A stretch of DNA of 64,000 nucleotides, taken from assembly GCF_000317065.1 (NCBI RefSeq), contig NC_019701.1, forward strand, positions 3,482,001 through 3,546,000, read 5' to 3'. Every line of letters begins with the position of its first letter. Positions within the stretch are counted from its first letter, which is position 1. Both the position numbers and the translations under genes were made by a program. This stretch comes from Pseudanabaena sp. PCC 7367 (GTDB taxonomy: Bacteria > Cyanobacteriota > Cyanobacteriia > Pseudanabaenales > Pseudanabaenaceae). Under the pieces are notes generated by a model. The model did no database searches. It saw only the letters and a program-made list of their open reading frames with translations, and was not told where the DNA came from. Below, piece by piece: positions 1-64,000 of the stretch.

Positions 1-3000
1 CGATCGCTTCAATTTGGCTACTATATTTGGCAACGGCAACAGTACCGATCGAGCGGGAGATAGATTTAAGAGCATGAGCGGCAAATCTCAAGGCAACGGG
101 ATCGTCCTGGTCGATTGCTTCATGAATTTCGGCTATATATTTGGGTGCGTCTTCTAGATACATTTGCACTATGTTAGGCAAAAACAATTGATCATCCCCG
201 GCGACCTCATTAATACTACTAATTACTTCTAAATCAAGGATTCTATAATTACTACCAGAATCTGGCTCTAAATGCTTTAAATTGGGAGCAGTTAGATCGT
301 TAGATGATTTGGTCGTATTAATACTGGTGTCAGAGGCTAAAAGCGTGGTTGTTGATAATTTTAATTCTTTCCTGACTGTTTTTTGAAATCGGTAGAGCGC
401 TTCAATAATTGCCTCTAAATATACGGGTTTACTAATATAATCGTTCATACCTGCATCCAGGCAGCGCTGACGATCGCCTTTAAGAGCATTGGCAGTCATC
501 GCAATGATCCAGGGATAGTCTTGTCGGCCAGTTTGCTGGCGCAGCGATCGAGTAGCCTCCAGGCCATCCATCTCCGGCATTTGCATATCCATAAATACCA
601 CATCATAGTGGAGCTGCTGCACCGTGGTTACTGCTTCAAGACCATTGGCAACTACATCAGCGCGATAGCCCAGGCGCTTAAACATATTCAGGGCGACCTT
701 TTGGTTGACCAGATTATCCTCTGCCAACAAAATCCGCAGCGGTAGGTCTGTGGCCAGATTTTGATAATTGTTGGTCAGTTTCGTTCTGAGGCTGACGGGG
801 CTAGAAATTTCTGGCCTGACTGCTTGGAGTAGCGCATTATAAAGCTGTGATTGCTTTACGGGCTTGCGCAGGAAATTAACGATCGGGTATTTTTGGCGAT
901 CGCTAGGACTGAGCAAATCACTGGCGGAGCTGAGAATAATAATTGGTAAATCCGCATAATGCTCGAGCTGAGCGATCGCTATGGCCAGACTCAGTCCATC
1001 CAGCCCAGGCATTTGCATATCTAAGACCGCCAAGTCAAATTCCGATCGTGGCGATTGTTTGAGGATGCTGAGCGCTTGATCGGGATCATTAAATGTTTGG
1101 GTCTGCATTTGCCAGAATTGCGCCTGGAGCCTGAGGATTTGGCAATTAGTGGCATTGTCATCCACAACTAGTAGCCTTTTCCCAATCAGAGAATGGGTTT
1201 GATGTGATAGCTTCTCTAGCTCATTATTGAGCACTTTGGCAGTGGTAATCGAGAAATAGAAGGTGGTACCGGGATGCTCTTGCTTCCGGTCATGGAGAAT
1301 GGGGCTATCCTGCCACAGCGATCGCCATGCATCTGTGGTTGGCGTGCCTGCCACTACACCATTACTCTCTACCCACATGTTGCCCCCCATCAGCCGACAG
1401 AGTTTTTGGCTAATTGCTAAACCAAGGCCAGTGCCGCCATATTTTCTCGTGATCGATGTGTCGGCCTGGGAAAAGGACTCAAACAATCGATTCATACTCT
1501 CTGGCGCAATGCCGATACCGGTGTCTTTAACTGCAAAGTGAATTTCATACTGTTCTGCGGTTAATTCGCGGGCAATGGCGCTGATGATGATCTCACCCTG
1601 CTCAGTGAACTTAATTGCGTTACCCAGCAGGTTAACCAATATCTGACGCAACCTAGTCACATCGCCTTTAATTACGCTTGGCACCTGGGTATCAACCCAC
1701 GTCGCTATTTCTAGTCCTTTATTAGCCACCTGGGCTGCCATCAGATCAACAGTGGCTTCAATGCAATCGAGCAGTGCAAATGGTTGTTCTTCTAGGGTAA
1801 GCTTACCGGATTCAATTTTAGAGAAGTCGAGAATATCATTAATAATCGTTAGCAGCGCATCGGCACTATTACGGATCGTTTCGGCAAAATCCCGTTGCTC
1901 AGGTGACAGCTGGGTATCCATCAAAAGACCCGACATGCCAATTACCGCATTCATTGGCGTGCGAATTTCATGACTCATATTGGCCAGGAATTCACTCTTG
2001 GCTTTATTGGCGGCCTCGGCTTCTTGTTTGGATAGGCGCAGAGCTTCTTCGGATAGTTTCCGATTAGTAACATCACGCACAATAATCAGCACTTCATTTT
2101 TGCCACTGACCACTACTCTGGCTTCTTCATACCTGACTTGGTCATTTATCTCCACTTCATATTCATAAATCTGGCGATCGCCGGTAGCCAAAGCCTGGTG
2201 AATATAATCAAGGCGTTGCATGGCCAGGTGGGGAGGCATAACCGCAAAAATATTCCCCAATGTCAGTTCACGACCTTGCTGCAATAGCTGAATTTCGCCA
2301 CCGGAGACTACGTCTAAGTAGTTGCCTTCGCCATCAATGCGCAATAGCAAGTCAGGAATCGCGCTAATTATGGCTCTTTGGGTGGCCTCGCTTTTACTCA
2401 GAGCCATTTCAGCCTGTTTGCGATCGCTGATGTCGCGTACCAGCACTAAAATTTCGTCGTTGCCAATCGGCGAAACCCTTACTTCTTCGTGCCTAAGCTG
2501 GCCATATTTCTCGAATGAATGCTCGTAAACCTGGAGGCTATTTGTACTCAGGGCAACTTCATAGCTTTTCAGCATGCGCGGTAAAATTTCCGGTGGCACC
2601 ACTTCGGCAATATTTGCTTCGATCGGCATAAATACGCCAGCCTTGGCATCCCTGGGCATAATACATTCCAAGCAAGTGCCGTCTTTTTTTAATCGCAGCA
2701 TTAAATCAGGAATCGCACCAACAATTGAACTGTTCTTGGCCTCACTGGCCTTGAGCGCAGTTTCAGCCTGTTTGCGATCGCTGATGTCGCGTACGATTTG
2801 TAAAATCTCGTTTTCGCCGGTGACCACAATGCGGCATTCTTCATAGTGAACAACGCCATCCACCTCAATTTCATATTCATAATACTGACGATTGCCACTG
2901 GCCAGGGCACGATTGACATAATGCATCCGCTGGGCAGCAATGTGAGTAGGCAAAATATCATAGATATTGCCCTTGGTGGGGCCATCGATGCCCTGATAGA

Positions 3001-4768
3001 TGGTGACAGAATTGCCACTGACAAAATCCAGGTAATTGCCATCGCTATCCATCCGAATCATCAAATCGGGAATCGCTGAGAGAATCGCCTCCTTAGTTTT
3101 CTCGCTTTCTTGCAGGGCTGCTTCAGCCTGTTTGCGATCGCTAATTTCAACTACCACGGAACCGACTGCCACTGGCTCGCCATCATTGCCAAAAATGGGG
3201 AAATAGGATTCTAGCCAATGGCGCTCTTGTGTCGATCGGCTGGGAACCCGACTAGACATTTCCAGATTGACAATCGGTTGGCCGGAATCAAATACACTCC
3301 GATAGCGAGCTTCGATCTCAGGGGCAATACTTGGCAACACCTGAGCCACCGTTTTACCAATTGAGCCAACCACAGAAACGCCATTGAGTTCTGCCATCGG
3401 TTCATTGATGGAAAGATAGCGGAGATTGCGATCTACAACTGCCATGCCAACCGGAGCCGTGGCAAAGAAGGCATCCATCTCTGCTTGTTTGACTTGGACT
3501 GCTTCTTGTAGGCGATCGGCCATGGCTGCAAATGCTTTGGCCATTTGCCCTAGTTCATCGTTGCGATCTAGCTCCAGTTTTTCATCCAAACTCCCTTCCG
3601 ACAAGCGTTTAGCTGATTTGCTCAGACGCAAAATCGGTGCCACGATCGAATTGGCTACCAATATGCTCCAGCCAATTGAAAGAATAAAAGCAAGGGAAGA
3701 TAGCCACAGGATATTGTGCAAATTGGCATCAATCAGGCCGGAAAAATCCGATTTTGGGGCGACGATGACAACTTCCCAATCAAGACCACGTTGATCGAAA
3801 TAGGTAAATGTGCGAGTGAAGTACCTATGATCATCCCACTCAAATTCAAGCATCTGTGCTGTATCTGCCACCATAGCTGAATCGGACATAATGAATTCAG
3901 AAGTTGCGGCAATGAGCTCGTTGCTACTATTCTGGCCTGGTAGTCGTTCTATCTTGCCGTCTTGCTCAACTAAAGATGGATCACCGTTGGAGGTTGCTAC
4001 TAGATCACCATTGCGATCGATAATAAATATCTGGCCATGGGTACTAATATCGATCGTCTGCAAAAAACTACTCAGCGCTTCCAGGCTGATGGCAGTTGAA
4101 GATAACCCGATTGCATTATTAGCTTGATCAACAATGGGCAAGGTAGCAGATAAATATAGCTTGAGCGGATCACTATAGGCATAAATTTCTGCCCAAACTG
4201 CACCTTCTGTGGCAGCAGTTGTACCCCCAAGTTGCTGAAAAGCTTCCCGCCGTTCTTGGATGAATTGAGGCGACTCGATCGGGCTCGATTTTGCCCCTAG
4301 CTGGTCAAGATAATAGGTGCGCAATGTAAAATTATTATTGCGATCGGCAAGGCTAATGCTGAGGCTGAAATCAGGAGCCCTTGACACCGAAATAAATTCG
4401 CCCTCAGTATTGGTAAAATCAGCATGCAAGCTAACACCTGCATAGAGCTTTAGCTGCCGCCACAAATGTTGTTGCCACAGGTCTAGATCCTCAGCCGTAA
4501 GCCAGCCCATTTGTACCGCATCATAATTTGCTTGATTAATGCGATGGGGAGTCTCTAAAAAAACTCTAAGTTTTTGCTCCACCAGATCGCCAGTTTCTCT
4601 GGTAAATTCACTGGCTAGTTCCTCAACGGCAGTCTGGCTGCTGTGATAGGAAAAATAGCCAATCAGCCCCACCGTGCCGATAACTTGTAGCACCAACGGG
4701 ACAATAATCATACTCCTGAGGCGAAGTTGCCCACCCCACTTAACTAGAGAGTTCTTTAGCGATCGCAT
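1..4768 (-). CDS. Giant hybrid sensor histidine kinase (Cache-HAMP-4xPAS-HisKA-HATPase-REC-REC-HPt), 3' end outside window
   Basis: I translated the minus strand from ATG 4768-4766; it stays open for about 1,589 codons and leaves the window at base 1, so the C-terminus is missing. Domain order by approximate residue: N-terminal membrane segment 20-40; extracytoplasmic Cache-like sensor region 45-340; second membrane segment 342-365; HAMP about 370-425; four PAS domains starting near 431, 558, 676 and 791; HisKA with SHEIRTPMN (His933); HATPase 1040-1155 with a GTGLGLAIS-type G box; receiver 1 with Asp1250; receiver 2 with Asp1394; HPt with AAHALKS (His1565). All phosphorelay residues are present, so it should run a complete His-Asp-(Asp)-His relay. 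The ligand is unknown. No clear Shine-Dalgarno precedes the start. PAS 2-4 are close copies of each other, each followed by an [10 protein letters not shown]-type linker. Confidence 0.93.
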
Positions 4769-7373
<2,605 letters not shown>

Positions 7374-7589
7374 CCAAAGTCTACAAATGCTTATTTTTGA
7401 TTTCCAATTCAAGCTAAGTAATTACACCAGACTCGAAGCAGACTCTATTTAAAAGTATCAATAATCATCAAGTGGCGATCGTTATGCCTAACTGGTAAGC
7501 GATCGCTCTATATCAATCCTTTTATATCAATTCTTGGTAGTCCACCAGAAGTAAGGATAATAGTATAGAAGATACCAAAATTCCCTCTC

Positions 7590-8311
7590 ATGGATACATC
7601 AGAGCTAACTTGTCCAAAATGCAATTCATCTAAAATAGTCAAAAATGGCAGAATCCATAATGGCAAACAGAACTACAAGTGCAAGCATTGCGATCGGCAG
7701 TTTGTGGCCAATTGCGAGAAGAAATATATTTCTAGCGAGACTAAAGCGTTAATCGACAAACTTCTGCTAGAGCGAGTTTCACTGGCTGGAATTGCTAGAG
7801 TTGCAGATGTATCAGAAACATGGCTACAGCAATATGTTAATCAAAAATATGTCCAGGTGCCTCAACAAGTGCAGGTTCAGGACAAAAAAAGGGGTGCTTA
7901 ACACTCCAGCTTGATGAAATGTGGTCATTTGTAGAAAAGAAACAAGCCAAAGTTTGGATTTGGTTAGCCATAGATGTTGATACCAGAGAGATAGTAGGAA
8001 TGCATATCGGTTCGAGAGATGAAGATGGTGCTAAAGGATTATGGCAGTCTTTACCGCCAGTTTATCGACAATGTGCGGTTTGCTACACTGATTTTTGGCG
8101 TGCCTATGCTCAGGTAATTCCGAGCAAGCGCCATCAACCAGTTGGCAAAGGTTCAGGCTTAACTAATAGAATTGAGCGATTCAATTGCACACTTAGACAG
8201 AGAGCATCTAGGCTGGTTCGTAAAACTCTTTCTTTCTCAAAAAAGTTAGCTAACCATATTGGTGCACTCTGGCTTTTTATTCACTATTACAATTCATCCT
8301 TACTTGTTTAG
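7590..8311 (+). CDS. IS1-family transposase, InsA-InsB fused by -1 programmed frameshift
   Basis: The upstream frame (7590-7901, 103 aa) has an N-terminal zinc ribbon with CPKC and CKHC pairs followed by a helix-turn-helix region. This is the DNA-binding InsA part. The downstream frame (usable ATG at 7919, ends 8311) carries the DDE nuclease core: LDEMWSFV, then YTDFWRAY, then NRIERFN. The frames overlap at a run of seven A at 7884-7890. A -1 slip there reads on as KKKGCLTLQLDEMW, restoring the catalytic LQLDE segment that lies before the ATG at 7919. This matches the known IS1 strategy. Both frames look intact, so the element may be active. Confidence 0.93.
7884..7890 (+). other. -1 ribosomal frameshift site (A7 run)
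   Basis: Seven A residues followed by GGGG occur where the InsA frame overlaps the InsB frame, 9 nt before the InsA stop TAA at 7899. A -1 slip on AAA-AAA gives a continuous transposase. IS1-family elements are known to use A-rich slippery heptamers here. Confidence 0.8.
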
Positions 8312-8511
8312 CACTACCCAATTCTTGGATTGTTATTGATCATCTAGATACCCTAATCACTTAGTCAGAATTACTTAGTCAGAAAATGTTCTTGATCGAA
8401 TTGACCATGATTAATGAGCGTAGCTAAGTAGATCTCTGGTTTTGGTGATCATCGGTTGTTAGTTAATTAGTAGCAAAGGAGAAATTATTTTATTACTTCT
8501 TTTGCTGACTT

Positions 8512-9123
8512 TTACTGATCAGCTAAATTATTAAATAACTGCTGACAACGCTGCACACTGCCCTGAGCATAGGTATTATCCTGTCGGGCGATCGCCACAA
8601 AACTGGATAGGTCAAACTGCATCGGCATCAGGTCTTGTTTACTCAGCCGACTAAGATCACCAGTCACAATGCTTTCACCCACAATTACCTTGCCCACAAT
8701 CCTGCCCCGAAAACAGGCCGTGCTCCCAGAGTTGGCGATAAAACGTTCCCCCACCACCTGATTATCCTGCTTCAGGAAAGCATAGATTTCAGCACCAGCC
8801 AGATGAATATCAGGATGTTGATTTGGGGTGGGCGATCGTGAAGATAGAAAATGCTCCCCATTGGCCAGTTGGCTAGAATTATTACTCACTAAAACAGGAT
8901 GCCATAACAACTTTTGCCAGTGTAGCCAATCTTGCTGGTTCTGAATTAACTTGGTTGGAGATTTCTGGTTGAAGCTAAACCCAGACCGCTGGTTATTGAT
9001 TGTCTGATTATTGAGCCTCAGCGCGGCCACAGATTCGCTGGCGAATAAGAGAACTATAGCGATCGCTAATCCTAAGCTTGTATTGCATCGCTTGGCAGGT
9101 GCGCTGTTTTCGTCTCTTTTCAT
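8512..9123 (-). CDS. Hypothetical secreted protein
   Basis: I do not recognise the family. From the ATG at 9123 the product is 203 aa and starts MKRDENSAPAKR followed by a hydrophobic stretch (LGLAIAIVLLFA) and an A-x-A-like site, a good signal peptide. The mature part has a polar N-terminal half and a C-terminal half with two cysteines (in STACFRGR and QRCQQLF) that could form a disulfide. An in-frame ATG at 9147 would add eight residues and bury the signal peptide's basic start, so I prefer 9123. Neither start has a strong ribosome binding site. It stands alone, just downstream of the IS1 element. Function unknown. Confidence 0.7.
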   Translation of the reverse strand: MKRDENSAPAKRCNTSLGLAIAIVLLFASESVAALRLNNQTINNQRSGFSFNQKSPTKLIQNQQDWLHWQKLLWHPVLVSNNSSQLANGEHFLSSRSPTPNQHPDIHLAGAEIYAFLKQDNQVVGERFIANSGSTACFRGRIVGKVIVGESIVTGDLSRLSKQDLMPMQFDLSSFVAIARQDNTYAQGSVQRCQQLFNNLADQ

Positions 9124-9610
9124 GCACCCACTACTAGTCCACCACATAGGATTTGATGGTCAACTGACGCTCTAGACATCTGTCTTGCTCGATCGAAAGC
9201 CATCATAATTACCGTGGTAGCAAACTTTGCCTCAAACCATCATGAGAGCAATATCATATCGCTTTGTAAGGTTATGTCTAACTCTACCAACTAATAGATA
9301 GATATTTCTACTCTACTTTCAATGCAATAATAGCTGAGCATGGGCTGCTTATTTAATTGTTTAGCTTTAGTTATCTAGCATTTTCTCTCAAACCCATTCT
9401 TCTTAAACTTGTTCTTAAACCTGTTCAGATCCTGCTATATTTTCCTACCATGGACTGAGAAAAGCTCAGCATTTTTGGAGATACACCTTACCTCTACCCA
9501 TATGTCATAATCGTGGCAAGAGACAACAAAAATACGGTTTAAAATATAAATAAGGCCGTACCACAGCTTTGAAAGAAATATAACGATCGATCGAATTGCC
9601 AGTAAACCAA
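9124..9610. other. Intergenic region, divergent promoters expected
   Basis: These 487 bp lie between the divergent secreted-protein gene and the HisKA_2 kinase. The sequence is AT-rich. I saw no gene, hairpin terminator or repeat that I can support. Confidence 0.5.
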
Positions 9611-10900
9611 ATGTCAATCAATACCTTCTTTGAGCTATCAGAGGATCTAATGTGTGTCTGCGATCTGGCTGGTGGTATTGTGGCAGCAAACCAAGCCTGG
9701 CATAAATATCTTGCATGGGACATTGATGATTTAAAATCGCAACCCTGGCTTGCTCTGGTTCACCCCCAGGATCTTACTATTGCTAAAAAGGGATGGTCAG
9801 AGCTAGTCGATCGCTCCACTCGACCAGCACAAGGGCACATTGGTTCTGGTTTAAAACGTCTAGATTATACAAATTCAAATCATCAAAATAGTTTAATTAA
9901 ATTCTCGCCGATCGATCCGCCCTCAGAGAACCAACAAACTAAGCAAATAAGTCGCTTTCAAGTGCATATGCACAGCCAAAGCGGGGAATCGGTTCTGGTG
10001 CAGTGGCGCTTTTCGATCGCCCCAGATCACACAGTTTGCGGGCTGGGTGAGATAATTGATGCCTCGCTCCTACCAGCCCAAAACCCAGACCTGGATATGG
10101 CTCAAGCCGATCAGATTCCTGGCTACTCTAACAATGGTGCAAATTGCTTTGCTAGTAATGGCGGCCCGCTTGATCTAGACGATGAACTGACCGTCAATAA
10201 CGTCAATAAACATAATCCCAATCGCCAATCGCACCAGCCGATCATAGCGAATCATCCTGAAAATCATCCCGATCGGCAGCTAGAGGCAGAGTTAAAAGAA
10301 AAAGAACTACTACTGCGCGAGATTCACCATCGGATTAAAAATAACCTGCAAGTAATCTCTAGCCTGCTCGATCTCCAGGCGCAACGCATCAAAACCCCAG
10401 AGATCGTGGTGATGTTCCAAGAAAGTCAGCACCGCATCCGCACAATGGCTCTGATTCATGAGCGTTTATGTCAATCCAGTGAATTTAGTCAGATCGACAT
10501 TGAACAATATATTCAAAGCTTGATGGATTATTTGCAGCGTTCCTACGTCGATCAACTGGCCAAAATTAAAATCCATCTCCACACCCAGCCAACCTACCTG
10601 GATGTCGATCGGGCAATCCCCTGTGGCTTGATTGTAAATGAGTTGATTACCAATAGTTTTAAACATGCCTTTCCTGACGATCAATCTGGCAATATCAAAA
10701 TTGAGCTAGAGCCCAGTCAAGAGCAAGTGATTTTAAAGATTAGTAATGACGGTGTGCCCTTCCCAGGGGACTTTAATATTAGTGGTTTCCAAACCCTGGG
10801 TTTGCAACTGGTGAATGTGCTGGTGCAGCAACTCGACGGCTCGATCGAGCTAGAGCCTAGTAATGGCACTCAATTTACAATCAAATTTCCAGTTACTTGA
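9611..10900 (+). CDS. PAS-domain sensor histidine kinase of the HisKA_2 type
   Basis: The 429-residue soluble kinase starts with a PAS domain (about residues 5-65, then continuing around 115-155), then a low-complexity Asn/Pro-rich linker (160-225). The HisKA_2 helix bundle follows, with [12 protein letters not shown] (His pair 239-240), and a HATPase_c domain with N box [11 protein letters not shown] and a G-rich [10 protein letters not shown] segment. HisKA_2 kinases autophosphorylate on the conserved His and pass phosphate to a response regulator. None is adjacent here, so it is an orphan. I chose ATG 9611; a TTG at 9596 would add five residues. No membrane segment is present, so it senses a cytoplasmic signal. 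Confidence 0.9.
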
Positions 10901-11047
10901 TTGTGAGAATCCTGCTTAAGATGTAAAGCTTTGTTAAGATAGCGGCTAAGATAGTCATAGAGCCAGAAATAGCTGCGATCGCTCAATCCAGACAAAAATC
11001 AAAGCATGATCATAAAAACGGATATATAAAATATATAAAACTAAACA

Positions 11048-12238
11048 ATGAGAATTATTTTAATGACTGGCAAGGGTGGTGTAGGCAAAACCTCGATCGC
11101 TGCTGCCACTGGCCTGCGTTGTGCCGAACTAGGTTACAAAACCCTGGTATTGAGTACCGACCCGGCTCACTCCCTGGCCGATAGCTTTGATATGGAGCTG
11201 AGCCACGAACCCAGGGAAGTGATCGACAACCTGTGGGGAGCAGAGCTGGACGCATTGCGCGAACTGGAAGGCAATTGGGGCGCAGTTAAACGCTACATCA
11301 GTGAAGTGCTTCAGGCCAGAGGTCTAGAGGGGGTACAGGCAGAAGAATTGGCGATCTTGCCGGGGATGGATGAAATCTTTGGCCTGGTCAGGGTTAAGCG
11401 CCATTACGATGAGCAAACCTATGATGTGCTGATCATTGACTCCGCACCAACTGGTACCGCTTTGCGATTGCTCTCTTTGCCTGAGGTTGCTGGTTGGTAC
11501 ATGCGCCGCTTCTATAAGCCTTTGCAAGGGATGGCGCAAGCCCTTAGCCCCGTGTTCCAGCCCATCTTTAAGCGGGTAGCTGGTTTCTCTTTGCCAGGCA
11601 CTGAGGTAATGGATGCCCCCTACGAGTTCTATGAGCAATTAGAAGCATTAGAAAAAGTTTTAACCGACAACACGGTTACTACGGTGCGATTGGTGACCAA
11701 TCCCGAAAAGATGGTAATCAAAGAATCATTACGTGCCCATGCCTATTTGAGTCTCTATAATGTGGCGACCGATCTGGTGGTGGCCAATCGAATTATTCCT
11801 GATCAAGTTCAAGACCCTTTTTTCCAGGAGTGGAAATCAGCGCAACAGAAATATAAACAAGAGATCCATGATGATTTTCATCCTTTACCAGTCAAAGAAA
11901 TTCCGCTCTATTCCAAAGAAATGTGCGGCCTGGAAGCCCTGCATCGCCTGAAAGATAGTCTTTGTGGTGATGAAGATCCCACTCAGGTCTATTACAAAGA
12001 AAATACAATCCGCGTGGTTGAGGAAAATAACCAATATCGCTTGGATTTATATTTACCTGGCATTCCCAAGGAGCAGATTGAACTTACCAAAACTGGTGAT
12101 GAATTGAATGTGCGGATTGGCAATCACCGTCGCAATCTGGTTCTACCTCAGGCTTTGTCGCTGCTGCAACCATGTGGCGCTAAGATGGAGGATGATTATC
12201 TTAAAATCAGGTTCTCGGAACCAGCTAAGGTGAGCTAG
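11048..12238 (+). CDS. ArsA/Get3-family ATPase with C-terminal Hsp20-like domain
   Basis: The 396-residue protein has an N-terminal deviant Walker [10 protein letters not shown] (residues 8-16), a switch-like [12 protein letters not shown] segment and a second-motif [12 protein letters not shown] segment, all diagnostic of the ArsA/TRC40/Get3 clade of SIMIBI ATPases. Residues about 317-390 form an Hsp20/alpha-crystallin-like fold ([23 protein letters not shown]), as described for phototroph ArsA-HSP20 proteins. There is a single ATPase domain, unlike duplicated bacterial ArsA. I see no Get3 CxxC zinc motif. No arsenic genes are nearby, so a chaperone or membrane-protein targeting role is more likely than arsenite efflux, but this is inference. 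Start ATG is unambiguous. Confidence 0.92.
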
Positions 12239-12282
12239 TAGTTATTCAAGGTAGTCGCAATCATATAGTAAACCTGGGGCTA

Positions 12283-12314
12283 AACCCGATTTGCTGGGCT
12301 GGGTTGCTTTTTTT
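12283..12314 (+). terminator. Possible intrinsic terminator after the ArsA/Get3 gene
   Basis: AACCC (12283-12287) can pair with GGGTT (12301-12305), followed closely by a run of seven T. The stem is short and the loop is 13 nt, so the call is tentative. It lies 45 bp after the stop codon. Confidence 0.4.
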
Positions 12315-12460
12315 AACAACATTTACGATCGCTAGTTGTCTAGTAACTTAGGCGATCGAGATTTGCTAGTATTTTGGGTAATCTTAGAAGCAAGGCTTTA
12401 GCTCATATCAGTAGTGATGTAAGTGATGTAAAAGTTAAGATTAATTCAGCACAGGCTTAT

Positions 12461-13834
12461 ATGGCGCAGGAGTTTTATCAACGGGGCTTAGAAAAATTGC
12501 AGCAAGGCGATCGCGTCGGTGCGATCAGCGAATTTGAGCAAGCTTTACAGGCTAGCCCTGATCCCCTTCTGGCGATCAAAGTCTATTATCAGAGGGGCTT
12601 AGCCCATTTTGATTCCGGTAGCCTGGATGCGGCGATCGCTGACTATGGTCAAGCAATTAAGCTAGAGCCCGAAGTAGATACGGCAGCCAGAATTAATCTT
12701 GCTCTGGCTCTGGCTCATATTACGGCCAAGGCTCCAGAACAGGCGATCGCGGCAGCTAAAGCGGCGGTGCAACTAAAACCAGGCAACCCCCATGCCTGGC
12801 GGATTCTGGCCAGGGCAGGCCAACAGGCGCAACAATTGGCCGAGGCGATCGCTAACTATAAGCAGGCGGCAAAGTTTTTTTTGCAGCAGGGAAATCAAAG
12901 CGCCAGTGGCGAATGTGTGGATGCTGCCTACAAATTGCAAGTAAGCCTGAATCAGGTGACTGAGGCTGCTACCCAAGCCCGTAAAGTTGCCCAAATGCAG
13001 GATCTTCAATCCCAACTGGCACAAAGTAATGCTTTCTTTACCCAGATTTTGACCAAAATAAGCGCCGGCAAGTACCAGCAGGTGCTAGCTGATCTCAATT
13101 GGTTACTGCGAGCAGATGCCAGAGATGCCAAAGCCTATGCGATGCGGGGTGTGGTCTATAGCAAGCTGGGTAACTATCAGCAAGCCTTGCAGGATTTAAA
13201 TCAAGCAGTCTATTTGGATGGTAAGGATGTTCAAATCAAAATTAGCCGTGCTGTGGTGCGGACTGAGCTTGGCGATGCGATGGGGGCGATCGCTGACTTT
13301 AGTGAGATCCTGAAAACTAATCCGAATCTAGCCAGTGCCTATGCTGGCAGGGGGCTAGCCTATTTCAAGCTGCCCAACTACCGCCAGGCGATCGAAGATT
13401 ATTCACGGGCATTACAGCTCAAGCCCAATGATGCCGAAATTTATAGCGATCGGGCTGTGGCCAGGGTCAAGTTCGAAGATTTTGAAGGGGCATTGCAAGA
13501 CTATCAAAAGGCGGCCAGCTTATTGTTTGAGCAAACTAACTACAATCAACCCAACCTGACCAGTAACGATCGCAGCCGTAAGTATCAAGTCGTGTTGGCT
13601 AAAATCAAGCAACTCCAAAATGACCTTGCCGATCGCCAAAGATTTAAAGCTGCCCAACTCCATGAACCCAGCGATCAACCTAGCCTGGAACTGCAACAGC
13701 ATTTACTTCGCCTGGTTGGTGGTAATCAAGAAATGGCAATGCGGTTAATTACCCTATCTAAATTGCAGTATCCTGGTATGACTGAGGTTTGGTATTGGAA
13801 GAAGGTGATCTTTGACCTGGGTAGCGAGCTTTAG
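12461..13834 (+). CDS. Tetratricopeptide-repeat protein
   Basis: The 457-residue protein is built of about seven TPR units in two blocks (residues about 5-120 and 225-370) joined by an alanine/glutamine-rich helical linker. Typical units read YYQRGLAHFDSGSLDAAIAD and AYAGRGLAYFKLPNYRQAIE. It has no signal peptide or membrane segment. TPR arrays mediate protein-protein contacts; the partner is unknown. I chose ATG 12461, in front of AQEFYQRGLEKL. A TTG at 12374 would extend the frame by 29 residues of low-similarity sequence. The C-terminal 60 residues after the repeats (LQQHLLRLVGG) form a separate small domain that I do not recognise. Confidence 0.82.
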   Translation: MAQEFYQRGLEKLQQGDRVGAISEFEQALQASPDPLLAIKVYYQRGLAHFDSGSLDAAIADYGQAIKLEPEVDTAARINLALALAHITAKAPEQAIAAAKAAVQLKPGNPHAWRILARAGQQAQQLAEAIANYKQAAKFFLQQGNQSASGECVDAAYKLQVSLNQVTEAATQARKVAQMQDLQSQLAQSNAFFTQILTKISAGKYQQVLADLNWLLRADARDAKAYAMRGVVYSKLGNYQQALQDLNQAVYLDGKDVQIKISRAVVRTELGDAMGAIADFSEILKTNPNLASAYAGRGLAYFKLPNYRQAIEDYSRALQLKPNDAEIYSDRAVARVKFEDFEGALQDYQKAASLLFEQTNYNQPNLTSNDRSRKYQVVLAKIKQLQNDLADRQRFKAAQLHEPSDQPSLELQQHLLRLVGGNQEMAMRLITLSKLQYPGMTEVWYWKKVIFDLGSEL

Positions 13835-13998
13835 ACTCATGCGGCCACATATTATTAACTTAATTGTTAATTGAATTGTTTCAATTTACGCCTCACCGAT
13901 CGCCATACCAAACATTAGGAACCATACTAAACATTAAGAATAAGATAAAGGCTCTTTAGCCAGCAGGCATAGGGGGATTAGATGGATAATCTAGCATT

Positions 13999-14553
13999 AT
14001 GGACATCATTAAAACTAACCAAAATCAATTAGTTGTCGAAGAAAAGAATTGGGGTTTGGCAATTTTTTTGGCCATCTATGCGATCGTGATGGTGGGGATT
14101 GTAGCGTTCATCATCACTATAGTTGAGATGGAGTCGATCTGGTTAAAAATTCTGATCTCATTAGTGCCAGCCATCTTTGCGGTTTTAATGTTATATATTT
14201 TTTTGTCGATCAGCGTAGTGCTTAGGTGTTCGCTCGATCGCAGGCAAAATCTGATCACAATCTATCAAAAAAGCTTGCTGGGTCAAAAGCAAGTTGAGCG
14301 ATCGATCGATCAATTAGAGCGAGTAGAATTTGTGACCTCCAGGAGTAAGAAATCGACCAGCTATGCAGTTCGGTTGATTTTCAAAGGGGGTGAAAAAGTA
14401 TTTTTAAACGTGGTAAATAGTTTCCACAAAAAGCGTAAACAAGCAGCCGCTAAGGCGATCGCTAATTTTCTGGGTTTGGCAGTCACCAATTACGATCTAC
14501 AGCGCTTTTCAATCAAATCTCCCGCCAGCGATCAAGAAACAACGGGTAGTTGA
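13999..14553 (+). CDS. Small membrane protein, two TM segments and a PH-like cytoplasmic domain
   Basis: The 184-residue protein has two hydrophobic helices (about residues 20-42 and 50-75) followed by a soluble domain with alternating strands: CSLDRRQNLITIYQKSL, then a basic helix near the end. The two-TM plus beta-rich layout resembles bacterial PH-domain (bPH/YdbS-like) membrane proteins, but I cannot confirm this. ATG 13999 follows an AGGGGG-like sequence at 13969-13975. It sits alone between the TPR gene and the PsiE-like gene. Function unknown. Confidence 0.7.
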   Translation: MDIIKTNQNQLVVEEKNWGLAIFLAIYAIVMVGIVAFIITIVEMESIWLKILISLVPAIFAVLMLYIFLSISVVLRCSLDRRQNLITIYQKSLLGQKQVERSIDQLERVEFVTSRSKKSTSYAVRLIFKGGEKVFLNVVNSFHKKRKQAAAKAIANFLGLAVTNYDLQRFSIKSPASDQETTGS

Positions 14554-14927
14554 TCCAGTGGGCAGAAATTTTATCACACTACCAAATCCTGATAACTTAA
14601 TGTTTTCATGTTTTCTCAGGCGATCGATTGTGCGAGATTGCTATAACTATCAGTGATTGCAGCTATTCTTACTAAAGAGATCTGCTTAAGCGGCACTGAG
14701 CAATTTTAATCAATCTAATTTTCACAAAAGCCCAATGTAATATTTTTGCTAAAGAATCACCCGCGCAGTATTCATTGGAGCCGGTATGCAACTAAGTAAT
14801 TTGGAAATAACCTTGTCTGGATAGATAATCCGGATTTTATTAACCATGCTCGCACCGATGTAATAAGTTCACTGATTATTACCGGTCAAAACATGTCAGA
14901 ATTTTGACTGGAGCTAGAGAATAATTA
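14554..14927. other. Intergenic region upstream of the PsiE-like gene
   Basis: I see no gene or strong hairpin in these 374 bp. GGTAGT (14546-14551) and ACTACC (14579-14584) form a short inverted pair at the end of the preceding gene, but they lack the AAGTAAGGAT motif of the IS1-like ends found elsewhere here. Confidence 0.5.
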
Positions 14928-15404
14928 ATGCGACCTAAAAAAAATTCGATCGGTACTGTGTTGGATCTATTCGAAGGCAAAAAATTTGTGCGGGTTTCAA
15001 AACTACTAGAAGATCTAGTGGCCAAGCTGCTGGCGATCGCCATGTTTTTTGTGATCGCTGTGGCCGTGTTTGACCTGTTTTTTGTGCTGACTCAAGAGCT
15101 AGGGCATGAGCCCTCCTTTGGCTTCCTAGAGGAATCATTGATCGAAATTTTTGGTGTTTTCTTGAACGTGCTGATCGCCCTGGAAATTCTGGAAAATATT
15201 ACCTCCTATCTGCGCAATCATGCTGTCCAACTTGAGTTGGTAATCGTGACTTCATTAACAGCGGTGGCCCGGAAAATAATTGTATTTAAGGGCTCAACCG
15301 AAGGGATTGATCTCAATGGTCTGGCGTTTGCAATTCTGGCATTGTCAATTAGCTATTGGATTATTAAGCGCACCAATCGTTGCGATCCCGACCCGCTTGA
15401 ATAA
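14928..15404 (+). CDS. PsiE-like (phosphate-starvation-inducible E family) membrane protein
   Basis: The 158-residue protein has four predicted membrane helices (about 27-50, 70-90, 100-118 and 130-148). It keeps the PsiE-family arrangement: FGVFLNVLIALEILENI in helix 2, then a conserved HAVQLELVIVTSLTAVARKI region. PsiE proteins are inner-membrane proteins of unknown biochemical role; E. coli PsiE is induced by phosphate starvation. ATG 14928 follows a GAGAATAA spacer with a weak GGAG at 14909-14912. The gene ends 20 bp before the left end of an IS630 element, so that insertion may have changed what lies downstream. Confidence 0.8.
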   Translation: MRPKKNSIGTVLDLFEGKKFVRVSKLLEDLVAKLLAIAMFFVIAVAVFDLFFVLTQELGHEPSFGFLEESLIEIFGVFLNVLIALEILENITSYLRNHAVQLELVIVTSLTAVARKIIVFKGSTEGIDLNGLAFAILALSISYWIIKRTNRCDPDPLE

Positions 15405-15424
15405 TTTTGCCGAAGTATAATCTA

Positions 15425-16640
15425 GTGTTCTGTCAATCTTGGGTTTGTGAGTTAAGGGAAAGATGGATAAACTATACCTATGTTATCCGAGCAGTATATT
15501 ATGCCTAAACGCTATATCGTCCGTTTGAGCAAGGAAGAGCGCGAAGAGCTGCAAAATCTTGTGTCTACTGGTAAGGCCGCCGCCTATAAAATCAAACATG
15601 CCAACATTCTGTTAAATATCGATATAAATGGCCAGAACTGGACAGATGCGGAAGCCGCCGCCACCTTTAGTTGCCATCGCAATACAGTAGCCAACCTGCG
15701 TCAACGATTGATTGAAGGAGGTTTAGAGTCGGCCTTGGCACGCAAACCTCGCCAAAGTGCGCCACGACCACACGTATGTGATGGAGAGTCGGAGGCAAAG
15801 CTAATAGCCTTACGTTGTAGCGAACCACCTGCTGGTCATGCTCGCTGGACATTGCGATTGCTTGCTGATAAAGCGGTGGAGTTAGAAATTGTACCAGCTA
15901 TTTGTCACGAGACCGTGCGACAAGTGCTGAAAAAACGAACTGAAACCACATCTACGTCAACAGTATGTGATTCCACCTGAGCAAAATGCCGATTTTGTTG
16001 CTCATATGGAAGATGTACTAGAGATTTATCACCAACCCTATGATTCTAAGCATCCGGTAATTTGCATGGATGAAAAACCGGTGCAATTGGTTAAACAAAC
16101 ACGCATTCCATTGCCGGCTAAATCAGGACAACCAGAGTTGGTAGATTATGAATATGAGCGCAATGGCACCGCTAATATTTTCTTGTTTACAGAACCTTTG
16201 GCCGGTTGGCGTAAAGCAGTTGTGAGTGAACGCAGAACCTCAGTTGATTGGGCGATCGAAATTCAACGCTTACTTGAACAAGACTACGCCGATTGCGAGA
16301 CTGTCATTTTGGTATGTGACAATTTGAACATTCACAAACTTGCCTCGCTCTATCAGGCCTTTGCTCCGTCCACTGCGCGTCGGTTGGTCGAACGGCTAGA
16401 AATTCACCATACGCCCAAACATGGAAGTTGGCTAAATATTGCCGAAATCGAGCTGTCTGCACTAACCCGACAATGTCTGGATCGACGGATCCCAGATCGA
16501 GAAACTCTTGAACAAGAAACATCAGCTTGGTTCATTGAGCGTAATCATTTGCAGAAGTCGGTAGATTGGCAATTCACAACTGCAGATGCTCGTATTCGCC
16601 TTAAGCGACTTTACCCACAAATTGAAAGCTGACAATCCAC
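15425..16640 (+). mobile_element. IS630-family insertion sequence
   Basis: The left end (GTGTTCTGTCA after CTA) and the right end in reverse complement (CTAGTGGATTGTCAG) share CTAGTG and TGTCA, giving imperfect terminal inverted repeats. TA dinucleotides at 15423-15424 and 16641-16642 fit the TA target duplication of IS630/Tc1-mariner elements. Two overlapping frames encode the transposase. GCGATCGC is absent inside. It lies between the PsiE-like gene and prmC and disrupts no recognisable gene. Confidence 0.88.
15501..16632 (+). CDS. IS630-family transposase in two frames (frameshift)
   Basis: The upstream frame (from ATG 15501) holds an N-terminal helix-turn-helix region (FSCHRNTVANLRQRL) and runs to a stop at 15980. 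The downstream frame, usable from 15931 and ending at 16632, holds the DDE catalytic core: VICMDEKPVQL, LVCDNLNIHK and HGSWLNIAEIELSAL. Around the run of six A at 15930-15935 a +1 (or -2) shift gives a smooth join LKKNELKPHLRQQYVIPPEQ, which belongs together by family similarity. It is either a programmed frameshift or a single-base lesion; IS630 elements with two overlapping frames are known. All three catalytic acidic residues are present. Confidence 0.9.
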
Positions 16641-16850
16641 TAGGAGTTAAATTCGTTTTGCACCTACTGACCAACCATATAAGCTAGAGCAAGATAGAAT
16701 TGGTGTCGCTCCGATCGATTAGCAACTTTGTTGGGAATACAATCTTTCATTTTGAAATTGGTCAAATCCTACCCTGCTAAAGCAATGATATCCACAGATT
16801 AACAAGCAATCCAGAATGCTAATTAGAATTAGATTTGAGTTAGTTACTAA

Positions 16851-17858
16851 ATGCTTGAAATGACTGAGATGTCTGAAATAGTGGGAGGAGCCAACATAGT
16901 TGAAGAGTTTTATGGATGGTATGAGCGATCGCAACAGCAGGCAATTTCAGCCGACATCCCAGCTAGTGATTTAGATTGGCTAGTGCTCAACTTTTTAAAC
17001 GCCAATAAGTTGGCTTTACGATTGCAGCAAATCAAACCCTCGAAAGAGCAACTTGAACAGCTCGATCGCCTATGGCAAGAGCATTTAGAGCAAAATACAC
17101 CATTGCAATATCTGGTTGGTAAGTTAACCTGGCGTGATTTGGCATTAAAAGTCGATCGCGCTGTGCTGATTCCCCGCCCCGAAACGGAATTATTAGTAGA
17201 CATTGCCCTAGAATCCGTCCCGCAATTTGCCCAGCAATTCACTCAACAACGCTCAAAATCATCACCTCAACAATTACAAACCTGGTTGGATCTGGGTACT
17301 GGTAGCGGCGCGATCGCCATTGCCCTAGCCCTAGCAATGCCCAACGCTCAAATTCATGCGGTGGATGATAGTAAGGCGGCTTTGCAGGTGGCGATCGAAA
17401 ATGCCAAGCGGAATCTACTAGCTCAATCAGAGCGATCGGCATTAGCTGAGTCCAGCCCGCCTCAAAAATCAACTAAGCCAATACAGATTGCCAATCTTCA
17501 ATTCCATCAAGGTAGCTGGTTTGAGCCGATTGAACAGATGAAAAAACAATTTACTGGGATCGTATCTAATCCGCCCTACATTCCCACCGCTGAACTTGCC
17601 TCACTTCAGCCAGAGGTGATTAAACACGAGCCCCATCTTGCCCTTGATGGCGGTAGTGATGGTTTGGCCGCAATTCAGCATTTAATCAATACCGCGCCTG
17701 CTTACCTGATCCCCGGTGGTTTCTGGGCAGTGGAACTAATGGCGGGACAGGCAGACATGGTGCGATCGCTTTTGCTTGCCAATGGAAATTATGTAGATAT
17801 CAAAGTGTACCAAGATTATGCTGGGATCGATCGCTTTGTGAGCGCCAGGGGTATTTGA
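16851..17858 (+). CDS. prmC: Peptide chain release factor N5-glutamine methyltransferase
   Basis: The 335-residue enzyme methylates the Gln of the GGQ motif in release factors RF1/RF2, using S-adenosylmethionine. It has the N-terminal helical substrate-binding domain (about 1-100), IPRPETELLVD (107-117), the SAM-binding motif DLGTGSGAIAIAL (147-159) and the catalytic NPPY (240-243). A Ser/Gln/Lys-rich insertion at about 186-212 makes it longer than the usual 280-290 residues. In-frame ATGs also occur at codons 4 and 7, so the exact start is uncertain. It stands alone, 218 bp after the IS630 transposase stop. Confidence 0.93.
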   Translation: MLEMTEMSEIVGGANIVEEFYGWYERSQQQAISADIPASDLDWLVLNFLNANKLALRLQQIKPSKEQLEQLDRLWQEHLEQNTPLQYLVGKLTWRDLALKVDRAVLIPRPETELLVDIALESVPQFAQQFTQQRSKSSPQQLQTWLDLGTGSGAIAIALALAMPNAQIHAVDDSKAALQVAIENAKRNLLAQSERSALAESSPPQKSTKPIQIANLQFHQGSWFEPIEQMKKQFTGIVSNPPYIPTAELASLQPEVIKHEPHLALDGGSDGLAAIQHLINTAPAYLIPGGFWAVELMAGQADMVRSLLLANGNYVDIKVYQDYAGIDRFVSARGI

Positions 17859-17975
17859 TCCTGATCTCTTTTTAGCTGATTTAGCTCAAAGGAGTTAATG
17901 GAAATCTGAGAAATTTGCTCAAATCCTTGCTATCTCAAAATGATCGCCAGATATCAAATGGCTTCCATAAGAAAA

Positions 17976-20498
17976 TTAATCAGGCGATCGATTATTCACC
18001 CACTTCAGCCATTGGGCAAACGAACCAAACCCATTCAGATATTTCAAATTGGGTGCTTTGGCTGCCACCAGACCATCAACAATTCGCTGGGCAGAATATT
18101 GCAATCCCAAAAAGCTATCCACCGCCGCATAGGGGCCCCCCAATGTTGCCGCACCGGATACATATACCTTGCCCTTACCATTGCGCAGCGCCGCCACTTC
18201 AAAATCATTCTCCACTGCTAACCGCTGCATCGGATTGATTGGCAGGTGATAGCGATCGACCAGATCCGCCATCAAGGGGCTGGCTTCCACATTTGCATCT
18301 AGGCCAGTGGCATCGACAATAAAATCAGCTTCGATCTGCACCTGGCTTTGAATGCCGCGCTCACGAATGTGGGTTATAGTTTTGCCATTGGCTGCTTTTT
18401 CTACCTTCTCCACCGTGCCAAACCGGATTTGATACCAGCCCTGCTGAATCCCCATATCCACGATCATTTTCCAATCGCCCCGATCGGCCGTTGTGGTGCC
18501 ACCCCAATCGGCAATTAATTCCTTGCGTTGCTCGGCGGAAGCAGATTCCAACAAAACCCGCAGATCGCCACCCCAACAAGCTTTAGGCCAATTAAATGGC
18601 TGGAATTCATAGTGATGCTCCACTGGACGCTGGGCAGTGCCAAACTTATTCCCCTGGGACTTGGGCGATCGCATCAGATGCACCAGCATAATGTGGCTGT
18701 TCTTTTTCCTGGCCTCATGGATACGCTGCACAATCCGCGAAGCAACAATGCCGCGCCCACGAATAATGATCGTGCCACCGTTGCGCTCTAGTTCTTCATA
18801 GACATGGTCATGCTGCTCGTAGGCATTTACCACCGATCGAAAGTCACCGGTACTGGCGCGATAGGCTTGTAAATCGTCTAAAAACTTCAAGGCCGCATAG
18901 CCGATCGCCAGGTGCAAATAATTACAAACCACAAAAGCTCGCCTGCCACCGCCGAGGGAATAGGCGATCCCATAGCGATTGTCATTGGTCTTGCGAATTG
19001 CTAATACCCGGCCATAGTGATAGATTTTGTCCCAGCCGATCCGTTTGGCTTCCCGATCGATCGAATCAAACACATTCCCCGCTCTGGGGGTGTAGGTCTC
19101 GGAAAAGGTGGGCTCAGCAAACACCTGCCACAAATATCGCCAGGCTTGAGTTACCTTACCCTTGCCAAAATCATGCCAGGCTTCGCGCAAAGCATAACTA
19201 GGCCATCCCCACAAATTATCGGGGCAGGAATCCGAATTCGATCGCAACCGTTCATGGGGCGGAATCTGCGAATTCAGGCACAATCTTTGATAGCGAGCAT
19301 AGGGATTTGGTTCCAGGCCGATCGCCATGATCTTATGGGCAGGCACACCAGAGATGCGCAAATAATCCGCCAGGATGTAGCTACCCAGGCCAGCACCAAC
19401 CGTGCCATAAACTGTCTCGGATACTGGCAATCCAGTGGCATGTAAGTCCTGTACGGCTACCTGTTGGGCTTGAAATGACGGCGGCGGAAAATTACTGCCG
19501 GAGCTAGATGCAGCCCCTACCAGTGGATCGGGGGCATTTGGCTGATTCGGATCGGGCTGGCCAGTGCTGGGGTTGAATAAGATTGTGGAGGTGAGTTTAG
19601 GACTAGCATTGCCAGCACTACTAGCGCTACTGGGCACAATTGTAGGCCTAATGGCAGGATTAGCGGCACTTGGAGCCATTTCTGCCGCGATCGCCACATT
19701 GATTTGGTAGGGCCCTAGCCTGATTACATCGCCATGATTGAGGATTTGACTGGTGATTTTTTGCTCATTGACGAATGTGCCACCACTGCTATTTTGATCA
19801 GCGATCGCCAGCTTGGGTGATCCTGCCGTTCCGCCAGAACCAGGCAAATTTAAATTAGCGGCCAGATCGATCAAGGCATGGTAACGCGACACCTGCAAGC
19901 TACTAAAAGTTAGTTGCACTGTGGGTCTACGATCAAGCTCTAGGGGTAGTTTAGCCACCTCGCGTCCCATCACTACTGGGAGCTGGCACATTTGGGTAAC
20001 CCCCTCGCCAGTGGCGGGATCTTCCCAACTCAGCTCGATCGTAGGCGTGGCATTTGCGCTTAGGGCAGTTGCTTCTGGCTCATTTGCTGTGTTTAACTCA
20101 GTTGCCACCTGGGTCGGCTGCGAAGGCTGATTAACCACCGTAGAAGCTTGTAGCACTGCCAGGGCAGAAGGTAAATTAAATTCAACTGTGATCGTATAGT
20201 CACCAATACCCAGGCGATCGCCACTGTTTAAGACCTGCTTGCTGACCCTGCGCCCATTTACAATCACACCATTGGTGCTGTTCTGGTCAATGATTACCAG
20301 TTGCTCTTGCTCAACTTCAATCAGGGCATGGTAGCGTGACACCTTCGATTGTGCCAAAACCAACTGCGAGATGGGGCGATTGCTAATTTCGGTGGGCAAT
20401 TGGGAAGCTTCTTTGCCGATCGCCACGGGCACTTTCAGATTTTGTTGTTGCGTTCCTGCGTCTTGATCATGCCACTTAAACTTGATTTCAATATCCAT
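17976..20498 (-). CDS. Tandem-FHA protein fused to an FAD/NAD(P)-binding oxidoreductase-like domain
   Basis: The 840-residue protein has two N-terminal FHA domains (about 20-108 and 170-272). Both keep the phosphothreonine-binding SRYHALI; domain 1 has NSTNGVIVNG and domain 2 NSSGGTFVNE. A Ser/Ala/Pro-rich linker (280-350) leads to a Rossmann nucleotide-binding motif GTVGAGLGSYILADYL (365-380) opening an approximately 470-residue flavoprotein-like module, which ends with a GKVYVSGAATLGGPYAAVDS segment typical of FAD-binding folds. The substrate is unknown. FHA domains bind phosphothreonine, so the enzyme may be recruited or controlled by Ser/Thr kinases. It lies 160 bp downstream of a second FHA gene on the same strand, a likely functional pair. 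I infer oxidoreductase activity from the fold only. Confidence 0.83.
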   Translation of the reverse strand: MDIEIKFKWHDQDAGTQQQNLKVPVAIGKEASQLPTEISNRPISQLVLAQSKVSRYHALIEVEQEQLVIIDQNSTNGVIVNGRRVSKQVLNSGDRLGIGDYTITVEFNLPSALAVLQASTVVNQPSQPTQVATELNTANEPEATALSANATPTIELSWEDPATGEGVTQMCQLPVVMGREVAKLPLELDRRPTVQLTFSSLQVSRYHALIDLAANLNLPGSGGTAGSPKLAIADQNSSGGTFVNEQKITSQILNHGDVIRLGPYQINVAIAAEMAPSAANPAIRPTIVPSSASSAGNASPKLTSTILFNPSTGQPDPNQPNAPDPLVGAASSSGSNFPPPSFQAQQVAVQDLHATGLPVSETVYGTVGAGLGSYILADYLRISGVPAHKIMAIGLEPNPYARYQRLCLNSQIPPHERLRSNSDSCPDNLWGWPSYALREAWHDFGKGKVTQAWRYLWQVFAEPTFSETYTPRAGNVFDSIDREAKRIGWDKIYHYGRVLAIRKTNDNRYGIAYSLGGGRRAFVVCNYLHLAIGYAALKFLDDLQAYRASTGDFRSVVNAYEQHDHVYEELERNGGTIIIRGRGIVASRIVQRIHEARKKNSHIMLVHLMRSPKSQGNKFGTAQRPVEHHYEFQPFNWPKACWGGDLRVLLESASAEQRKELIADWGGTTTADRGDWKMIVDMGIQQGWYQIRFGTVEKVEKAANGKTITHIRERGIQSQVQIEADFIVDATGLDANVEASPLMADLVDRYHLPINPMQRLAVENDFEVAALRNGKGKVYVSGAATLGGPYAAVDSFLGLQYSAQRIVDGLVAAKAPNLKYLNGFGSFAQWLKWVNNRSPD

Positions 20499-20658
20499 AT
20501 CACCCTTACCACAAGCTGAGCTGAGCTATTATTCAACCACCAAAATCATGATCGATGTTGAACCACTTGAGTTCGATTGCTTTCTATAATTCCTATGTTG
20601 CGATTATTACTGGATTATTACTGGCGATCGCTTAAAAACTCGATTGAGTTGTTTTTGA

Positions 20659-21117
20659 TTAGGGCAAAATTGTGCTAGCTGCTGCCGCCAACGAAGTGCC
20701 GCACCAGGGACAGGCCAGCTCTAGGTATTCATAGGCCACCTCGCGGCCACAGCGGGGATTGGGGCAACGCAAACCATAGTCAGCATTGGCTGCAACCACG
20801 ATCGCCGCGATCTTAATTGCAACTTGCCCCAGATAGATGAGACTGTGGGGGTGCAAAGCTGCTTCGCCGCCAGTAATCCTAACGCCGTCAACTAAGGGTG
20901 GATTTGGTTCACCGCGCAAATCCCGCACATAGAATTGCCCCCGATCGGCGTTGAAGAAAATTTCTGCCTGCAATGCTGACACTGTAGGATGCTGAATGAT
21001 TAGATCACAGCGAGCCGGATCGCGCCCAATCCGCACTCTCTGATCGCCAATCCGATGACACTGGCGTTGATTAATATCTGTCCATTCAAGGGTAAGTTCT
21101 GGCATGCTAGCTGGCAA
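20659..21117 (-). CDS. FHA-domain protein with C-terminal zinc ribbon
   Basis: The 152-residue protein starts with an FHA-like beta sandwich (about 8-105; RVRIGRDPARCDLIIQHPTV, then AEIFF, then a DLRGEPNPPLVDG loop). It ends with a four-cysteine ribbon, CPNPRCG and CPWCG (about 117-141), likely to bind zinc. The usual FHA Ser-Arg-x-His reads SALQAEI here, so phosphothreonine recognition may be weakened. It is upstream of and co-directional with the tandem-FHA oxidoreductase gene, with no terminator seen in the 160-bp gap, so co-transcription is plausible. No membrane segment. Function unknown. Confidence 0.78.
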   Translation of the reverse strand: MPASMPELTLEWTDINQRQCHRIGDQRVRIGRDPARCDLIIQHPTVSALQAEIFFNADRGQFYVRDLRGEPNPPLVDGVRITGGEAALHPHSLIYLGQVAIKIAAIVVAANADYGLRCPNPRCGREVAYEYLELACPWCGTSLAAAASTILP

Positions 21118-21227
21118 TATGAACAGTTCTATTCGTTGATTAGTGCGTACAAGATCAATATGCCATCATAATGTTCATATCAATGCTTTTTTAAATAAGA
21201 ATTCATTAAGTTGGCGATGGTGGGGGT

Positions 21228-22103
21228 ATGAATTTAGTTAAAATATCTGGCAAAACTCAGATTCTGGGGGTGATTGGTGATCCCGTTACCCATAGCCTTT
21301 CACCGGTGATGCATAATGCGGCCTTGGCAGAAATGGGACTGGATTATGTATATATCCCGTTGCCGATTGCGATCGCAAATTTGGGCATTGCCACCGCTGG
21401 CTTGATGGCGATCGATGCTGTACAGGGGTTTAACCTGACTATTCCCCATAAGCAAGAAATTATGCCAATGCTGGCGCAGGTATCTGACATTGCCAAAACC
21501 GTTGGTGCAGTGAATACGGTTAAGCGCGTCGGCAATGATTTAATTGGCACAAATACTGACGTGGAAGGTTTTTTAGTACCACTCCGCAAACTAAACCGCG
21601 ATTGGCAAAATACCCCAGCCCTGATTTTAGGTAGCGGCGGGGCAGCACGAGCGGTAGTGGTGGCCTGCATTGAGATCGGTTGCCAGGTGGTGCATGTGGT
21701 GGGGCGCGACAAGGTGAAAATGAAGCGCTTCCAGGCGCAAATGACGCGGCAAATCGGCAGCTATAGCTTGCGGGTACATACTTGGAATTCGCTGGAAAAC
21801 CTGCTGGAAGTGGCTGGGTTGGTGGTTAATGCCACGCCGATCGGTATGAGTGATTTAACCCGATCGCCATTAGACCAGGCGCAATTGCAACTTTTGCCCA
21901 ACCAGGCGATCGCCTATGATTTAATCTATACCCCCCGCCCAACCAGGCTGCTGCAACTAGCCCAAAAACGAGATTTAATCACAATTGATGGGTTGGAGAT
22001 GCTGCTGCATCAAGGCGCGCTGGCACTGGAATATTGGCTCGATCGCCCTGCGCCGATTGATGTGATGTGGCAGGCACTTTTAGATCACCTTGCCCAAACT
22101 TAA
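21228..22103 (+). CDS. aroE: Shikimate dehydrogenase (NADP+)
   Basis: The 291-residue enzyme reduces 3-dehydroshikimate to shikimate in the chorismate pathway. The substrate-binding SLSP (23-26) and NLTIPHK (69-75, catalytic Lys75) are present, followed by NTDVEGF, the nucleotide-binding LGSGGAARAVVVA and the C-terminal GLEMLLHQGALALEYW. Length and motif order are those of canonical AroE rather than the glutamyl-tRNA reductase-like paralogues. It is divergent from the FHA gene pair; ATG 21228 is the natural start after GGGGGT. Confidence 0.95.
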   Translation: MNLVKISGKTQILGVIGDPVTHSLSPVMHNAALAEMGLDYVYIPLPIAIANLGIATAGLMAIDAVQGFNLTIPHKQEIMPMLAQVSDIAKTVGAVNTVKRVGNDLIGTNTDVEGFLVPLRKLNRDWQNTPALILGSGGAARAVVVACIEIGCQVVHVVGRDKVKMKRFQAQMTRQIGSYSLRVHTWNSLENLLEVAGLVVNATPIGMSDLTRSPLDQAQLQLLPNQAIAYDLIYTPRPTRLLQLAQKRDLITIDGLEMLLHQGALALEYWLDRPAPIDVMWQALLDHLAQT

Positions 22104-22309
22104 ATACTTTAAATATTTCTAAATATTTGGGCGGTAGGAGGAAGTTAAAGATTTGGAGCGCAGGATCTTAAATTTAGTTACGCTCTCAGCCCTTAGCCGT
22201 TACTGAAACATTCTTACAGGGAGTCTATTTAGCTCAAAAACTCTCAAAAACTCTCAAAAAATAAGTATCAGCGCAGGGAAAACTTTCGATTGATCAGGAG
22301 ATCCTACCA

Positions 22310-22927
22310 ATGATCGCCCACCCTCAATCCTTATCCCCACAAGCTTATCTGGCCTGGGAAGAGGAGCAATCACTCAAATATGAATATATTAACGGGCAGG
22401 TAGTAGCGATGACCGGGGGCACCCTGGCGCATAATTCGATCGCTCTTAATCTGGCCGCCGCCCTCAAAAATCATTTGCGGGGTAAAAATTGCAAAGTGTT
22501 TATGGCTGATGCAAAGGTTGGCATCACTGCCACTAATTCTTTCCTCTATCCCGATGTCGTAGTCACCTGCGATCGCCGTGACCAAACTGCTCGCAAAATT
22601 ATCAATTATCCCTGCCTAATTGTTGAAGTTCTGTCCCCAGGCACTGAGGCACTTGATCGTGGTCAAAAATTCCGCAACTATCGCCAGATCGAAACATTGC
22701 AGGAGTACGTTCTGATTGATGCAGAGCAAATTAACATTGAGCGATATTGCCTCAACGAAAATGGGAAATGGGAGCTTACCACCTATCCTGTTGGTCAGTT
22801 TGAGTTAGCAAGCGATCGCCAGAAAGACTTATTACCGAATCAGAAAATTGAATTTAGCAGTGTTAGTTTTAATTGTGCGATCGCTTTACTCTATGAAGAT
22901 GTTGTTTTCGCTGATGAAAGCCTTTAA
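22310..22927 (+). CDS. Uma2-family (DUF820) putative endonuclease
   Basis: The 205-residue protein belongs to the PD-(D/E)XK-like Uma2 family, which is greatly expanded in cyanobacteria. Visible family features are SPQAYLAWEEEQSLKYEY near the N-terminus, HNSIALNLAAAL, the core YPDVVVTCDRRD followed by PCLIVEVLSP, and YRQIETLQEYVLID. The D...EVLS pair is the presumed metal-binding site. The biological role of Uma2 proteins is not established; they are often linked to mobile DNA. AGGAG at 22296-22300 provides a good ribosome binding site. No partner gene is adjacent. Confidence 0.9.
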   Translation: MIAHPQSLSPQAYLAWEEEQSLKYEYINGQVVAMTGGTLAHNSIALNLAAALKNHLRGKNCKVFMADAKVGITATNSFLYPDVVVTCDRRDQTARKIINYPCLIVEVLSPGTEALDRGQKFRNYRQIETLQEYVLIDAEQINIERYCLNENGKWELTTYPVGQFELASDRQKDLLPNQKIEFSSVSFNCAIALLYEDVVFADESL

Positions 22928-23092
22928 GTATAGCTTAGTAATATCAAATCCGGTTAAGTAGCCTTAGTGAAAATTAGTAAAAACGGCTGGGATAACTATC
23001 CGTAGGCATCATAACTATGGGTAATCAAAAGGATCTGATATTACTTCTTGCCCAATATCTCGATTGAAACTGCGCTTGCCATGATGCCACAA

Positions 23093-23956
23093 TTAATTTA
23101 TGGCAATGCCTGACCACTGCACCCTGGGCGCACCACCTTTGTGATCGGGGTTTTCTTTGGTGTAGCGGCGATAGGAATAGAATCGATCGGGCGTTTGTAA
23201 GGTGCAATAGGGGGCGATCGCCATTTGTGGCTTAGCTATGCCCATTTCACTGAGTTGTTGCTGTTGTACTGCCCTGAGATCGAGGCGGCAACGTTCTGGC
23301 TCTTGATCGGGGAATATGCCCACCTCTGTGGAAATTGTTGCTATCACCTGCGCGGCCACTGTTTCGGTGACCTGATAAACTTCGCCGGAAATCGCCGGCC
23401 CCAGGGCAATCCGCAGATCCTCCAATTGGCTGCCATGATTAAGAAACTTAGCGATCGCCTTGGTCAAAATTCCCGCTGCCGTGCCGCGCCATCCGGCATG
23501 AACCGCCGCCACATGGCCTAAGTTACGATCGGCGATTAAAACTGGCACACAATCAGCGGTGCAAACCCAGACCGATTGCTTAGTTTCTTTTTTTGCCAGG
23601 TTGCTATTCTCTGCCTCTGGTTGACTCAGCGCCACCTGAATAAATACTCCATCAGCTTCAGGCAAGGTTGAATTAACTTGTCCGATCGCCAACTGGTCTA
23701 GTTCTTGATTGTCTAAGAGCCGATCGCCATGTACCTGTTTGGCGCGGTAGGCAATGCCGTCAAGGGGCTGATTGGTTTGCTTCGTTTGACTGTCTCGATC
23801 GGAATTTAGAGGCGTATTTTGAGGAGTATAAAAATGCTGTTGCAACTCGATCGGCATACTCGGAGCATGAACTTTCGAGAAAAAACCATGAGCCCAGGGT
23901 GCGAGTAGATCGCAGGTTAAATAGCCGTTTTGCCAATGCCAGCCGTTACTATTCAT
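23093..23956 (-). CDS. pgeF: Laccase-domain (PgeF/YfiH) purine nucleoside phosphorylase-type protein
   Basis: The 287-residue protein has the zinc-binding signature of the YfiH/DUF152 family: QVHGD (His76), TADCVPVL (Cys136) and HAGWRG (His153). Family members act as purine nucleoside phosphorylases/adenosine deaminases; they have also been annotated as polyphenol oxidases and linked to peptidoglycan editing. An insertion of about 20 polar residues (45-65) lengthens it. The start MNSNGWHWQNGYLTC is typical of cyanobacterial members. It is convergent with the Uma2 gene. Confidence 0.9.
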   Translation of the reverse strand: MNSNGWHWQNGYLTCDLLAPWAHGFFSKVHAPSMPIELQQHFYTPQNTPLNSDRDSQTKQTNQPLDGIAYRAKQVHGDRLLDNQELDQLAIGQVNSTLPEADGVFIQVALSQPEAENSNLAKKETKQSVWVCTADCVPVLIADRNLGHVAAVHAGWRGTAAGILTKAIAKFLNHGSQLEDLRIALGPAISGEVYQVTETVAAQVIATISTEVGIFPDQEPERCRLDLRAVQQQQLSEMGIAKPQMAIAPYCTLQTPDRFYSYRRYTKENPDHKGGAPRVQWSGIAIN

Positions 23957-24231
23957 TAGAATTAAGATGACTTAATTTTCTTAGCCAATTTAATTTGATT
24001 TAAATTTGATGCCGTGACCAATATTGGCATAGCAGAGAATGCGGCAAAATAGCAATCTCGATCGAGGTGGAGATCTGGATCATAGCTCTAAATTGATCTG
24101 ACATCTTGCCAGGATCGTAACCTACGCATCACAAATTCAAATACAGCAAATAACAGATAAGAGCTTTAAGCCTGCGATCGCCAGTTATTTCGCTCGCATA
24201 ATATAAAGCCTTGAGTTAGCTTAGATCTTAG

Positions 24232-24606
24232 ATGGGTATGGATAAGGCAGAAAAAACCGAAAAGAGCAAAAAAGCAATTAGCGCTGCCCAACAAAATACC
24301 TACGATCGCATCTATGAAATGGTGCGCCAGATCCCGATCGGTAAGGTTGCTACCTATGGTCAGATCGCCGAGCTTGCTAACCTGGCTGGCAAGGCGCGAC
24401 TGGTTGGCTATGCCCTGTATCAAATTGATCCGCAGACTAGTGATGTACCGTGGCATCGGGTGATCAATGCTAAAGGTGAAATATCCTATTCTCCCCTGCG
24501 GCGGGGTGGTGATTATTTTCAGCGATCGTTGCTGGAGCAAGAAGGGATCGAGTTTGATCCAGTTGGCAAGATTAATCTACGCCAATATCGCTGGCAGAGT
24601 CACTAA
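24232..24606 (+). CDS. Alkyltransferase-like protein (MGMT fold without the acceptor cysteine)
   Basis: The 124-residue protein is a DNA-binding domain of the O6-methylguanine methyltransferase type: [13 protein letters not shown] followed by [13 protein letters not shown]. The usual acceptor motif PCHRV reads PWHRV (73-77; Trp74 replaces Cys), the hallmark of alkyltransferase-like (ATL) proteins. These flag O6-alkylguanine for nucleotide excision repair rather than removing the alkyl group. A basic N-terminal extension (residues 4-20) is present. Its last 35 bp overlap convergently with the 3' end of deoC. Confidence 0.92.
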
Positions 24607-25273
24607 TGCGTAGATCTGGGGCAGTAAACTCAGCCATGATTTGCAATCCCCGCGAAGTACCAATCCGGGTTGCGCCTGCCTCAATCAAAGCGACTACCTG
24701 GGCAAAGGAGCGAATCCCACCGGAAGCCTTAATCCCAATTCTGCCCTTAGTAATTGATTTCAAAAGCTTAATCTGTTCTACGGTTGCCCCTCCTGCCCAA
24801 CCGGTGCTGGTTTTCAAAAAGGCGGCACCAGCATCAAGGCAAATTTCCGCTGCCAATTTTTGCTCTGCGGGCGTTAATAAACCCATTTCCAGGATCGCCT
24901 TAACTGGTAGATCAACTCCTTCACAAATTTCTGCGATCTCCCGGTGTACTGCATCAGTCTCGCCATCTTTGAGCCAACCAAGATTAATCACCACATCCAA
25001 TTCCGTCGCCCCATTTTCATTGGCTTCATGGGCTTCATACAACTTGGTGGCAGATGTGGTGGCTCCACTGGGAAAACCGATTACGGTGCTTACCTGGGGG
25101 CGCTTGTTATGTAAAAGTTCGGCGGCAAGGCGCACGTAGCAAGGATAGACACAAACGCTGGCAAAATTGAATCGATCGGCCTGGTGACAAAGTTCACTGA
25201 TCCGCTCGCGGTTGGCGGTGGGGTCTAATAAAGTATGGTCAATGTAGGCGGCGGGATCGATGTCAATGGGCAT
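24572..25273 (-). CDS. deoC: Deoxyribose-phosphate aldolase
   Basis: The roughly 233-residue class I aldolase cleaves 2-deoxyribose-5-phosphate to glyceraldehyde-3-phosphate and acetaldehyde. From the longer TTG start (25279), the active-site residues are Asp95 (ATELDVVIN), the Schiff-base Lys156 (AAFLKTSTG) and Lys184 (GIKASGGIR). I prefer ATG 25273 ([16 protein letters not shown]). A 13-bp tandem duplication covers this start. It lies 26 bp downstream of the NarL-type regulator on the same strand, a possible two-gene unit. Its 3' end overlaps the ATL gene by 35 bp. Confidence 0.94.
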
Positions 25274-25299
25274 AGTCAATGGGCATAGCTAAATTATGA

Positions 25300-25995
25300 T
25301 TATTTAACTAGGCCAGAGCGCAACGCCCGCACTGCAGCCTGGGTGCGATCGTCAGCGCAGAGCTTATTGAGAATATTCCGCACGTGGGTTTTAACTGTGC
25401 CCACCGTAATATACAGGCGGCTGGCGATCTCAGAATTGCTATAGCCATTTACAATTTCCGTCAACACCTCTAGTTCACGTTCGGTTAGGGGGGTGGCTTC
25501 CAAAATTTGCTTGTATTCAGGTTCCGAAGCATCGATCTCCACCGTAGGCGTGGTGTCGCGCTTGCGAATTTGATTGAGTACGACTGTAGCGATCGCCGGA
25601 TCAATCCAGGCACTGCCTTCAGAGGTAAGTTGTAAAGCCTGAATCAAATCATCGGAGCTAATATCTTTAATGCAATAGGAATCGGCACCGGCCGCAAATG
25701 CTGCTAAAACCGATTCATTATTGTCAGTGAGGGTAAGAATTAGAATTCGGGGTGACTTTCCAGAACTAAAATTCAAAGACTTAATTTGCTTGGTCACCTC
25801 AATCCCATCGATGTCTGGCAAGCCCAAATCCAGAATCACCACATCTGGCTCGGTTACTTCAACTTGCTTTACGCCATCATGACCATTAGCTGCTTCAGCT
25901 ACCAGGCTAATATGCCCTTGCTGTTGCAAAGTCATTTTCATACCCACGCGGGTAAGATCGTGGTCTTCAATTAGAACGACGCGAATTGGGTCCAT
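25300..25995 (-). CDS. NarL/FixJ-family response regulator
   Basis: The 231-residue protein has an N-terminal receiver domain (about 4-125) with acidic pocket ED/D (10-13) and phosphoacceptor Asp56 (VVILDLGLP), and a C-terminal LuxR-type helix-turn-helix (about 165-228; LTERELEVLTEIVNGYSNSE, then VGTVKTHVRNIL). It should act as a transcription factor switched by an orphan histidine kinase; none is adjacent. It is followed closely by deoC on the same strand. Confidence 0.92.
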   Translation of the reverse strand: MDPIRVVLIEDHDLTRVGMKMTLQQQGHISLVAEAANGHDGVKQVEVTEPDVVILDLGLPDIDGIEVTKQIKSLNFSSGKSPRILILTLTDNNESVLAAFAAGADSYCIKDISSDDLIQALQLTSEGSAWIDPAIATVVLNQIRKRDTTPTVEIDASEPEYKQILEATPLTERELEVLTEIVNGYSNSEIASRLYITVGTVKTHVRNILNKLCADDRTQAAVRALRSGLVK

Positions 25996-26344
25996 AGCAA
26001 GGTGTTAGGAGATTATTTAAAAATGGGGTAATTCAAGTAACTTTAGTGTAGTGCCCATGCCCAGAATTTAATTCACATAGTTTAATTTACTAGAGGGGCA
26101 CTAAATGCTACTTCCTTCAGGTACAAATTATCCACATACCTATAAAGGATCTCATACAATGGCACTTTATGAGTTAATTAAGTTTAACTTGCTCAATGCA
26201 GCAAAGTGGGCGGGAAACCGAAACCCTGACCAATATGACCGATCGCCTATGCTAAAAGAACATTGCTGCCTATGCCAGAGCAGCGATTGAGCAGAACCAA
26301 GCAAAACCAAGCAAAATCAAGCAAAACATTCTTTTCCTACGCCT
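25996..26344. other. Intergenic region with a possible small frame and a 10-bp tandem repeat
   Basis: Within 349 bp, an ATG at 26159 preceded by AAGGA (26142-26147) opens a 43-codon frame ending at 26290, with CCLC near its end. It could be a small gene, but nothing else supports it. Immediately after, AACCAAGCAA is repeated three times (26295-26324, third copy with one change) just before pyrF-pyrE. Confidence 0.4.
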
Positions 26345-27961
26345 ATGCCTCAAGATTTTGTGCCCGAATTACCAATTGAGAGCAGCTTTTTGGCGAAGCT
26401 AGATGCCGCGATCGCCACCAATGATAGTTTGCTTTGTATTGGTCTGGAACCCAATCCCGAAACAATCCCAGCGGAATATGCGGCGGAATATATCAAAGAA
26501 CTCGATCGCCACAGTGACCCCGACCAGGTGGCGCAAATGTTGTGGCAATGGTTGCAGTATGTAATTAGGGAAACTTCTGCCGCCGTGTGTGCCTATAAGC
26601 CAACCCTGGGATTTTATACCGCGCTTGGCTCTGTGGGGATGGAGCTGCTCAGCCAAACCCTGGCGATCATTCCTGATCATATTCCGGTAATTCTGGATGC
26701 TAAACATGGGGATATAAATAGCTCCTCGGTGTTGGCACATACGGCATTTAGCCGCTGGCATGTAGATGCGATCACCCTCAGTCCCTGGGCTGGCCAGGAC
26801 TCAGCCGCTAGATTTCTTAATTATGCAAACAAGGCGGTTTTTGTGCAATGCCATTCCGCCAACCTGACTGCTCAGGCACTACAGAACTATCCTGACCCTA
26901 ATAGTCCAGTGTATTTGGAATTAGTGCGGCAATGCCAGACCTGGGGAACAGATGAACAACTTGGCTTTGAAGTGGGGGCGGCTCAGCCCGATGCGATCGC
27001 CAGGGTCAGGGCGATTGCACCAGAGCGATTGATTTTGGCTCGTAGTTTGTGGGCGCAAAGTGATGAGCAGAGTCAAGGCGAATCCGGCGATCCTGGCAAG
27101 TTTAGCGATCTCAAGTTGGCGCAAGGTAGTAGACGAAACGAAGCGATCGATCAACCGGATAACTTAACTCAGTTATTAGAAGCAGGCTTAGACCAGAATG
27201 GCAAAGGTCTAATTTTAACTGTGCGCCAGGATATCCTTACCACCAATAGCCCCGCCCGACAAATGCGATCGCTTTGTGACCTGGTAAATCAAATTAGAAT
27301 CCCGATCGCTGCCGAACAGCCAATTTGCCCAATCTGGTTACCCAATGTTTGTGTGATCGATGCACCATCCCGATCGCCCCTCCCCCATTTTGATTTGATT
27401 TTGCAGCTCTATGACATTGGCTGCATCATGTTTGGTGAATATGTCCAGGCTTCCGGCGAGACTTTCCCCTATTACGTTGATTTGCGTAAAATCATTTCTA
27501 ATCCGCAGGTGTTTGATAAGGTGATCGCTGCCTATGCCGGAATTTTGCAAGAGCTTAATTTCGATCGAATTGCTGGTATCCCCTATGGCGCACTACCCAC
27601 CGCTACTGGATTGGCATTGCAACTAAATCGACCGATGATTTTCCCGCGCAAGGAGGTAAAAGCCTATGGTGCAAGGCGATTGATTGAAGGCCATTTTGAA
27701 CCGGGTGAACGGATCGTGGTGGTGGACGATATTATGATTTCGGGCAAAAGCGTAATTGAGGGCGTGAAGAAACTGGAATCAAGTGGTTTGGTGGTCAAAG
27801 ATATTGTCGTGTTTATTAACCATGAGCGGGGCGTGAGCGAGAGGATCGCCGATCAGGGCTATCGTAGTCATGCGGTACTAACTATTTCTGAGATCGCTAC
27901 CACCCTATATCAGGCAGGACGTTTGAGCGAAGATCAAGTTAGTTTTTTTGCCCACCATTAA
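26345..27961 (+). CDS. pyrF-pyrE: Bifunctional orotidine-5'-phosphate decarboxylase / orotate phosphoribosyltransferase
   Basis: The 538-residue fusion catalyses the last two steps of UMP synthesis, but with the domains in reverse order to animal UMP synthase. Residues about 1-320 are a type-2 PyrF with CIGLEPNP and the catalytic DAKHGD (118-123). Residues about 345-538 are PyrE with the PRPP-binding VVVDDIMISGKS (457-468). This inverted PyrF-PyrE arrangement is known in cyanobacteria. A linker of low complexity (235-270) lies within the first half. No other pyr gene is adjacent. Confidence 0.94.
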   Translation: MPQDFVPELPIESSFLAKLDAAIATNDSLLCIGLEPNPETIPAEYAAEYIKELDRHSDPDQVAQMLWQWLQYVIRETSAAVCAYKPTLGFYTALGSVGMELLSQTLAIIPDHIPVILDAKHGDINSSSVLAHTAFSRWHVDAITLSPWAGQDSAARFLNYANKAVFVQCHSANLTAQALQNYPDPNSPVYLELVRQCQTWGTDEQLGFEVGAAQPDAIARVRAIAPERLILARSLWAQSDEQSQGESGDPGKFSDLKLAQGSRRNEAIDQPDNLTQLLEAGLDQNGKGLILTVRQDILTTNSPARQMRSLCDLVNQIRIPIAAEQPICPIWLPNVCVIDAPSRSPLPHFDLILQLYDIGCIMFGEYVQASGETFPYYVDLRKIISNPQVFDKVIAAYAGILQELNFDRIAGIPYGALPTATGLALQLNRPMIFPRKEVKAYGARRLIEGHFEPGERIVVVDDIMISGKSVIEGVKKLESSGLVVKDIVVFINHERGVSERIADQGYRSHAVLTISEIATTLYQAGRLSEDQVSFFAHH

Positions 27962-28209
27962 AATATTCCCGCGATCATTTACGAAAAGCCCTAGCAAAGT
28001 AAGTAAAAAGCTAGTATGTTATTGAGATTTAATCTAGCTCTAAGCTTATTCCTGATGATAACTATGCATAATTCGTATTAGGCGAATGCAGTTATGTGAT
28101 TTATATTAGTTATATTAGTTAAGTATGTAAGCTTGGATACGTAAATTGCCTTAGTGATTATGTTTTGCTAAATTTGCCTAACTAAGCTGGAGTTTTGCCG
28201 AAATTGAGA

Positions 28210-29343
28210 ATGCTGATGTATAAGCGACTTGCTGTTTTTCTAGTTGCCACCGCCGTTACTACCCTGGCCAGCCATTTCGCAGCCGGAACGGCAACCTCTG
28301 CGCCCAGGGCTAGAAGGCTGGTCACTAGCAGAGCCCGATCGCAAACCCGCACTTCCCGGCGTGTGGTTGATGGGGTTGAGAATCCACCCTTAGACATCTC
28401 AGGCGAATTGGATCTGACTCAAGCTCAGTTAGATTTAAAACTGTTCGATCGGCAAAGCCCAAATAGCCCAATCCATCACAAAAACCTGGCAGCAGAACCA
28501 ACTGCAGTTGATGCTAGTGATACTAGCGATACAAATGTGAACACCAGTGAGGCTCCGGCTGAATTGGTTGAGGCGATCGCCGCCCTCGATCGCGCCGCCG
28601 CTAGTAAGGATCTCGATGCAGTGATGGCTTTCTATGCGGCAGACTTTGAGAGCAGCGATGGTCTGGATAAGCCTGAAGTGCGCAAATACCTGGCTGACCT
28701 GTGGGATAGATATAAAGAAATCAGCTACACCACCGAGATTAAAAACTGGCAGCGCCAAGATGGCCAGTATCGGGTGGAAACCATGACCAATATTTCTGGC
28801 AGCAAGCAAGGGAATGCGATCGATGGGAAGGCATCCTTTAGCCTTGAGGCCAAACTTAGTGCCGTGCAAACCTATCAGCAGCAAGATGGGAAATGGCAAC
28901 TGATCAGCCAAGAGATTCTCACCGAAAAGAGTGAGCTTACCTCCGGCGAGGAGCCACCCAATATTGAGGTGCGATTGCCCGATGTGATTGGTGTGGGCCG
29001 TGAATATACCCTGGATGCAATTTTAGTCGAGCCGTTGGGAGCTAGTTTGCTACTGGGGGCAGTAATCGAAGAGCCAGTTAATTCTAATAATTATATTAAA
29101 GAAGCCGATATTGATCTCGAACCACTCAAGGCAGGTGGCATTTTCAAAATTGGCCAGGCTCCCTATCGCAGTGGCGATCGCTGGATCTCGGTGATTCTGG
29201 TGCGTGAAAGCGGCATTACGATTGTGAGCCAAAGGCTACAGGTGCGCCAGGGCACGATCGGCAATCAATACCGCGCCCTGCCAGATGATGGCCCAGTGCG
29301 GAGTCGGGTACGCCCTAATCCCGCCACGCCTCCTACCTTGTAG
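28210..29343 (+). CDS. Secreted protein with an NTF2-like domain
   Basis: From ATG 28210 the 377-residue product starts MLMYKRLAVFLVATAV, a signal peptide with a likely cleavage after the alanine-rich stretch near residue 30. A polar, Arg- and Asn/Ser-rich spacer follows. Then comes an NTF2/SnoaL-like cone fold (about 115-230; AIAALDRAAASKDLDAVMAF, then YQQQDGKWQLISQEI), and a C-terminal beta-rich domain (240-360) of unknown type. A TTG at 28195 or the ATG at 28216 are alternative starts. Likely periplasmic or lumenal. The gene overlaps the convergent rhodanese gene by 11 bp. Function unknown. Confidence 0.78.
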   Translation: MLMYKRLAVFLVATAVTTLASHFAAGTATSAPRARRLVTSRARSQTRTSRRVVDGVENPPLDISGELDLTQAQLDLKLFDRQSPNSPIHHKNLAAEPTAVDASDTSDTNVNTSEAPAELVEAIAALDRAAASKDLDAVMAFYAADFESSDGLDKPEVRKYLADLWDRYKEISYTTEIKNWQRQDGQYRVETMTNISGSKQGNAIDGKASFSLEAKLSAVQTYQQQDGKWQLISQEILTEKSELTSGEEPPNIEVRLPDVIGVGREYTLDAILVEPLGASLLLGAVIEEPVNSNNYIKEADIDLEPLKAGGIFKIGQAPYRSGDRWISVILVRESGITIVSQRLQVRQGTIGNQYRALPDDGPVRSRVRPNPATPPTL

Positions 29344-30253
29344 ATCTTGTAGATTGCGCCTTAGCGGTATCCGCATAGGAACACCAATCGCTCCAACTAC
29401 CCACATATAACTTGCCATGATCCAGCCCTGCGATCGCCATTGACCACAAATTTACGCAGGCAGTCACACCAGAACCGCAATAAACTAAAACCTCCTCTTT
29501 GGTCTTTAGCTCAGCCCAGCGCTGTTTTAATGCTTCAAGCTTTTGGAGATTGCCACAAGCATCAGAAACCTCCTGCCAGGGATAATTAACCGCACCAGGG
29601 ATATGCCCGGCGATCGGATCGATCGGTTCAACCTCGCCGCGATAACGGGGAGCAGCACGCGAGTCGATTAATGCCACGCTGGGCAGGTCTTTTTTTGCTT
29701 GCACATAGTCAATGTCTATGGCCAGGTTTGGATTGAGCTTAATTGCAAAGTTGCCCACTTTTAATGGTGGAACCCTGGCCGAGATGGGCTGATCTGCCTC
29801 ATGCCATGCCGAGAACCCACCATCCAAAATTGCCACCTGGTGATGACCTAAATACCGCAACAACCACCAGGCTCTGGCTGCAAACGCAAAGCGCGAATCG
29901 TCATAGAGCACCACGATCGATTCCTGGCTCTCCACTTCATCCACAGAGCCAGAATTAATCCCAAAACTGCCTAGCTTGGCGGCCAGCTTGTCTAGCTCAG
30001 GTAGGGGGTGGCGACCACCATGCTTTTGCACAGGACTGGAGAGATCTTGATTCAGGTCTAAATAATACGCACCAGGGATATGCCCAGCTTGATACTTCTG
30101 CCGACCCAAGCCAGGATCTGCAAGGGCAAAGCGACAATCAATTATCACCAGGCGATCGCTATTTAGATGTTTTTGGAGCCAATCGATCGAGACGATCGGG
30201 GAATCCAGGGCGATTGATTGCTCTTGGTTATTAAGCTCAAACTCTGTAGACAT
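29333..30253 (-). CDS. Tandem-rhodanese sulfurtransferase
   Basis: The 306-residue protein has two rhodanese domains (about 15-155 and 175-300). The C-terminal domain keeps the catalytic Cys259 in the loop YCGSGVTACV, while the N-terminal domain has YDDSRFAFA in place of the Cys loop and is inactive, as in thiosulfate and 3-mercaptopyruvate sulfurtransferases. GHIPGA is present in both halves. The loop CGSGVT is closer to the mercaptopyruvate type (CGSGVTA) than to the thiosulfate type (CRKGVT), so it probably uses 3-mercaptopyruvate; this is inference. No signal peptide. Confidence 0.92.
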   Translation of the reverse strand: MSTEFELNNQEQSIALDSPIVSIDWLQKHLNSDRLVIIDCRFALADPGLGRQKYQAGHIPGAYYLDLNQDLSSPVQKHGGRHPLPELDKLAAKLGSFGINSGSVDEVESQESIVVLYDDSRFAFAARAWWLLRYLGHHQVAILDGGFSAWHEADQPISARVPPLKVGNFAIKLNPNLAIDIDYVQAKKDLPSVALIDSRAAPRYRGEVEPIDPIAGHIPGAVNYPWQEVSDACGNLQKLEALKQRWAELKTKEEVLVYCGSGVTACVNLWSMAIAGLDHGKLYVGSWSDWCSYADTAKAQSTRSTR

Positions 30254-30536
30254 AAGACATCAATAAAAATCAATCCAGATATGCTGGTATTTAGGTATTT
30301 AGACCATAGGTTAGGATGCGTAATTAAAATTCTAAGACTCCATGCATTACACCCTCGTGCTGATTAACTGAGCTATGGGGTTGCGTCGATCGCTCCAGCC
30401 CACAAAAGCAATAGCCTGGAAATATTGGAGCATTTAGGTTAGATTATATTTTTTTGCTGCGATCGCCCATTCAGAATTTAGAGCATTAATGGTATTGTTA
30501 TAAGCCATTGCTTACAAACAACTTACTCCAATCATT

Positions 30537-30609
30537 GGGGGGTTAGCTCAGTTGGTAGAGCGCTGCGATCGCACCGCAGAGGTCAGGGGTTCGAATCCCC
30601 TATCCTCCA
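30537..30609 (+). tRNA. trnA: tRNA-Ala (anticodon CGC)
   Basis: A full 73-nt cloverleaf can be drawn. Acceptor GGGGGGT (30537-30543) pairs with ATCCTCC (30602-30608) including two G-T wobbles, with discriminator A. The D arm is GCTC/GAGC, the anticodon stem CTGCG/CGCAG has loop ATCGCAC, and the T arm is AGGGG/CCCCT with TTCGAAT. The anticodon CGC reads the alanine codon GCG. No CCA is encoded. The anticodon arm contains the HIP1 octamer GCGATCGC. Confidence 0.95.
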
Positions 30610-30653
30610 TCCCTATTTTTGAAAATCAAATAAATTAAATAAAGTGAATTGAT

Positions 30654-31508
30654 TTAGCCACGGCGGCGCGAAGAAGAACGGCTACGGGATGATTTAGGTT
30701 GATCGTGCTCTAGGGCTGCGGCCATACCAAACAGCACAAATGCCAGAATCCAGAAAAATTCGATCGGCTCGCCACTTTGATAGGTTTCTGCAGTAGAGGC
30801 CAGGCTAAAACCAAGATCGCCCACGAACATGAAGACACCGGCTGCCCCCAGTAAACGCCAGGATTGGGCAAAACGACCGCCCCAGAACGCCAATAGCAAC
30901 ATAGCGGCTACAATCAAAATCAAGATGTCACCAAGGGCATAGAGCGTTAGTAACATCGTGGCTGGATCAAAGGTGATGCCGCCAGAAGGATTGCCAGCAA
31001 AAAAGGTGATGTAACCTGCCGCAATGATACCAGCAGCCCCAACTAGAGCGACAATCAGCCATTGTTTTAGATCCAGGTTCAGTTTACGGCTAATTACTGC
31101 TGAGACCATACCGATCGACAAAAACACATAGGTCAGCACAAAGAAAATATCGGGAATCGCGGGCGGAGTTGGCTCTAAGCCCATGCCTAGTTCCATGTAA
31201 CCAAAAATCAGATTACCTAAGCCCCAGCTAAATACACCCAGGCCGATCGTCAGCCACACATTTGCACCGCTCATCACCTTGCGCCCCTGCCAGTTGCGGA
31301 TGCAGAGTAGACAACTGACCGCGATCGCCACAGTTTGGAAAATATAGGTACCAATTCGATACCAACCTGGTCGCAGCAGTTCACCATTCACCTCAACCGT
31401 AGGTGGGCTGAATAATAAATAGAACAATAAGGACAAAACCGCCCAGATTATGCCACCTAGCACCACATATTGGGTGGGTAATAAAGATGAGGACTTGGTT
31501 TTACTCAT
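30654..31508 (-). CDS. Conserved polytopic membrane protein of unknown function
   Basis: The 284-residue protein has about eight hydrophobic segments (near residues 14-36, 50-68, 83-102, 118-138, 150-168, 185-205, 212-230 and 245-265) and a basic Ser/Arg-rich C-terminal tail (SSRSRSSSRRRG). I do not recognise the family; cyanobacterial genomes carry similar proteins. Acidic residues inside membrane segments (PDIFFVLTYVF, YALGDILIL) suggest a transport or sensing role, but this is speculation. It stands alone downstream of the tRNA gene, on the opposite strand. Confidence 0.75.
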   Translation of the reverse strand: MSKTKSSSLLPTQYVVLGGIIWAVLSLLFYLLFSPPTVEVNGELLRPGWYRIGTYIFQTVAIAVSCLLCIRNWQGRKVMSGANVWLTIGLGVFSWGLGNLIFGYMELGMGLEPTPPAIPDIFFVLTYVFLSIGMVSAVISRKLNLDLKQWLIVALVGAAGIIAAGYITFFAGNPSGGITFDPATMLLTLYALGDILILIVAAMLLLAFWGGRFAQSWRLLGAAGVFMFVGDLGFSLASTAETYQSGEPIEFFWILAFVLFGMAAALEHDQPKSSRSRSSSRRRG

Positions 31509-31678
31509 AATGATCTACCAGCTAACACTGCAAAAGTATGGCATATGCCTGTAAACATCTAATCTATAGTATGTATTAGTATTATTTACATGTTCATACA
31601 TGTTCAGAATAATTGAATATAGCCGTGCCAATGTTTATCGGGAATTTGTGAATAATTCAACTAATTGAGCTAATTCAA

Positions 31679-32341
31679 CTATCGCCACAGCTTACCCTTT
31701 GGCGTACTTTTTAGCCAGTCCCCAAATTTTTGCCGATCGGATTCGGGCATATCTTCCAACGCATCAAGCGCATTGTCCACAAAGCTATTATTGCCAAAAT
31801 AGTCCTGCGCCAGCTTAAACAGGTCACCCAACAGGGTCTGAAGGCGATTGTCATCCCAGGAAGGAATCTGCATACTGCTAATTGGATCAAGTTCTAAAAG
31901 TTGCTCGATATCTTTGGGGTTAGAAACCTGGGAAAACTTGCCCTGTGCCATCAGTTTATACATATCCTGCTTAAACGAGCCAGCTTGCCGATTGCCCAGA
32001 AAATCTTCTACTTCAAAATAAACCGCTTGGAGCAAAAGCAGACAACCCTGCACCAGCTCCCGCTCCACAATTTGATCGATAATATTACTGGCTTGATATT
32101 GATCGATTTTGACCTTGCCCCAAACACTAAACCGCTTGGGCTCTTCGAGCAATACACAGGCCTTACCTTTATTGTCTGTTAAATCTCGCCAGAATTCTAA
32201 AGCTTCTTCTCGATTGTCACCAAAAATATTTAAAAGCCGAAACGTTTGCCCTTGATATTGCAAAATGGCAATTTGCTGCTCTTTTCGTTGGGGGTTTTGG
32301 ACGCTGATGATCTCAACGTCTTTACGCTTTAAGATGAACAT
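31679..32341 (-). CDS. Conserved cyanobacterial protein of unknown function
   Basis: The 220-residue soluble protein starts MFILKRKDVEIISVQNPQ and has a distinctive LTDNKGKACVLLEEPKRFSV core, which I associate with a conserved cyanobacterial family (possibly the one named after Npun_F0813; not certain). The N-terminal 100 residues look alpha/beta; the C-terminal half is mostly helical. No signal peptide, membrane segment or catalytic motif is obvious. Confidence 0.75.
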   Translation of the reverse strand: MFILKRKDVEIISVQNPQRKEQQIAILQYQGQTFRLLNIFGDNREEALEFWRDLTDNKGKACVLLEEPKRFSVWGKVKIDQYQASNIIDQIVERELVQGCLLLLQAVYFEVEDFLGNRQAGSFKQDMYKLMAQGKFSQVSNPKDIEQLLELDPISSMQIPSWDDNRLQTLLGDLFKLAQDYFGNNSFVDNALDALEDMPESDRQKFGDWLKSTPKGKLWR

Positions 32342-32662
32342 GGTTTCCAGCCTTGACCGAGCATTACCATTAGCAGCAATGAGTAGCTATATAATGCCAG
32401 AGTTATTCCCAAATGCAAGTAAAAACCAGCAGATTAGAGAAATATTATCATTTAACTTCAACTAAACTTGTTTTTGCAGCAGCTAAATGGCGATCGCCTC
32501 AACATTGACCTAGCATTGCCAGAGTTATTCAACTCATTTAATATTTATCCTGAAACATTTAACCCGTAAAGTTTACAGGAGAGCCACCCGATTTAATTTA
32601 ATCTTTTTAGTAGGCAAATACTATAGCCAAGAGCTAAACATCGCCTCTTGGTTAATTACCTT
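32342..32662. other. Intergenic region, nothing recognised
   Basis: These 321 bp lie between two minus-strand genes. AT-rich sequence with one HIP1-like site; I see no gene, RNA or terminator. Confidence 0.5.
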
Positions 32663-34450
32663 CTAATTCAAGCTTAGTAGAGGGATGAGCAATTTGGGTA
32701 CTGGTAAAACTACTAATAATACTAAAGCAAGCAATATTAATCCTAAAGCATCCTGCCAACTTTTTAACTCCGTTACTTCATCTAAAATTGGCGATCGCTC
32801 AGTTTTAATCACAAATGCGGCGATCGCAAAAATCCATAACCACGATTGTGCCAATAGCGCCAGCATCAGCAATAATAGTCGAGCAATTTGGCCAACTGTA
32901 GCGGCTTTGGTTTGTCCAAACATGGCATGGGCCAAGTCTCCGCCTTCGAGCCAACCGATCGGCATTAGGCTAATTGCCGTGAGCGCTAGTCCTGCCCAAC
33001 CCGCCAGTGCCAGGGGATGCATCTCGATTGCCCTGCCGTTAAACCTGCCCCAAGTAACTAGTTGGGCGATCGCTGCCAGCAAAATTGAATTTTGGGGATT
33101 GAAGGTGGCAAAGCTGGTTTGCAAATAACTAATCATGCCACCATTGGCCGCGCTTGAGGTGGCAATGAGTTCTGTAGCGCTGGAATTGACTAATCCTACA
33201 ATTAGCAAGGGAAACGCGATCGCTAAGCCCGCCAGGGTCGGCACGATCGCCAGATGAAAAGCTGCACGGCGGTTGGGAAGATAGCCCGCTTGAGGTAGTG
33301 CATAGCTACCCAGGGTGCCCAGGCCAGCCAAAAAAGGAATTACAAAAGGTGGACTTAACTTGAGCTGATAGCGCTTTGCCACTAAGTGTCGGGCAATCTG
33401 ATGGGTCAGTCCAAATATGAATAGGGCGATCGCATAAACGATGCCTGAGCCGATCGCCGGAAACCGAAAATTGTCCAGGCTGAGCGTGCGTATGTTTGCA
33501 CCAGTTGCCAGCATCGTCACGATCGTGCTTGCTAATAACAACAGTGGCAAGATCCATCGCCCCAGGTTAGCTGGTTTAATTGGTCTGTTTGTTGCCGATC
33601 GCTTTAGTTTCAGTTTGGCGCGATTGTTACCTGTAGGGACAATATCAGCAACTTGAATTTGGTCTAAATTCAGGTTTTGGAGGTTATTTATGTGATTGGG
33701 ATTTTTTGTCTGGCCAGAATTATCTGGGGTGTTCAGTCGTGGTAGCAGCAGAAAATTATAAAGTGGCTCGGTGCTCAGATCGTCTAGTTGATTGGCGGCG
33801 CTAGGGGCATTGCTTGGGGCGGGCTGAAAAAAGATCCAGAATCGATCGCCAAATTCAGCGTTAATATTGGCGCTAATAATCCGGTAAATGGCCTCAGAGG
33901 GTGATAGTTTTGCTAGTTCTGTTGCATCCGGTAGATGATCGGTTTGTGCGGGTTGCTCGCGGAGCGATCGCTGCCAATTACTCCCTGCCTGATAGCGTAA
34001 TTGCCCCTGACAGACGATCGCCCTTTGGTTGTATTCAATTTGCTTGAGGAAAAAAACTGCCCAGGGAAAGCAACCCTTGAGCCTGGTTTCTGCCTCTGGT
34101 GCTAATGCTGGTTTGGTAATATAGCTCAAGGCTGGCGACAACTCGGCGATCGCATAGGCGCTGGGCGTATGGAGAAAAAAGGGGGGCGATTGTGCCGCTG
34201 GGCTCAAACTAAAATAGAGCCAGATCCAAGTCAAGGTAACCACTACTAATAAAATGGGCGGAAATGGTTGCCGCACCCACACCGACCAGCCAACTAACAA
34301 AGTGGGTAGCAACATTAACCCTAGCCAGATCGCCAGGGACGCAGTTGGGGTGAGATTGATATTTGCTCTAGGAGCGGATTTGGCTCGCCAGCTCAAATAT
34401 GCAGCTATCAATCCGACAAAGAAAAAAACTAGCAGATCGCTGATCGCCAT
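32663..34450 (-). CDS. M50/EGY-like polytopic membrane protein with a degenerate zinc motif (HQIARH)
   Basis: From ATG 34450 the product is about 595 residues: a hydrophobic N-terminal region, a long soluble segment, then six or more membrane helices. In the membrane part HQIARHLVAKRYQLKLSPPF occupies the place of the HExxH zinc motif of site-2 proteases and plant EGY proteins (typically HEVGHWLAARRHGVKLSPP). A second motif, LMPIGWLEGGDLAHA, matches the NPDG-type motif that supplies the third zinc ligand. The catalytic Glu is Gln, so proteolysis is doubtful, as in plant EGY3. Longer starts at 34516 or 34636 fall inside an inserted MITE-like element, which supports 34450 as the original start. 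Confidence 0.8.
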   Translation of the reverse strand: MAISDLLVFFFVGLIAAYLSWRAKSAPRANINLTPTASLAIWLGLMLLPTLLVGWSVWVRQPFPPILLVVVTLTWIWLYFSLSPAAQSPPFFLHTPSAYAIAELSPALSYITKPALAPEAETRLKGCFPWAVFFLKQIEYNQRAIVCQGQLRYQAGSNWQRSLREQPAQTDHLPDATELAKLSPSEAIYRIISANINAEFGDRFWIFFQPAPSNAPSAANQLDDLSTEPLYNFLLLPRLNTPDNSGQTKNPNHINNLQNLNLDQIQVADIVPTGNNRAKLKLKRSATNRPIKPANLGRWILPLLLLASTIVTMLATGANIRTLSLDNFRFPAIGSGIVYAIALFIFGLTHQIARHLVAKRYQLKLSPPFVIPFLAGLGTLGSYALPQAGYLPNRRAAFHLAIVPTLAGLAIAFPLLIVGLVNSSATELIATSSAANGGMISYLQTSFATFNPQNSILLAAIAQLVTWGRFNGRAIEMHPLALAGWAGLALTAISLMPIGWLEGGDLAHAMFGQTKAATVGQIARLLLLMLALLAQSWLWIFAIAAFVIKTERSPILDEVTELKSWQDALGLILLALVLLVVLPVPKLLIPLLSLN

Positions 34451-34484
34451 GCCTGACTTATATGTGTGATGATTTTGGTGATTT

Positions 34485-34717
34485 GGTACTGCTGAATAGG
34501 TAAGGATTTGGGACATAATCAAATATCCACAACCTAGACTAACGCGATGTGCAACTAAAGAGTTGAAACCATTAGATCTTCGTTCTAAATAGTCTAGATG
34601 TTGAGATTTTGAGTAGCTCAAACAATGCAAAATCAATAGTCTATAAATAGTTGCACATGAGGTTAGACTATGAATTTAAAACCGATTATCAATTGCCCTT
34701 ACTACTGCATGACTATC
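34485..34717. mobile_element. Older IS1-type MITE (233 bp), non-coding
   Basis: The left end reads GGTACTGCTGAATAGGTAAG and matches the consensus of the IS1-type ends in this window at about 20 of 23 positions. The right end, read in reverse complement, is GATAGTCATGCAGTAGTAAG, close to the left end of the 51252 element. The flanks GGTGATTT (34477-34484) and GGTGGTTT (34718-34725) form an 8-bp duplication with one mismatch. Internally, a 23-bp inverted repeat (34535-34557 against 34648-34670, 19 of 23 matching) could form a long hairpin. No transposase frame is present. Confidence 0.75.
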
Positions 34718-34794
34718 GGTGGTTTTAAGGGGCGATGCCCGTAGCTGAGCAAAGCCTTCTTGCTTTTTATAACTACTAATTACTTACTTCATAT

Positions 34795-35826
34795 CTACTT
34801 CATGAATGAAGTTGCCAATTCCACATCCTTCCTGCTGCCCACAATTAGTGGGGTACGGGCATGGAGCTTGGGCGGCACTACATCCATAATGTCAACTTTG
34901 CCAGTGGTCGCCAATCCACCAGCCTGAGTGATCAAAAATGCCAGCGGTGCAGACTCATAGAGCAACCGGAGTTTACCTTCGGGTTGAGTGGTCATGCCGG
35001 GATAGAGAAAGACCCCACCCTGGAATAAAATGCGGTGAAAATCAGCTACTAATGCGCCAGAATAGCGCGCGGAGTAGCCCGGTTGGCGGTGCAAATGGCG
35101 GATATATTCACGGATATTTTCTTCCCAATGACAATAATTGCCCTCGTTAATACTATAGGTACTACCGCTTTCGGGAACTTGTACATTTTCCTGGGACAGA
35201 ATAAATTCACCCAGACTGGGATCGAGCGTAAAGGAATGCACCCCCTTGCCGATCGTATAGACAAACATGGTGCTAGAGCCATAGAGAATATAGCCAGCGG
35301 CAACTTGCTTATGCCCTGGCTGCAATAGATCGTCAGCATCGCCAGTGGTGTCGATCCCCTCCTGTTGGCGCACTGAAAAGATTGTGCCCACGGCCAGGTT
35401 GGCATCAATGTTACTAGAGCCATCGATCGGATCGAACAAGAGGGTATAGCGACCGATCGGACAGTTTTCGGGGATATAGTAGGGCTTCTCCATTTCTTCA
35501 GAAGCTAAGCGACAGACCAGGCCGCTTTGCTCAAACGCGCGTACAAAGATGCGATTGGCATATTGATCCATTTTTTTGACGCTTTCGCCCTGCACATTTA
35601 CATCCCCAGTAACGCCCAGGGCATCTTCGAGTAAACCAGCGCGGCTAAGCCGTCGGGACACCATTTTGCCCGCCAGGCCGATCCGGTTCATCAAAGCACT
35701 CATATCATAGGCATCGGGATCGTGGGTGCCAATTTGCGATAGGACATGGCGCGAAAGGGTGGTGAGGTCACGCCCAATATCACTTTCTTGATCGGGATGG
35801 AGCCTGGTGTCGTCTGTGGTCGTCAT
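34795..35826 (-). CDS. fbp: Fructose-1,6-bisphosphatase class I
   Basis: The 343-residue enzyme hydrolyses fructose-1,6-bisphosphate to fructose-6-phosphate in gluconeogenesis and the Calvin cycle. It has the metal-binding EEME (110-113) and [10 protein letters not shown] (132-141) motifs, and a C-terminal [15 protein letters not shown] segment. The last two are typical of class I. In cyanobacteria the bifunctional FBP/SBPase is a different (GlpX-like, class II) protein, so this is the sugar-specific class I enzyme. The start [16 protein letters not shown] gives the usual N-terminus. The intergenic gap to the next minus-strand gene holds a MITE-like element. Confidence 0.95.
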
Positions 35827-36304
35827 GGCAATTTTTATTAGATCTTAGCTTCCCAACTAGTGTAACTACTTTGTCTAGATTTTTCCTTTATTTCTTTGGG
35901 GCTGGGGCTGAGCTACACATAAGTTGACATTTGAATGAGTAAGGATTGCGATCGATCTTGGTAAACCTAGCTTGTCGTTACTGGCGATCGCTTGAGCACC
36001 CGATTGCTTTGTTAGCGAGCATTTTTGATCGAATTTTATTGAATTTTATCGAATTGCCATTAATTAACTGCTGGGCGATCGCCCTACCTACAATAGCTTT
36101 AATAGCTTTAGCTTGATTCAGGATCTGCCTAAGAAACTGCTATGTTAGTTATAGATAGGAAACGTGAACATTGCTACATGACTTGCTAGGAGGGCATACA
36201 AGTTAAGGGGGCAATATTCCTAGACAATTGATTTTCTTGGTTTGGACTTTGGATTGCTCAGGTTGGGCATTAGGTACTTAGATTTTGCGATCGTGACATG
36301 AGAC
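35827..36304. other. Intergenic region between divergent fbp and Ser/Thr kinase genes
   Basis: These 478 bp should contain both promoters. GAGTAAGGATTG near 35937 resembles part of the IS1-like ends, but there is no partner end or duplication. I see nothing else that I can support. Confidence 0.5.
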
Positions 36305-38218
36305 ATGAGTGGGAATTTACTAAACAATCGCTATCGCATCATTGAAGTGCTGGGCAGTGGTGGCTTTGGCGAAACTTTTTTAGCTGAAGATACGCAAATG
36401 CCATCGCTGCGACGTTGTGTAATTAAGCAACTCAAGCCGATCGCCAATAATCCCCTGGTTTATCATCTGGTCAAGGAGCGATTTCAACGGGAAGCCGCCG
36501 TTTTAGAAAAATTAGGCGACGAACACCGCCAGATCCCACGCCTCTATGCCAAGTTTAATGAAAATGGCTTGTTCTATCTGGTGCAGGAATGGATCGATGG
36601 TCAAACCCTGGCCGCGAAAGTCTATGAAGAAGGTTTGTTCGACGAAGCGATCGCCAGACAGGTTTTAGTTGAAGTTTTGCTGGTGCTGGATTTTGTCCAT
36701 GGTCAGGGCATGATCCACCGCGACATCAAGCCCGATAATATAATTATGCGACAGGGCGATCGCCTGCCAGTGCTAATTGATTTTGGCTCGGTTAAAGAAA
36801 CCCTGGGCACGGTGGTGAATGTACCAAATGCTCAGGGGCAAACCACCACTTCGATCGTAATTGGTACGCCAGGATTTATGCCCACCGAACAGGCGGCGGG
36901 GCGGCCAGTCTTTGCCAGTGATATTTATAGCCTGGGGATGACAATTATTTATGCCATCACCGGCAAGATTCCCCGTGAACTGCCGATTGATTTGGAAACA
37001 GGCCGGGTGCGATGGCAAGAATATGCCAGCCATCTGAGCACTGAGCTAATTGCAATCCTGGATCGGGCTACCCAGGTTTATAGCCGCGATCGCTATGCCA
37101 ATGCCAGAGAGATGCTGAATGATTTGCAACCGCGCTGGCAAACTGGTTTGCAAGGGAGTGGCAACAGTCAGGCAAGTACAGGTCAGGGCAATATTGGCAG
37201 TGGGCAAAATATTCAATCCCATTCTGGCGCTGCCGCTAATCAGGCTAGTGGTGTTAATAGTGGCCAAAATAATTTAAGCAATACAGGTCAATCTAGTTCG
37301 ACAACAACTCCAGCCCATCCCACCCAAACCAATCAACCGATCGCCACCAGATTGCAGCAGACTCAGCAGCCCCAGTCATCGCAGCGATCACAGCGATCGG
37401 GGAATTCACCAGCTCGAAGCAGTGCCCAGGGTAATGAACCTGCCGATCGCCAGATCACTCTCCTGACTGCGATCGTTGCCAGTGGCATTGCCAGCTTGTT
37501 AGTGGTTTTGGGAGTATTAGCCTTAAATTCACGCCTCACGGCTCGCAAGCCAGTACCTGCGATTAATAATCCCGCGCCAACAGCGCCAGGCCAAAATCCC
37601 AACCAGCCTACAACCGTGCCTACAGTTGAGCAGCCGAACGCCCCTAATCAGCCGATCGATCGTGAGTTAGCCGCAGAGCTAGAGAAACGCAGCCAGATCG
37701 ATCAGTCCTGTCAGGATGACACCAGCAGAGAGGTGAAGATTATTGCGCCGCAGTCGCCCCTGGATGTTCACATGCGCCCCAGCATTGATGCTCAGGTTAC
37801 AGCCAGTCTGCCAAATGGCTCAACTGCTGGCGTGGTATCCAGTCAAGGCGATTGGCTGGAGATCAACAGTCCGGTCAATGGCTGGATCGATCGATCGGCA
37901 ACCACCAGTAATTGCGATCGGCAGGTGGAAGCGATCAGTTTTGCCCCCAACCAAAGCTCAACCACCATATCCAGTAGTTTTGAGGTTCCTGGCAGCCATG
38001 CTTATATTGTCAGGGCTAATGCTGGGCAGGTCTTAGTTCTTCAGCAACTCCAGGGCAGCTTACCTATCCTCAAAGACCCCAATGGGCAGCTAGTGGCTAG
38101 TGCTAATCGCAATGGCGATCGTGCTGCGTTTCGATTGTCTGCTTCTGGCATTTATACGCTGGAGTTTAGTTCTGTCGAACCAGACTATATCTATGAGTTC
38201 TCGTTGCAATTAGAGTAG
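36305..38218 (+). CDS. Membrane-anchored eukaryotic-type Ser/Thr protein kinase with SH3-like extracytoplasmic part
   Basis: The 637-residue kinase has an N-terminal catalytic domain (about 10-275): G-loop GSGGFGETF (17-25), Lys41 (VIKQLKP), catalytic HRDIKPDN (138-145, Asp140), DFGSVKE (159-165) and the activation segment ending GTPGFMPTEQ. A Gln/Ser/Asn-rich linker (280-380) leads to one membrane helix (385-407). Outside the membrane come a bacterial SH3-like domain (about 474-535) and a beta-rich PPC-like domain (550-637). It should sense an extracytoplasmic signal and phosphorylate cytosolic proteins; FHA proteins elsewhere in the window are possible readers. ATG 36305 is the chosen start. 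Confidence 0.92.
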   Translation: MSGNLLNNRYRIIEVLGSGGFGETFLAEDTQMPSLRRCVIKQLKPIANNPLVYHLVKERFQREAAVLEKLGDEHRQIPRLYAKFNENGLFYLVQEWIDGQTLAAKVYEEGLFDEAIARQVLVEVLLVLDFVHGQGMIHRDIKPDNIIMRQGDRLPVLIDFGSVKETLGTVVNVPNAQGQTTTSIVIGTPGFMPTEQAAGRPVFASDIYSLGMTIIYAITGKIPRELPIDLETGRVRWQEYASHLSTELIAILDRATQVYSRDRYANAREMLNDLQPRWQTGLQGSGNSQASTGQGNIGSGQNIQSHSGAAANQASGVNSGQNNLSNTGQSSSTTTPAHPTQTNQPIATRLQQTQQPQSSQRSQRSGNSPARSSAQGNEPADRQITLLTAIVASGIASLLVVLGVLALNSRLTARKPVPAINNPAPTAPGQNPNQPTTVPTVEQPNAPNQPIDRELAAELEKRSQIDQSCQDDTSREVKIIAPQSPLDVHMRPSIDAQVTASLPNGSTAGVVSSQGDWLEINSPVNGWIDRSATTSNCDRQVEAISFAPNQSSTTISSSFEVPGSHAYIVRANAGQVLVLQQLQGSLPILKDPNGQLVASANRNGDRAAFRLSASGIYTLEFSSVEPDYIYEFSLQLE

Positions 38219-38726
38219 GATTCAGCCAGGTTAAATATCGCCAAGCGCTGACACTAACATTAACATCAAGCTAATTTCAGATCATGCTAAGATGCTGCAA
38301 TTAAGCCATATTAATGCCATCAGCTCCAAGCCAGTTCTTTTAACCAACACATATTAAAGAATTAAAGAATTAGGTTAGTTAGATCGATATTAGTCTTAAC
38401 TAAGCTTGATTAATTCCAGCAATCGTAACTCTCTGCTAAGGGGGGGGTGATTGTCACTTAGCTAGAGTTAGTACCGAAACTAGTCTATAACCGCTACTCC
38501 TAAATTTTACTCAAACTTTAAATTGGGTCACAGGTAATCACAAAATTAATCAATTTATACTTTAATACCTGACCACTAAAAGATACTTTGGGAATGTTTA
38601 GTAATTAATAGTAATTAATTAGCAAATTTCTGGCAATTAGGGAACTATTTCCCAAGTTCTAATTGCGTAAAAATAGAAACTAAAACTTGATTTGAACTTG
38701 AGACGTTGGCAACCTATAAGTAGCTT
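38219..38726. other. Intergenic region, nothing recognised
   Basis: These 508 bp are AT-rich with short repetitions (AATTAAAGAATT near 38355) and a run of eight G near 38440. I see no gene, RNA or mobile element. Confidence 0.5.
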
Positions 38727-39767
38727 GTGAGTTTATATCATCTAAAATCTGATACCTACCAATTTAGTCATAATAACCAGCCCAGGGTATTGGTAGTCAG
38801 CACTAATAATGAGCTGGTTAAACAAATCTGCTCCATCCTGATTAAGTATCAATTTGCCTTTGAGATCGCCAATCTTGGTGAACAGGCATGGCAGATGATT
38901 AATCGCAATTGTCCAGATTTGGTGATTTGCGATTGGGAAATTCCAGACATGTCCGGTTTGGCTCTCTGTCAGAGGATTAAGGCGGGATTGATTAACCAGA
39001 GCCTATCACGAGTTTATTTTGTGGCCGTGATTGCCGATCGCCAAAAGGAACAACGGGCAATGGGGATTGAGGTTGGGATTGATGAATTTGTATATACACC
39101 GATCGATGAGATTGAACTTAGCCTGCGGGTGCGCTCTGGTTGCCGTGCCAGCGTAACCGCTAAATTACTGGGCTGGACAAAGCAGAAATTAGCAATCCAA
39201 GAAAAGTTATTTAAGGCGTTGGAGCTAACCGATCGGGCTACTGGTTTGCTCACTCAGCAATCAATGCAGTTGGGTTTGCCCAGGTTTTTAGCAGAACTGG
39301 AGCAGCAAAACTTCGATCGCACCTATTTAAATTTAATGCTCTTAGGTGTGAGTCAATATGAGCAAGTCCGCGATAAATATGGCAATCGCATTGCGGCTGA
39401 AGTAATGGGGGCGATCGCCGGCAGAATTAGAAATAAAGTGGAAGCCGATAGTATCCTCTGTCACTATGGTTGTGAAAGTGGTAATGAGTTGATTTGTATT
39501 ACCACAAACATCGATCCCAACTGTATTAATGATCTAGGTCAACGTTTATTGGCGGCTGTGTCTACCCATCCTATTGCTGTGGACGGGGGGCTGTTGCTAC
39601 CCATGAATCTGAATATTGGCAGCGTGGTCTGTCAACTGTCAGCCGATCTCGATTTCCCGCAACTGATCGAGCAGGGGCATCAGTTATTAGCAAAAGCCAA
39701 GCAGGATGGCAAAAACTGTATGCGGATCGCGGATATTTCGGCGCAAACCCCTATTTATACGGCCTGA
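38727..39767 (+). CDS. Response regulator with a degenerate GGDEF domain
   Basis: The 346-residue protein has a receiver domain (about 18-135, phosphoacceptor Asp69 in VICDWEIPDM) and a C-terminal GGDEF-like domain (about 165-340). The signature RYGGDEF is replaced by HYGCESGNELICI (246-258), with extra residues between the glycines and the Glu. Diguanylate cyclase activity is therefore unlikely; it may bind GTP or c-di-GMP as a sensor, or be purely structural. The start is GTG 38727; no in-frame ATG occurs before codon 57. No kinase is adjacent. Confidence 0.87.
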   Translation: MSLYHLKSDTYQFSHNNQPRVLVVSTNNELVKQICSILIKYQFAFEIANLGEQAWQMINRNCPDLVICDWEIPDMSGLALCQRIKAGLINQSLSRVYFVAVIADRQKEQRAMGIEVGIDEFVYTPIDEIELSLRVRSGCRASVTAKLLGWTKQKLAIQEKLFKALELTDRATGLLTQQSMQLGLPRFLAELEQQNFDRTYLNLMLLGVSQYEQVRDKYGNRIAAEVMGAIAGRIRNKVEADSILCHYGCESGNELICITTNIDPNCINDLGQRLLAAVSTHPIAVDGGLLLPMNLNIGSVVCQLSADLDFPQLIEQGHQLLAKAKQDGKNCMRIADISAQTPIYTA

Positions 39768-39787
39768 GCTTTACTAGCGTTACTCAG

Positions 39788-41263
39788 CTAACTTTGATGG
39801 CGACGCAACTGGGCATCGAGAAAATCAATAAACTGTTTCGCTGTGCGTCCCGATCGACCACTGTGATTGGTGGCCCATTGCAAGGCGCGGAATTCTAGAT
39901 CTTCTTTGGGCAGGCGAATCTGAGCAATCTTGGCCAGGTGATGCACAATTTCTAGATAGGTATCCTGGTTCGCAGCCGTGAAGGTGAGGGTAAGACCAAA
40001 CCGATCGCTGAGGGAGATTTTTTCCTGTACCGTATCCCAGGCATGGATCTCATCCGCATCACTGGGGCGCGGTCGATCGTTAAAGAACTCACGAATCAAA
40101 TGGCGGCGATTGGAGGTGGCATAAACGATCGCATTGGGCGGTCTGGCTACTACGCTGCCCTCTAGGATCGCTTTTAGTGCTTTGTAGTTACTTTCATCGG
40201 CTTCAAAGGAAAGGTCATCCACAAAAATAATAAACTTTTGCGGCAGATGCCATAGTTGCGCTGTAATCAGTGGTAGCGCCTCTAGATCACTTTGGGACAG
40301 GTCAATTAGTCGCAAACCGCGATCGCCATATAAATTCAACAGCGATTTAACCAGTGAAGACTTACCAGTGCCACGACTGCCATAGAGCAATGCATTCAAA
40401 GCCGGATAGCCTGCTAAGAAAGCCTCAGTATTTTGGATTAGTAACTCTTTTTGATATTCATACCCCACTAAGCTGGTGGCCTGAACCGGATCGGGATGGG
40501 GAATCCCCACTAAGTTGCCCTGCTGCCAACGAAAGGCGAGATAGTTGGCGAATTTGCCAGTGCCAAATTGACGATAATAATCAGCCAGTGGTTGTATGAG
40601 GCTATCCCAATCGTCAGTTTGCGTAAATTTAGCACTGATCTGCTCCCGTGCCTGCGATCCAGCGGTTTGGGCTTGCTTGGTGTAGCGATCGCTGAAACTA
40701 TTGCTAGCAAAACCTTCACGTAGCGAAGGCAATTGATCCAGATTTGTAGCCAACCGTACCCATTCGTTGAGCCGATCGCCATCACTGCAAAATATGCTGC
40801 GCAGGGCATTTAAGTCATGCTTGGCCGCAGTGAGCAAATCAGGTGCTAAATGATCATAATCCTGCCGTTGCGCTGCTTGACTGAAGGGGTTAGGATCGCT
40901 CAGAATTTGACTTAGCAGATAATCAGGCCAACTTTGCTCTACTTCCGCCAAAGCACGAAACCAATTGCCGTAGGCATGCAAACAATCTAAAACCAGGTTG
41001 CGATAATGGCGATCTTGGGGCGGTAGGCTATCTGGTTGGGGGTTTATTGGAGTATTTAACTTAGCGCTGGCTTGAATATTTACGGCCTTTGGCAAAGCTG
41101 GTGGATTGGTGGCAGTAGGGTCGATCGCCAGAACTTGCGCCAGAACTTCTAGCAATTTTAAATATGCTTGGCCGGGGGCTTGATTCAAGACATTTTGGTA
41201 AAGCAGCAACGATTGAGATTGGCGTTGCAAGGCATAGACAAAATCGGCAATTAATTCTTTCAT
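39788..41263 (-). CDS. DUF815-family AAA+ ATPase
   Basis: The 491-residue protein has an N-terminal helical region (about 1-230) and a C-terminal DUF815 AAA+ module with Walker A YGSRGTGKSSLVK, Walker B FIIFVDDLSFE and the downstream YATSNRRHLI-REF motif typical of the family. The biochemical role of DUF815 proteins is not established. It converges on the REC-GGDEF gene with a 20-bp gap and lies downstream of the OmpR regulator gene on the same strand. Confidence 0.9.
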   Translation of the reverse strand: MKELIADFVYALQRQSQSLLLYQNVLNQAPGQAYLKLLEVLAQVLAIDPTATNPPALPKAVNIQASAKLNTPINPQPDSLPPQDRHYRNLVLDCLHAYGNWFRALAEVEQSWPDYLLSQILSDPNPFSQAAQRQDYDHLAPDLLTAAKHDLNALRSIFCSDGDRLNEWVRLATNLDQLPSLREGFASNSFSDRYTKQAQTAGSQAREQISAKFTQTDDWDSLIQPLADYYRQFGTGKFANYLAFRWQQGNLVGIPHPDPVQATSLVGYEYQKELLIQNTEAFLAGYPALNALLYGSRGTGKSSLVKSLLNLYGDRGLRLIDLSQSDLEALPLITAQLWHLPQKFIIFVDDLSFEADESNYKALKAILEGSVVARPPNAIVYATSNRRHLIREFFNDRPRPSDADEIHAWDTVQEKISLSDRFGLTLTFTAANQDTYLEIVHHLAKIAQIRLPKEDLEFRALQWATNHSGRSGRTAKQFIDFLDAQLRRHQS

Positions 41264-41360
41264 CTAACTATTTGACAGCAGGGCGATCGTATCTAGGTAT
41301 TAATGAACGCTTTGGGGCATTGATTAGCGTTTTTGAGCATTAATCTAGCTTCAATCTAGC

Positions 41361-42038
41361 TTAAGAATAGCGCAGCGCATAGCCCACCCCGCGCACAGTT
41401 TGGATCATGCGGGGTTCTTGGTTGGCTTCCAGCTTCAGGCGCAAATAGCGAATATAGACTTCAATGATGTTGGAATCGCCCATAAAGTCATAGCCCCAGA
41501 CGTTTTCCAGAATCCGATCGCGGGTTAGCACCTGTTGGGGATGATCGAGCAAATATTCCAGCAGGTCAAATTCCTTGGCAGTAAGCTCAATTTTACGATC
41601 GCCCCGAAATACTTCCCTGGTGCGGCGATCGAGCTTGAGATCATCAAACTCCAGGCGATCGCTGTTTTCTCCTTTGGTTCGGCGTAAATTCACCCGTACA
41701 CGTGCCAATAATTCTTCAATGCTGAACGGCTTGACCACATAATCATCCGCGCCCGCATCCAGACCAGCCACGCGATCTTTAATCTCGTCCCGTGCTGTCA
41801 CCATAATAATCGGCACCTTATTGCCAGTTTGGCGGAGGCGGCGACACATTTCTAGGCCAGAAATCCCTGGCATCATCCAATCCATAATGATCAAATCATG
41901 GTTAGCATTCCGTGCCTGCATCAAGCCATTCATGCCATCATTTGCTACCGTGACCTTATAGCCTTCATACTCCAGCTCCATTTGCACAAACTGGGCTAGC
42001 TTTTCTTCGTCTTCGATAATCAAAATTTGCGATGTCAT
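41361..42038 (-). CDS. OmpR/PhoB-family response regulator
   Basis: The 225-residue protein has a receiver domain (1-120; acidic pocket EDE at 9-11, phosphoacceptor Asp53 in IIMDWMMPG, DDYVVKPF) and a C-terminal winged helix (about 130-225; LTAKEFDLLEYLL, ending TVRGVGYALRYS). It should bind direct-repeat promoter sites when phosphorylated. The HisKA kinase gene lies 94 bp upstream on the same strand, a likely cognate partner. The sequence resembles cyanobacterial RppA/ManR-like regulators, but I cannot assign an orthologue. Confidence 0.93.
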   Translation of the reverse strand: MTSQILIIEDEEKLAQFVQMELEYEGYKVTVANDGMNGLMQARNANHDLIIMDWMMPGISGLEMCRRLRQTGNKVPIIMVTARDEIKDRVAGLDAGADDYVVKPFSIEELLARVRVNLRRTKGENSDRLEFDDLKLDRRTREVFRGDRKIELTAKEFDLLEYLLDHPQQVLTRDRILENVWGYDFMGDSNIIEVYIRYLRLKLEANQEPRMIQTVRGVGYALRYS

Positions 42039-42132
42039 ACCTTGAATCCTTGCTGATCAAACATCATTATGGCCTTGTGGTTTCCTGGTCTGAATATAAG
42101 CTTAGATCTATTAGCTCCTTTGGCATAACAAC

Positions 42133-43326
42133 TTAAGCCGATCGCAGCACAATCGAAAAAATGCTGCCCTGTTCTGGCTCCGAATGCACAAAAACTTTAC
42201 CGGCCATTGCCTCAACTAGCGCTTTGACCATCGCTAAACCCATGCCAATCCCACCCGTATCCCGACTGCGCGATCGCTCCACCCGATAGAGGGGCTCGAA
42301 TATTTTGGTTTGTTCACGATTGGGAATGCCACAACCACGATCGCAAACTTGAATTATTACGGCTGGAGATAAATTAGCGGGATGGTCGATATGCTCAGCA
42401 TAGCCAGGATTACTCGCATTACTTTTATTATTCGCATTAACTGGGGGATCGGCTTCAATCAATTGTAGCGATCGTAAAGTTATTGGTTGTTTTGGTGCAG
42501 AATAACGCACCGCATTTTCGATTAGCAATAATAAAGCCTGACTTAAGTAGCTGGGGTGAGCTTGGAGCATCACATTGGCATTGCTTTCTTGACTTAGATC
42601 TGGCCGCGCCTGATGATTTTGGAGATTTTGGAGATTTTGCAGCTCCTTAGAATCGCTGCCTGGCTGCATATCTGTCTGAATATTTGTCTGAATATTTGCA
42701 TAGCCTTTGATCGGGGTGTTTGCTTGAGAATTCAGTTGATAATTTACTGAGGAATTCGATTGGCGATCGCTCTCAACGTAAACCTGATTAACATCAGCGA
42801 TCGTATTTTGATTTATTTCCTGTCCCCACTGCCCAGTAATGGTTTGATGCGGCAATATCTGGATCGAATTTATCGAGTTTTGCCATTTGCCTGTGGCGAT
42901 CGCTGCCGTTTCTGTCAATAGCTGAGCAACTGAAACTGGTTCAATTGATAGTTCCGATCGACCTGCTTGCAATCGTTTAAGCTGTAAAAACTGCTGGAGC
43001 GTATCGATAATTCGTTCAGTTTCAAGCAAGCTAATGCCAAGTGCCTTCCTCTGCGTTTCAGTAAGGTTTTGCTCCCGATTTAGCACCCCCTGCAAATAGC
43101 CATAGATAATACTGAGCGAGGTGCGGAACTCGTGGGACAGGTTATTAATAAATTGCAGGTGGCTCAATTTAGCGCGATCGATCGCTATCCATGAATCATC
43201 CCCAGACTCGTCCCGATCGCTCAATTCGCTATTTTGATCGCCAAAGCCAGGATCTTTTTTAGGTGTATTTAACCAAGGAGTCAAATTGTGCTGGCATGAT
43301 GGCTCCGGCTTGCCCATATTCGTCAT
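42133..43326 (-). CDS. Soluble HisKA histidine kinase without a recognisable sensor domain
   Basis: The 397-residue protein begins with about 50 polar residues, then the dimerisation/phosphoacceptor helix FINNLSHEFRTSLSIIYGYL (His65; the usual Pro is Ser70). An unusually long Gln/Asn-rich stretch (about 165-240) separates HisKA from the HATPase, whose N box is LIENAVRYSAP, with VCDRGCGIP and GIGMGLAMVKALVEAM following. There is no membrane segment or PAS/GAF domain. It probably pairs with the OmpR regulator downstream and must receive its signal from another protein or through the linker. ATG 43326 is the first possible start; MGKPEPS (codon 4) is an alternative. Confidence 0.9.
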   Translation of the reverse strand: MTNMGKPEPSCQHNLTPWLNTPKKDPGFGDQNSELSDRDESGDDSWIAIDRAKLSHLQFINNLSHEFRTSLSIIYGYLQGVLNREQNLTETQRKALGISLLETERIIDTLQQFLQLKRLQAGRSELSIEPVSVAQLLTETAAIATGKWQNSINSIQILPHQTITGQWGQEINQNTIADVNQVYVESDRQSNSSVNYQLNSQANTPIKGYANIQTNIQTDMQPGSDSKELQNLQNLQNHQARPDLSQESNANVMLQAHPSYLSQALLLLIENAVRYSAPKQPITLRSLQLIEADPPVNANNKSNASNPGYAEHIDHPANLSPAVIIQVCDRGCGIPNREQTKIFEPLYRVERSRSRDTGGIGMGLAMVKALVEAMAGKVFVHSEPEQGSIFSIVLRSA

Positions 43327-43869
43327 ATGATTTACACCTGGGGTGGTGTCGGATAGGGGAATAGGGGAATAGTTGAAACTAGCGATCGCTGTGGCATCTT
43401 GGTTTCGGTGCTTAATTTTGTTACTGCGGCATAACTCACTAATTGCTCTGGCTTAGGATATGGGAAGCAGTGATTTAGCTGAACTTACAATGGCTTGTCT
43501 AAGTTAGGGATCACAAGCATGGCTACTTAAATAAATATGGTTATTTGGTATTAGACTTAATCGATTGAATTGATTGCCCTGATCAATCCCAAAATCTATT
43601 TGCCAGTCGATCGCGTATTAGTAATATTAGTAGTTGAATGCGGTGGTTACCCATCAACAAATCTCGTTCAACATTATGGCGGTAATCATGGTGGCGGGAA
43701 TGATTGCCATTTAAGCCAGAAGCTTAAGTTTAGTGATATTGGCTTGAGGATCGCCTAATTTAATTCTTAGCTGAATTTAATGAATTTGAGCCTGATTTGA
43801 GTTAGGCGCATTAGTTAAGCTTGTTCTAATCATCTAAATTAATGGTATTTAGAAGGAGCGGCGATCAAA
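43327..43869. other. Intergenic region, nothing recognised
   Basis: These 543 bp contain GGGGAATAGGGGAATAG near 43357 and AT-rich sequence. A 62-codon plus-strand frame at 43570 has no ribosome binding site or recognisable product and I do not call it. Confidence 0.5.
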
Positions 43870-45039
43870 TCATGTGCCTTTACCAGCAATCAAGCTCAAA
43901 TACCTGCGACACAAGGCAACGGGATCGTAGGTGGTTTTAAACTTTTGTTGAACTTGAGCAGAAGGGATGAATCGATCGCGGTCAGCTAAAATTTGCACTA
44001 TTCGATCGCGCCATTCCTCGGCATTATAGGCATCCTGGATATATTCAGCCAGTTCCAGGGTCACCTCTGGCAAGGTGGTGCAGCGCGTGGTTAGGGTGGG
44101 CAAGCCCAGGCCGATCGCTTCCACGGGGGGCAGGCCAAAGCCCTCGAACACAGAAGGAAACACAAATAGATCCGCGTGGCGGTAGTACCAGGCCAGCTCG
44201 GTATTGCTGATGTAGCCAGTTACATAGACCCGATCGCCTAAGCCCAATTCATTTACCAGCGCTGGAATATCATCACAACGATCGCGCCGCATCCCCACCA
44301 GCGAATCTGGCAACTGTCCCACCAGCACCAGAGCATATTGATCCAGCGATCGCGGCAACTTGGCAAATGCTTGCAGCAATGTGGCGAGATTTTTATGTTT
44401 ATAGTGATTGGCAACTGAAAGCAAAAACGGGCGATCGGGGATGGGGTTTGGCGCAGTGGCGATCGTAAATCGCTCCCACAGAATCGGAATATTGATTGCT
44501 TTTAATTTTGCCAAGCGAGTCGGAGCATTAGCCAAACCATAAACCTGCGCTACATCATTACGCACATGCTCAGTATCGGTGACCGTGTAGCTGGTAAATC
44601 TGAGGGTGAGGCGATGGGTCAGGTTTTGCCACAATCGCTTTTTCCAATCAAATAGCTCCGGGAAATGCCAATAGTTAAGATCGTGAATCGTGGTAACGGT
44701 AGGAATTTTGTAGAACCGGGGTAGGGGCGTGAAGTAGTTGGGGAAGAGTAACCCTTCCAGTTGTAATTCTTTGACATACTTTGGCAGGTCAATAATCTCG
44801 CTAACAAAGCGATTGCCCCGCAGCTTAATCGGGATAGTTTTAACCTTCTGGGCGATCGGCTTTAAATCTGGGATCTCATCACAGGTATCACTGAGCCAGT
44901 TGGCCACTGGAGCGGGCAGAAACAAGAACACCTCTACGTCTTCGATCTGGGCTAAACCCACCGCCAGGCCAAACAACACAAATTCAGCACCGCCTACTTT
45001 GGTTGGTTTTAAGAATAGTCCGCTAATACCGATCCGCAT
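43870..45039 (-). CDS. Glycosyltransferase family 4 protein
   Basis: The 389-residue protein is a GT-B glycosyltransferase. The N-terminal half (MRIGISGLFLKPTKVGGAE) and the LSVANHYKHKNLATLLQAFA, VYVTGYISNTELAWYYRHAD and FVFPSVFEGFGLPPVEAIGLG segments with the EGFGLPPVEA donor-binding signature define the GT4/GT1 group. The donor and acceptor sugars are unknown. With the GT2 gene upstream on the same strand (135 bp gap) it may act in polysaccharide or glycan assembly. Confidence 0.93.
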   Translation of the reverse strand: MRIGISGLFLKPTKVGGAEFVLFGLAVGLAQIEDVEVFLFLPAPVANWLSDTCDEIPDLKPIAQKVKTIPIKLRGNRFVSEIIDLPKYVKELQLEGLLFPNYFTPLPRFYKIPTVTTIHDLNYWHFPELFDWKKRLWQNLTHRLTLRFTSYTVTDTEHVRNDVAQVYGLANAPTRLAKLKAINIPILWERFTIATAPNPIPDRPFLLSVANHYKHKNLATLLQAFAKLPRSLDQYALVLVGQLPDSLVGMRRDRCDDIPALVNELGLGDRVYVTGYISNTELAWYYRHADLFVFPSVFEGFGLPPVEAIGLGLPTLTTRCTTLPEVTLELAEYIQDAYNAEEWRDRIVQILADRDRFIPSAQVQQKFKTTYDPVALCRRYLSLIAGKGT

Positions 45040-45173
45040 GTTTAGCTATAGGTTGAAGAAAAAGTTTAAAGCAATCGACCATCAATTATTTATTGCTGGC
45101 AAACCTTAATTGTCGGCTTGTTCTGGTGATGACTGAGGATAAAAAAGCAATCGATTTTATACATCAATTCTGA

Positions 45174-46253
45174 TTACTCACTAGTAACATTACCAGGCTT
45201 TTCAATCTCTCTAGCATTTAAGACCTGTTCACGCTCAAGTTGGCTAGATATGCTCAATCCCCGAAGTTCAACTTGCACCAATTGCCATAGCCAGCCAATT
45301 AATTTAAAACCAAAGATCGCTAGTCCTACGATCGCGCCGTACTTATCCTGGCAGTAATTAAACTGAGCCGGAAGATAAAAAATCGACTTGCGATCGCCAA
45401 ACAATAACTTCATCGCTGGCCAAAAATCAGGCTGAGCCGTAAGCTTGCCCTGAGCGCGAAATGAGTTTACAAAATCAGCGATCGTGGACTTGACCAATCC
45501 CAAATGCTTTGCCTGAGCATCGCCAAGAATATAGGCAGAAAATCCACTTTTCACCGCTTTCAGGATATAAGTATTATCGCCAAAATATTGAGGGCAGCGA
45601 TCGCCATCGGGGAAGCCAATTTTCGCTACCACTGCCGCCGGAATCCCCACGCAATGGCCACTCATTTCACTAACCTGCACCACTTCGCCAGGCAACGCGG
45701 TTACTTGCTTGCGTCCCTGGGCTCCGGTTGGGATCAGGTTGTGGTTTGCAGGAACATTGCGATCGCCTTGCTCTGGGTTAGTCGCAGATGTGGTTGAATC
45801 TTTAAAGTCTTCTAGTTCACTTAAATAGCAAGCAGCACTGACCAAAGAATTAGGCTGAGCTTGCATGAACTGCACCATTTTGGCGATCGCGCCTGCCTCT
45901 GGCAAACAATCGTCGTTGAGCCAGAAAAAATAATCAGCTCCCTGGTCTGCCGCAGATGCCATCCCCTTGGCGATTGCTCCTGTCCACCAGAGGTTGCCAT
46001 CCCCAGCTAAAACTATTACATCGGGGAATTGTTGGGCGATCGCGCCACCAGTGCCATCGCTGGAGCCATCATCCACTACGATCGCTTGATATTGGGTTAA
46101 ATCCCCATTTTGTTGTAATTGATTTAAACAACTCAGCGTGATCTCGCGGCGATTGTGGGCAGGGATCACTAGAAATACGGATGGATTGGGCGAACTTTGA
46201 TTAGGAGCGATCGCGGACTTTTCTGGATCAGGCATTGCAGACATTTCAGGCAT
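45174..46253 (-). CDS. Glycosyltransferase family 2 protein
   Basis: The 359-residue protein has a GT-A nucleotide-diphospho-sugar transferase fold. VFLVIPAHNRREITLSCL opens the domain; VVDDGSSDGT and the DxD-like NDDCLPEAG follow, and LAGDGNLWWTGAIAKGM resembles rhamnosyltransferase-type GT2 enzymes. A polar insertion sits at about 150-180. The C-terminal 50 residues include an amphipathic or membrane-associated helix (GLAIFGFKLIGWLWQLV). Substrate unknown; presumably paired with the GT4 gene downstream. Confidence 0.92.
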   Translation of the reverse strand: MPEMSAMPDPEKSAIAPNQSSPNPSVFLVIPAHNRREITLSCLNQLQQNGDLTQYQAIVVDDGSSDGTGGAIAQQFPDVIVLAGDGNLWWTGAIAKGMASAADQGADYFFWLNDDCLPEAGAIAKMVQFMQAQPNSLVSAACYLSELEDFKDSTTSATNPEQGDRNVPANHNLIPTGAQGRKQVTALPGEVVQVSEMSGHCVGIPAAVVAKIGFPDGDRCPQYFGDNTYILKAVKSGFSAYILGDAQAKHLGLVKSTIADFVNSFRAQGKLTAQPDFWPAMKLLFGDRKSIFYLPAQFNYCQDKYGAIVGLAIFGFKLIGWLWQLVQVELRGLSISSQLEREQVLNAREIEKPGNVTSE

Positions 46254-46389
46254 TAGAGCATTTAAGCTGTACAGGTGTTTTTACTCATCCTAATTACAAG
46301 TTACACCCTTGATCCTAGCGACTAATAAACCTAAATTAGCATTAGCAATTCGATCGCCGATCCAGTTATATTGCGCTGCGAACCGATGC

Positions 46390-47562
46390 TTAACTGGAAA
46401 CCGCTGATTTTTTATGGGATCGCATTGCCGCCACAAACTTTTCAAACAAATAGTCTGCGTCATGGGGGCCAGGGCTGGCTTCGGGGTGATATTGCACCGA
46501 GAAGATCGGTAGCTCCTTATGCTCCAAGCCGGCCACTGTTTTGTCATTCAGGTTCCAATGGGTCACCTGCGCCGCTGAACCATCCAGTGAAATACTATCG
46601 AGGGCAAAACCATGATTCTGGCTGGTGATTTCCACCCGTCGATCGGAATTTTCGGCTTGATTCTGAGCCGGTTGATTTAGACCACGATGACCAAACTTGA
46701 GCTTAAAGGTTTCACCACCCATTGATAGCCCCAGAATTTGATGGCCGAGGCAAATGCCAAACATAGGCTTATTGGCTTTCAGCAGAGCCTGGGCAGTTTT
46801 TACACCCTCAGTTACTGCGGCGGGATCGCCAGGGCCATTGGAAAGGAAAATGCCATCGGGATTATATTCTAAAATTTTCTCCGTTGGGGTATCGGCCGGA
46901 ACCACAATCACGCGGCAGCCATAGCTAACCAATCGCCGCAGGATATTACGTTTTACGCCGAAATCGATCGCCACCACGGTTAGTTGCTCACCATCACTGG
47001 GCTGTTTAGCATCATCCTCAGCATATTCCCACCCGGCGATCGTGGGTTCTTGCCATTCATAAATCTGGGTGGTGCTAGCACCTTGCGCTAGATTCAAACC
47101 CTGCATCGATGGCGCTGATTTGACTTTGGCTAATAATTCTTCTGGATCGAGAATTTCCGTGGAAATGCCCCCATTCATTGCCCCCATTGAGCGCAATTTA
47201 CGGGTCAGGGCACGGGTATCGATCCCGGCAATCCCAACAATGTTATGGGTTTTGAGATAATCGGGCAAAGACTGCTGCGATCGCCAATTGCTGGGCACAT
47301 AGGTAATGTTGCGGGCGATCGCCCCTTTGGCCTTGGGCTTGTCCGACTCTTCATCTTCAGGGGTCACCCCCGTATTACCCAGTTCGGGATAGGTAAAGGT
47401 AATAATTTGACCGCTATAGCTAGGGTCGGTTAAAACCTCCTGATAGCCAGTCATGCCCGTATTAAAAACCACCTCGCCGATCGCCGTACCGGTTGCGCCA
47501 AACGCAAATCCCCGATAGCAGCTACCGTCCGCCAGAACCAAAATTGCTGCTTGCTTTACCAT
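46390..47562 (-). CDS. carA: Carbamoyl-phosphate synthase small (glutaminase) subunit
   Basis: The enzyme hydrolyses glutamine and channels ammonia to CarB for carbamoyl phosphate, feeding pyrimidine and arginine synthesis. From ATG 47562 ([13 protein letters not shown]) the product is 390 residues, with the CPSase_sm N-terminal domain and a class I glutamine amidotransferase domain: GICLGHQIL with nucleophile Cys271, and [12 protein letters not shown] with His359 and Glu361. An upstream in-frame ATG at 47598 would add 12 unusual residues. carB is not nearby. A universal stress protein gene lies 42 bp upstream on the same strand. Confidence 0.95.
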
Positions 47563-47604
47563 ATGTTCAGTTTTTAATGCTGATTTCCAGATTTCCACCC
47601 CATA

Positions 47605-47991
47605 TCATGGCACAACCAGCACCGGACAGGGTGATAGATTTAACACTTTTTGGCTCACGCTGTCTTGTTGCTCGTCATCAAGCAAGGATTCACCCTTAGA
47701 ACCCATCACAATTAAGTTAGCATTGAGATCGTCGGCCACATCACAGATCGCAAAGGCCGGAATCCCTTGCTCAATCTTGGTCTGAGCTGTAATTCCTAGC
47801 TCCTGTAAACTCTGCTGGATTTTGGTCAGGAATTGCTCAGCGGCAGGTAATTTACTTTCTGCTTCCTCAGGGGTAACGACAGATAGTACGATTAATTTGG
47901 CTTGATATTTTTTAACAACATCAACAACTAGGTCAAAAGCATGACGCGATTCGCGGGTTTGGTCTGTTGGGAACAAGATCGTATTAAACAT
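47605..47991 (-). CDS. UspA-family universal stress protein
   Basis: The 128-residue single-domain protein begins MFNTILFPTDQTRESRHA and ends NLSPCPVLVVP. The ATP-binding loop of UspA-type proteins, G-x2-G-x9-G(S/T), is represented by MGSKGESLLDDE, with an acidic insertion that weakens the nucleotide site. Usp proteins act in stress resistance by poorly understood means. It lies upstream of carA (42 bp gap, same strand), so it may be co-transcribed with it, and is divergent from pgk with a 79-bp shared promoter region. Confidence 0.9.
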   Translation of the reverse strand: MFNTILFPTDQTRESRHAFDLVVDVVKKYQAKLIVLSVVTPEEAESKLPAAEQFLTKIQQSLQELGITAQTKIEQGIPAFAICDVADDLNANLIVMGSKGESLLDDEQQDSVSQKVLNLSPCPVLVVP

Positions 47992-48070
47992 CTGTGCTTC
48001 GGTAAGATTAAAAACGACTAGATAAACATTTTTTAGTCTTGATTATTTATATATTGGAGGATTTATCGCA

Positions 48071-49276
48071 GTGGCTAAGCAAACTTTAGCAAACTTAAAC
48101 TCTAGCAGCCTATCTGGCAAAAAAGTCCTGGTTAGGGTTGATTTTAATGTACCTCAGGATGATACAGGCAAAATTACTGACGATACCAGGATTCGGGCTG
48201 CGCTCCCCACAATCAAACACTTAGCTGATGCTGGTGCTAAAGTGATCTTAGCAAGTCATTTTGGCCGTCCCAAGGGGAAGGTGAACGAAGGGATGCGCCT
48301 GAATGCTGTATCGCAAAGATTGGCTGAGTTATTGGGTAAGTCGGTGGTCAAGTGTGACGATAGTATTGGCGATCAGGTAACTACCAAGGTGAACGCTCTG
48401 GGCAATGGTGATGTAGCGCTGTTGGAAAATATGCGCTTCTATGCGGAAGAGGAAGGCAACGACAAAGAATTTTCGAAAAAACTGGCATCCCTGGCGGATA
48501 TGTATGTGAATGATGCCTTTGGGACTGCCCACCGCGCCCATGCTTCCACTGCCGGTGTGGCGGAATTTCTATCCCCAGCGGTGGCTGGCTTTTTGCTCGA
48601 CAAGGAATTGCAATACCTGAGCGGGGCGATCGAAGCGCCAAAACGTCCCCTGGCAGCGATCATTGGTGGCTCTAAGGTATCCAGCAAAATTGGTGTGATT
48701 GAAACCCTACTCGATAAGGTAGACAAGTTGATCATCGGTGGTGGTATGATCTTCACCTTCTATAAGGCCAGAGGTTTGGCTGTGGGTAAGTCTTTGGTGG
48801 AAGAAGACAAACTGGATCTGGCTAAGAGCTTGGAAGCAAAGGCCAAAGAGCGCGGTGTGGATTTGCTTTTGCCTACCGATGTGGTGGTAGCCGACAACTT
48901 CAGCCCCGATGCCAACTCCCAAACCGTTAGTATTGAAAGCATCCCCGATGGTTGGATGGGCTTGGACATTGGTCCTGATTCCGTCAAGACTTTCCAGGCG
49001 GCCTTGGCGGACTGCATGACTGTGATCTGGAATGGCCCGATGGGTGTATTTGAATTTGATAAGTTTGCGGTGGGCACCGAGGCGATCGCCCATTCCCTGG
49101 CAGAACTAACTGGCAAGGGTGCGATCACAATCATTGGTGGTGGTGATTCGGTTGCCGCGGTCGAGAAGGTGGGCGTGGCCGAAAAAATGAGCCATATTTC
49201 CACTGGTGGTGGCGCTAGCTTGGAACTGCTGGAAGGCAAGACCCTACCTGGGATCGCTGCTTTGGATGATGCTTAG
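48071..49276 (+). CDS. pgk: Phosphoglycerate kinase
   Basis: The 401-residue enzyme transfers phosphate between 1,3-bisphosphoglycerate and ADP in glycolysis and the Calvin cycle. It has the signature [13 protein letters not shown] (about 20-32), [22 protein letters not shown] and the nucleotide-binding [11 protein letters not shown] region near the C-terminus. The start is GTG 48071, preceded by GGAGG at 48056-48060. The two-domain length is complete. A 13-bp triple repeat and a hairpin with a T run lie downstream. Confidence 0.97.
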
Positions 49277-49292
49277 TTTTGTTTCTATCAAT

Positions 49293-49331
49293 TTTATTGA
49301 TCTAGTTTATTGATCTAGTTTATTGATCTAG
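49293..49331. repeat. 13-bp tandem repeat, three perfect copies
   Basis: TTTATTGATCTAG is repeated perfectly three times at 49293-49305, 49306-49318 and 49319-49331, starting 17 bp after the pgk stop codon. Confidence 0.9.
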
Positions 49332-49514
49332 GTCAGCATCAGCAGCCAGTTTTAAATCAAATCTCCTAGGGCATTCATGTCAGTAATGCAGTCAGAACAA
49401 TGGTTATATATGTTTTGATTAAGGACTTTTAACCAGATTTGCTTTGAATGCTTGAAAGGTTTGATTCTGAATCTAGATCGATCGCTTAGCCATCTGAGAT
49501 TTATAAACATGTTT

Positions 49515-49544
49515 CCCCTTGATTAAAAAGTTGAGGGGTTTTTT
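49515..49544 (+). terminator. Intrinsic terminator-like hairpin with T run
   Basis: CCCCTTGA (49515-49522) pairs with TTGAGGGG (49531-49538), eight pairs including two G-T wobbles, with an AT-rich 8-nt loop, followed directly by six T and more T-rich sequence. Plus-strand orientation fits the end of a long pgk 3' region or of a separate small RNA. Confidence 0.75.
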
Positions 49545-49938
49545 GTTTAAACTGCGATCGCCTCAGACCAAATTAGGAAATAGGTGATCCAAATGCCGAG
49601 TCATAAGCCTTGCTTATATAGATCGCCGATTAAAAATATATTTCATCTAAAAACTAAAACGGTATCAGACCAGCTTGGTTAATTTAGATTAGTGATTGTA
49701 TGCAAAGAATCGAGCCTGATTGACAGTAATTAACACCAGCTCAGTAAAAAATAATTGAGAATAAATCGACCCGCAAGTAATCCCCGATCGCTAAAATCAG
49801 GAGATCCAAAGAGCTACTACTCGACCACGTTAATTATGATTGGTCGCACTCTTGCAAAAGAGTTATCACAATCGCAAATTAAGCATCAAATTCTTTGTGG
49901 TGAATTACTACTTAACCTAGATGTGATTCCGGACTTGA

Positions 49939-50415
49939 TTAGGGTGTAGGTGGTTGCGGACTATTCGGGTTCAGGATTTCTGGCTTAGTAGGCAGTGGTT
50001 GCACATCGATATTATCAAACACCTTCGACATAGCCTTATAGCCAGCGTAGGTTGCTGCCGCCATAATCCCCAAAACCAACACCAGCATTACCAAATACTC
50101 AAGATCGATCGGTACACCGTAGTGAGAGCGGTAGGGATCGATCTTGGCCATATGATCGCGTTCTCTGGCCGCAAGGGGTCTACGAAACCGGAGGCGATCG
50201 TCGTCGAGTTTTTCTAGCAAAATCCAACCACATCTTGCTTCTTCTTCACATACCCGCTTCAAGGTCTTGCGTCTGCGGAACCCACCACCAGTAGTACGCA
50301 AAATCTTGAACTCCCAGCCCTTCTGCTCCTTCGTGTCGTAGGATTCATAGCGGGTCAAGTTTTCCTCTTCCTCTCTGACTTTTTTTTGCTTACTGCGTTG
50401 ATGGGTTTTAAACAT
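49939..50415 (-). CDS. Conserved cyanobacterial protein with a C-terminal membrane helix
   Basis: From ATG 50415 the product has 158 residues. A charged N-terminus is followed by a domain with NLTRYESYDTKEQKGWEFKI and CEEEARCGWILLEKLDDDRL, whose YESYDTKE...GW...EEA..GW.LLEK pattern I recall from conserved cyanobacterial proteins of unknown function. One membrane helix (about 106-126, VMLVLVLGIMAAATYAGY) and a 32-residue tail with a proline-rich end follow. The single helix near the C-terminus makes it almost tail-anchored. An ATG at 50484 would add 23 hydrophobic residues; I consider it less likely. It stands alone. Confidence 0.75.
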   Translation of the reverse strand: MFKTHQRSKQKKVREEEENLTRYESYDTKEQKGWEFKILRTTGGGFRRRKTLKRVCEEEARCGWILLEKLDDDRLRFRRPLAARERDHMAKIDPYRSHYGVPIDLEYLVMLVLVLGIMAAATYAGYKAMSKVFDNIDVQPLPTKPEILNPNSPQPPTP

Positions 50416-51243
50416 TCTGTCAAAAATTACTACTTGGATGCCTACGTCCAGAAATAACAAACTCATTAAAAAAGCACTAGCCATAAGCGGTGTCCCGGAA
50501 TTAAAGCCGCTAACTTACTTAAATATCTTGATATTTTGATTGATCTCTAGCTAATCTTTGGTGGTCTTATCTATTTGATTATTTATTTGATTTTATGCGC
50601 TTAAAATTTGATTTATCCATCGATCGACAGCTTGCAGCCACCAGCCCAATCCAGCTTTTTAGTTGAGCTTTTTATCTAGATTGCGATCGCTGCGGTTCCA
50701 CTTACCTGGTATGCCATAAATACAGGTCGCCTATATTATCCACATTTCCGGCATTAGTGCAACTGCATAATCGTAAAGCAAATGGCATTTTGGATTTAAA
50801 TCTTGGCCCGATCGCCGCTATTTAAGGCTATTTAATCAATTGGGACGATTGATCGATCTGGCGATCTCTTCTGCGTTAAATTACTTTACCTAAAAGTGCA
50901 TAGAAATTTGTGCATAAATATGCCAGACTATATATTGCTTTGATAGTTTGCGATCCGCATTTGGCGAGCTTGATTGGTGAATCTATCGCCAGTAAGAACA
51001 TATATTCAGATATATATTTATATTCAGGTATATATGTAACAGGTTGCCTTCAATTGATCATAATTCTCATCAAGCTGGGCAATCTGGTTTTAGGTCGATC
51101 GTTTTTTGGCAAGATAAGAAGTCTCTAGTGCCCGCATGAGCTACTGATAACTGATAGCTAGTCATGTGGTAAGTAAGCGGTTGGTAATCATCAAGTAATC
51201 GGGCGATCGGTTAGGAGATTGATTAGACTTATGGACTGAGTAA

Positions 51244-51383
51244 ATTTACGCGGTAGTCATGCAGTAGTCATGCAGTAGTAAGGATAATTAGCAATCGATT
51301 TGCAATTCGGAGCTTAGCTTGTTTGGGTTATAGATATTCAACTATCGCCTAAATCCTTACTTGTTCAGCACTACCATTTACGC
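51244..51383. repeat. 8-bp target site duplication flanking the IS1-type MITE
   Basis: ATTTACGC occurs perfectly at 51244-51251 and 51376-51383, immediately outside GGTAGT and ACTACC. Confidence 0.92.
51252..51375. mobile_element. IS1-type MITE (124 bp), non-coding
   Basis: The left end (GGTAGTCATGCAGTAGT, an extra CATGCAGTAGT copy, then AAGGATAAT) and the right end (ATCCTTACTTGTTCAGCACTACC) match the ends of the IS1-family element at 7536-8318. After removing the 11-bp internal duplication, the left ends agree at 22 of 26 positions; the right ends agree in 21 of 23 positions. A perfect 8-bp target duplication flanks it. No transposase is encoded, so it would depend on an IS1-type transposase such as the one at 7590-8311. 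Confidence 0.9.
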
Positions 51384-51445
51384 TTGGATTTACAATCGGC
51401 AAAAATATTTCATGCAATATTTATTTTATAATTTTATAAGGTGAT

Positions 51446-51871
51446 ATGAATAGCTTCATTTTGATGGCAAATGTGGTGACAGAACCAGAACTGCGCTACA
51501 CCCCCGACAATCAAAACTCGTTGGCTACTTTTCTGGTGCAATTTCCCGGTGGCAATCGCCCCGAAGATCAACCGATTCGATTGAAGGTGACGGGCTGGAA
51601 TAATCTGGCCACTGAGATCATGGAAAAATATCACAAAGGCGATCAATTGGTGTTGGAGGGTCGCTTGGGCATGAACTCGATCGATCGGGGTGCCTATAAG
51701 GAAAAACGCGCCGAAATGACCGCCTCACGGATTTATGCGGTTGGTGGTAGCAGTGATGGCGATGGTTATAATGCTAGCCATGATGACTATGGCAGTGCTG
51801 CCCCTGCTCAGGTGCCTACGGCGGCTCCACCTGTTGCCAATAATCCTGAGTACGACGATATTCCGTTCTAG
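51446..51871 (+). CDS. ssb: Single-stranded DNA-binding protein
   Basis: The 141-residue protein has an N-terminal OB fold (about 1-100; SFILMANVVTEPELRYTPDN, FPGGNRPEDQPIRLKVTGW, GDQLVLEGRL) and a disordered Ala/Pro/Gly-rich linker ending in the acidic tail YDDIPF, the conserved SSB partner-binding tip. It coats single-stranded DNA and recruits repair and replication proteins. The start is ATG 51446, with AAGGTGAT at 51438-51444. Its upstream region carries the IS1-type MITE 70 bp away. Confidence 0.93.
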   Translation: MNSFILMANVVTEPELRYTPDNQNSLATFLVQFPGGNRPEDQPIRLKVTGWNNLATEIMEKYHKGDQLVLEGRLGMNSIDRGAYKEKRAEMTASRIYAVGGSSDGDGYNASHDDYGSAAPAQVPTAAPPVANNPEYDDIPF

Positions 51872-51961
51872 ACGACTGTAAGTTACTGCTGGTTTGTGAG
51901 ATGCTCAAACCATTGCCCAGTTAGCTTATGCCGTCAACGATTGTTTTTTCTCAAACCGATA

Positions 51962-54043
51962 TTAATATTGCAAGATCTGCCAATTAATCTTGCTCAAGCC
52001 TACCAGTTGCCGGCTTAGCGCCACCGCGCCATTAATGTTTAAGTGGCTCGGATCGGAAAAAAGCTGTGGTTGATCTTGCCATTGGGTCGATAGATCGATA
52101 TAGGCAAAGTCCCAGCGATCGGCCAGTTCATTCATGCGATCGTTGAATTCTTGTTCATACTGCGATCGGGCTTCATCCAGGTAGGTGCTATGCAGCGGCA
52201 TATTGATTACAACTAACTCAATGTTGTGGCGGCGGCAAAAATTTGTCAGCGCATAAAAAGCATCGATCTGCTCACCATAGAGATCCAAATCGCGGTAGTC
52301 AGAATCATATTTACCAGAAACCCTGGTATATGCCTGGAAATAGGTACGCGGATCAAACACCACATTCACACCAATAAAGCCGCGATCGTCCATTTCCCCC
52401 AACTGGCTGGGCGCACTTTGATCAACAAGGCGATTGGTATTACTCAAACCAGGTGCTAGGTGATTATATCCTTCCACCAGAGCTTCCCGCAGTTGGCCGC
52501 GCTGGTCATAGGCTTGCAAGATCGCATTGGCTGTATCTCGTAAATAAGGAGAGTGCTTGAGGGTTTGTTTAGCTTCATCCAGATTATCCCCTGCTAAATC
52601 AGGGCGATCGCCTCCAGAGATTAATAGTTCTAAATACCCCTCCGAGCTGGCAATATCTTGATAAGTGAGATCTGGGCGGCTGCTGTTAAATGCTCGCACC
52701 CCATCGGCCAAAATAATCATGCGGGGCAATTGCTCCGGCGACATAATCCGGGTTAGTTGCAGGTTAACTACCTGAGCCGTAGCGCCATTAATCCCCATGT
52801 TAAAAACTTCAACATGCTTATACACCGGGTCATATTCCTGGAGCGATCGCTCTAGGGTGACAGGATCGATACCCCGAAAGGCTCTTGAGCTGCCAAAAAT
52901 CATGACTTCTGGTGGTTGGCGATTGGCCGCCACATGCCAGCGTAATAACTCTAGCTTTTGATTGAGATGTTCATTGTTGTAGTTGGGTAAAGGTTCTTGC
53001 TCTGCTACTATGGCTTGATCTAAATTTGCTGGTGGTGCGGGCAGCACAGCAGTGGTTGGTTCCGGTAAGTCATTCACAAACCCCACCAAACTACGATCGA
53101 TCACCAGGGTGGTTGCTAGTCCTACGATCAGGCTGGTGGTGCAGGTAATCAAGCCAAGATCATTATTTTTTAGTTGATTGCGTCTGGGGGGATGTCCATT
53201 GAGGCGATCGGCTGGACTCGGAGCAGAATCGGCAGTTGTGACTAACCAACGAAACTTGAAAAACTCTCTACTCCATTGCTGCAAATAGCTTAGGGTATTG
53301 GTTCCAGATTTTTTGAGGATCTGCCAGCGATCGACTTGCTCAATTTGCTCTAAATCAACCGCATGATTGCCATTGCCAGATTCAAGAGCATCAAATGGGA
53401 CTAAATTAGCTCCTAGACTATCCGCAGCATGACCATTTCTACTCGTTCCATTAGCTCCATTAGCTCCATTAAGCAAGCCTTTACCATTGGTTTGGGCTGA
53501 GTCCGGCTCAACCCCAATCACCGCCAGATCGACATCAAACCGCCAGGAAACAGATTTTGCCCCGGCAACCCGACTTGAAACCGTGACTGATTGGAAATAT
53601 TCTGATGGGTGCGATTGGCGTAACACTTCCAACACTGGCAAGGCTGTAACCGCCTTAACTAGTTCTTGCTTACTCTCGCATAGCACACTCAAGCAGTTGT
53701 ATTTTAATAAAACTTTTAGAGTGGCCTGAGCCAGTTGCGGCAATTTAACCAATCGCTCGGTAATACCCGCTGCCACAAAGGCCGCATCCCCCAATGGCAT
53801 ATCCAGCCCCAAAGCCCATTTTTTGCCATGCAGTTTCATCCGGTTGATGCCTTCCGCATGGATCGCCGCATTAGAAGCGATCGCTGAGATTACCTGATGT
53901 GGCGCGTTGGTTTTAATGTGCAGATATAAACAATCACCCTGCTGGCGGGCTTTGGTAATTGCTAAATTGTCCAAATGCCACCCCGATTCGGATGGGCGAT
54001 CGCTAAGGGCTAAATTTTGTCGATGCGATTGCGACAATTCCAT
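51962..54043 (-). CDS. DUF1574-family protein with a SGNH-type hydrolase fold
   Basis: The 693-residue protein has a soluble N-terminal region (about 1-180; resembling parts of cyanobacterial DUF1574 proteins), a low-complexity Asn/Gly/Ala linker (190-230), one membrane segment (about 293-316) and a C-terminal SGNH-like domain: IFGSSRAFRGIDP (about 380-392, nucleophile Ser), NMGINGATAQVV, and SDPSHLNINGA near the end with the Asp-x-x-His pair. The membrane segment would place the SGNH domain on the outer side. DUF1574/AlgX-like proteins are associated with acylation or modification of exported glycans; the substrate here is unknown. Confidence 0.83.
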   Translation of the reverse strand: MELSQSHRQNLALSDRPSESGWHLDNLAITKARQQGDCLYLHIKTNAPHQVISAIASNAAIHAEGINRMKLHGKKWALGLDMPLGDAAFVAAGITERLVKLPQLAQATLKVLLKYNCLSVLCESKQELVKAVTALPVLEVLRQSHPSEYFQSVTVSSRVAGAKSVSWRFDVDLAVIGVEPDSAQTNGKGLLNGANGANGTSRNGHAADSLGANLVPFDALESGNGNHAVDLEQIEQVDRWQILKKSGTNTLSYLQQWSREFFKFRWLVTTADSAPSPADRLNGHPPRRNQLKNNDLGLITCTTSLIVGLATTLVIDRSLVGFVNDLPEPTTAVLPAPPANLDQAIVAEQEPLPNYNNEHLNQKLELLRWHVAANRQPPEVMIFGSSRAFRGIDPVTLERSLQEYDPVYKHVEVFNMGINGATAQVVNLQLTRIMSPEQLPRMIILADGVRAFNSSRPDLTYQDIASSEGYLELLISGGDRPDLAGDNLDEAKQTLKHSPYLRDTANAILQAYDQRGQLREALVEGYNHLAPGLSNTNRLVDQSAPSQLGEMDDRGFIGVNVVFDPRTYFQAYTRVSGKYDSDYRDLDLYGEQIDAFYALTNFCRRHNIELVVINMPLHSTYLDEARSQYEQEFNDRMNELADRWDFAYIDLSTQWQDQPQLFSDPSHLNINGAVALSRQLVGLSKINWQILQY

Positions 54044-54206
54044 AAAAACATCACCTGCCGGACTAGGGCTAAAGCTTAATATCTATTCCCCTTAATTGGC
54101 AACTATTTTACAATGGCATTTAGGCTCTACCGACTAGTTTCAAGGTTCAATTAATGCTTGTTCAAGCTCTCTCATGCCTGCCCACAGTACCCTAACCGCA
54201 AGCATC

Positions 54207-54836
54207 CTAATGCCTAAACACATTATCGTAACCGAGCAAATCTAGCTCTACGATCGTGGGAATATGATCAAAACATTTGATCGCTAAGTCATAACGCTCT
54301 TCTCGTTTGAGCATCTGGGTCAGGGTTTTAGATATGGCCAACAAATAGCGCACATCATTGGTGGCATATTGCAATTGATGCTCAGACAGGTTTTGAATAT
54401 TACCCCAGTCAGAGGATTGGGCGGACTTATCAAGATCGACCTGGGTTAGCTCCTTGACCACCTCGCGCAAGCCGTGTTTATCGGTGTAGGTGCGAGCTAG
54501 CTTACTGGCGATCTTAGTACAAAAAATTGGGCTGGTATTAATCCCCAATTGATATTTAAGAATGCCCACATCAAACCTGGCATAGTGAAATACCTTGGTT
54601 ACATGGGTAGCTTCCATGAGCTGTTTGAGGTATGGTGCTGATTCGATCCCTCGTTCTACTCGCACCAGGCTGATATATTCATCTTCGTTGCAAATTTGCA
54701 CCAGACAAAGGCGATCGCGGCGAGGTATCAATCCCATTGTTTCGGTATCCACGGCGATCGCATTACTGCTCAAATAAACATTAATGGCGCTTTGGTCTAA
54801 GTCATTATCAAAGATGCGGAAGCTTTTTATATTCAT
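54207..54836 (-). CDS. Ribonuclease D-like 3'-5' exonuclease
   Basis: From ATG 54836 (NIKSFRIFDNDLDQSAI) the product is 209 residues, a single DEDDy exonuclease domain: AVDTETMGL, HYARFDVGIL and YATNDVRYLL supply the acidic metal-binding residues and the tyrosine. It lacks HRDC domains, unlike E. coli RNase D, and matches the short RNase D-like proteins of cyanobacteria, which process tRNA or other RNA 3' ends. An ATG at 54905 would add 23 residues (NLINIIKWIKKIKRY) that look spurious. Confidence 0.9.
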   Translation of the reverse strand: MNIKSFRIFDNDLDQSAINVYLSSNAIAVDTETMGLIPRRDRLCLVQICNEDEYISLVRVERGIESAPYLKQLMEATHVTKVFHYARFDVGILKYQLGINTSPIFCTKIASKLARTYTDKHGLREVVKELTQVDLDKSAQSSDWGNIQNLSEHQLQYATNDVRYLLAISKTLTQMLKREERYDLAIKCFDHIPTIVELDLLGYDNVFRH

Positions 54837-55231
54837 GTAGCGCTTGATCTTTTTTATCCACTTAATAATATTAATCAAATTAATGGCCGCTTGGTTTGGT
54901 GGCAATTGGCGTTAACCTTTCGTTGCTTTTCCTGCTTACATAGCTTTGCTATTATGCACCTAAATTTGCCTGATGTTTATTCATCTTTATAACTAATAAA
55001 TACGGCGATCGCCTTTAATAGAGATGTTTACGATCGAAGCATTAATTACTTATTTGTAACTTATTTGTACGCGATCTCTTATGTATGTGCTGGTTAGATA
55101 TCCTTAATCAAAATATGGGTAACTGCTGCTCTTGCTAAGTTAAGTTCTGAGCTAAAGGAGATGAGCTTAGGGCGATCGGCCTACTAGAAAATTGATTGCT
55201 ATATCCTACAAATGATTATGCATAAAAGCGC

Positions 55232-55260
55232 ATGACAATCATTGGCTAAGCATGTATATT
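55232..55260 (+). promoter_or_regulatory. Sigma70-type promoter for candidate sRNA
   Basis: ATGACA (55232-55237) and TATATT (55255-55260) are separated by 17 bp, close to the TTGACA/TATAAT consensus. The predicted transcript would start about 55266-55267. Confidence 0.55.
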
Positions 55261-55265
55261 AGTTT

Positions 55266-55345
55266 GTGTGAGGAGGATAAAAGGAAATTTGCTCTTGGAG
55301 TCGAAACACGGAAAGACGCCCAGGGGCTTTTTCCTTTTATAAGCT
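55266..55345 (+). ncRNA. Candidate small RNA (about 75-85 nt), starts with Yfr1-complementary sequence
   Basis: The predicted RNA begins GUGUGAGGAGG (55266-55276). Its first ten nucleotides are the exact complement of CUCCUCACAC, the core of the conserved Yfr1 motif. It ends in a hairpin, GGAAAGACGCC (55310-55320) against GGCUUUUUCC (55325-55334), followed by UUUU. Promoter, length and hairpin fit a free-standing sRNA, but a short 5' UTR with a ribosome binding site (AGGAGG) is the alternative. No homologue is known to me. Confidence 0.45.
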
Positions 55346-55650
55346 TTTTTAGCCTCTGGTCGATCGCTACCAAGACTAGAGCCATAACAAGACTTAAATT
55401 TAATCACAAATTAATTACAAACTTTTTAATTACAAGTTTTGGTTACTTTTGAGCGCTGCAAGCACCTACCAGAAATGATTTAGGGGAGGTAATCTGGGTT
55501 AACTAGAATCCTGGCCGGAATTGTCTATTCCCAGAGAACCTGTTGAATTAAGTGAATTTCGCGGCGATCGCTAATGTTTGTTCACGGCAATGATCAATTA
55601 TTTGCCTGTAAAAATTAAAGTTGTTAATTGTCTAACCCGAAGTTGTTTTG

Positions 55651-58263
55651 TTAAGAGAGTGATTCACGGGTTACCCGATTAATCTTCAAATCCTGGCTAT
55701 TGGAAAATTCTTGCAGCATAAACAACACATAATCCGGCTTGAGATTATCGCCATTGGGCAGACAACTACCCACAAACCTGAGCTTGGGCGATCCCATAAA
55801 CGGGTTGACATCAATTAGCTCAATTTCGTGCAAACGATCGCGCAGTTCGATCATTTTTTCCTTGCCCGATTTGGTGATCTTGACCATCTGGATTGATGGA
55901 GCAGCAATGATCCGATCGAGCACAGCCTGCCAGTAGTTGCGATCGCGTTTTTCAATCGGTTCATTAGCTATTTGTTCAGCAATTGCGCCGCAATCAAACC
56001 CCAATTCGATCGTATATTCAGCCCTGGTAATTGTGCGTGCTGCTGATTTAGCCTTGAGATCAATTTCAACCACATCAAGAATTGGTACATCCTCAGGTAG
56101 CTTGGCCGCCAAGCGTTGCTTAAACTCCGCTGGATCAATGGTTTCTAATAATTCAAAATCAGCCACCTCACCATTACTGCAATAGCCCAGGGGCAGGGCA
56201 TTGGCGATCGCAATGCGGGGGCCAGGATGGAAGCCACCCGTAAACGACAGCGGTAGTTGGGCGCGTCTTGCTGCCCGTTCAAACAAGCGCATTAGATCAA
56301 GATGGGAAATCAGCGCCATTTGCCCCAGCTTGCCAAACACCATCCGCAACCGCTGCACACTGGCGATCGGCTCCAGGTTAGTTTGCTGCAAAAATTCTGG
56401 GATTGGTGGCGACTTTAGCACCACATTATGGCCAAAGCTAGGCCCGCACACGCCGCATTGATAGCATTTAGCAAAGGAGCAATCGGGGACAACTTTAGCT
56501 TCTAGGGACTGATACCAGTCATCAATCAACCATTGCTTATCTATTCCTGTATCCAGGTGATCCCAGGGCAAATCAGCTTCCAAAGCAGGCAACGGCATCT
56601 TCCATTGCAACCCTGCCTCAGCGATCGCCCGTGACCAGGCAGCAAATGCTTGTTGGGTGTTCTCAAACCAGGAATCCATTCCCGCGCCCTTCTGCCAGGC
56701 ATGTTTGATTACCTGCGACAGGGTGCGATCGCCCCGCCCCACAAAGTCTTCCATCGCCGAAATGCGTACGTCAGTGTAATTCACCTTTACGCCGCGAATC
56801 TTCCTAAACTCAGCCCGCAGTAGATCCTGCTTGCGTTCAAATTCTGTTGTGCTCACGCCATGCCATTGAAACGGTGTATGGGGTTTGGGGGTGAAGTTAG
56901 AAATCGTGACATTAAAATTAAGCCGTTTACGACCTTTGGTGCGGCATTGTTCCTGCAACCAGGCGATCGTTCTGGCAATGCCCAACACATCCTCGTCGGT
57001 TTCGGTGGGCAAGCCAATCATGAAATAGAGCTTGATTTTATCCCAGCCCTCATCATGGGCAATTTTAATCCCGCGTAGCAATTCTGCATCGGTCAAGTCT
57101 TTATTAATTACATCGCGCAGCCGTTGGGTGCCTGCCTCCGGTGCAAATGTTAACCCTTGATTGCGGCCATCACCTTTTAGCACATTGGCAATATTATGAT
57201 CAAAGCGATCGACCCGTTGGCTAGGTAGTGAGAGGGTGACATGCTCATCGGGGAAGCGCTCTTTAATCTCTAAACCCACCGCTGGCAAAGCCAGGTAATC
57301 AGAACAGGAGAGCGACAATAGGGAAAATTCGTTATAGCCTGTCTCGCGCATTGCCTTTTCGACCGTATTCACGATCGCTTCTGGTTCCACATCCCTGGCC
57401 GGACGGGTGAGCATTCCCGGCTGACAGAACCGACAACCCCTGGTGCAGCCGCGCCGAATCTCGATCGTGAGGCGATCGTGAACAGTTTCAATGTAGGGAA
57501 CCAGACCAATACTGCGCTCTGGCATGGGGGTGGCTACCCGACGCAAAATCCTGGCTGGCACATCAGGGCGATTGGGTTTGACTGCACCAGTGAGTGGATC
57601 GCTATCATAAAACTGCGGTACATATACACCGGGCACTTGCTGTGCCAAATCCAGCAGCATTTCTTGGCGCGATTTACCGGTTTCCTTGGCAGTTTTTAGC
57701 ACTGCGCCAATTTCTGGCAAGCATTCCTCACCATCTCCCATCGCCAGGAAATCAAAAAATTCCGCATAGGGTTCAGGATTGGAAGTAGCGGTTTGGCCGC
57801 CAGCAAAAATCAGCGGTAAGCTTAAATCATTGGGACTAGCTGCCTGACGTTCGCGCCAGGTGAGCGGAATTTGCGCCAGATCCAACATTTCCAGAATATT
57901 TGTCGCACCCAACTCATAGCTGAGACTGAAGCCGAGAATGTCAAACTCCACCAACGATCGCTTTGACTCCACTGCAAACAAAGGCGTATTGGTTTCCCGT
58001 AGCTTGCGGGTCAGATCGGCTGCGGGCAAATAGGCACGATCGCAAAGTTGCCCTGCTTGCTGATTGAGAATGCTATAGAGAATAATGTGCCCCAGATTAG
58101 AAGCTGCCACCTCATAAACTTCAGGATAGGTAAGCGACCAACGGATCGTAGCTGATTGCCAGGGTTTATGCACAGCCCCCAACTCATTTCCCAGATAACG
58201 GGCGGGTTTTTCAATCTCGGCAGTAATCAGGTTTTCGATCTGTTGGGTAAGTGTCATTGGCAA
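55651..58263 (-). CDS. Radical SAM protein with DUF2344 C-terminal domain (TIGR03960-type)
   Basis: The 870-residue protein has an N-terminal Rossmann-like region (about 30-220; SNLGHIILYSILNQQ, FDILGFSLSYELGATN, FAGGQTATSNPEP) resembling B12-binding domains. The radical SAM core binds [4Fe-4S] through CTRGCRFC (Cys273, Cys277, Cys280). A third part (about 630-870; RLRMVFGKLGQMALISHLDL) matches DUF2344. The unusual segment SFAKCYQCGVCG before it could bind metal. Members are common in cyanobacteria; the substrate is not established. No neighbouring gene hints at its role. ATG 58263 (codon 1; codon 3 is also Met) is the chosen start. Confidence 0.9.
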   Translation of the reverse strand: MPMTLTQQIENLITAEIEKPARYLGNELGAVHKPWQSATIRWSLTYPEVYEVAASNLGHIILYSILNQQAGQLCDRAYLPAADLTRKLRETNTPLFAVESKRSLVEFDILGFSLSYELGATNILEMLDLAQIPLTWRERQAASPNDLSLPLIFAGGQTATSNPEPYAEFFDFLAMGDGEECLPEIGAVLKTAKETGKSRQEMLLDLAQQVPGVYVPQFYDSDPLTGAVKPNRPDVPARILRRVATPMPERSIGLVPYIETVHDRLTIEIRRGCTRGCRFCQPGMLTRPARDVEPEAIVNTVEKAMRETGYNEFSLLSLSCSDYLALPAVGLEIKERFPDEHVTLSLPSQRVDRFDHNIANVLKGDGRNQGLTFAPEAGTQRLRDVINKDLTDAELLRGIKIAHDEGWDKIKLYFMIGLPTETDEDVLGIARTIAWLQEQCRTKGRKRLNFNVTISNFTPKPHTPFQWHGVSTTEFERKQDLLRAEFRKIRGVKVNYTDVRISAMEDFVGRGDRTLSQVIKHAWQKGAGMDSWFENTQQAFAAWSRAIAEAGLQWKMPLPALEADLPWDHLDTGIDKQWLIDDWYQSLEAKVVPDCSFAKCYQCGVCGPSFGHNVVLKSPPIPEFLQQTNLEPIASVQRLRMVFGKLGQMALISHLDLMRLFERAARRAQLPLSFTGGFHPGPRIAIANALPLGYCSNGEVADFELLETIDPAEFKQRLAAKLPEDVPILDVVEIDLKAKSAARTITRAEYTIELGFDCGAIAEQIANEPIEKRDRNYWQAVLDRIIAAPSIQMVKITKSGKEKMIELRDRLHEIELIDVNPFMGSPKLRFVGSCLPNGDNLKPDYVLFMLQEFSNSQDLKINRVTRESLS

Positions 58264-58996
58264 AGTCTCAAGTATTGAAGATTGAAGATTGAAAATGGTC
58301 TACAGGTTATTTAGGCTATTAAGTAACTAGGATTAGCTCTGTGCTGCGATCGCCATTCCCTCAGTTACCAGTTATATTCTACTGAGTCGATCGAAATGGT
58401 TGATCAAATAAGCTTGAAAATTAATTCTAAGCTTGAAAATTAATTCAATTATCATTTCCCATTTCAATACTAATTAATTTGACGGAGTAATAGCTGAGTT
58501 ATGACAATATCTTAGGCATATGGAGTGAAAAATACGCAAAAGCTTGTGATCTATGCCCATAGAATGGATGATCGCATATTGATAATACGCTTAATAAATT
58601 AGCTCTGGATCTTTACTTCGGCCGATCAACAATGATTTAAATAACCAGCACTAATTAGCACTAATCTAAATCACTATCTCTGCCCTGGGTATGGGTGAGA
58701 CCCAGACACAAGTTTGTATACTCTTTTATGGGCTCATCAAGATTATGACTGTATACTAAAAACAGCAAATATAAAAACAAGATAAAATCAGGTTGCTTGC
58801 CCACATAAATACCCCATTTGCCCGTGAGTAATGATTAACCAATTTGAATTATGAAGGATTGCCATTAAGACTCAGTTATTTATCAGTTATTTAACCGATC
58901 GAATTGGCTACCCATCATAACTTTCTTGGTTGACCAACGCTTTAGTGCAATACCTGCATTGTAAACACATCAAGCTAATTTAGGTTATAGGTTAAC
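58264..58996. other. Long intergenic region upstream of thf1
   Basis: These 733 bp contain a 19-bp direct repeat (58409-58446) and AT-rich sequence. TGGGT(58689..)/ACCCA can form a 5-bp hairpin near 58690-58708. I see no gene or mobile element. Confidence 0.5.
58409..58446. repeat. 19-bp direct tandem repeat (two copies)
   Basis: TAAGCTTGAAAATTAATTC occurs twice in tandem at 58409-58427 and 58428-58446, in the gap between the radical SAM gene and thf1. Confidence 0.88.
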
Positions 58997-59779
58997 GTGA
59001 ATACTGTCCGCACCGTATCTGACGCAAAACGCGATTTCTTCCAAGCTTTCCCGCGACCGATCAATTCGGTTTATCGCCGGGTGGTTGATGAACTGTTGGT
59101 AGAGATGCATCTGTTGACGGTAAATCAAACCTTTGCCTATGACCCGGTATTTGCGCTGGGGGCGATCACTGCCTACGATCGCTTTATGCTGGGCTATGAG
59201 CCTGAATCAGAACGCGATCGGATTTTGCCAGCCATTTGCGGTGCCGTACATCTCAATGCGGAACAAATGCGCCATGATGCTTCGAGTCTGGCGGAATTAG
59301 CCATGCGATCGCCGATCGATGTGAAGCAGTTTTTGACTTCCCTGGAAACTACCGAAAATCTGGAACCGCTCACGGGTACGATCCGCGCGATCGCTGCCAA
59401 TCAGAAGTTTAAATATAGCCGCCTGTTTGCGATCGGTCTGTTTACGTTGCTGGAAACTGCTGATCCCAATACCATGTCGGACAATGACAAACGCCAGGAA
59501 TTGATCAAGCAGGTGGGCGATGCGCTTAACCTGGGCTCAGAGAAGCTGATTAAGGATTTAGACCTCTATCGATCGAATCTGGAGAAGGTGGAACAAGCCC
59601 GCCAGATGATGAAGGATTTAGTCGAAGCAGAGCGCAAAAAGAAGGAACAGCGGGAGAATCCCCCTAAGTCTGATGCGGCGGCTTATGCTGCTGAAGATGG
59701 ACAAGATGCACCAAAGCCCGAAGATGAAGCAAACGATTCTTCTAATTCTTCGACCGAGGCTAATTCTGAAGCTAATTAA
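58997..59779 (+). CDS. thf1: Thf1/Psb29, photosystem II biogenesis factor
   Basis: The 260-residue protein is recognised by its N-terminus (TVSDAKRDFFQAFPRPINS, YRRVVDELLVEMHLL) and the YDPVFALGAITAYDRFM segment of the Thf1/Psb29 family. Psb29 is needed for photosystem II repair under strong light and interacts with FtsH proteases in cyanobacteria. The C-terminal 60 residues are a coiled-coil-like helix (NLEKVEQARQMMKDLVEAER) followed by an acidic, Ser/Asn-rich tail. The start is GTG 58997. cutA follows 14 bp later on the same strand. Confidence 0.95.
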   Translation: MNTVRTVSDAKRDFFQAFPRPINSVYRRVVDELLVEMHLLTVNQTFAYDPVFALGAITAYDRFMLGYEPESERDRILPAICGAVHLNAEQMRHDASSLAELAMRSPIDVKQFLTSLETTENLEPLTGTIRAIAANQKFKYSRLFAIGLFTLLETADPNTMSDNDKRQELIKQVGDALNLGSEKLIKDLDLYRSNLEKVEQARQMMKDLVEAERKKKEQRENPPKSDAAAYAAEDGQDAPKPEDEANDSSNSSTEANSEAN

Positions 59780-59793
59780 CCTGCATTAAGCCT

Positions 59794-60129
59794 GTGGCCG
59801 ACTCAGACTCGCTGATAATTGTTACCACCACCGTAGCCGATCGCCCTACTGCCGATCAATTAGCGCGATCGCTGGTGGAAAGTTGTCATGCTGCCTGTGT
59901 GCAAATTGTGCCAGAAATCAGCTCTACCTACTATTGGCAGGGTGAGATGTGCGTTGAGGCAGAATGTTTGTTATTGATTAAAACGCTGGCCTCAAAATAC
60001 GCTGAGTTAGAAGCAGAGTTGCGATCGCTCCATCCCTATGATGAACCGGAAATTGTGGCGATCGCGGCTAGTGCAGTGAGCCAGTCCTATTTGCAATGGG
60101 CGATCGATGCCTTGGCACGGCAAAAATAA
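59794..60129 (+). CDS. cutA: CutA1-like divalent-cation tolerance protein
   Basis: The 111-residue protein has the CutA ferredoxin-like fold: IIVTTTVADRPTADQLARSL, ACVQIVPEISSTYYWQGEM and LHPYDEPEIVAI. CutA proteins are trimeric and very stable; they bind divalent metals, but the physiological role is unclear. The start is GTG 59794, 14 bp after the thf1 stop, so the two genes probably form a transcription unit. It converges on cbiG-cobJ. Confidence 0.93.
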   Translation: MADSDSLIIVTTTVADRPTADQLARSLVESCHAACVQIVPEISSTYYWQGEMCVEAECLLLIKTLASKYAELEAELRSLHPYDEPEIVAIAASAVSQSYLQWAIDALARQK

Positions 60130-60146
60130 GATTTAGTATTTAGTAT

Positions 60147-62201
60147 TTAGTAATAACTACGCGGTGTAATCAGGTGGTTTTGATAAAAGCGGGTGCGCGA
60201 GTTACCCACCAGCACCGTCGTAAACATATCAATATCTTCCACCTTTAGCTCACCCAGGCTGGTTAATTTAACTTGCTCCGTGGGGCGAAAGGCAGATTTA
60301 ACTAAGGCCACCGGGTTAGTGCGATCGCGGTGTTGCAAAAATATATCTAGCGCCATGTCCATAGGTTTAGTGCGAGTTTGCGATCGGGGATTATACAGGG
60401 CAATCACAAAATCCGCTTGGGCGGCCGCCACCAAACGCTTGGTAATCACTTCGATCGGCGTAAGTAAATCACTCAGACTGATCGCACAGAAGTCATGCAT
60501 CAGGGGTGTGCCAACTCTGGCTGCTGCGGCCTGGAGCGCAGTAATGCCTGGGACTACTTCCACATCAGGTGTATTGCCATCCCAATCACGGGCTTGCAAG
60601 GCTTCCAGCACCAATCCAGCCATGCCGTAGATACCGCAATCGCCGGAGGAAATTACCGCCACTGACAAACCCCACTGCGCTAGATCCACCGCCCGATCGG
60701 CACGTTGTCTTTCTTTGGTGATCGCATAGGTCTCGATCATCTGCCCAGGTCGTAATAGGGGCTTAATCAGGTCAATATACAAACCATAGCCAATGATCGC
60801 ATCGGCTTTAGCGATCGCTTGTTTGGCGGCAGGGGTAATTTGCGCCAGGCTACCAGGGCCAATCCCAACCAGATAAAGCTGCCCTGGCCGATCGATCGAC
60901 TCCAATGTTGCCTGGGCGATCGCCACGGTCACTGCACCAGCATAGGCAGGATCGCGCACAATTTGCTTATTGACTAATAGCTTTGGTTTATTTAACTGTT
61001 GCTCTGCCTCTTCGGGCTCTGTCTCTTCTAGAATATCTGGCTCAATCTGAAGCTGGCTGGCCTGTTGGGCGGCGAGTAGGGCGGCGGCTTCGGCCACACT
61101 TGGGGTTCCCACTTCCTGAGCCACTACGGTTGAAGGATTGGGCACAGCGATCGCCTTGAGTTGGGCTGCGCTGAAAAAACTAATTGATAACTGGTTTTGC
61201 TCGGCAAATGTGAGCAACCCCACTTCATCGGCCTTGAGTTCAATTGAGGCAAGTCCAGCGATCGCCTGCGCTGTTAGGCCATATTTTTGCAAAGTCTGTT
61301 GCACTGCTAAATTAATTAACTCTGCACTTACGCCGCGCTCACAACCAATGCCCAGCCATAGTAAGCGTGGATGCCATTGCACGATCGGCAAGGATGCAGT
61401 AGTTCGATCGGCTGATCCAGTGAAGTTAGTAGACAGCGATCGCCAATCCCTGACACTAATCCAAATTCTGGCTTGATATTCTTCTTGATCGATAGCGTTA
61501 AAATTCGCAGAAATGTCGATCGTCTCAGTTTTGCCAATCGATCGATCAGTTGCTTGCTTAGATTCTTTTTCTGATTTCTCTATTTCCGCAACTTCAGCAA
61601 CCTCAACAACTTGATCGATCGAACTAAGCAACTCATTACAGAAGCTAAACGCATGGGAATCAGGTAAATGGGATTGCCACAACCGATTGCCAGATTCTTG
61701 CCACACCTGTACTGGCAATTGTTTCGCCACCGCCGCACTTACCTTAGTCCAATCGCCCTCACCCCGTTGCCAACCGAACGGAGCGCCCAGTAAATCGACT
61801 CCAGGTAGACCTAACCCCGCTGAAGCGGTCGTGATTATGGCCTGGGCATCCAAGCGGGCAGAAATTTCTGTTACCAGGCGATCGCCTCCACCCAGATGCC
61901 CACCGCACAGGCTGATCGCAAACTTACCGCGATCGTCGATTACCACCACCGCCGGATCAGTTGTTTTATCTTGCAAATAAGGCGCAATCAACCGCACCAC
62001 TGCCCCTACCGCCATACAGAAAACCAGGCCATCATATTTTGACCATGCCTGGGCAATCTGTTCGCGGAGATTAAAAGGCTCCTGGCGATCGCTTTGTCTT
62101 ATTTCTAATCCTGGCCAGGGCTGTAATAAGCTTAATTGCTCTTTCCCGGCTGGAGTGAGCCAAATTCCTAACAATTTCAACTGGTTATCTGATTTGATCA
62201 A
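60147..62201 (-). CDS. cbiG-cobJ: CbiG-CobJ fusion: cobalt-precorrin-5A hydrolase / precorrin-3B C17-methyltransferase
   Basis: The 684-residue fusion covers two steps of corrin-ring synthesis. Residues about 1-435 are CbiG: CMAVGAVVRLIAPYL, CGGHLGGGDRLV and a C-terminal part with LGIGCERGVS and SIELKADEVGLLTFA. A Glu-rich linker (200-220, 385-402) lies between. Residues about 441-684 are CobJ/CbiH: LYLVGIGPGSLAQITP (SAM methyltransferase signature), ISSGDCGIYGMAGL, PGITALQAAAAR and ALYNPRSQTR. This fusion is found in other cyanobacteria. No other cob/cbi gene lies in the window and I see no cobalamin riboswitch upstream. Confidence 0.94.
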   Translation of the reverse strand: MIKSDNQLKLLGIWLTPAGKEQLSLLQPWPGLEIRQSDRQEPFNLREQIAQAWSKYDGLVFCMAVGAVVRLIAPYLQDKTTDPAVVVIDDRGKFAISLCGGHLGGGDRLVTEISARLDAQAIITTASAGLGLPGVDLLGAPFGWQRGEGDWTKVSAAVAKQLPVQVWQESGNRLWQSHLPDSHAFSFCNELLSSIDQVVEVAEVAEIEKSEKESKQATDRSIGKTETIDISANFNAIDQEEYQARIWISVRDWRSLSTNFTGSADRTTASLPIVQWHPRLLWLGIGCERGVSAELINLAVQQTLQKYGLTAQAIAGLASIELKADEVGLLTFAEQNQLSISFFSAAQLKAIAVPNPSTVVAQEVGTPSVAEAAALLAAQQASQLQIEPDILEETEPEEAEQQLNKPKLLVNKQIVRDPAYAGAVTVAIAQATLESIDRPGQLYLVGIGPGSLAQITPAAKQAIAKADAIIGYGLYIDLIKPLLRPGQMIETYAITKERQRADRAVDLAQWGLSVAVISSGDCGIYGMAGLVLEALQARDWDGNTPDVEVVPGITALQAAAARVGTPLMHDFCAISLSDLLTPIEVITKRLVAAAQADFVIALYNPRSQTRTKPMDMALDIFLQHRDRTNPVALVKSAFRPTEQVKLTSLGELKVEDIDMFTTVLVGNSRTRFYQNHLITPRSYY

Positions 62202-62498
62202 GCTAAGAGCCCTACCCTGCGATTCACTAAGACTAAATACCTAAATACCTAACAACTAAATACCTAACAAATATACAAGTAACCCGATCGGCAACCCTCT
62301 TTAGCCCCTTGCTTTAGTTGTATATCTGGCTAAGCACGAAAGGTTGAGTATGGAAAGGTTAAGCACGAAAAGTAAGTATAAATGAAGTATGCCAACCAGA
62401 TGGATTAATCCACTGTAATTTTTTTGATTTTTAATTCCCGTAATACCATAATGTTCTAGCTAGACTTGTTCACCGGGTATTTACTGGGTGTTACTAAA

Positions 62499-63443
62499 CT
62501 AAGTAGGGGCAAATAACCACAACCAGATCGGCAAAGTAATCAACAATCCCGCTGAGCCAATTCCCAGCGCAGTTACGGTTAGCTCCTTATCCAGATCATA
62601 GGCTTCTGCGATCACCAGGGTAGCAAAGGCTGGCGGCATTGCTCCTTGCAACACCAGCACCAATCGCGGCAGGCCATTGATCCCAAGCATGGATAGAGTA
62701 ACCCCGATCGCCAGGGGCACGATTAGCATCTTGATCGCCACACCGATCGCCGCTTGTTTAACATAGCTAAAAGAAGAAAGCTGACTCAGCCGCATCCCAA
62801 TTAAAGTTAGCGCCAGGAACAAAATCCCCCAGGCCAGATCATGCAACAAATTATCGATCGGTAGGGGCAGGGACACCCGTTTGAAACCTAAGCCAAATAT
62901 AAAGCTCCAGATCACTGGTTTTTTGAGTGGCTCTAACCAGAGCTGCCAGGGCATTTGGGTCTGATATATCTTACTACTGCTGAACCGCGAGGCGATCATC
63001 ACGCCGATTCCATAGGAACCAAACATTGTACCCAACAGGTCATAGAGCAATGCCCAGGCAAAGTATTTTGCCCCAACCAGAGCCAGGGTGACTGGATAGC
63101 CCAAATAACCAGTATTGCCCAGCATGGAGGCCAGGATAAAACTACCCTGCATGGGGTTACTCCATTGCTTTGGCGGCACCAGCACTTTGAGCCAGAACCA
63201 GGCGATCGCTAGGCCAGTACATAGAGCGATCCAGGCGATCAATGGTGCTAGCAAAACCGGCTCGGATAGATCGGCTCCGCGCAAAAAAACAACGATCGAG
63301 ATCGGCGCACCGACCCAGAACAAAAATTTACCTAATCGATCGGGAAACCGGGGCGGAAGATGCCAGCCCAGCAATAAACCCGTCAGTACCCCAACTATCA
63401 AAGGAGCATAGAGGCGAAACAACTCCTGTACTAAGTTGGTCAT
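62499..63443 (-). CDS. AEC-family (auxin efflux carrier) membrane transporter
   Basis: The 314-residue protein has about ten membrane helices in two five-helix blocks. Family features are LGNTGYLGYPVTLALVG in the first half and GMRLSQLSS plus GAMPPAFATLVIAEAY in the second; the Pro-containing helices (LGYPV, MPPAF) are typical cross-over elements. AEC proteins export small organic anions or hormones; the substrate here is unknown. The gene is monocistronic, and its start ATG 63443 faces the candidate sRNA at about 63640. Confidence 0.9.
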   Translation of the reverse strand: MTNLVQELFRLYAPLIVGVLTGLLLGWHLPPRFPDRLGKFLFWVGAPISIVVFLRGADLSEPVLLAPLIAWIALCTGLAIAWFWLKVLVPPKQWSNPMQGSFILASMLGNTGYLGYPVTLALVGAKYFAWALLYDLLGTMFGSYGIGVMIASRFSSSKIYQTQMPWQLWLEPLKKPVIWSFIFGLGFKRVSLPLPIDNLLHDLAWGILFLALTLIGMRLSQLSSFSYVKQAAIGVAIKMLIVPLAIGVTLSMLGINGLPRLVLVLQGAMPPAFATLVIAEAYDLDKELTVTALGIGSAGLLITLPIWLWLFAPT

Positions 63444-63607
63444 GGTGAATAGACTTAAATTTGTTAAATTTTAAATATGCTAATTGACTCTCAACTGGTC
63501 ATGGTGCAAATTATGGTGGTCAAGCACAGTTTATTGCAGTGGTAGGCGATACAGAAGTGAAGCTCGCCGATCGATCGCCAAATGCAAGCCATTTTGCTGA
63601 TGCGAGA

Positions 63608-63635
63608 TTGAACTGTGGTGTATAGGGTATAAATA
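63608..63635 (+). promoter_or_regulatory. Promoter-like pair for the candidate sRNA at 63643
   Basis: TTGAAC (63608-63613) and TAAATA (63630-63635) are 16 bp apart. The -10 box is weak; a TATAAA at 63628 would give too short a spacer. The predicted start is near 63643. Confidence 0.4.
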
Positions 63636-63642
63636 TGTCTCG

Positions 63643-63721
63643 GATAATTCCTCTATAGCGAGGTACTGCTAACGTAGTTTCTACGTGTTAATGACGGCAG
63701 AGCCACGCTATTTTTGTTTTT
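63643..63721 (+). ncRNA. Candidate structured small RNA with intrinsic terminator
   Basis: Nested pairing is visible: ATAGCG (63655-63660) with CGCTAT (63706-63711), GG (63662-63663) with CC (63703-63704), CTGC (63666-63669) with GCAG (63697-63700), and an apical hairpin ACGTAG (63672-63677) with CTACGT (63681-63686) closing a TTT loop. The outer stem is followed by a T-rich run (63711-63721), so the whole acts as a plus-strand terminator-like RNA. It is divergent from the AEC gene. I do not recognise the family. Confidence 0.5.
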
Positions 63722-63806
63722 ATTTCTTATTTTATTTTTTAAGCTCAGGCTAGCAATTAGAGCACATTTCAGGTCTTTTTGCACTGCAAGAATTTTTATT
63801 ATTCAA

Positions 63807-64000
63807 TCATTCACCAACATAACAGCTGGGTTGATCGCCACCAGGACGAGAGTAGGCCGATCGCTTCAAACATTGATTATTATTTTTATCCAGGTCATAG
63901 GGGCATTCGCAACTACCCTGGAGCGGCTGCCTGATTGGCTCTAGCTCTACATTGTTTGAGACTAGCGCCGTATTAGGGCTGTTGGGGGAAGCGGATGGTG
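63807..64000 (-). CDS. 3' end of an unknown protein with a CPYD...RSAYSRPGG...CY motif
   Basis: In one minus-strand frame, the last 63 codons before TGA 63809-63807 read PSASPNSPNT... and end with a cysteine-containing module: CECPYDLDKNNNQC, KRSAYSRPGG and PSCYVGE. I recall the CPYD-x-D ... RSAYSRPGG ... CY pattern from small secreted or nuclease-associated proteins, but I cannot name the family. Upstream residues are Pro/Asn/Ser-rich, as in a linker. The rest of the gene lies beyond the right edge. The other two minus-strand frames close within 40 bases of the window edge. Confidence 0.7.
   Translation of the reverse strand, partial: PSASPNSPNTALVSNNVELEPIRQPLQGSCECPYDLDKNNNQCLKRSAYSRPGGDQPSCYVGE

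Follow-up and report, generated by a model that had tools for sequence, protein, structure and literature searches.

Several described systems bear on small non-autonomous elements with IS-like ends. A 187-bp MITE of Microcystis is tied to ISL3 (PMC11448079), and archaeal MITEs include an IS1595-linked one; Table 4 of the archaeal study lists 18 MITEs, not one of them assigned to IS1 (PMC3852290). Nezha is described as an active cyanobacterial MITE (Zhou et al. 2008, as cited in PMC10969869), and in the work on MITEAba12 the IS1-family match is to IS copies at the borders of an 8.5-kb insert and does not involve MITEAba12 itself (PMC6382973). The IS1 of E. coli, taken here as the family reference, generates target duplications of 8–9 bp and is close to 768 bp long, and the same paper refers to preliminary observations of transposition by a mini-IS1 (IRL-cat-IRR) in E. 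coli (PMC12428005). Phrase searches of the open literature (ISfinder and subscription papers lie outside this scope) returned no paper on an IS1-partnered MITE, and MITEs partnered with IS1 elements seem to be little described.

The 64,000-nucleotide stretch of the Pseudanabaena sp. PCC 7367 genome analyzed here (hereafter the window) contains a 124-bp non-coding element at 51252..51375 (plus strand), upstream of ssb. This copy extends the 113-bp consensus by an 11-bp tandem repeat, and is bounded by the target-site duplication ATTTACGC at 51244..51251 on the left and 51376..51383 on the right (no strand assigned). At 113–124 bp, the element falls within the size range of MITEs (<500 bp, without a transposase ORF) and contains no ORF of at least 60 amino acids. 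Its left end, read directly from the sequence, carries two tandem 11-bp units of GTAGTCATGCA (51253..51274, plus strand), with a third GTAGT immediately after them (51275-51279), while its right terminal repeat (51353..51375, minus strand) reads GGTAGTGCTGAACAAGTAAGGAT on that strand. The ssb gene (51446..51871, plus strand; Pfam SSB, 9.8e-15) lies outside the element as downstream context, its ATG (51446) separated from the element by 70 bp. A preliminary description of this DNA had reported the 124-bp non-coding element with ATTTACGC on both sides, the tandem duplication at its left end, and its position 70 bp before the ssb start; all three hold, the duplicated unit being GTAGTCATGCA and the ORF being identified by its Pfam SSB match.

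This element belongs to a family of about 30 copies. A whole-genome search recovered 29 near-complete copies (84–100% identity, E-values around 5e-28 or better), all on the 4.56-Mb contig, and about five decayed or partial copies beyond these. The degraded copies include those at C2:3437345-3437439, C2:601710-601832, and around C2:4164176, a remnant beside C2:3973384, and a decayed copy within the window (34485..34717, minus strand) that is interrupted by a different repeat and whose flanks, AAACCACC and AAATCACC, agree at 7 of 8 positions. In its usual form the MITE is 113 bp long, and copies divide into two subfamilies, AATTAGC and AATTGGC. Several copies form pairs or trios of identical sequence, suggesting that the family spread recently. 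The end pattern matched the genome 97 times, against 5 matches for a reversed control pattern; together with the E-values, this places the match well outside what chance would give. Exact target duplications flank 19 of 28 aligned copies (17 of 8 bp, one of 7 bp, and one of 15 bp), and one further copy (L023) has an 8-bp duplication offset by a single G; the probability of an 8-bp flanking repeat arising by chance is ~3e-5 per copy. All 28 aligned copies are intergenic according to a simple ORF-based gene call, and when their flanks were joined, no copy was found to split an ORF of at least 120 amino acids. The expectation that an element of this kind would occur in many places with 8-bp duplications was thus borne out, with 29 near-complete copies and exact 8-bp duplications at 17 of the 28 aligned.

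Being short, intergenic, and palindromic at its ends, the element could be taken for a dispersed repeat unrelated to transposition, such as a REP-like palindrome. This reading is however refuted by the precise 8-bp target duplications, and we give it virtually no weight, as the ends are also common to the MITE and a full IS and no copy is found in the relatives searched.

Other repeats of similar size were observed alongside this family. The repeat that interrupts the decayed window copy is a second MITE-like sequence of ~124 bp, with ends ACGCGATGTGCAACTA and ACCTGGTGTGCAACTA (window positions about 34541-34666) and 7 copies in the genome; it is inserted into the decayed IS1-type MITE with a 7-bp duplication, TAGACTA. 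Separately, a 91-bp sequence (L205, C2:1665112-1665202) combines IS1-type ends and an 8-bp duplication, AAATAATG, with a different interior, and is possibly a second, rare IS1-type MITE. Within the main family, the second 124-bp copy (L013, C2:1308705-1308828) carries at its flanks a 15-bp direct repeat, ATTATTTCTAATCCT, in place of the 8-bp one.

A candidate source of transposase is present in the window itself, as a full 783-bp IS1-family element of an 84% subtype (7536..8318, plus strand) with the target duplication CAATTCTT. It encodes an insA-like ORF (7590..7901, plus strand; Zn_ribbon_InsA) and, in the -1 frame, an insB'-like ORF (7919..8311, plus strand; DDE_Tnp_IS1), with matches to PF03811 (InsA zinc ribbon, 8.1e-8) and PF03400 (IS1 DDE transposase, 5.3e-18). 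The -1 relation of the two ORFs over an A7-A8 run is consistent with a predicted -1 frameshift. The genome holds 13 full 783-bp copies, of which 11 are 99–100% identical and two, including the window copy, stand at 84%; intact 8-bp duplications remain at 8 of the 13. At 783 bp and with 8-bp duplications, the partner agrees with the 8–9 bp duplication, the length near 768 bp, and the insA/insB' arrangement expected of the IS1 family. Related IS1 elements of other cyanobacteria also have 8–9 bp duplications, and several measure 781–786 bp. They have in common the tip GGTAGT, joined in most by the inner box GTAAGGAT, and this tip and box are present at both ends of the MITE.

The IS copies also carry marks of their own history. 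One (L041, C2:2290761-2291542) has seven A, not eight, in the slippery run, a change that should prevent the fused transposase from being made. Two inverted copies, L044 (C2:1688917-1689698) and L043 (C2:1705199-1705981), share the duplications TATGAATC and AATAAATA crosswise, the signature of recombination between the two that inverted ~16 kb. Likewise, TAACTATA lies to the right of one IS copy and to the left of another (L038, C2:3758193, and L091, C2:4370747), which suggests another IS-mediated rearrangement.

The link between MITE and IS lies in the ends. These match the full IS elements at 25 of 26 and 21–22 of 23 positions, and within the MITE the left and right ends agree at most of the outermost 23 bp. 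For the window IS (7536-8318), the left-end score given in the preliminary description (22 of 26 after removal of the 11-bp repeat) was reproduced, while the right-end score of 21 of 23 needs correcting to 22 of 23; a value of 21 is what the 11-copy subtype gives. The proposed reading as an IS1-type MITE is supported, and Pfam matches, architecture, ends, and the length of the duplication all place the partner in the IS1 family. The ~64-bp middle of the MITE has no match to the resident IS elements, and two candidate sources of this interior were rejected: past the terminal repeats, alignments expected from internal deletion of a resident IS were no better than shuffles, and weak BLAST matches to the left ends of related cyanobacterial IS1 elements vanished against shuffles once the terminal repeat was excluded. 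Likeness confined to the terminal repeats is a pattern also known for archaeal MITEs (PMC3852290). None of the full IS elements found has exactly the MITE's ends, and the true parent may therefore be a lost third subtype.

Taken together, these sequence features very probably reflect a non-autonomous MITE whose IS1-type ends let the InsAB' of the resident 783-bp IS1 elements move it in trans, with an 11-bp unit born of slippage and a neutral position at ssb. We infer that the InsAB' transposase would act in trans on the MITE, binding the conserved inner box TAAGGAT and cutting at the outer tip GGTAGT. The element, whose middle carries no gene, would then join an AT-rich intergenic target through 8-bp staggered cuts, giving rise to the target duplication.

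The left end is also where the MITE copies vary in length, an unusual instability in steps of 11 bp. Its consensus, G-GTAGT-CATGCA-GTAGT-AAGGAT, contains GTAGT twice, 11 bp apart; the second motif is GAAGT in the 11-copy IS, and the nine aligned IS copies are uniform in length at this place. The 11-bp unit is absent from one copy (L020), occurs once in the normal form, and twice in the window copy and L013, while in another copy (L019) an additional GT stands at this variable spot, so that natural variants measure 102, 113, 115, and 124 bp. The interior of the 28 copies shows a single 1-bp gap. Four of five length changes fall within 22 of 113 positions (p = 0.006, in a test framed after seeing the data), a signal that weakens to p = 0.03 when the decayed copy L035, with two more insertions, is counted in. 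With the left end set aside, a single step separates the window copy from L010, and likewise L013 from L017; as L010 and L017 are both single-unit copies, the 11-bp duplication arose at least twice. An identical C-to-T change in both 11-bp units of L013 fits local duplication. For the duplications in the window copy and L013, the best account is slippage between the two GTAGT motifs of the left end, which lie 11 bp apart, through either slipped replication or recombination in a misaligned register. The preliminary description had offered slippage or an abortive event; the GTAGT repeats favor the former, and abortive transposition fits less well.

The shortest variant hints at another possibility, namely that the transposase might cut at either GTAGT motif. 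This 102-bp copy (L020) starts with AGTAGTAAGGAT and in all other respects has the sequence of L009, L011, and L012; the 8-bp duplication beside it, CTATCTTT, directly abuts the inner tip (the initial A of L020). Insertion from the inner motif explains this sequence in one step; slippage does so less easily, as GTAGT slippage would leave a G, not an A, before GTAGT. In a more general form, a transposase anchored on the TAAGGAT box could use a GTAGT tip about one helical turn further inward (L020) or outward (window copy and L013), and the duplications of both 124-bp copies do abut the outer tip. Inward use is however seen in one copy only, a slippage deletion plus one substitution would yield the same L020 sequence, and the 124-bp copies could equally have gained their unit after insertion, so that we regard such flexible end use as possible yet unlikely. 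Somewhat more doubtful still is the broader proposition that an IS1-type transposase recognizes the inner box and tolerates the tip at three spacings 11 bp (one helical turn) apart, in which case the 11-bp repeat would supply alternative ends and elements of 102–124 bp would still be mobile. With its near-identical autonomous partners and its 102-, 113-, 115-, and 124-bp variants, this family would offer a convenient natural test of the spacing tolerance of IS1 ends.

Slippage between GTAGT motifs remains our preferred origin for the 11-bp unit, and we likewise favor a neutral reading of the element's position at ssb. A promoter effect on ssb had been suggested in the preliminary description, and the proximity of the element, which ends 70 bp before the start codon, would agree with its retention as a source or modifier of a promoter or leader. 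The window copy read as RNA also folds into a long hairpin (z about −2.4), although this hairpin is a consequence of the inverted ends. Scans turned up neither a terminator-like site nor, within the element or downstream of it, any promoter-like site on the ssb strand; such sites are no commoner in the ssb-upstream region than in shuffled sequence, and the element has no Rfam match. Other copies of the MITE, moreover, adjoin genes in all orientations, and a regulatory role appears very improbable. Neutral residence is the simplest reading, and the window copy would most likely be an intergenic passenger.

Within the sets searched, the family was found in this genome only. No copies were detected in 57 relatives or in 390 genomes of the class, nor in a GTDB contig set searched by end pattern, in viral contigs, or in a plasmid set, three sets from which near relatives may be absent. 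The sets searched contain no second genome of the genus, the nearest genomes being from other genera. Among relatives, the closest ssb is 65% identical at the protein level and the upstream neighbor of ssb is conserved, yet the intergenic DNA upstream of ssb is not alignable across genera, and searching these other genera with the joined flanks for an unoccupied ssb site gave no meaningful alignment.

Compared with known systems, the MITE resembles the IS1 family (E. coli IS1 and the cyanobacterial GGTAGT...GTAAGGAT group) in its ends and 8-bp duplication, and the resident partner IS shares with this family the insA/insB' arrangement with a putative -1 frameshift; in contrast to these elements, the MITE is 113–124 bp long, lacks a transposase, and has an unrelated interior. 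Like the Microcystis (PMC11448079) and archaeal (PMC3852290) MITEs, it is short, non-coding, multicopy, and mostly intergenic, and matches its partner IS only in the terminal repeats, whereas its partner, unlike those of MITEs from other IS families, is an IS1 sensu stricto. MITEAba12 (PMC6382973) is likewise small and non-autonomous, with terminal repeats and target duplications, and Nezha is likewise described as an active MITE of cyanobacteria. Judged by the open literature searched, this well-formed family of IS1-partnered MITEs is new as a family, within a kind of element that is already known.
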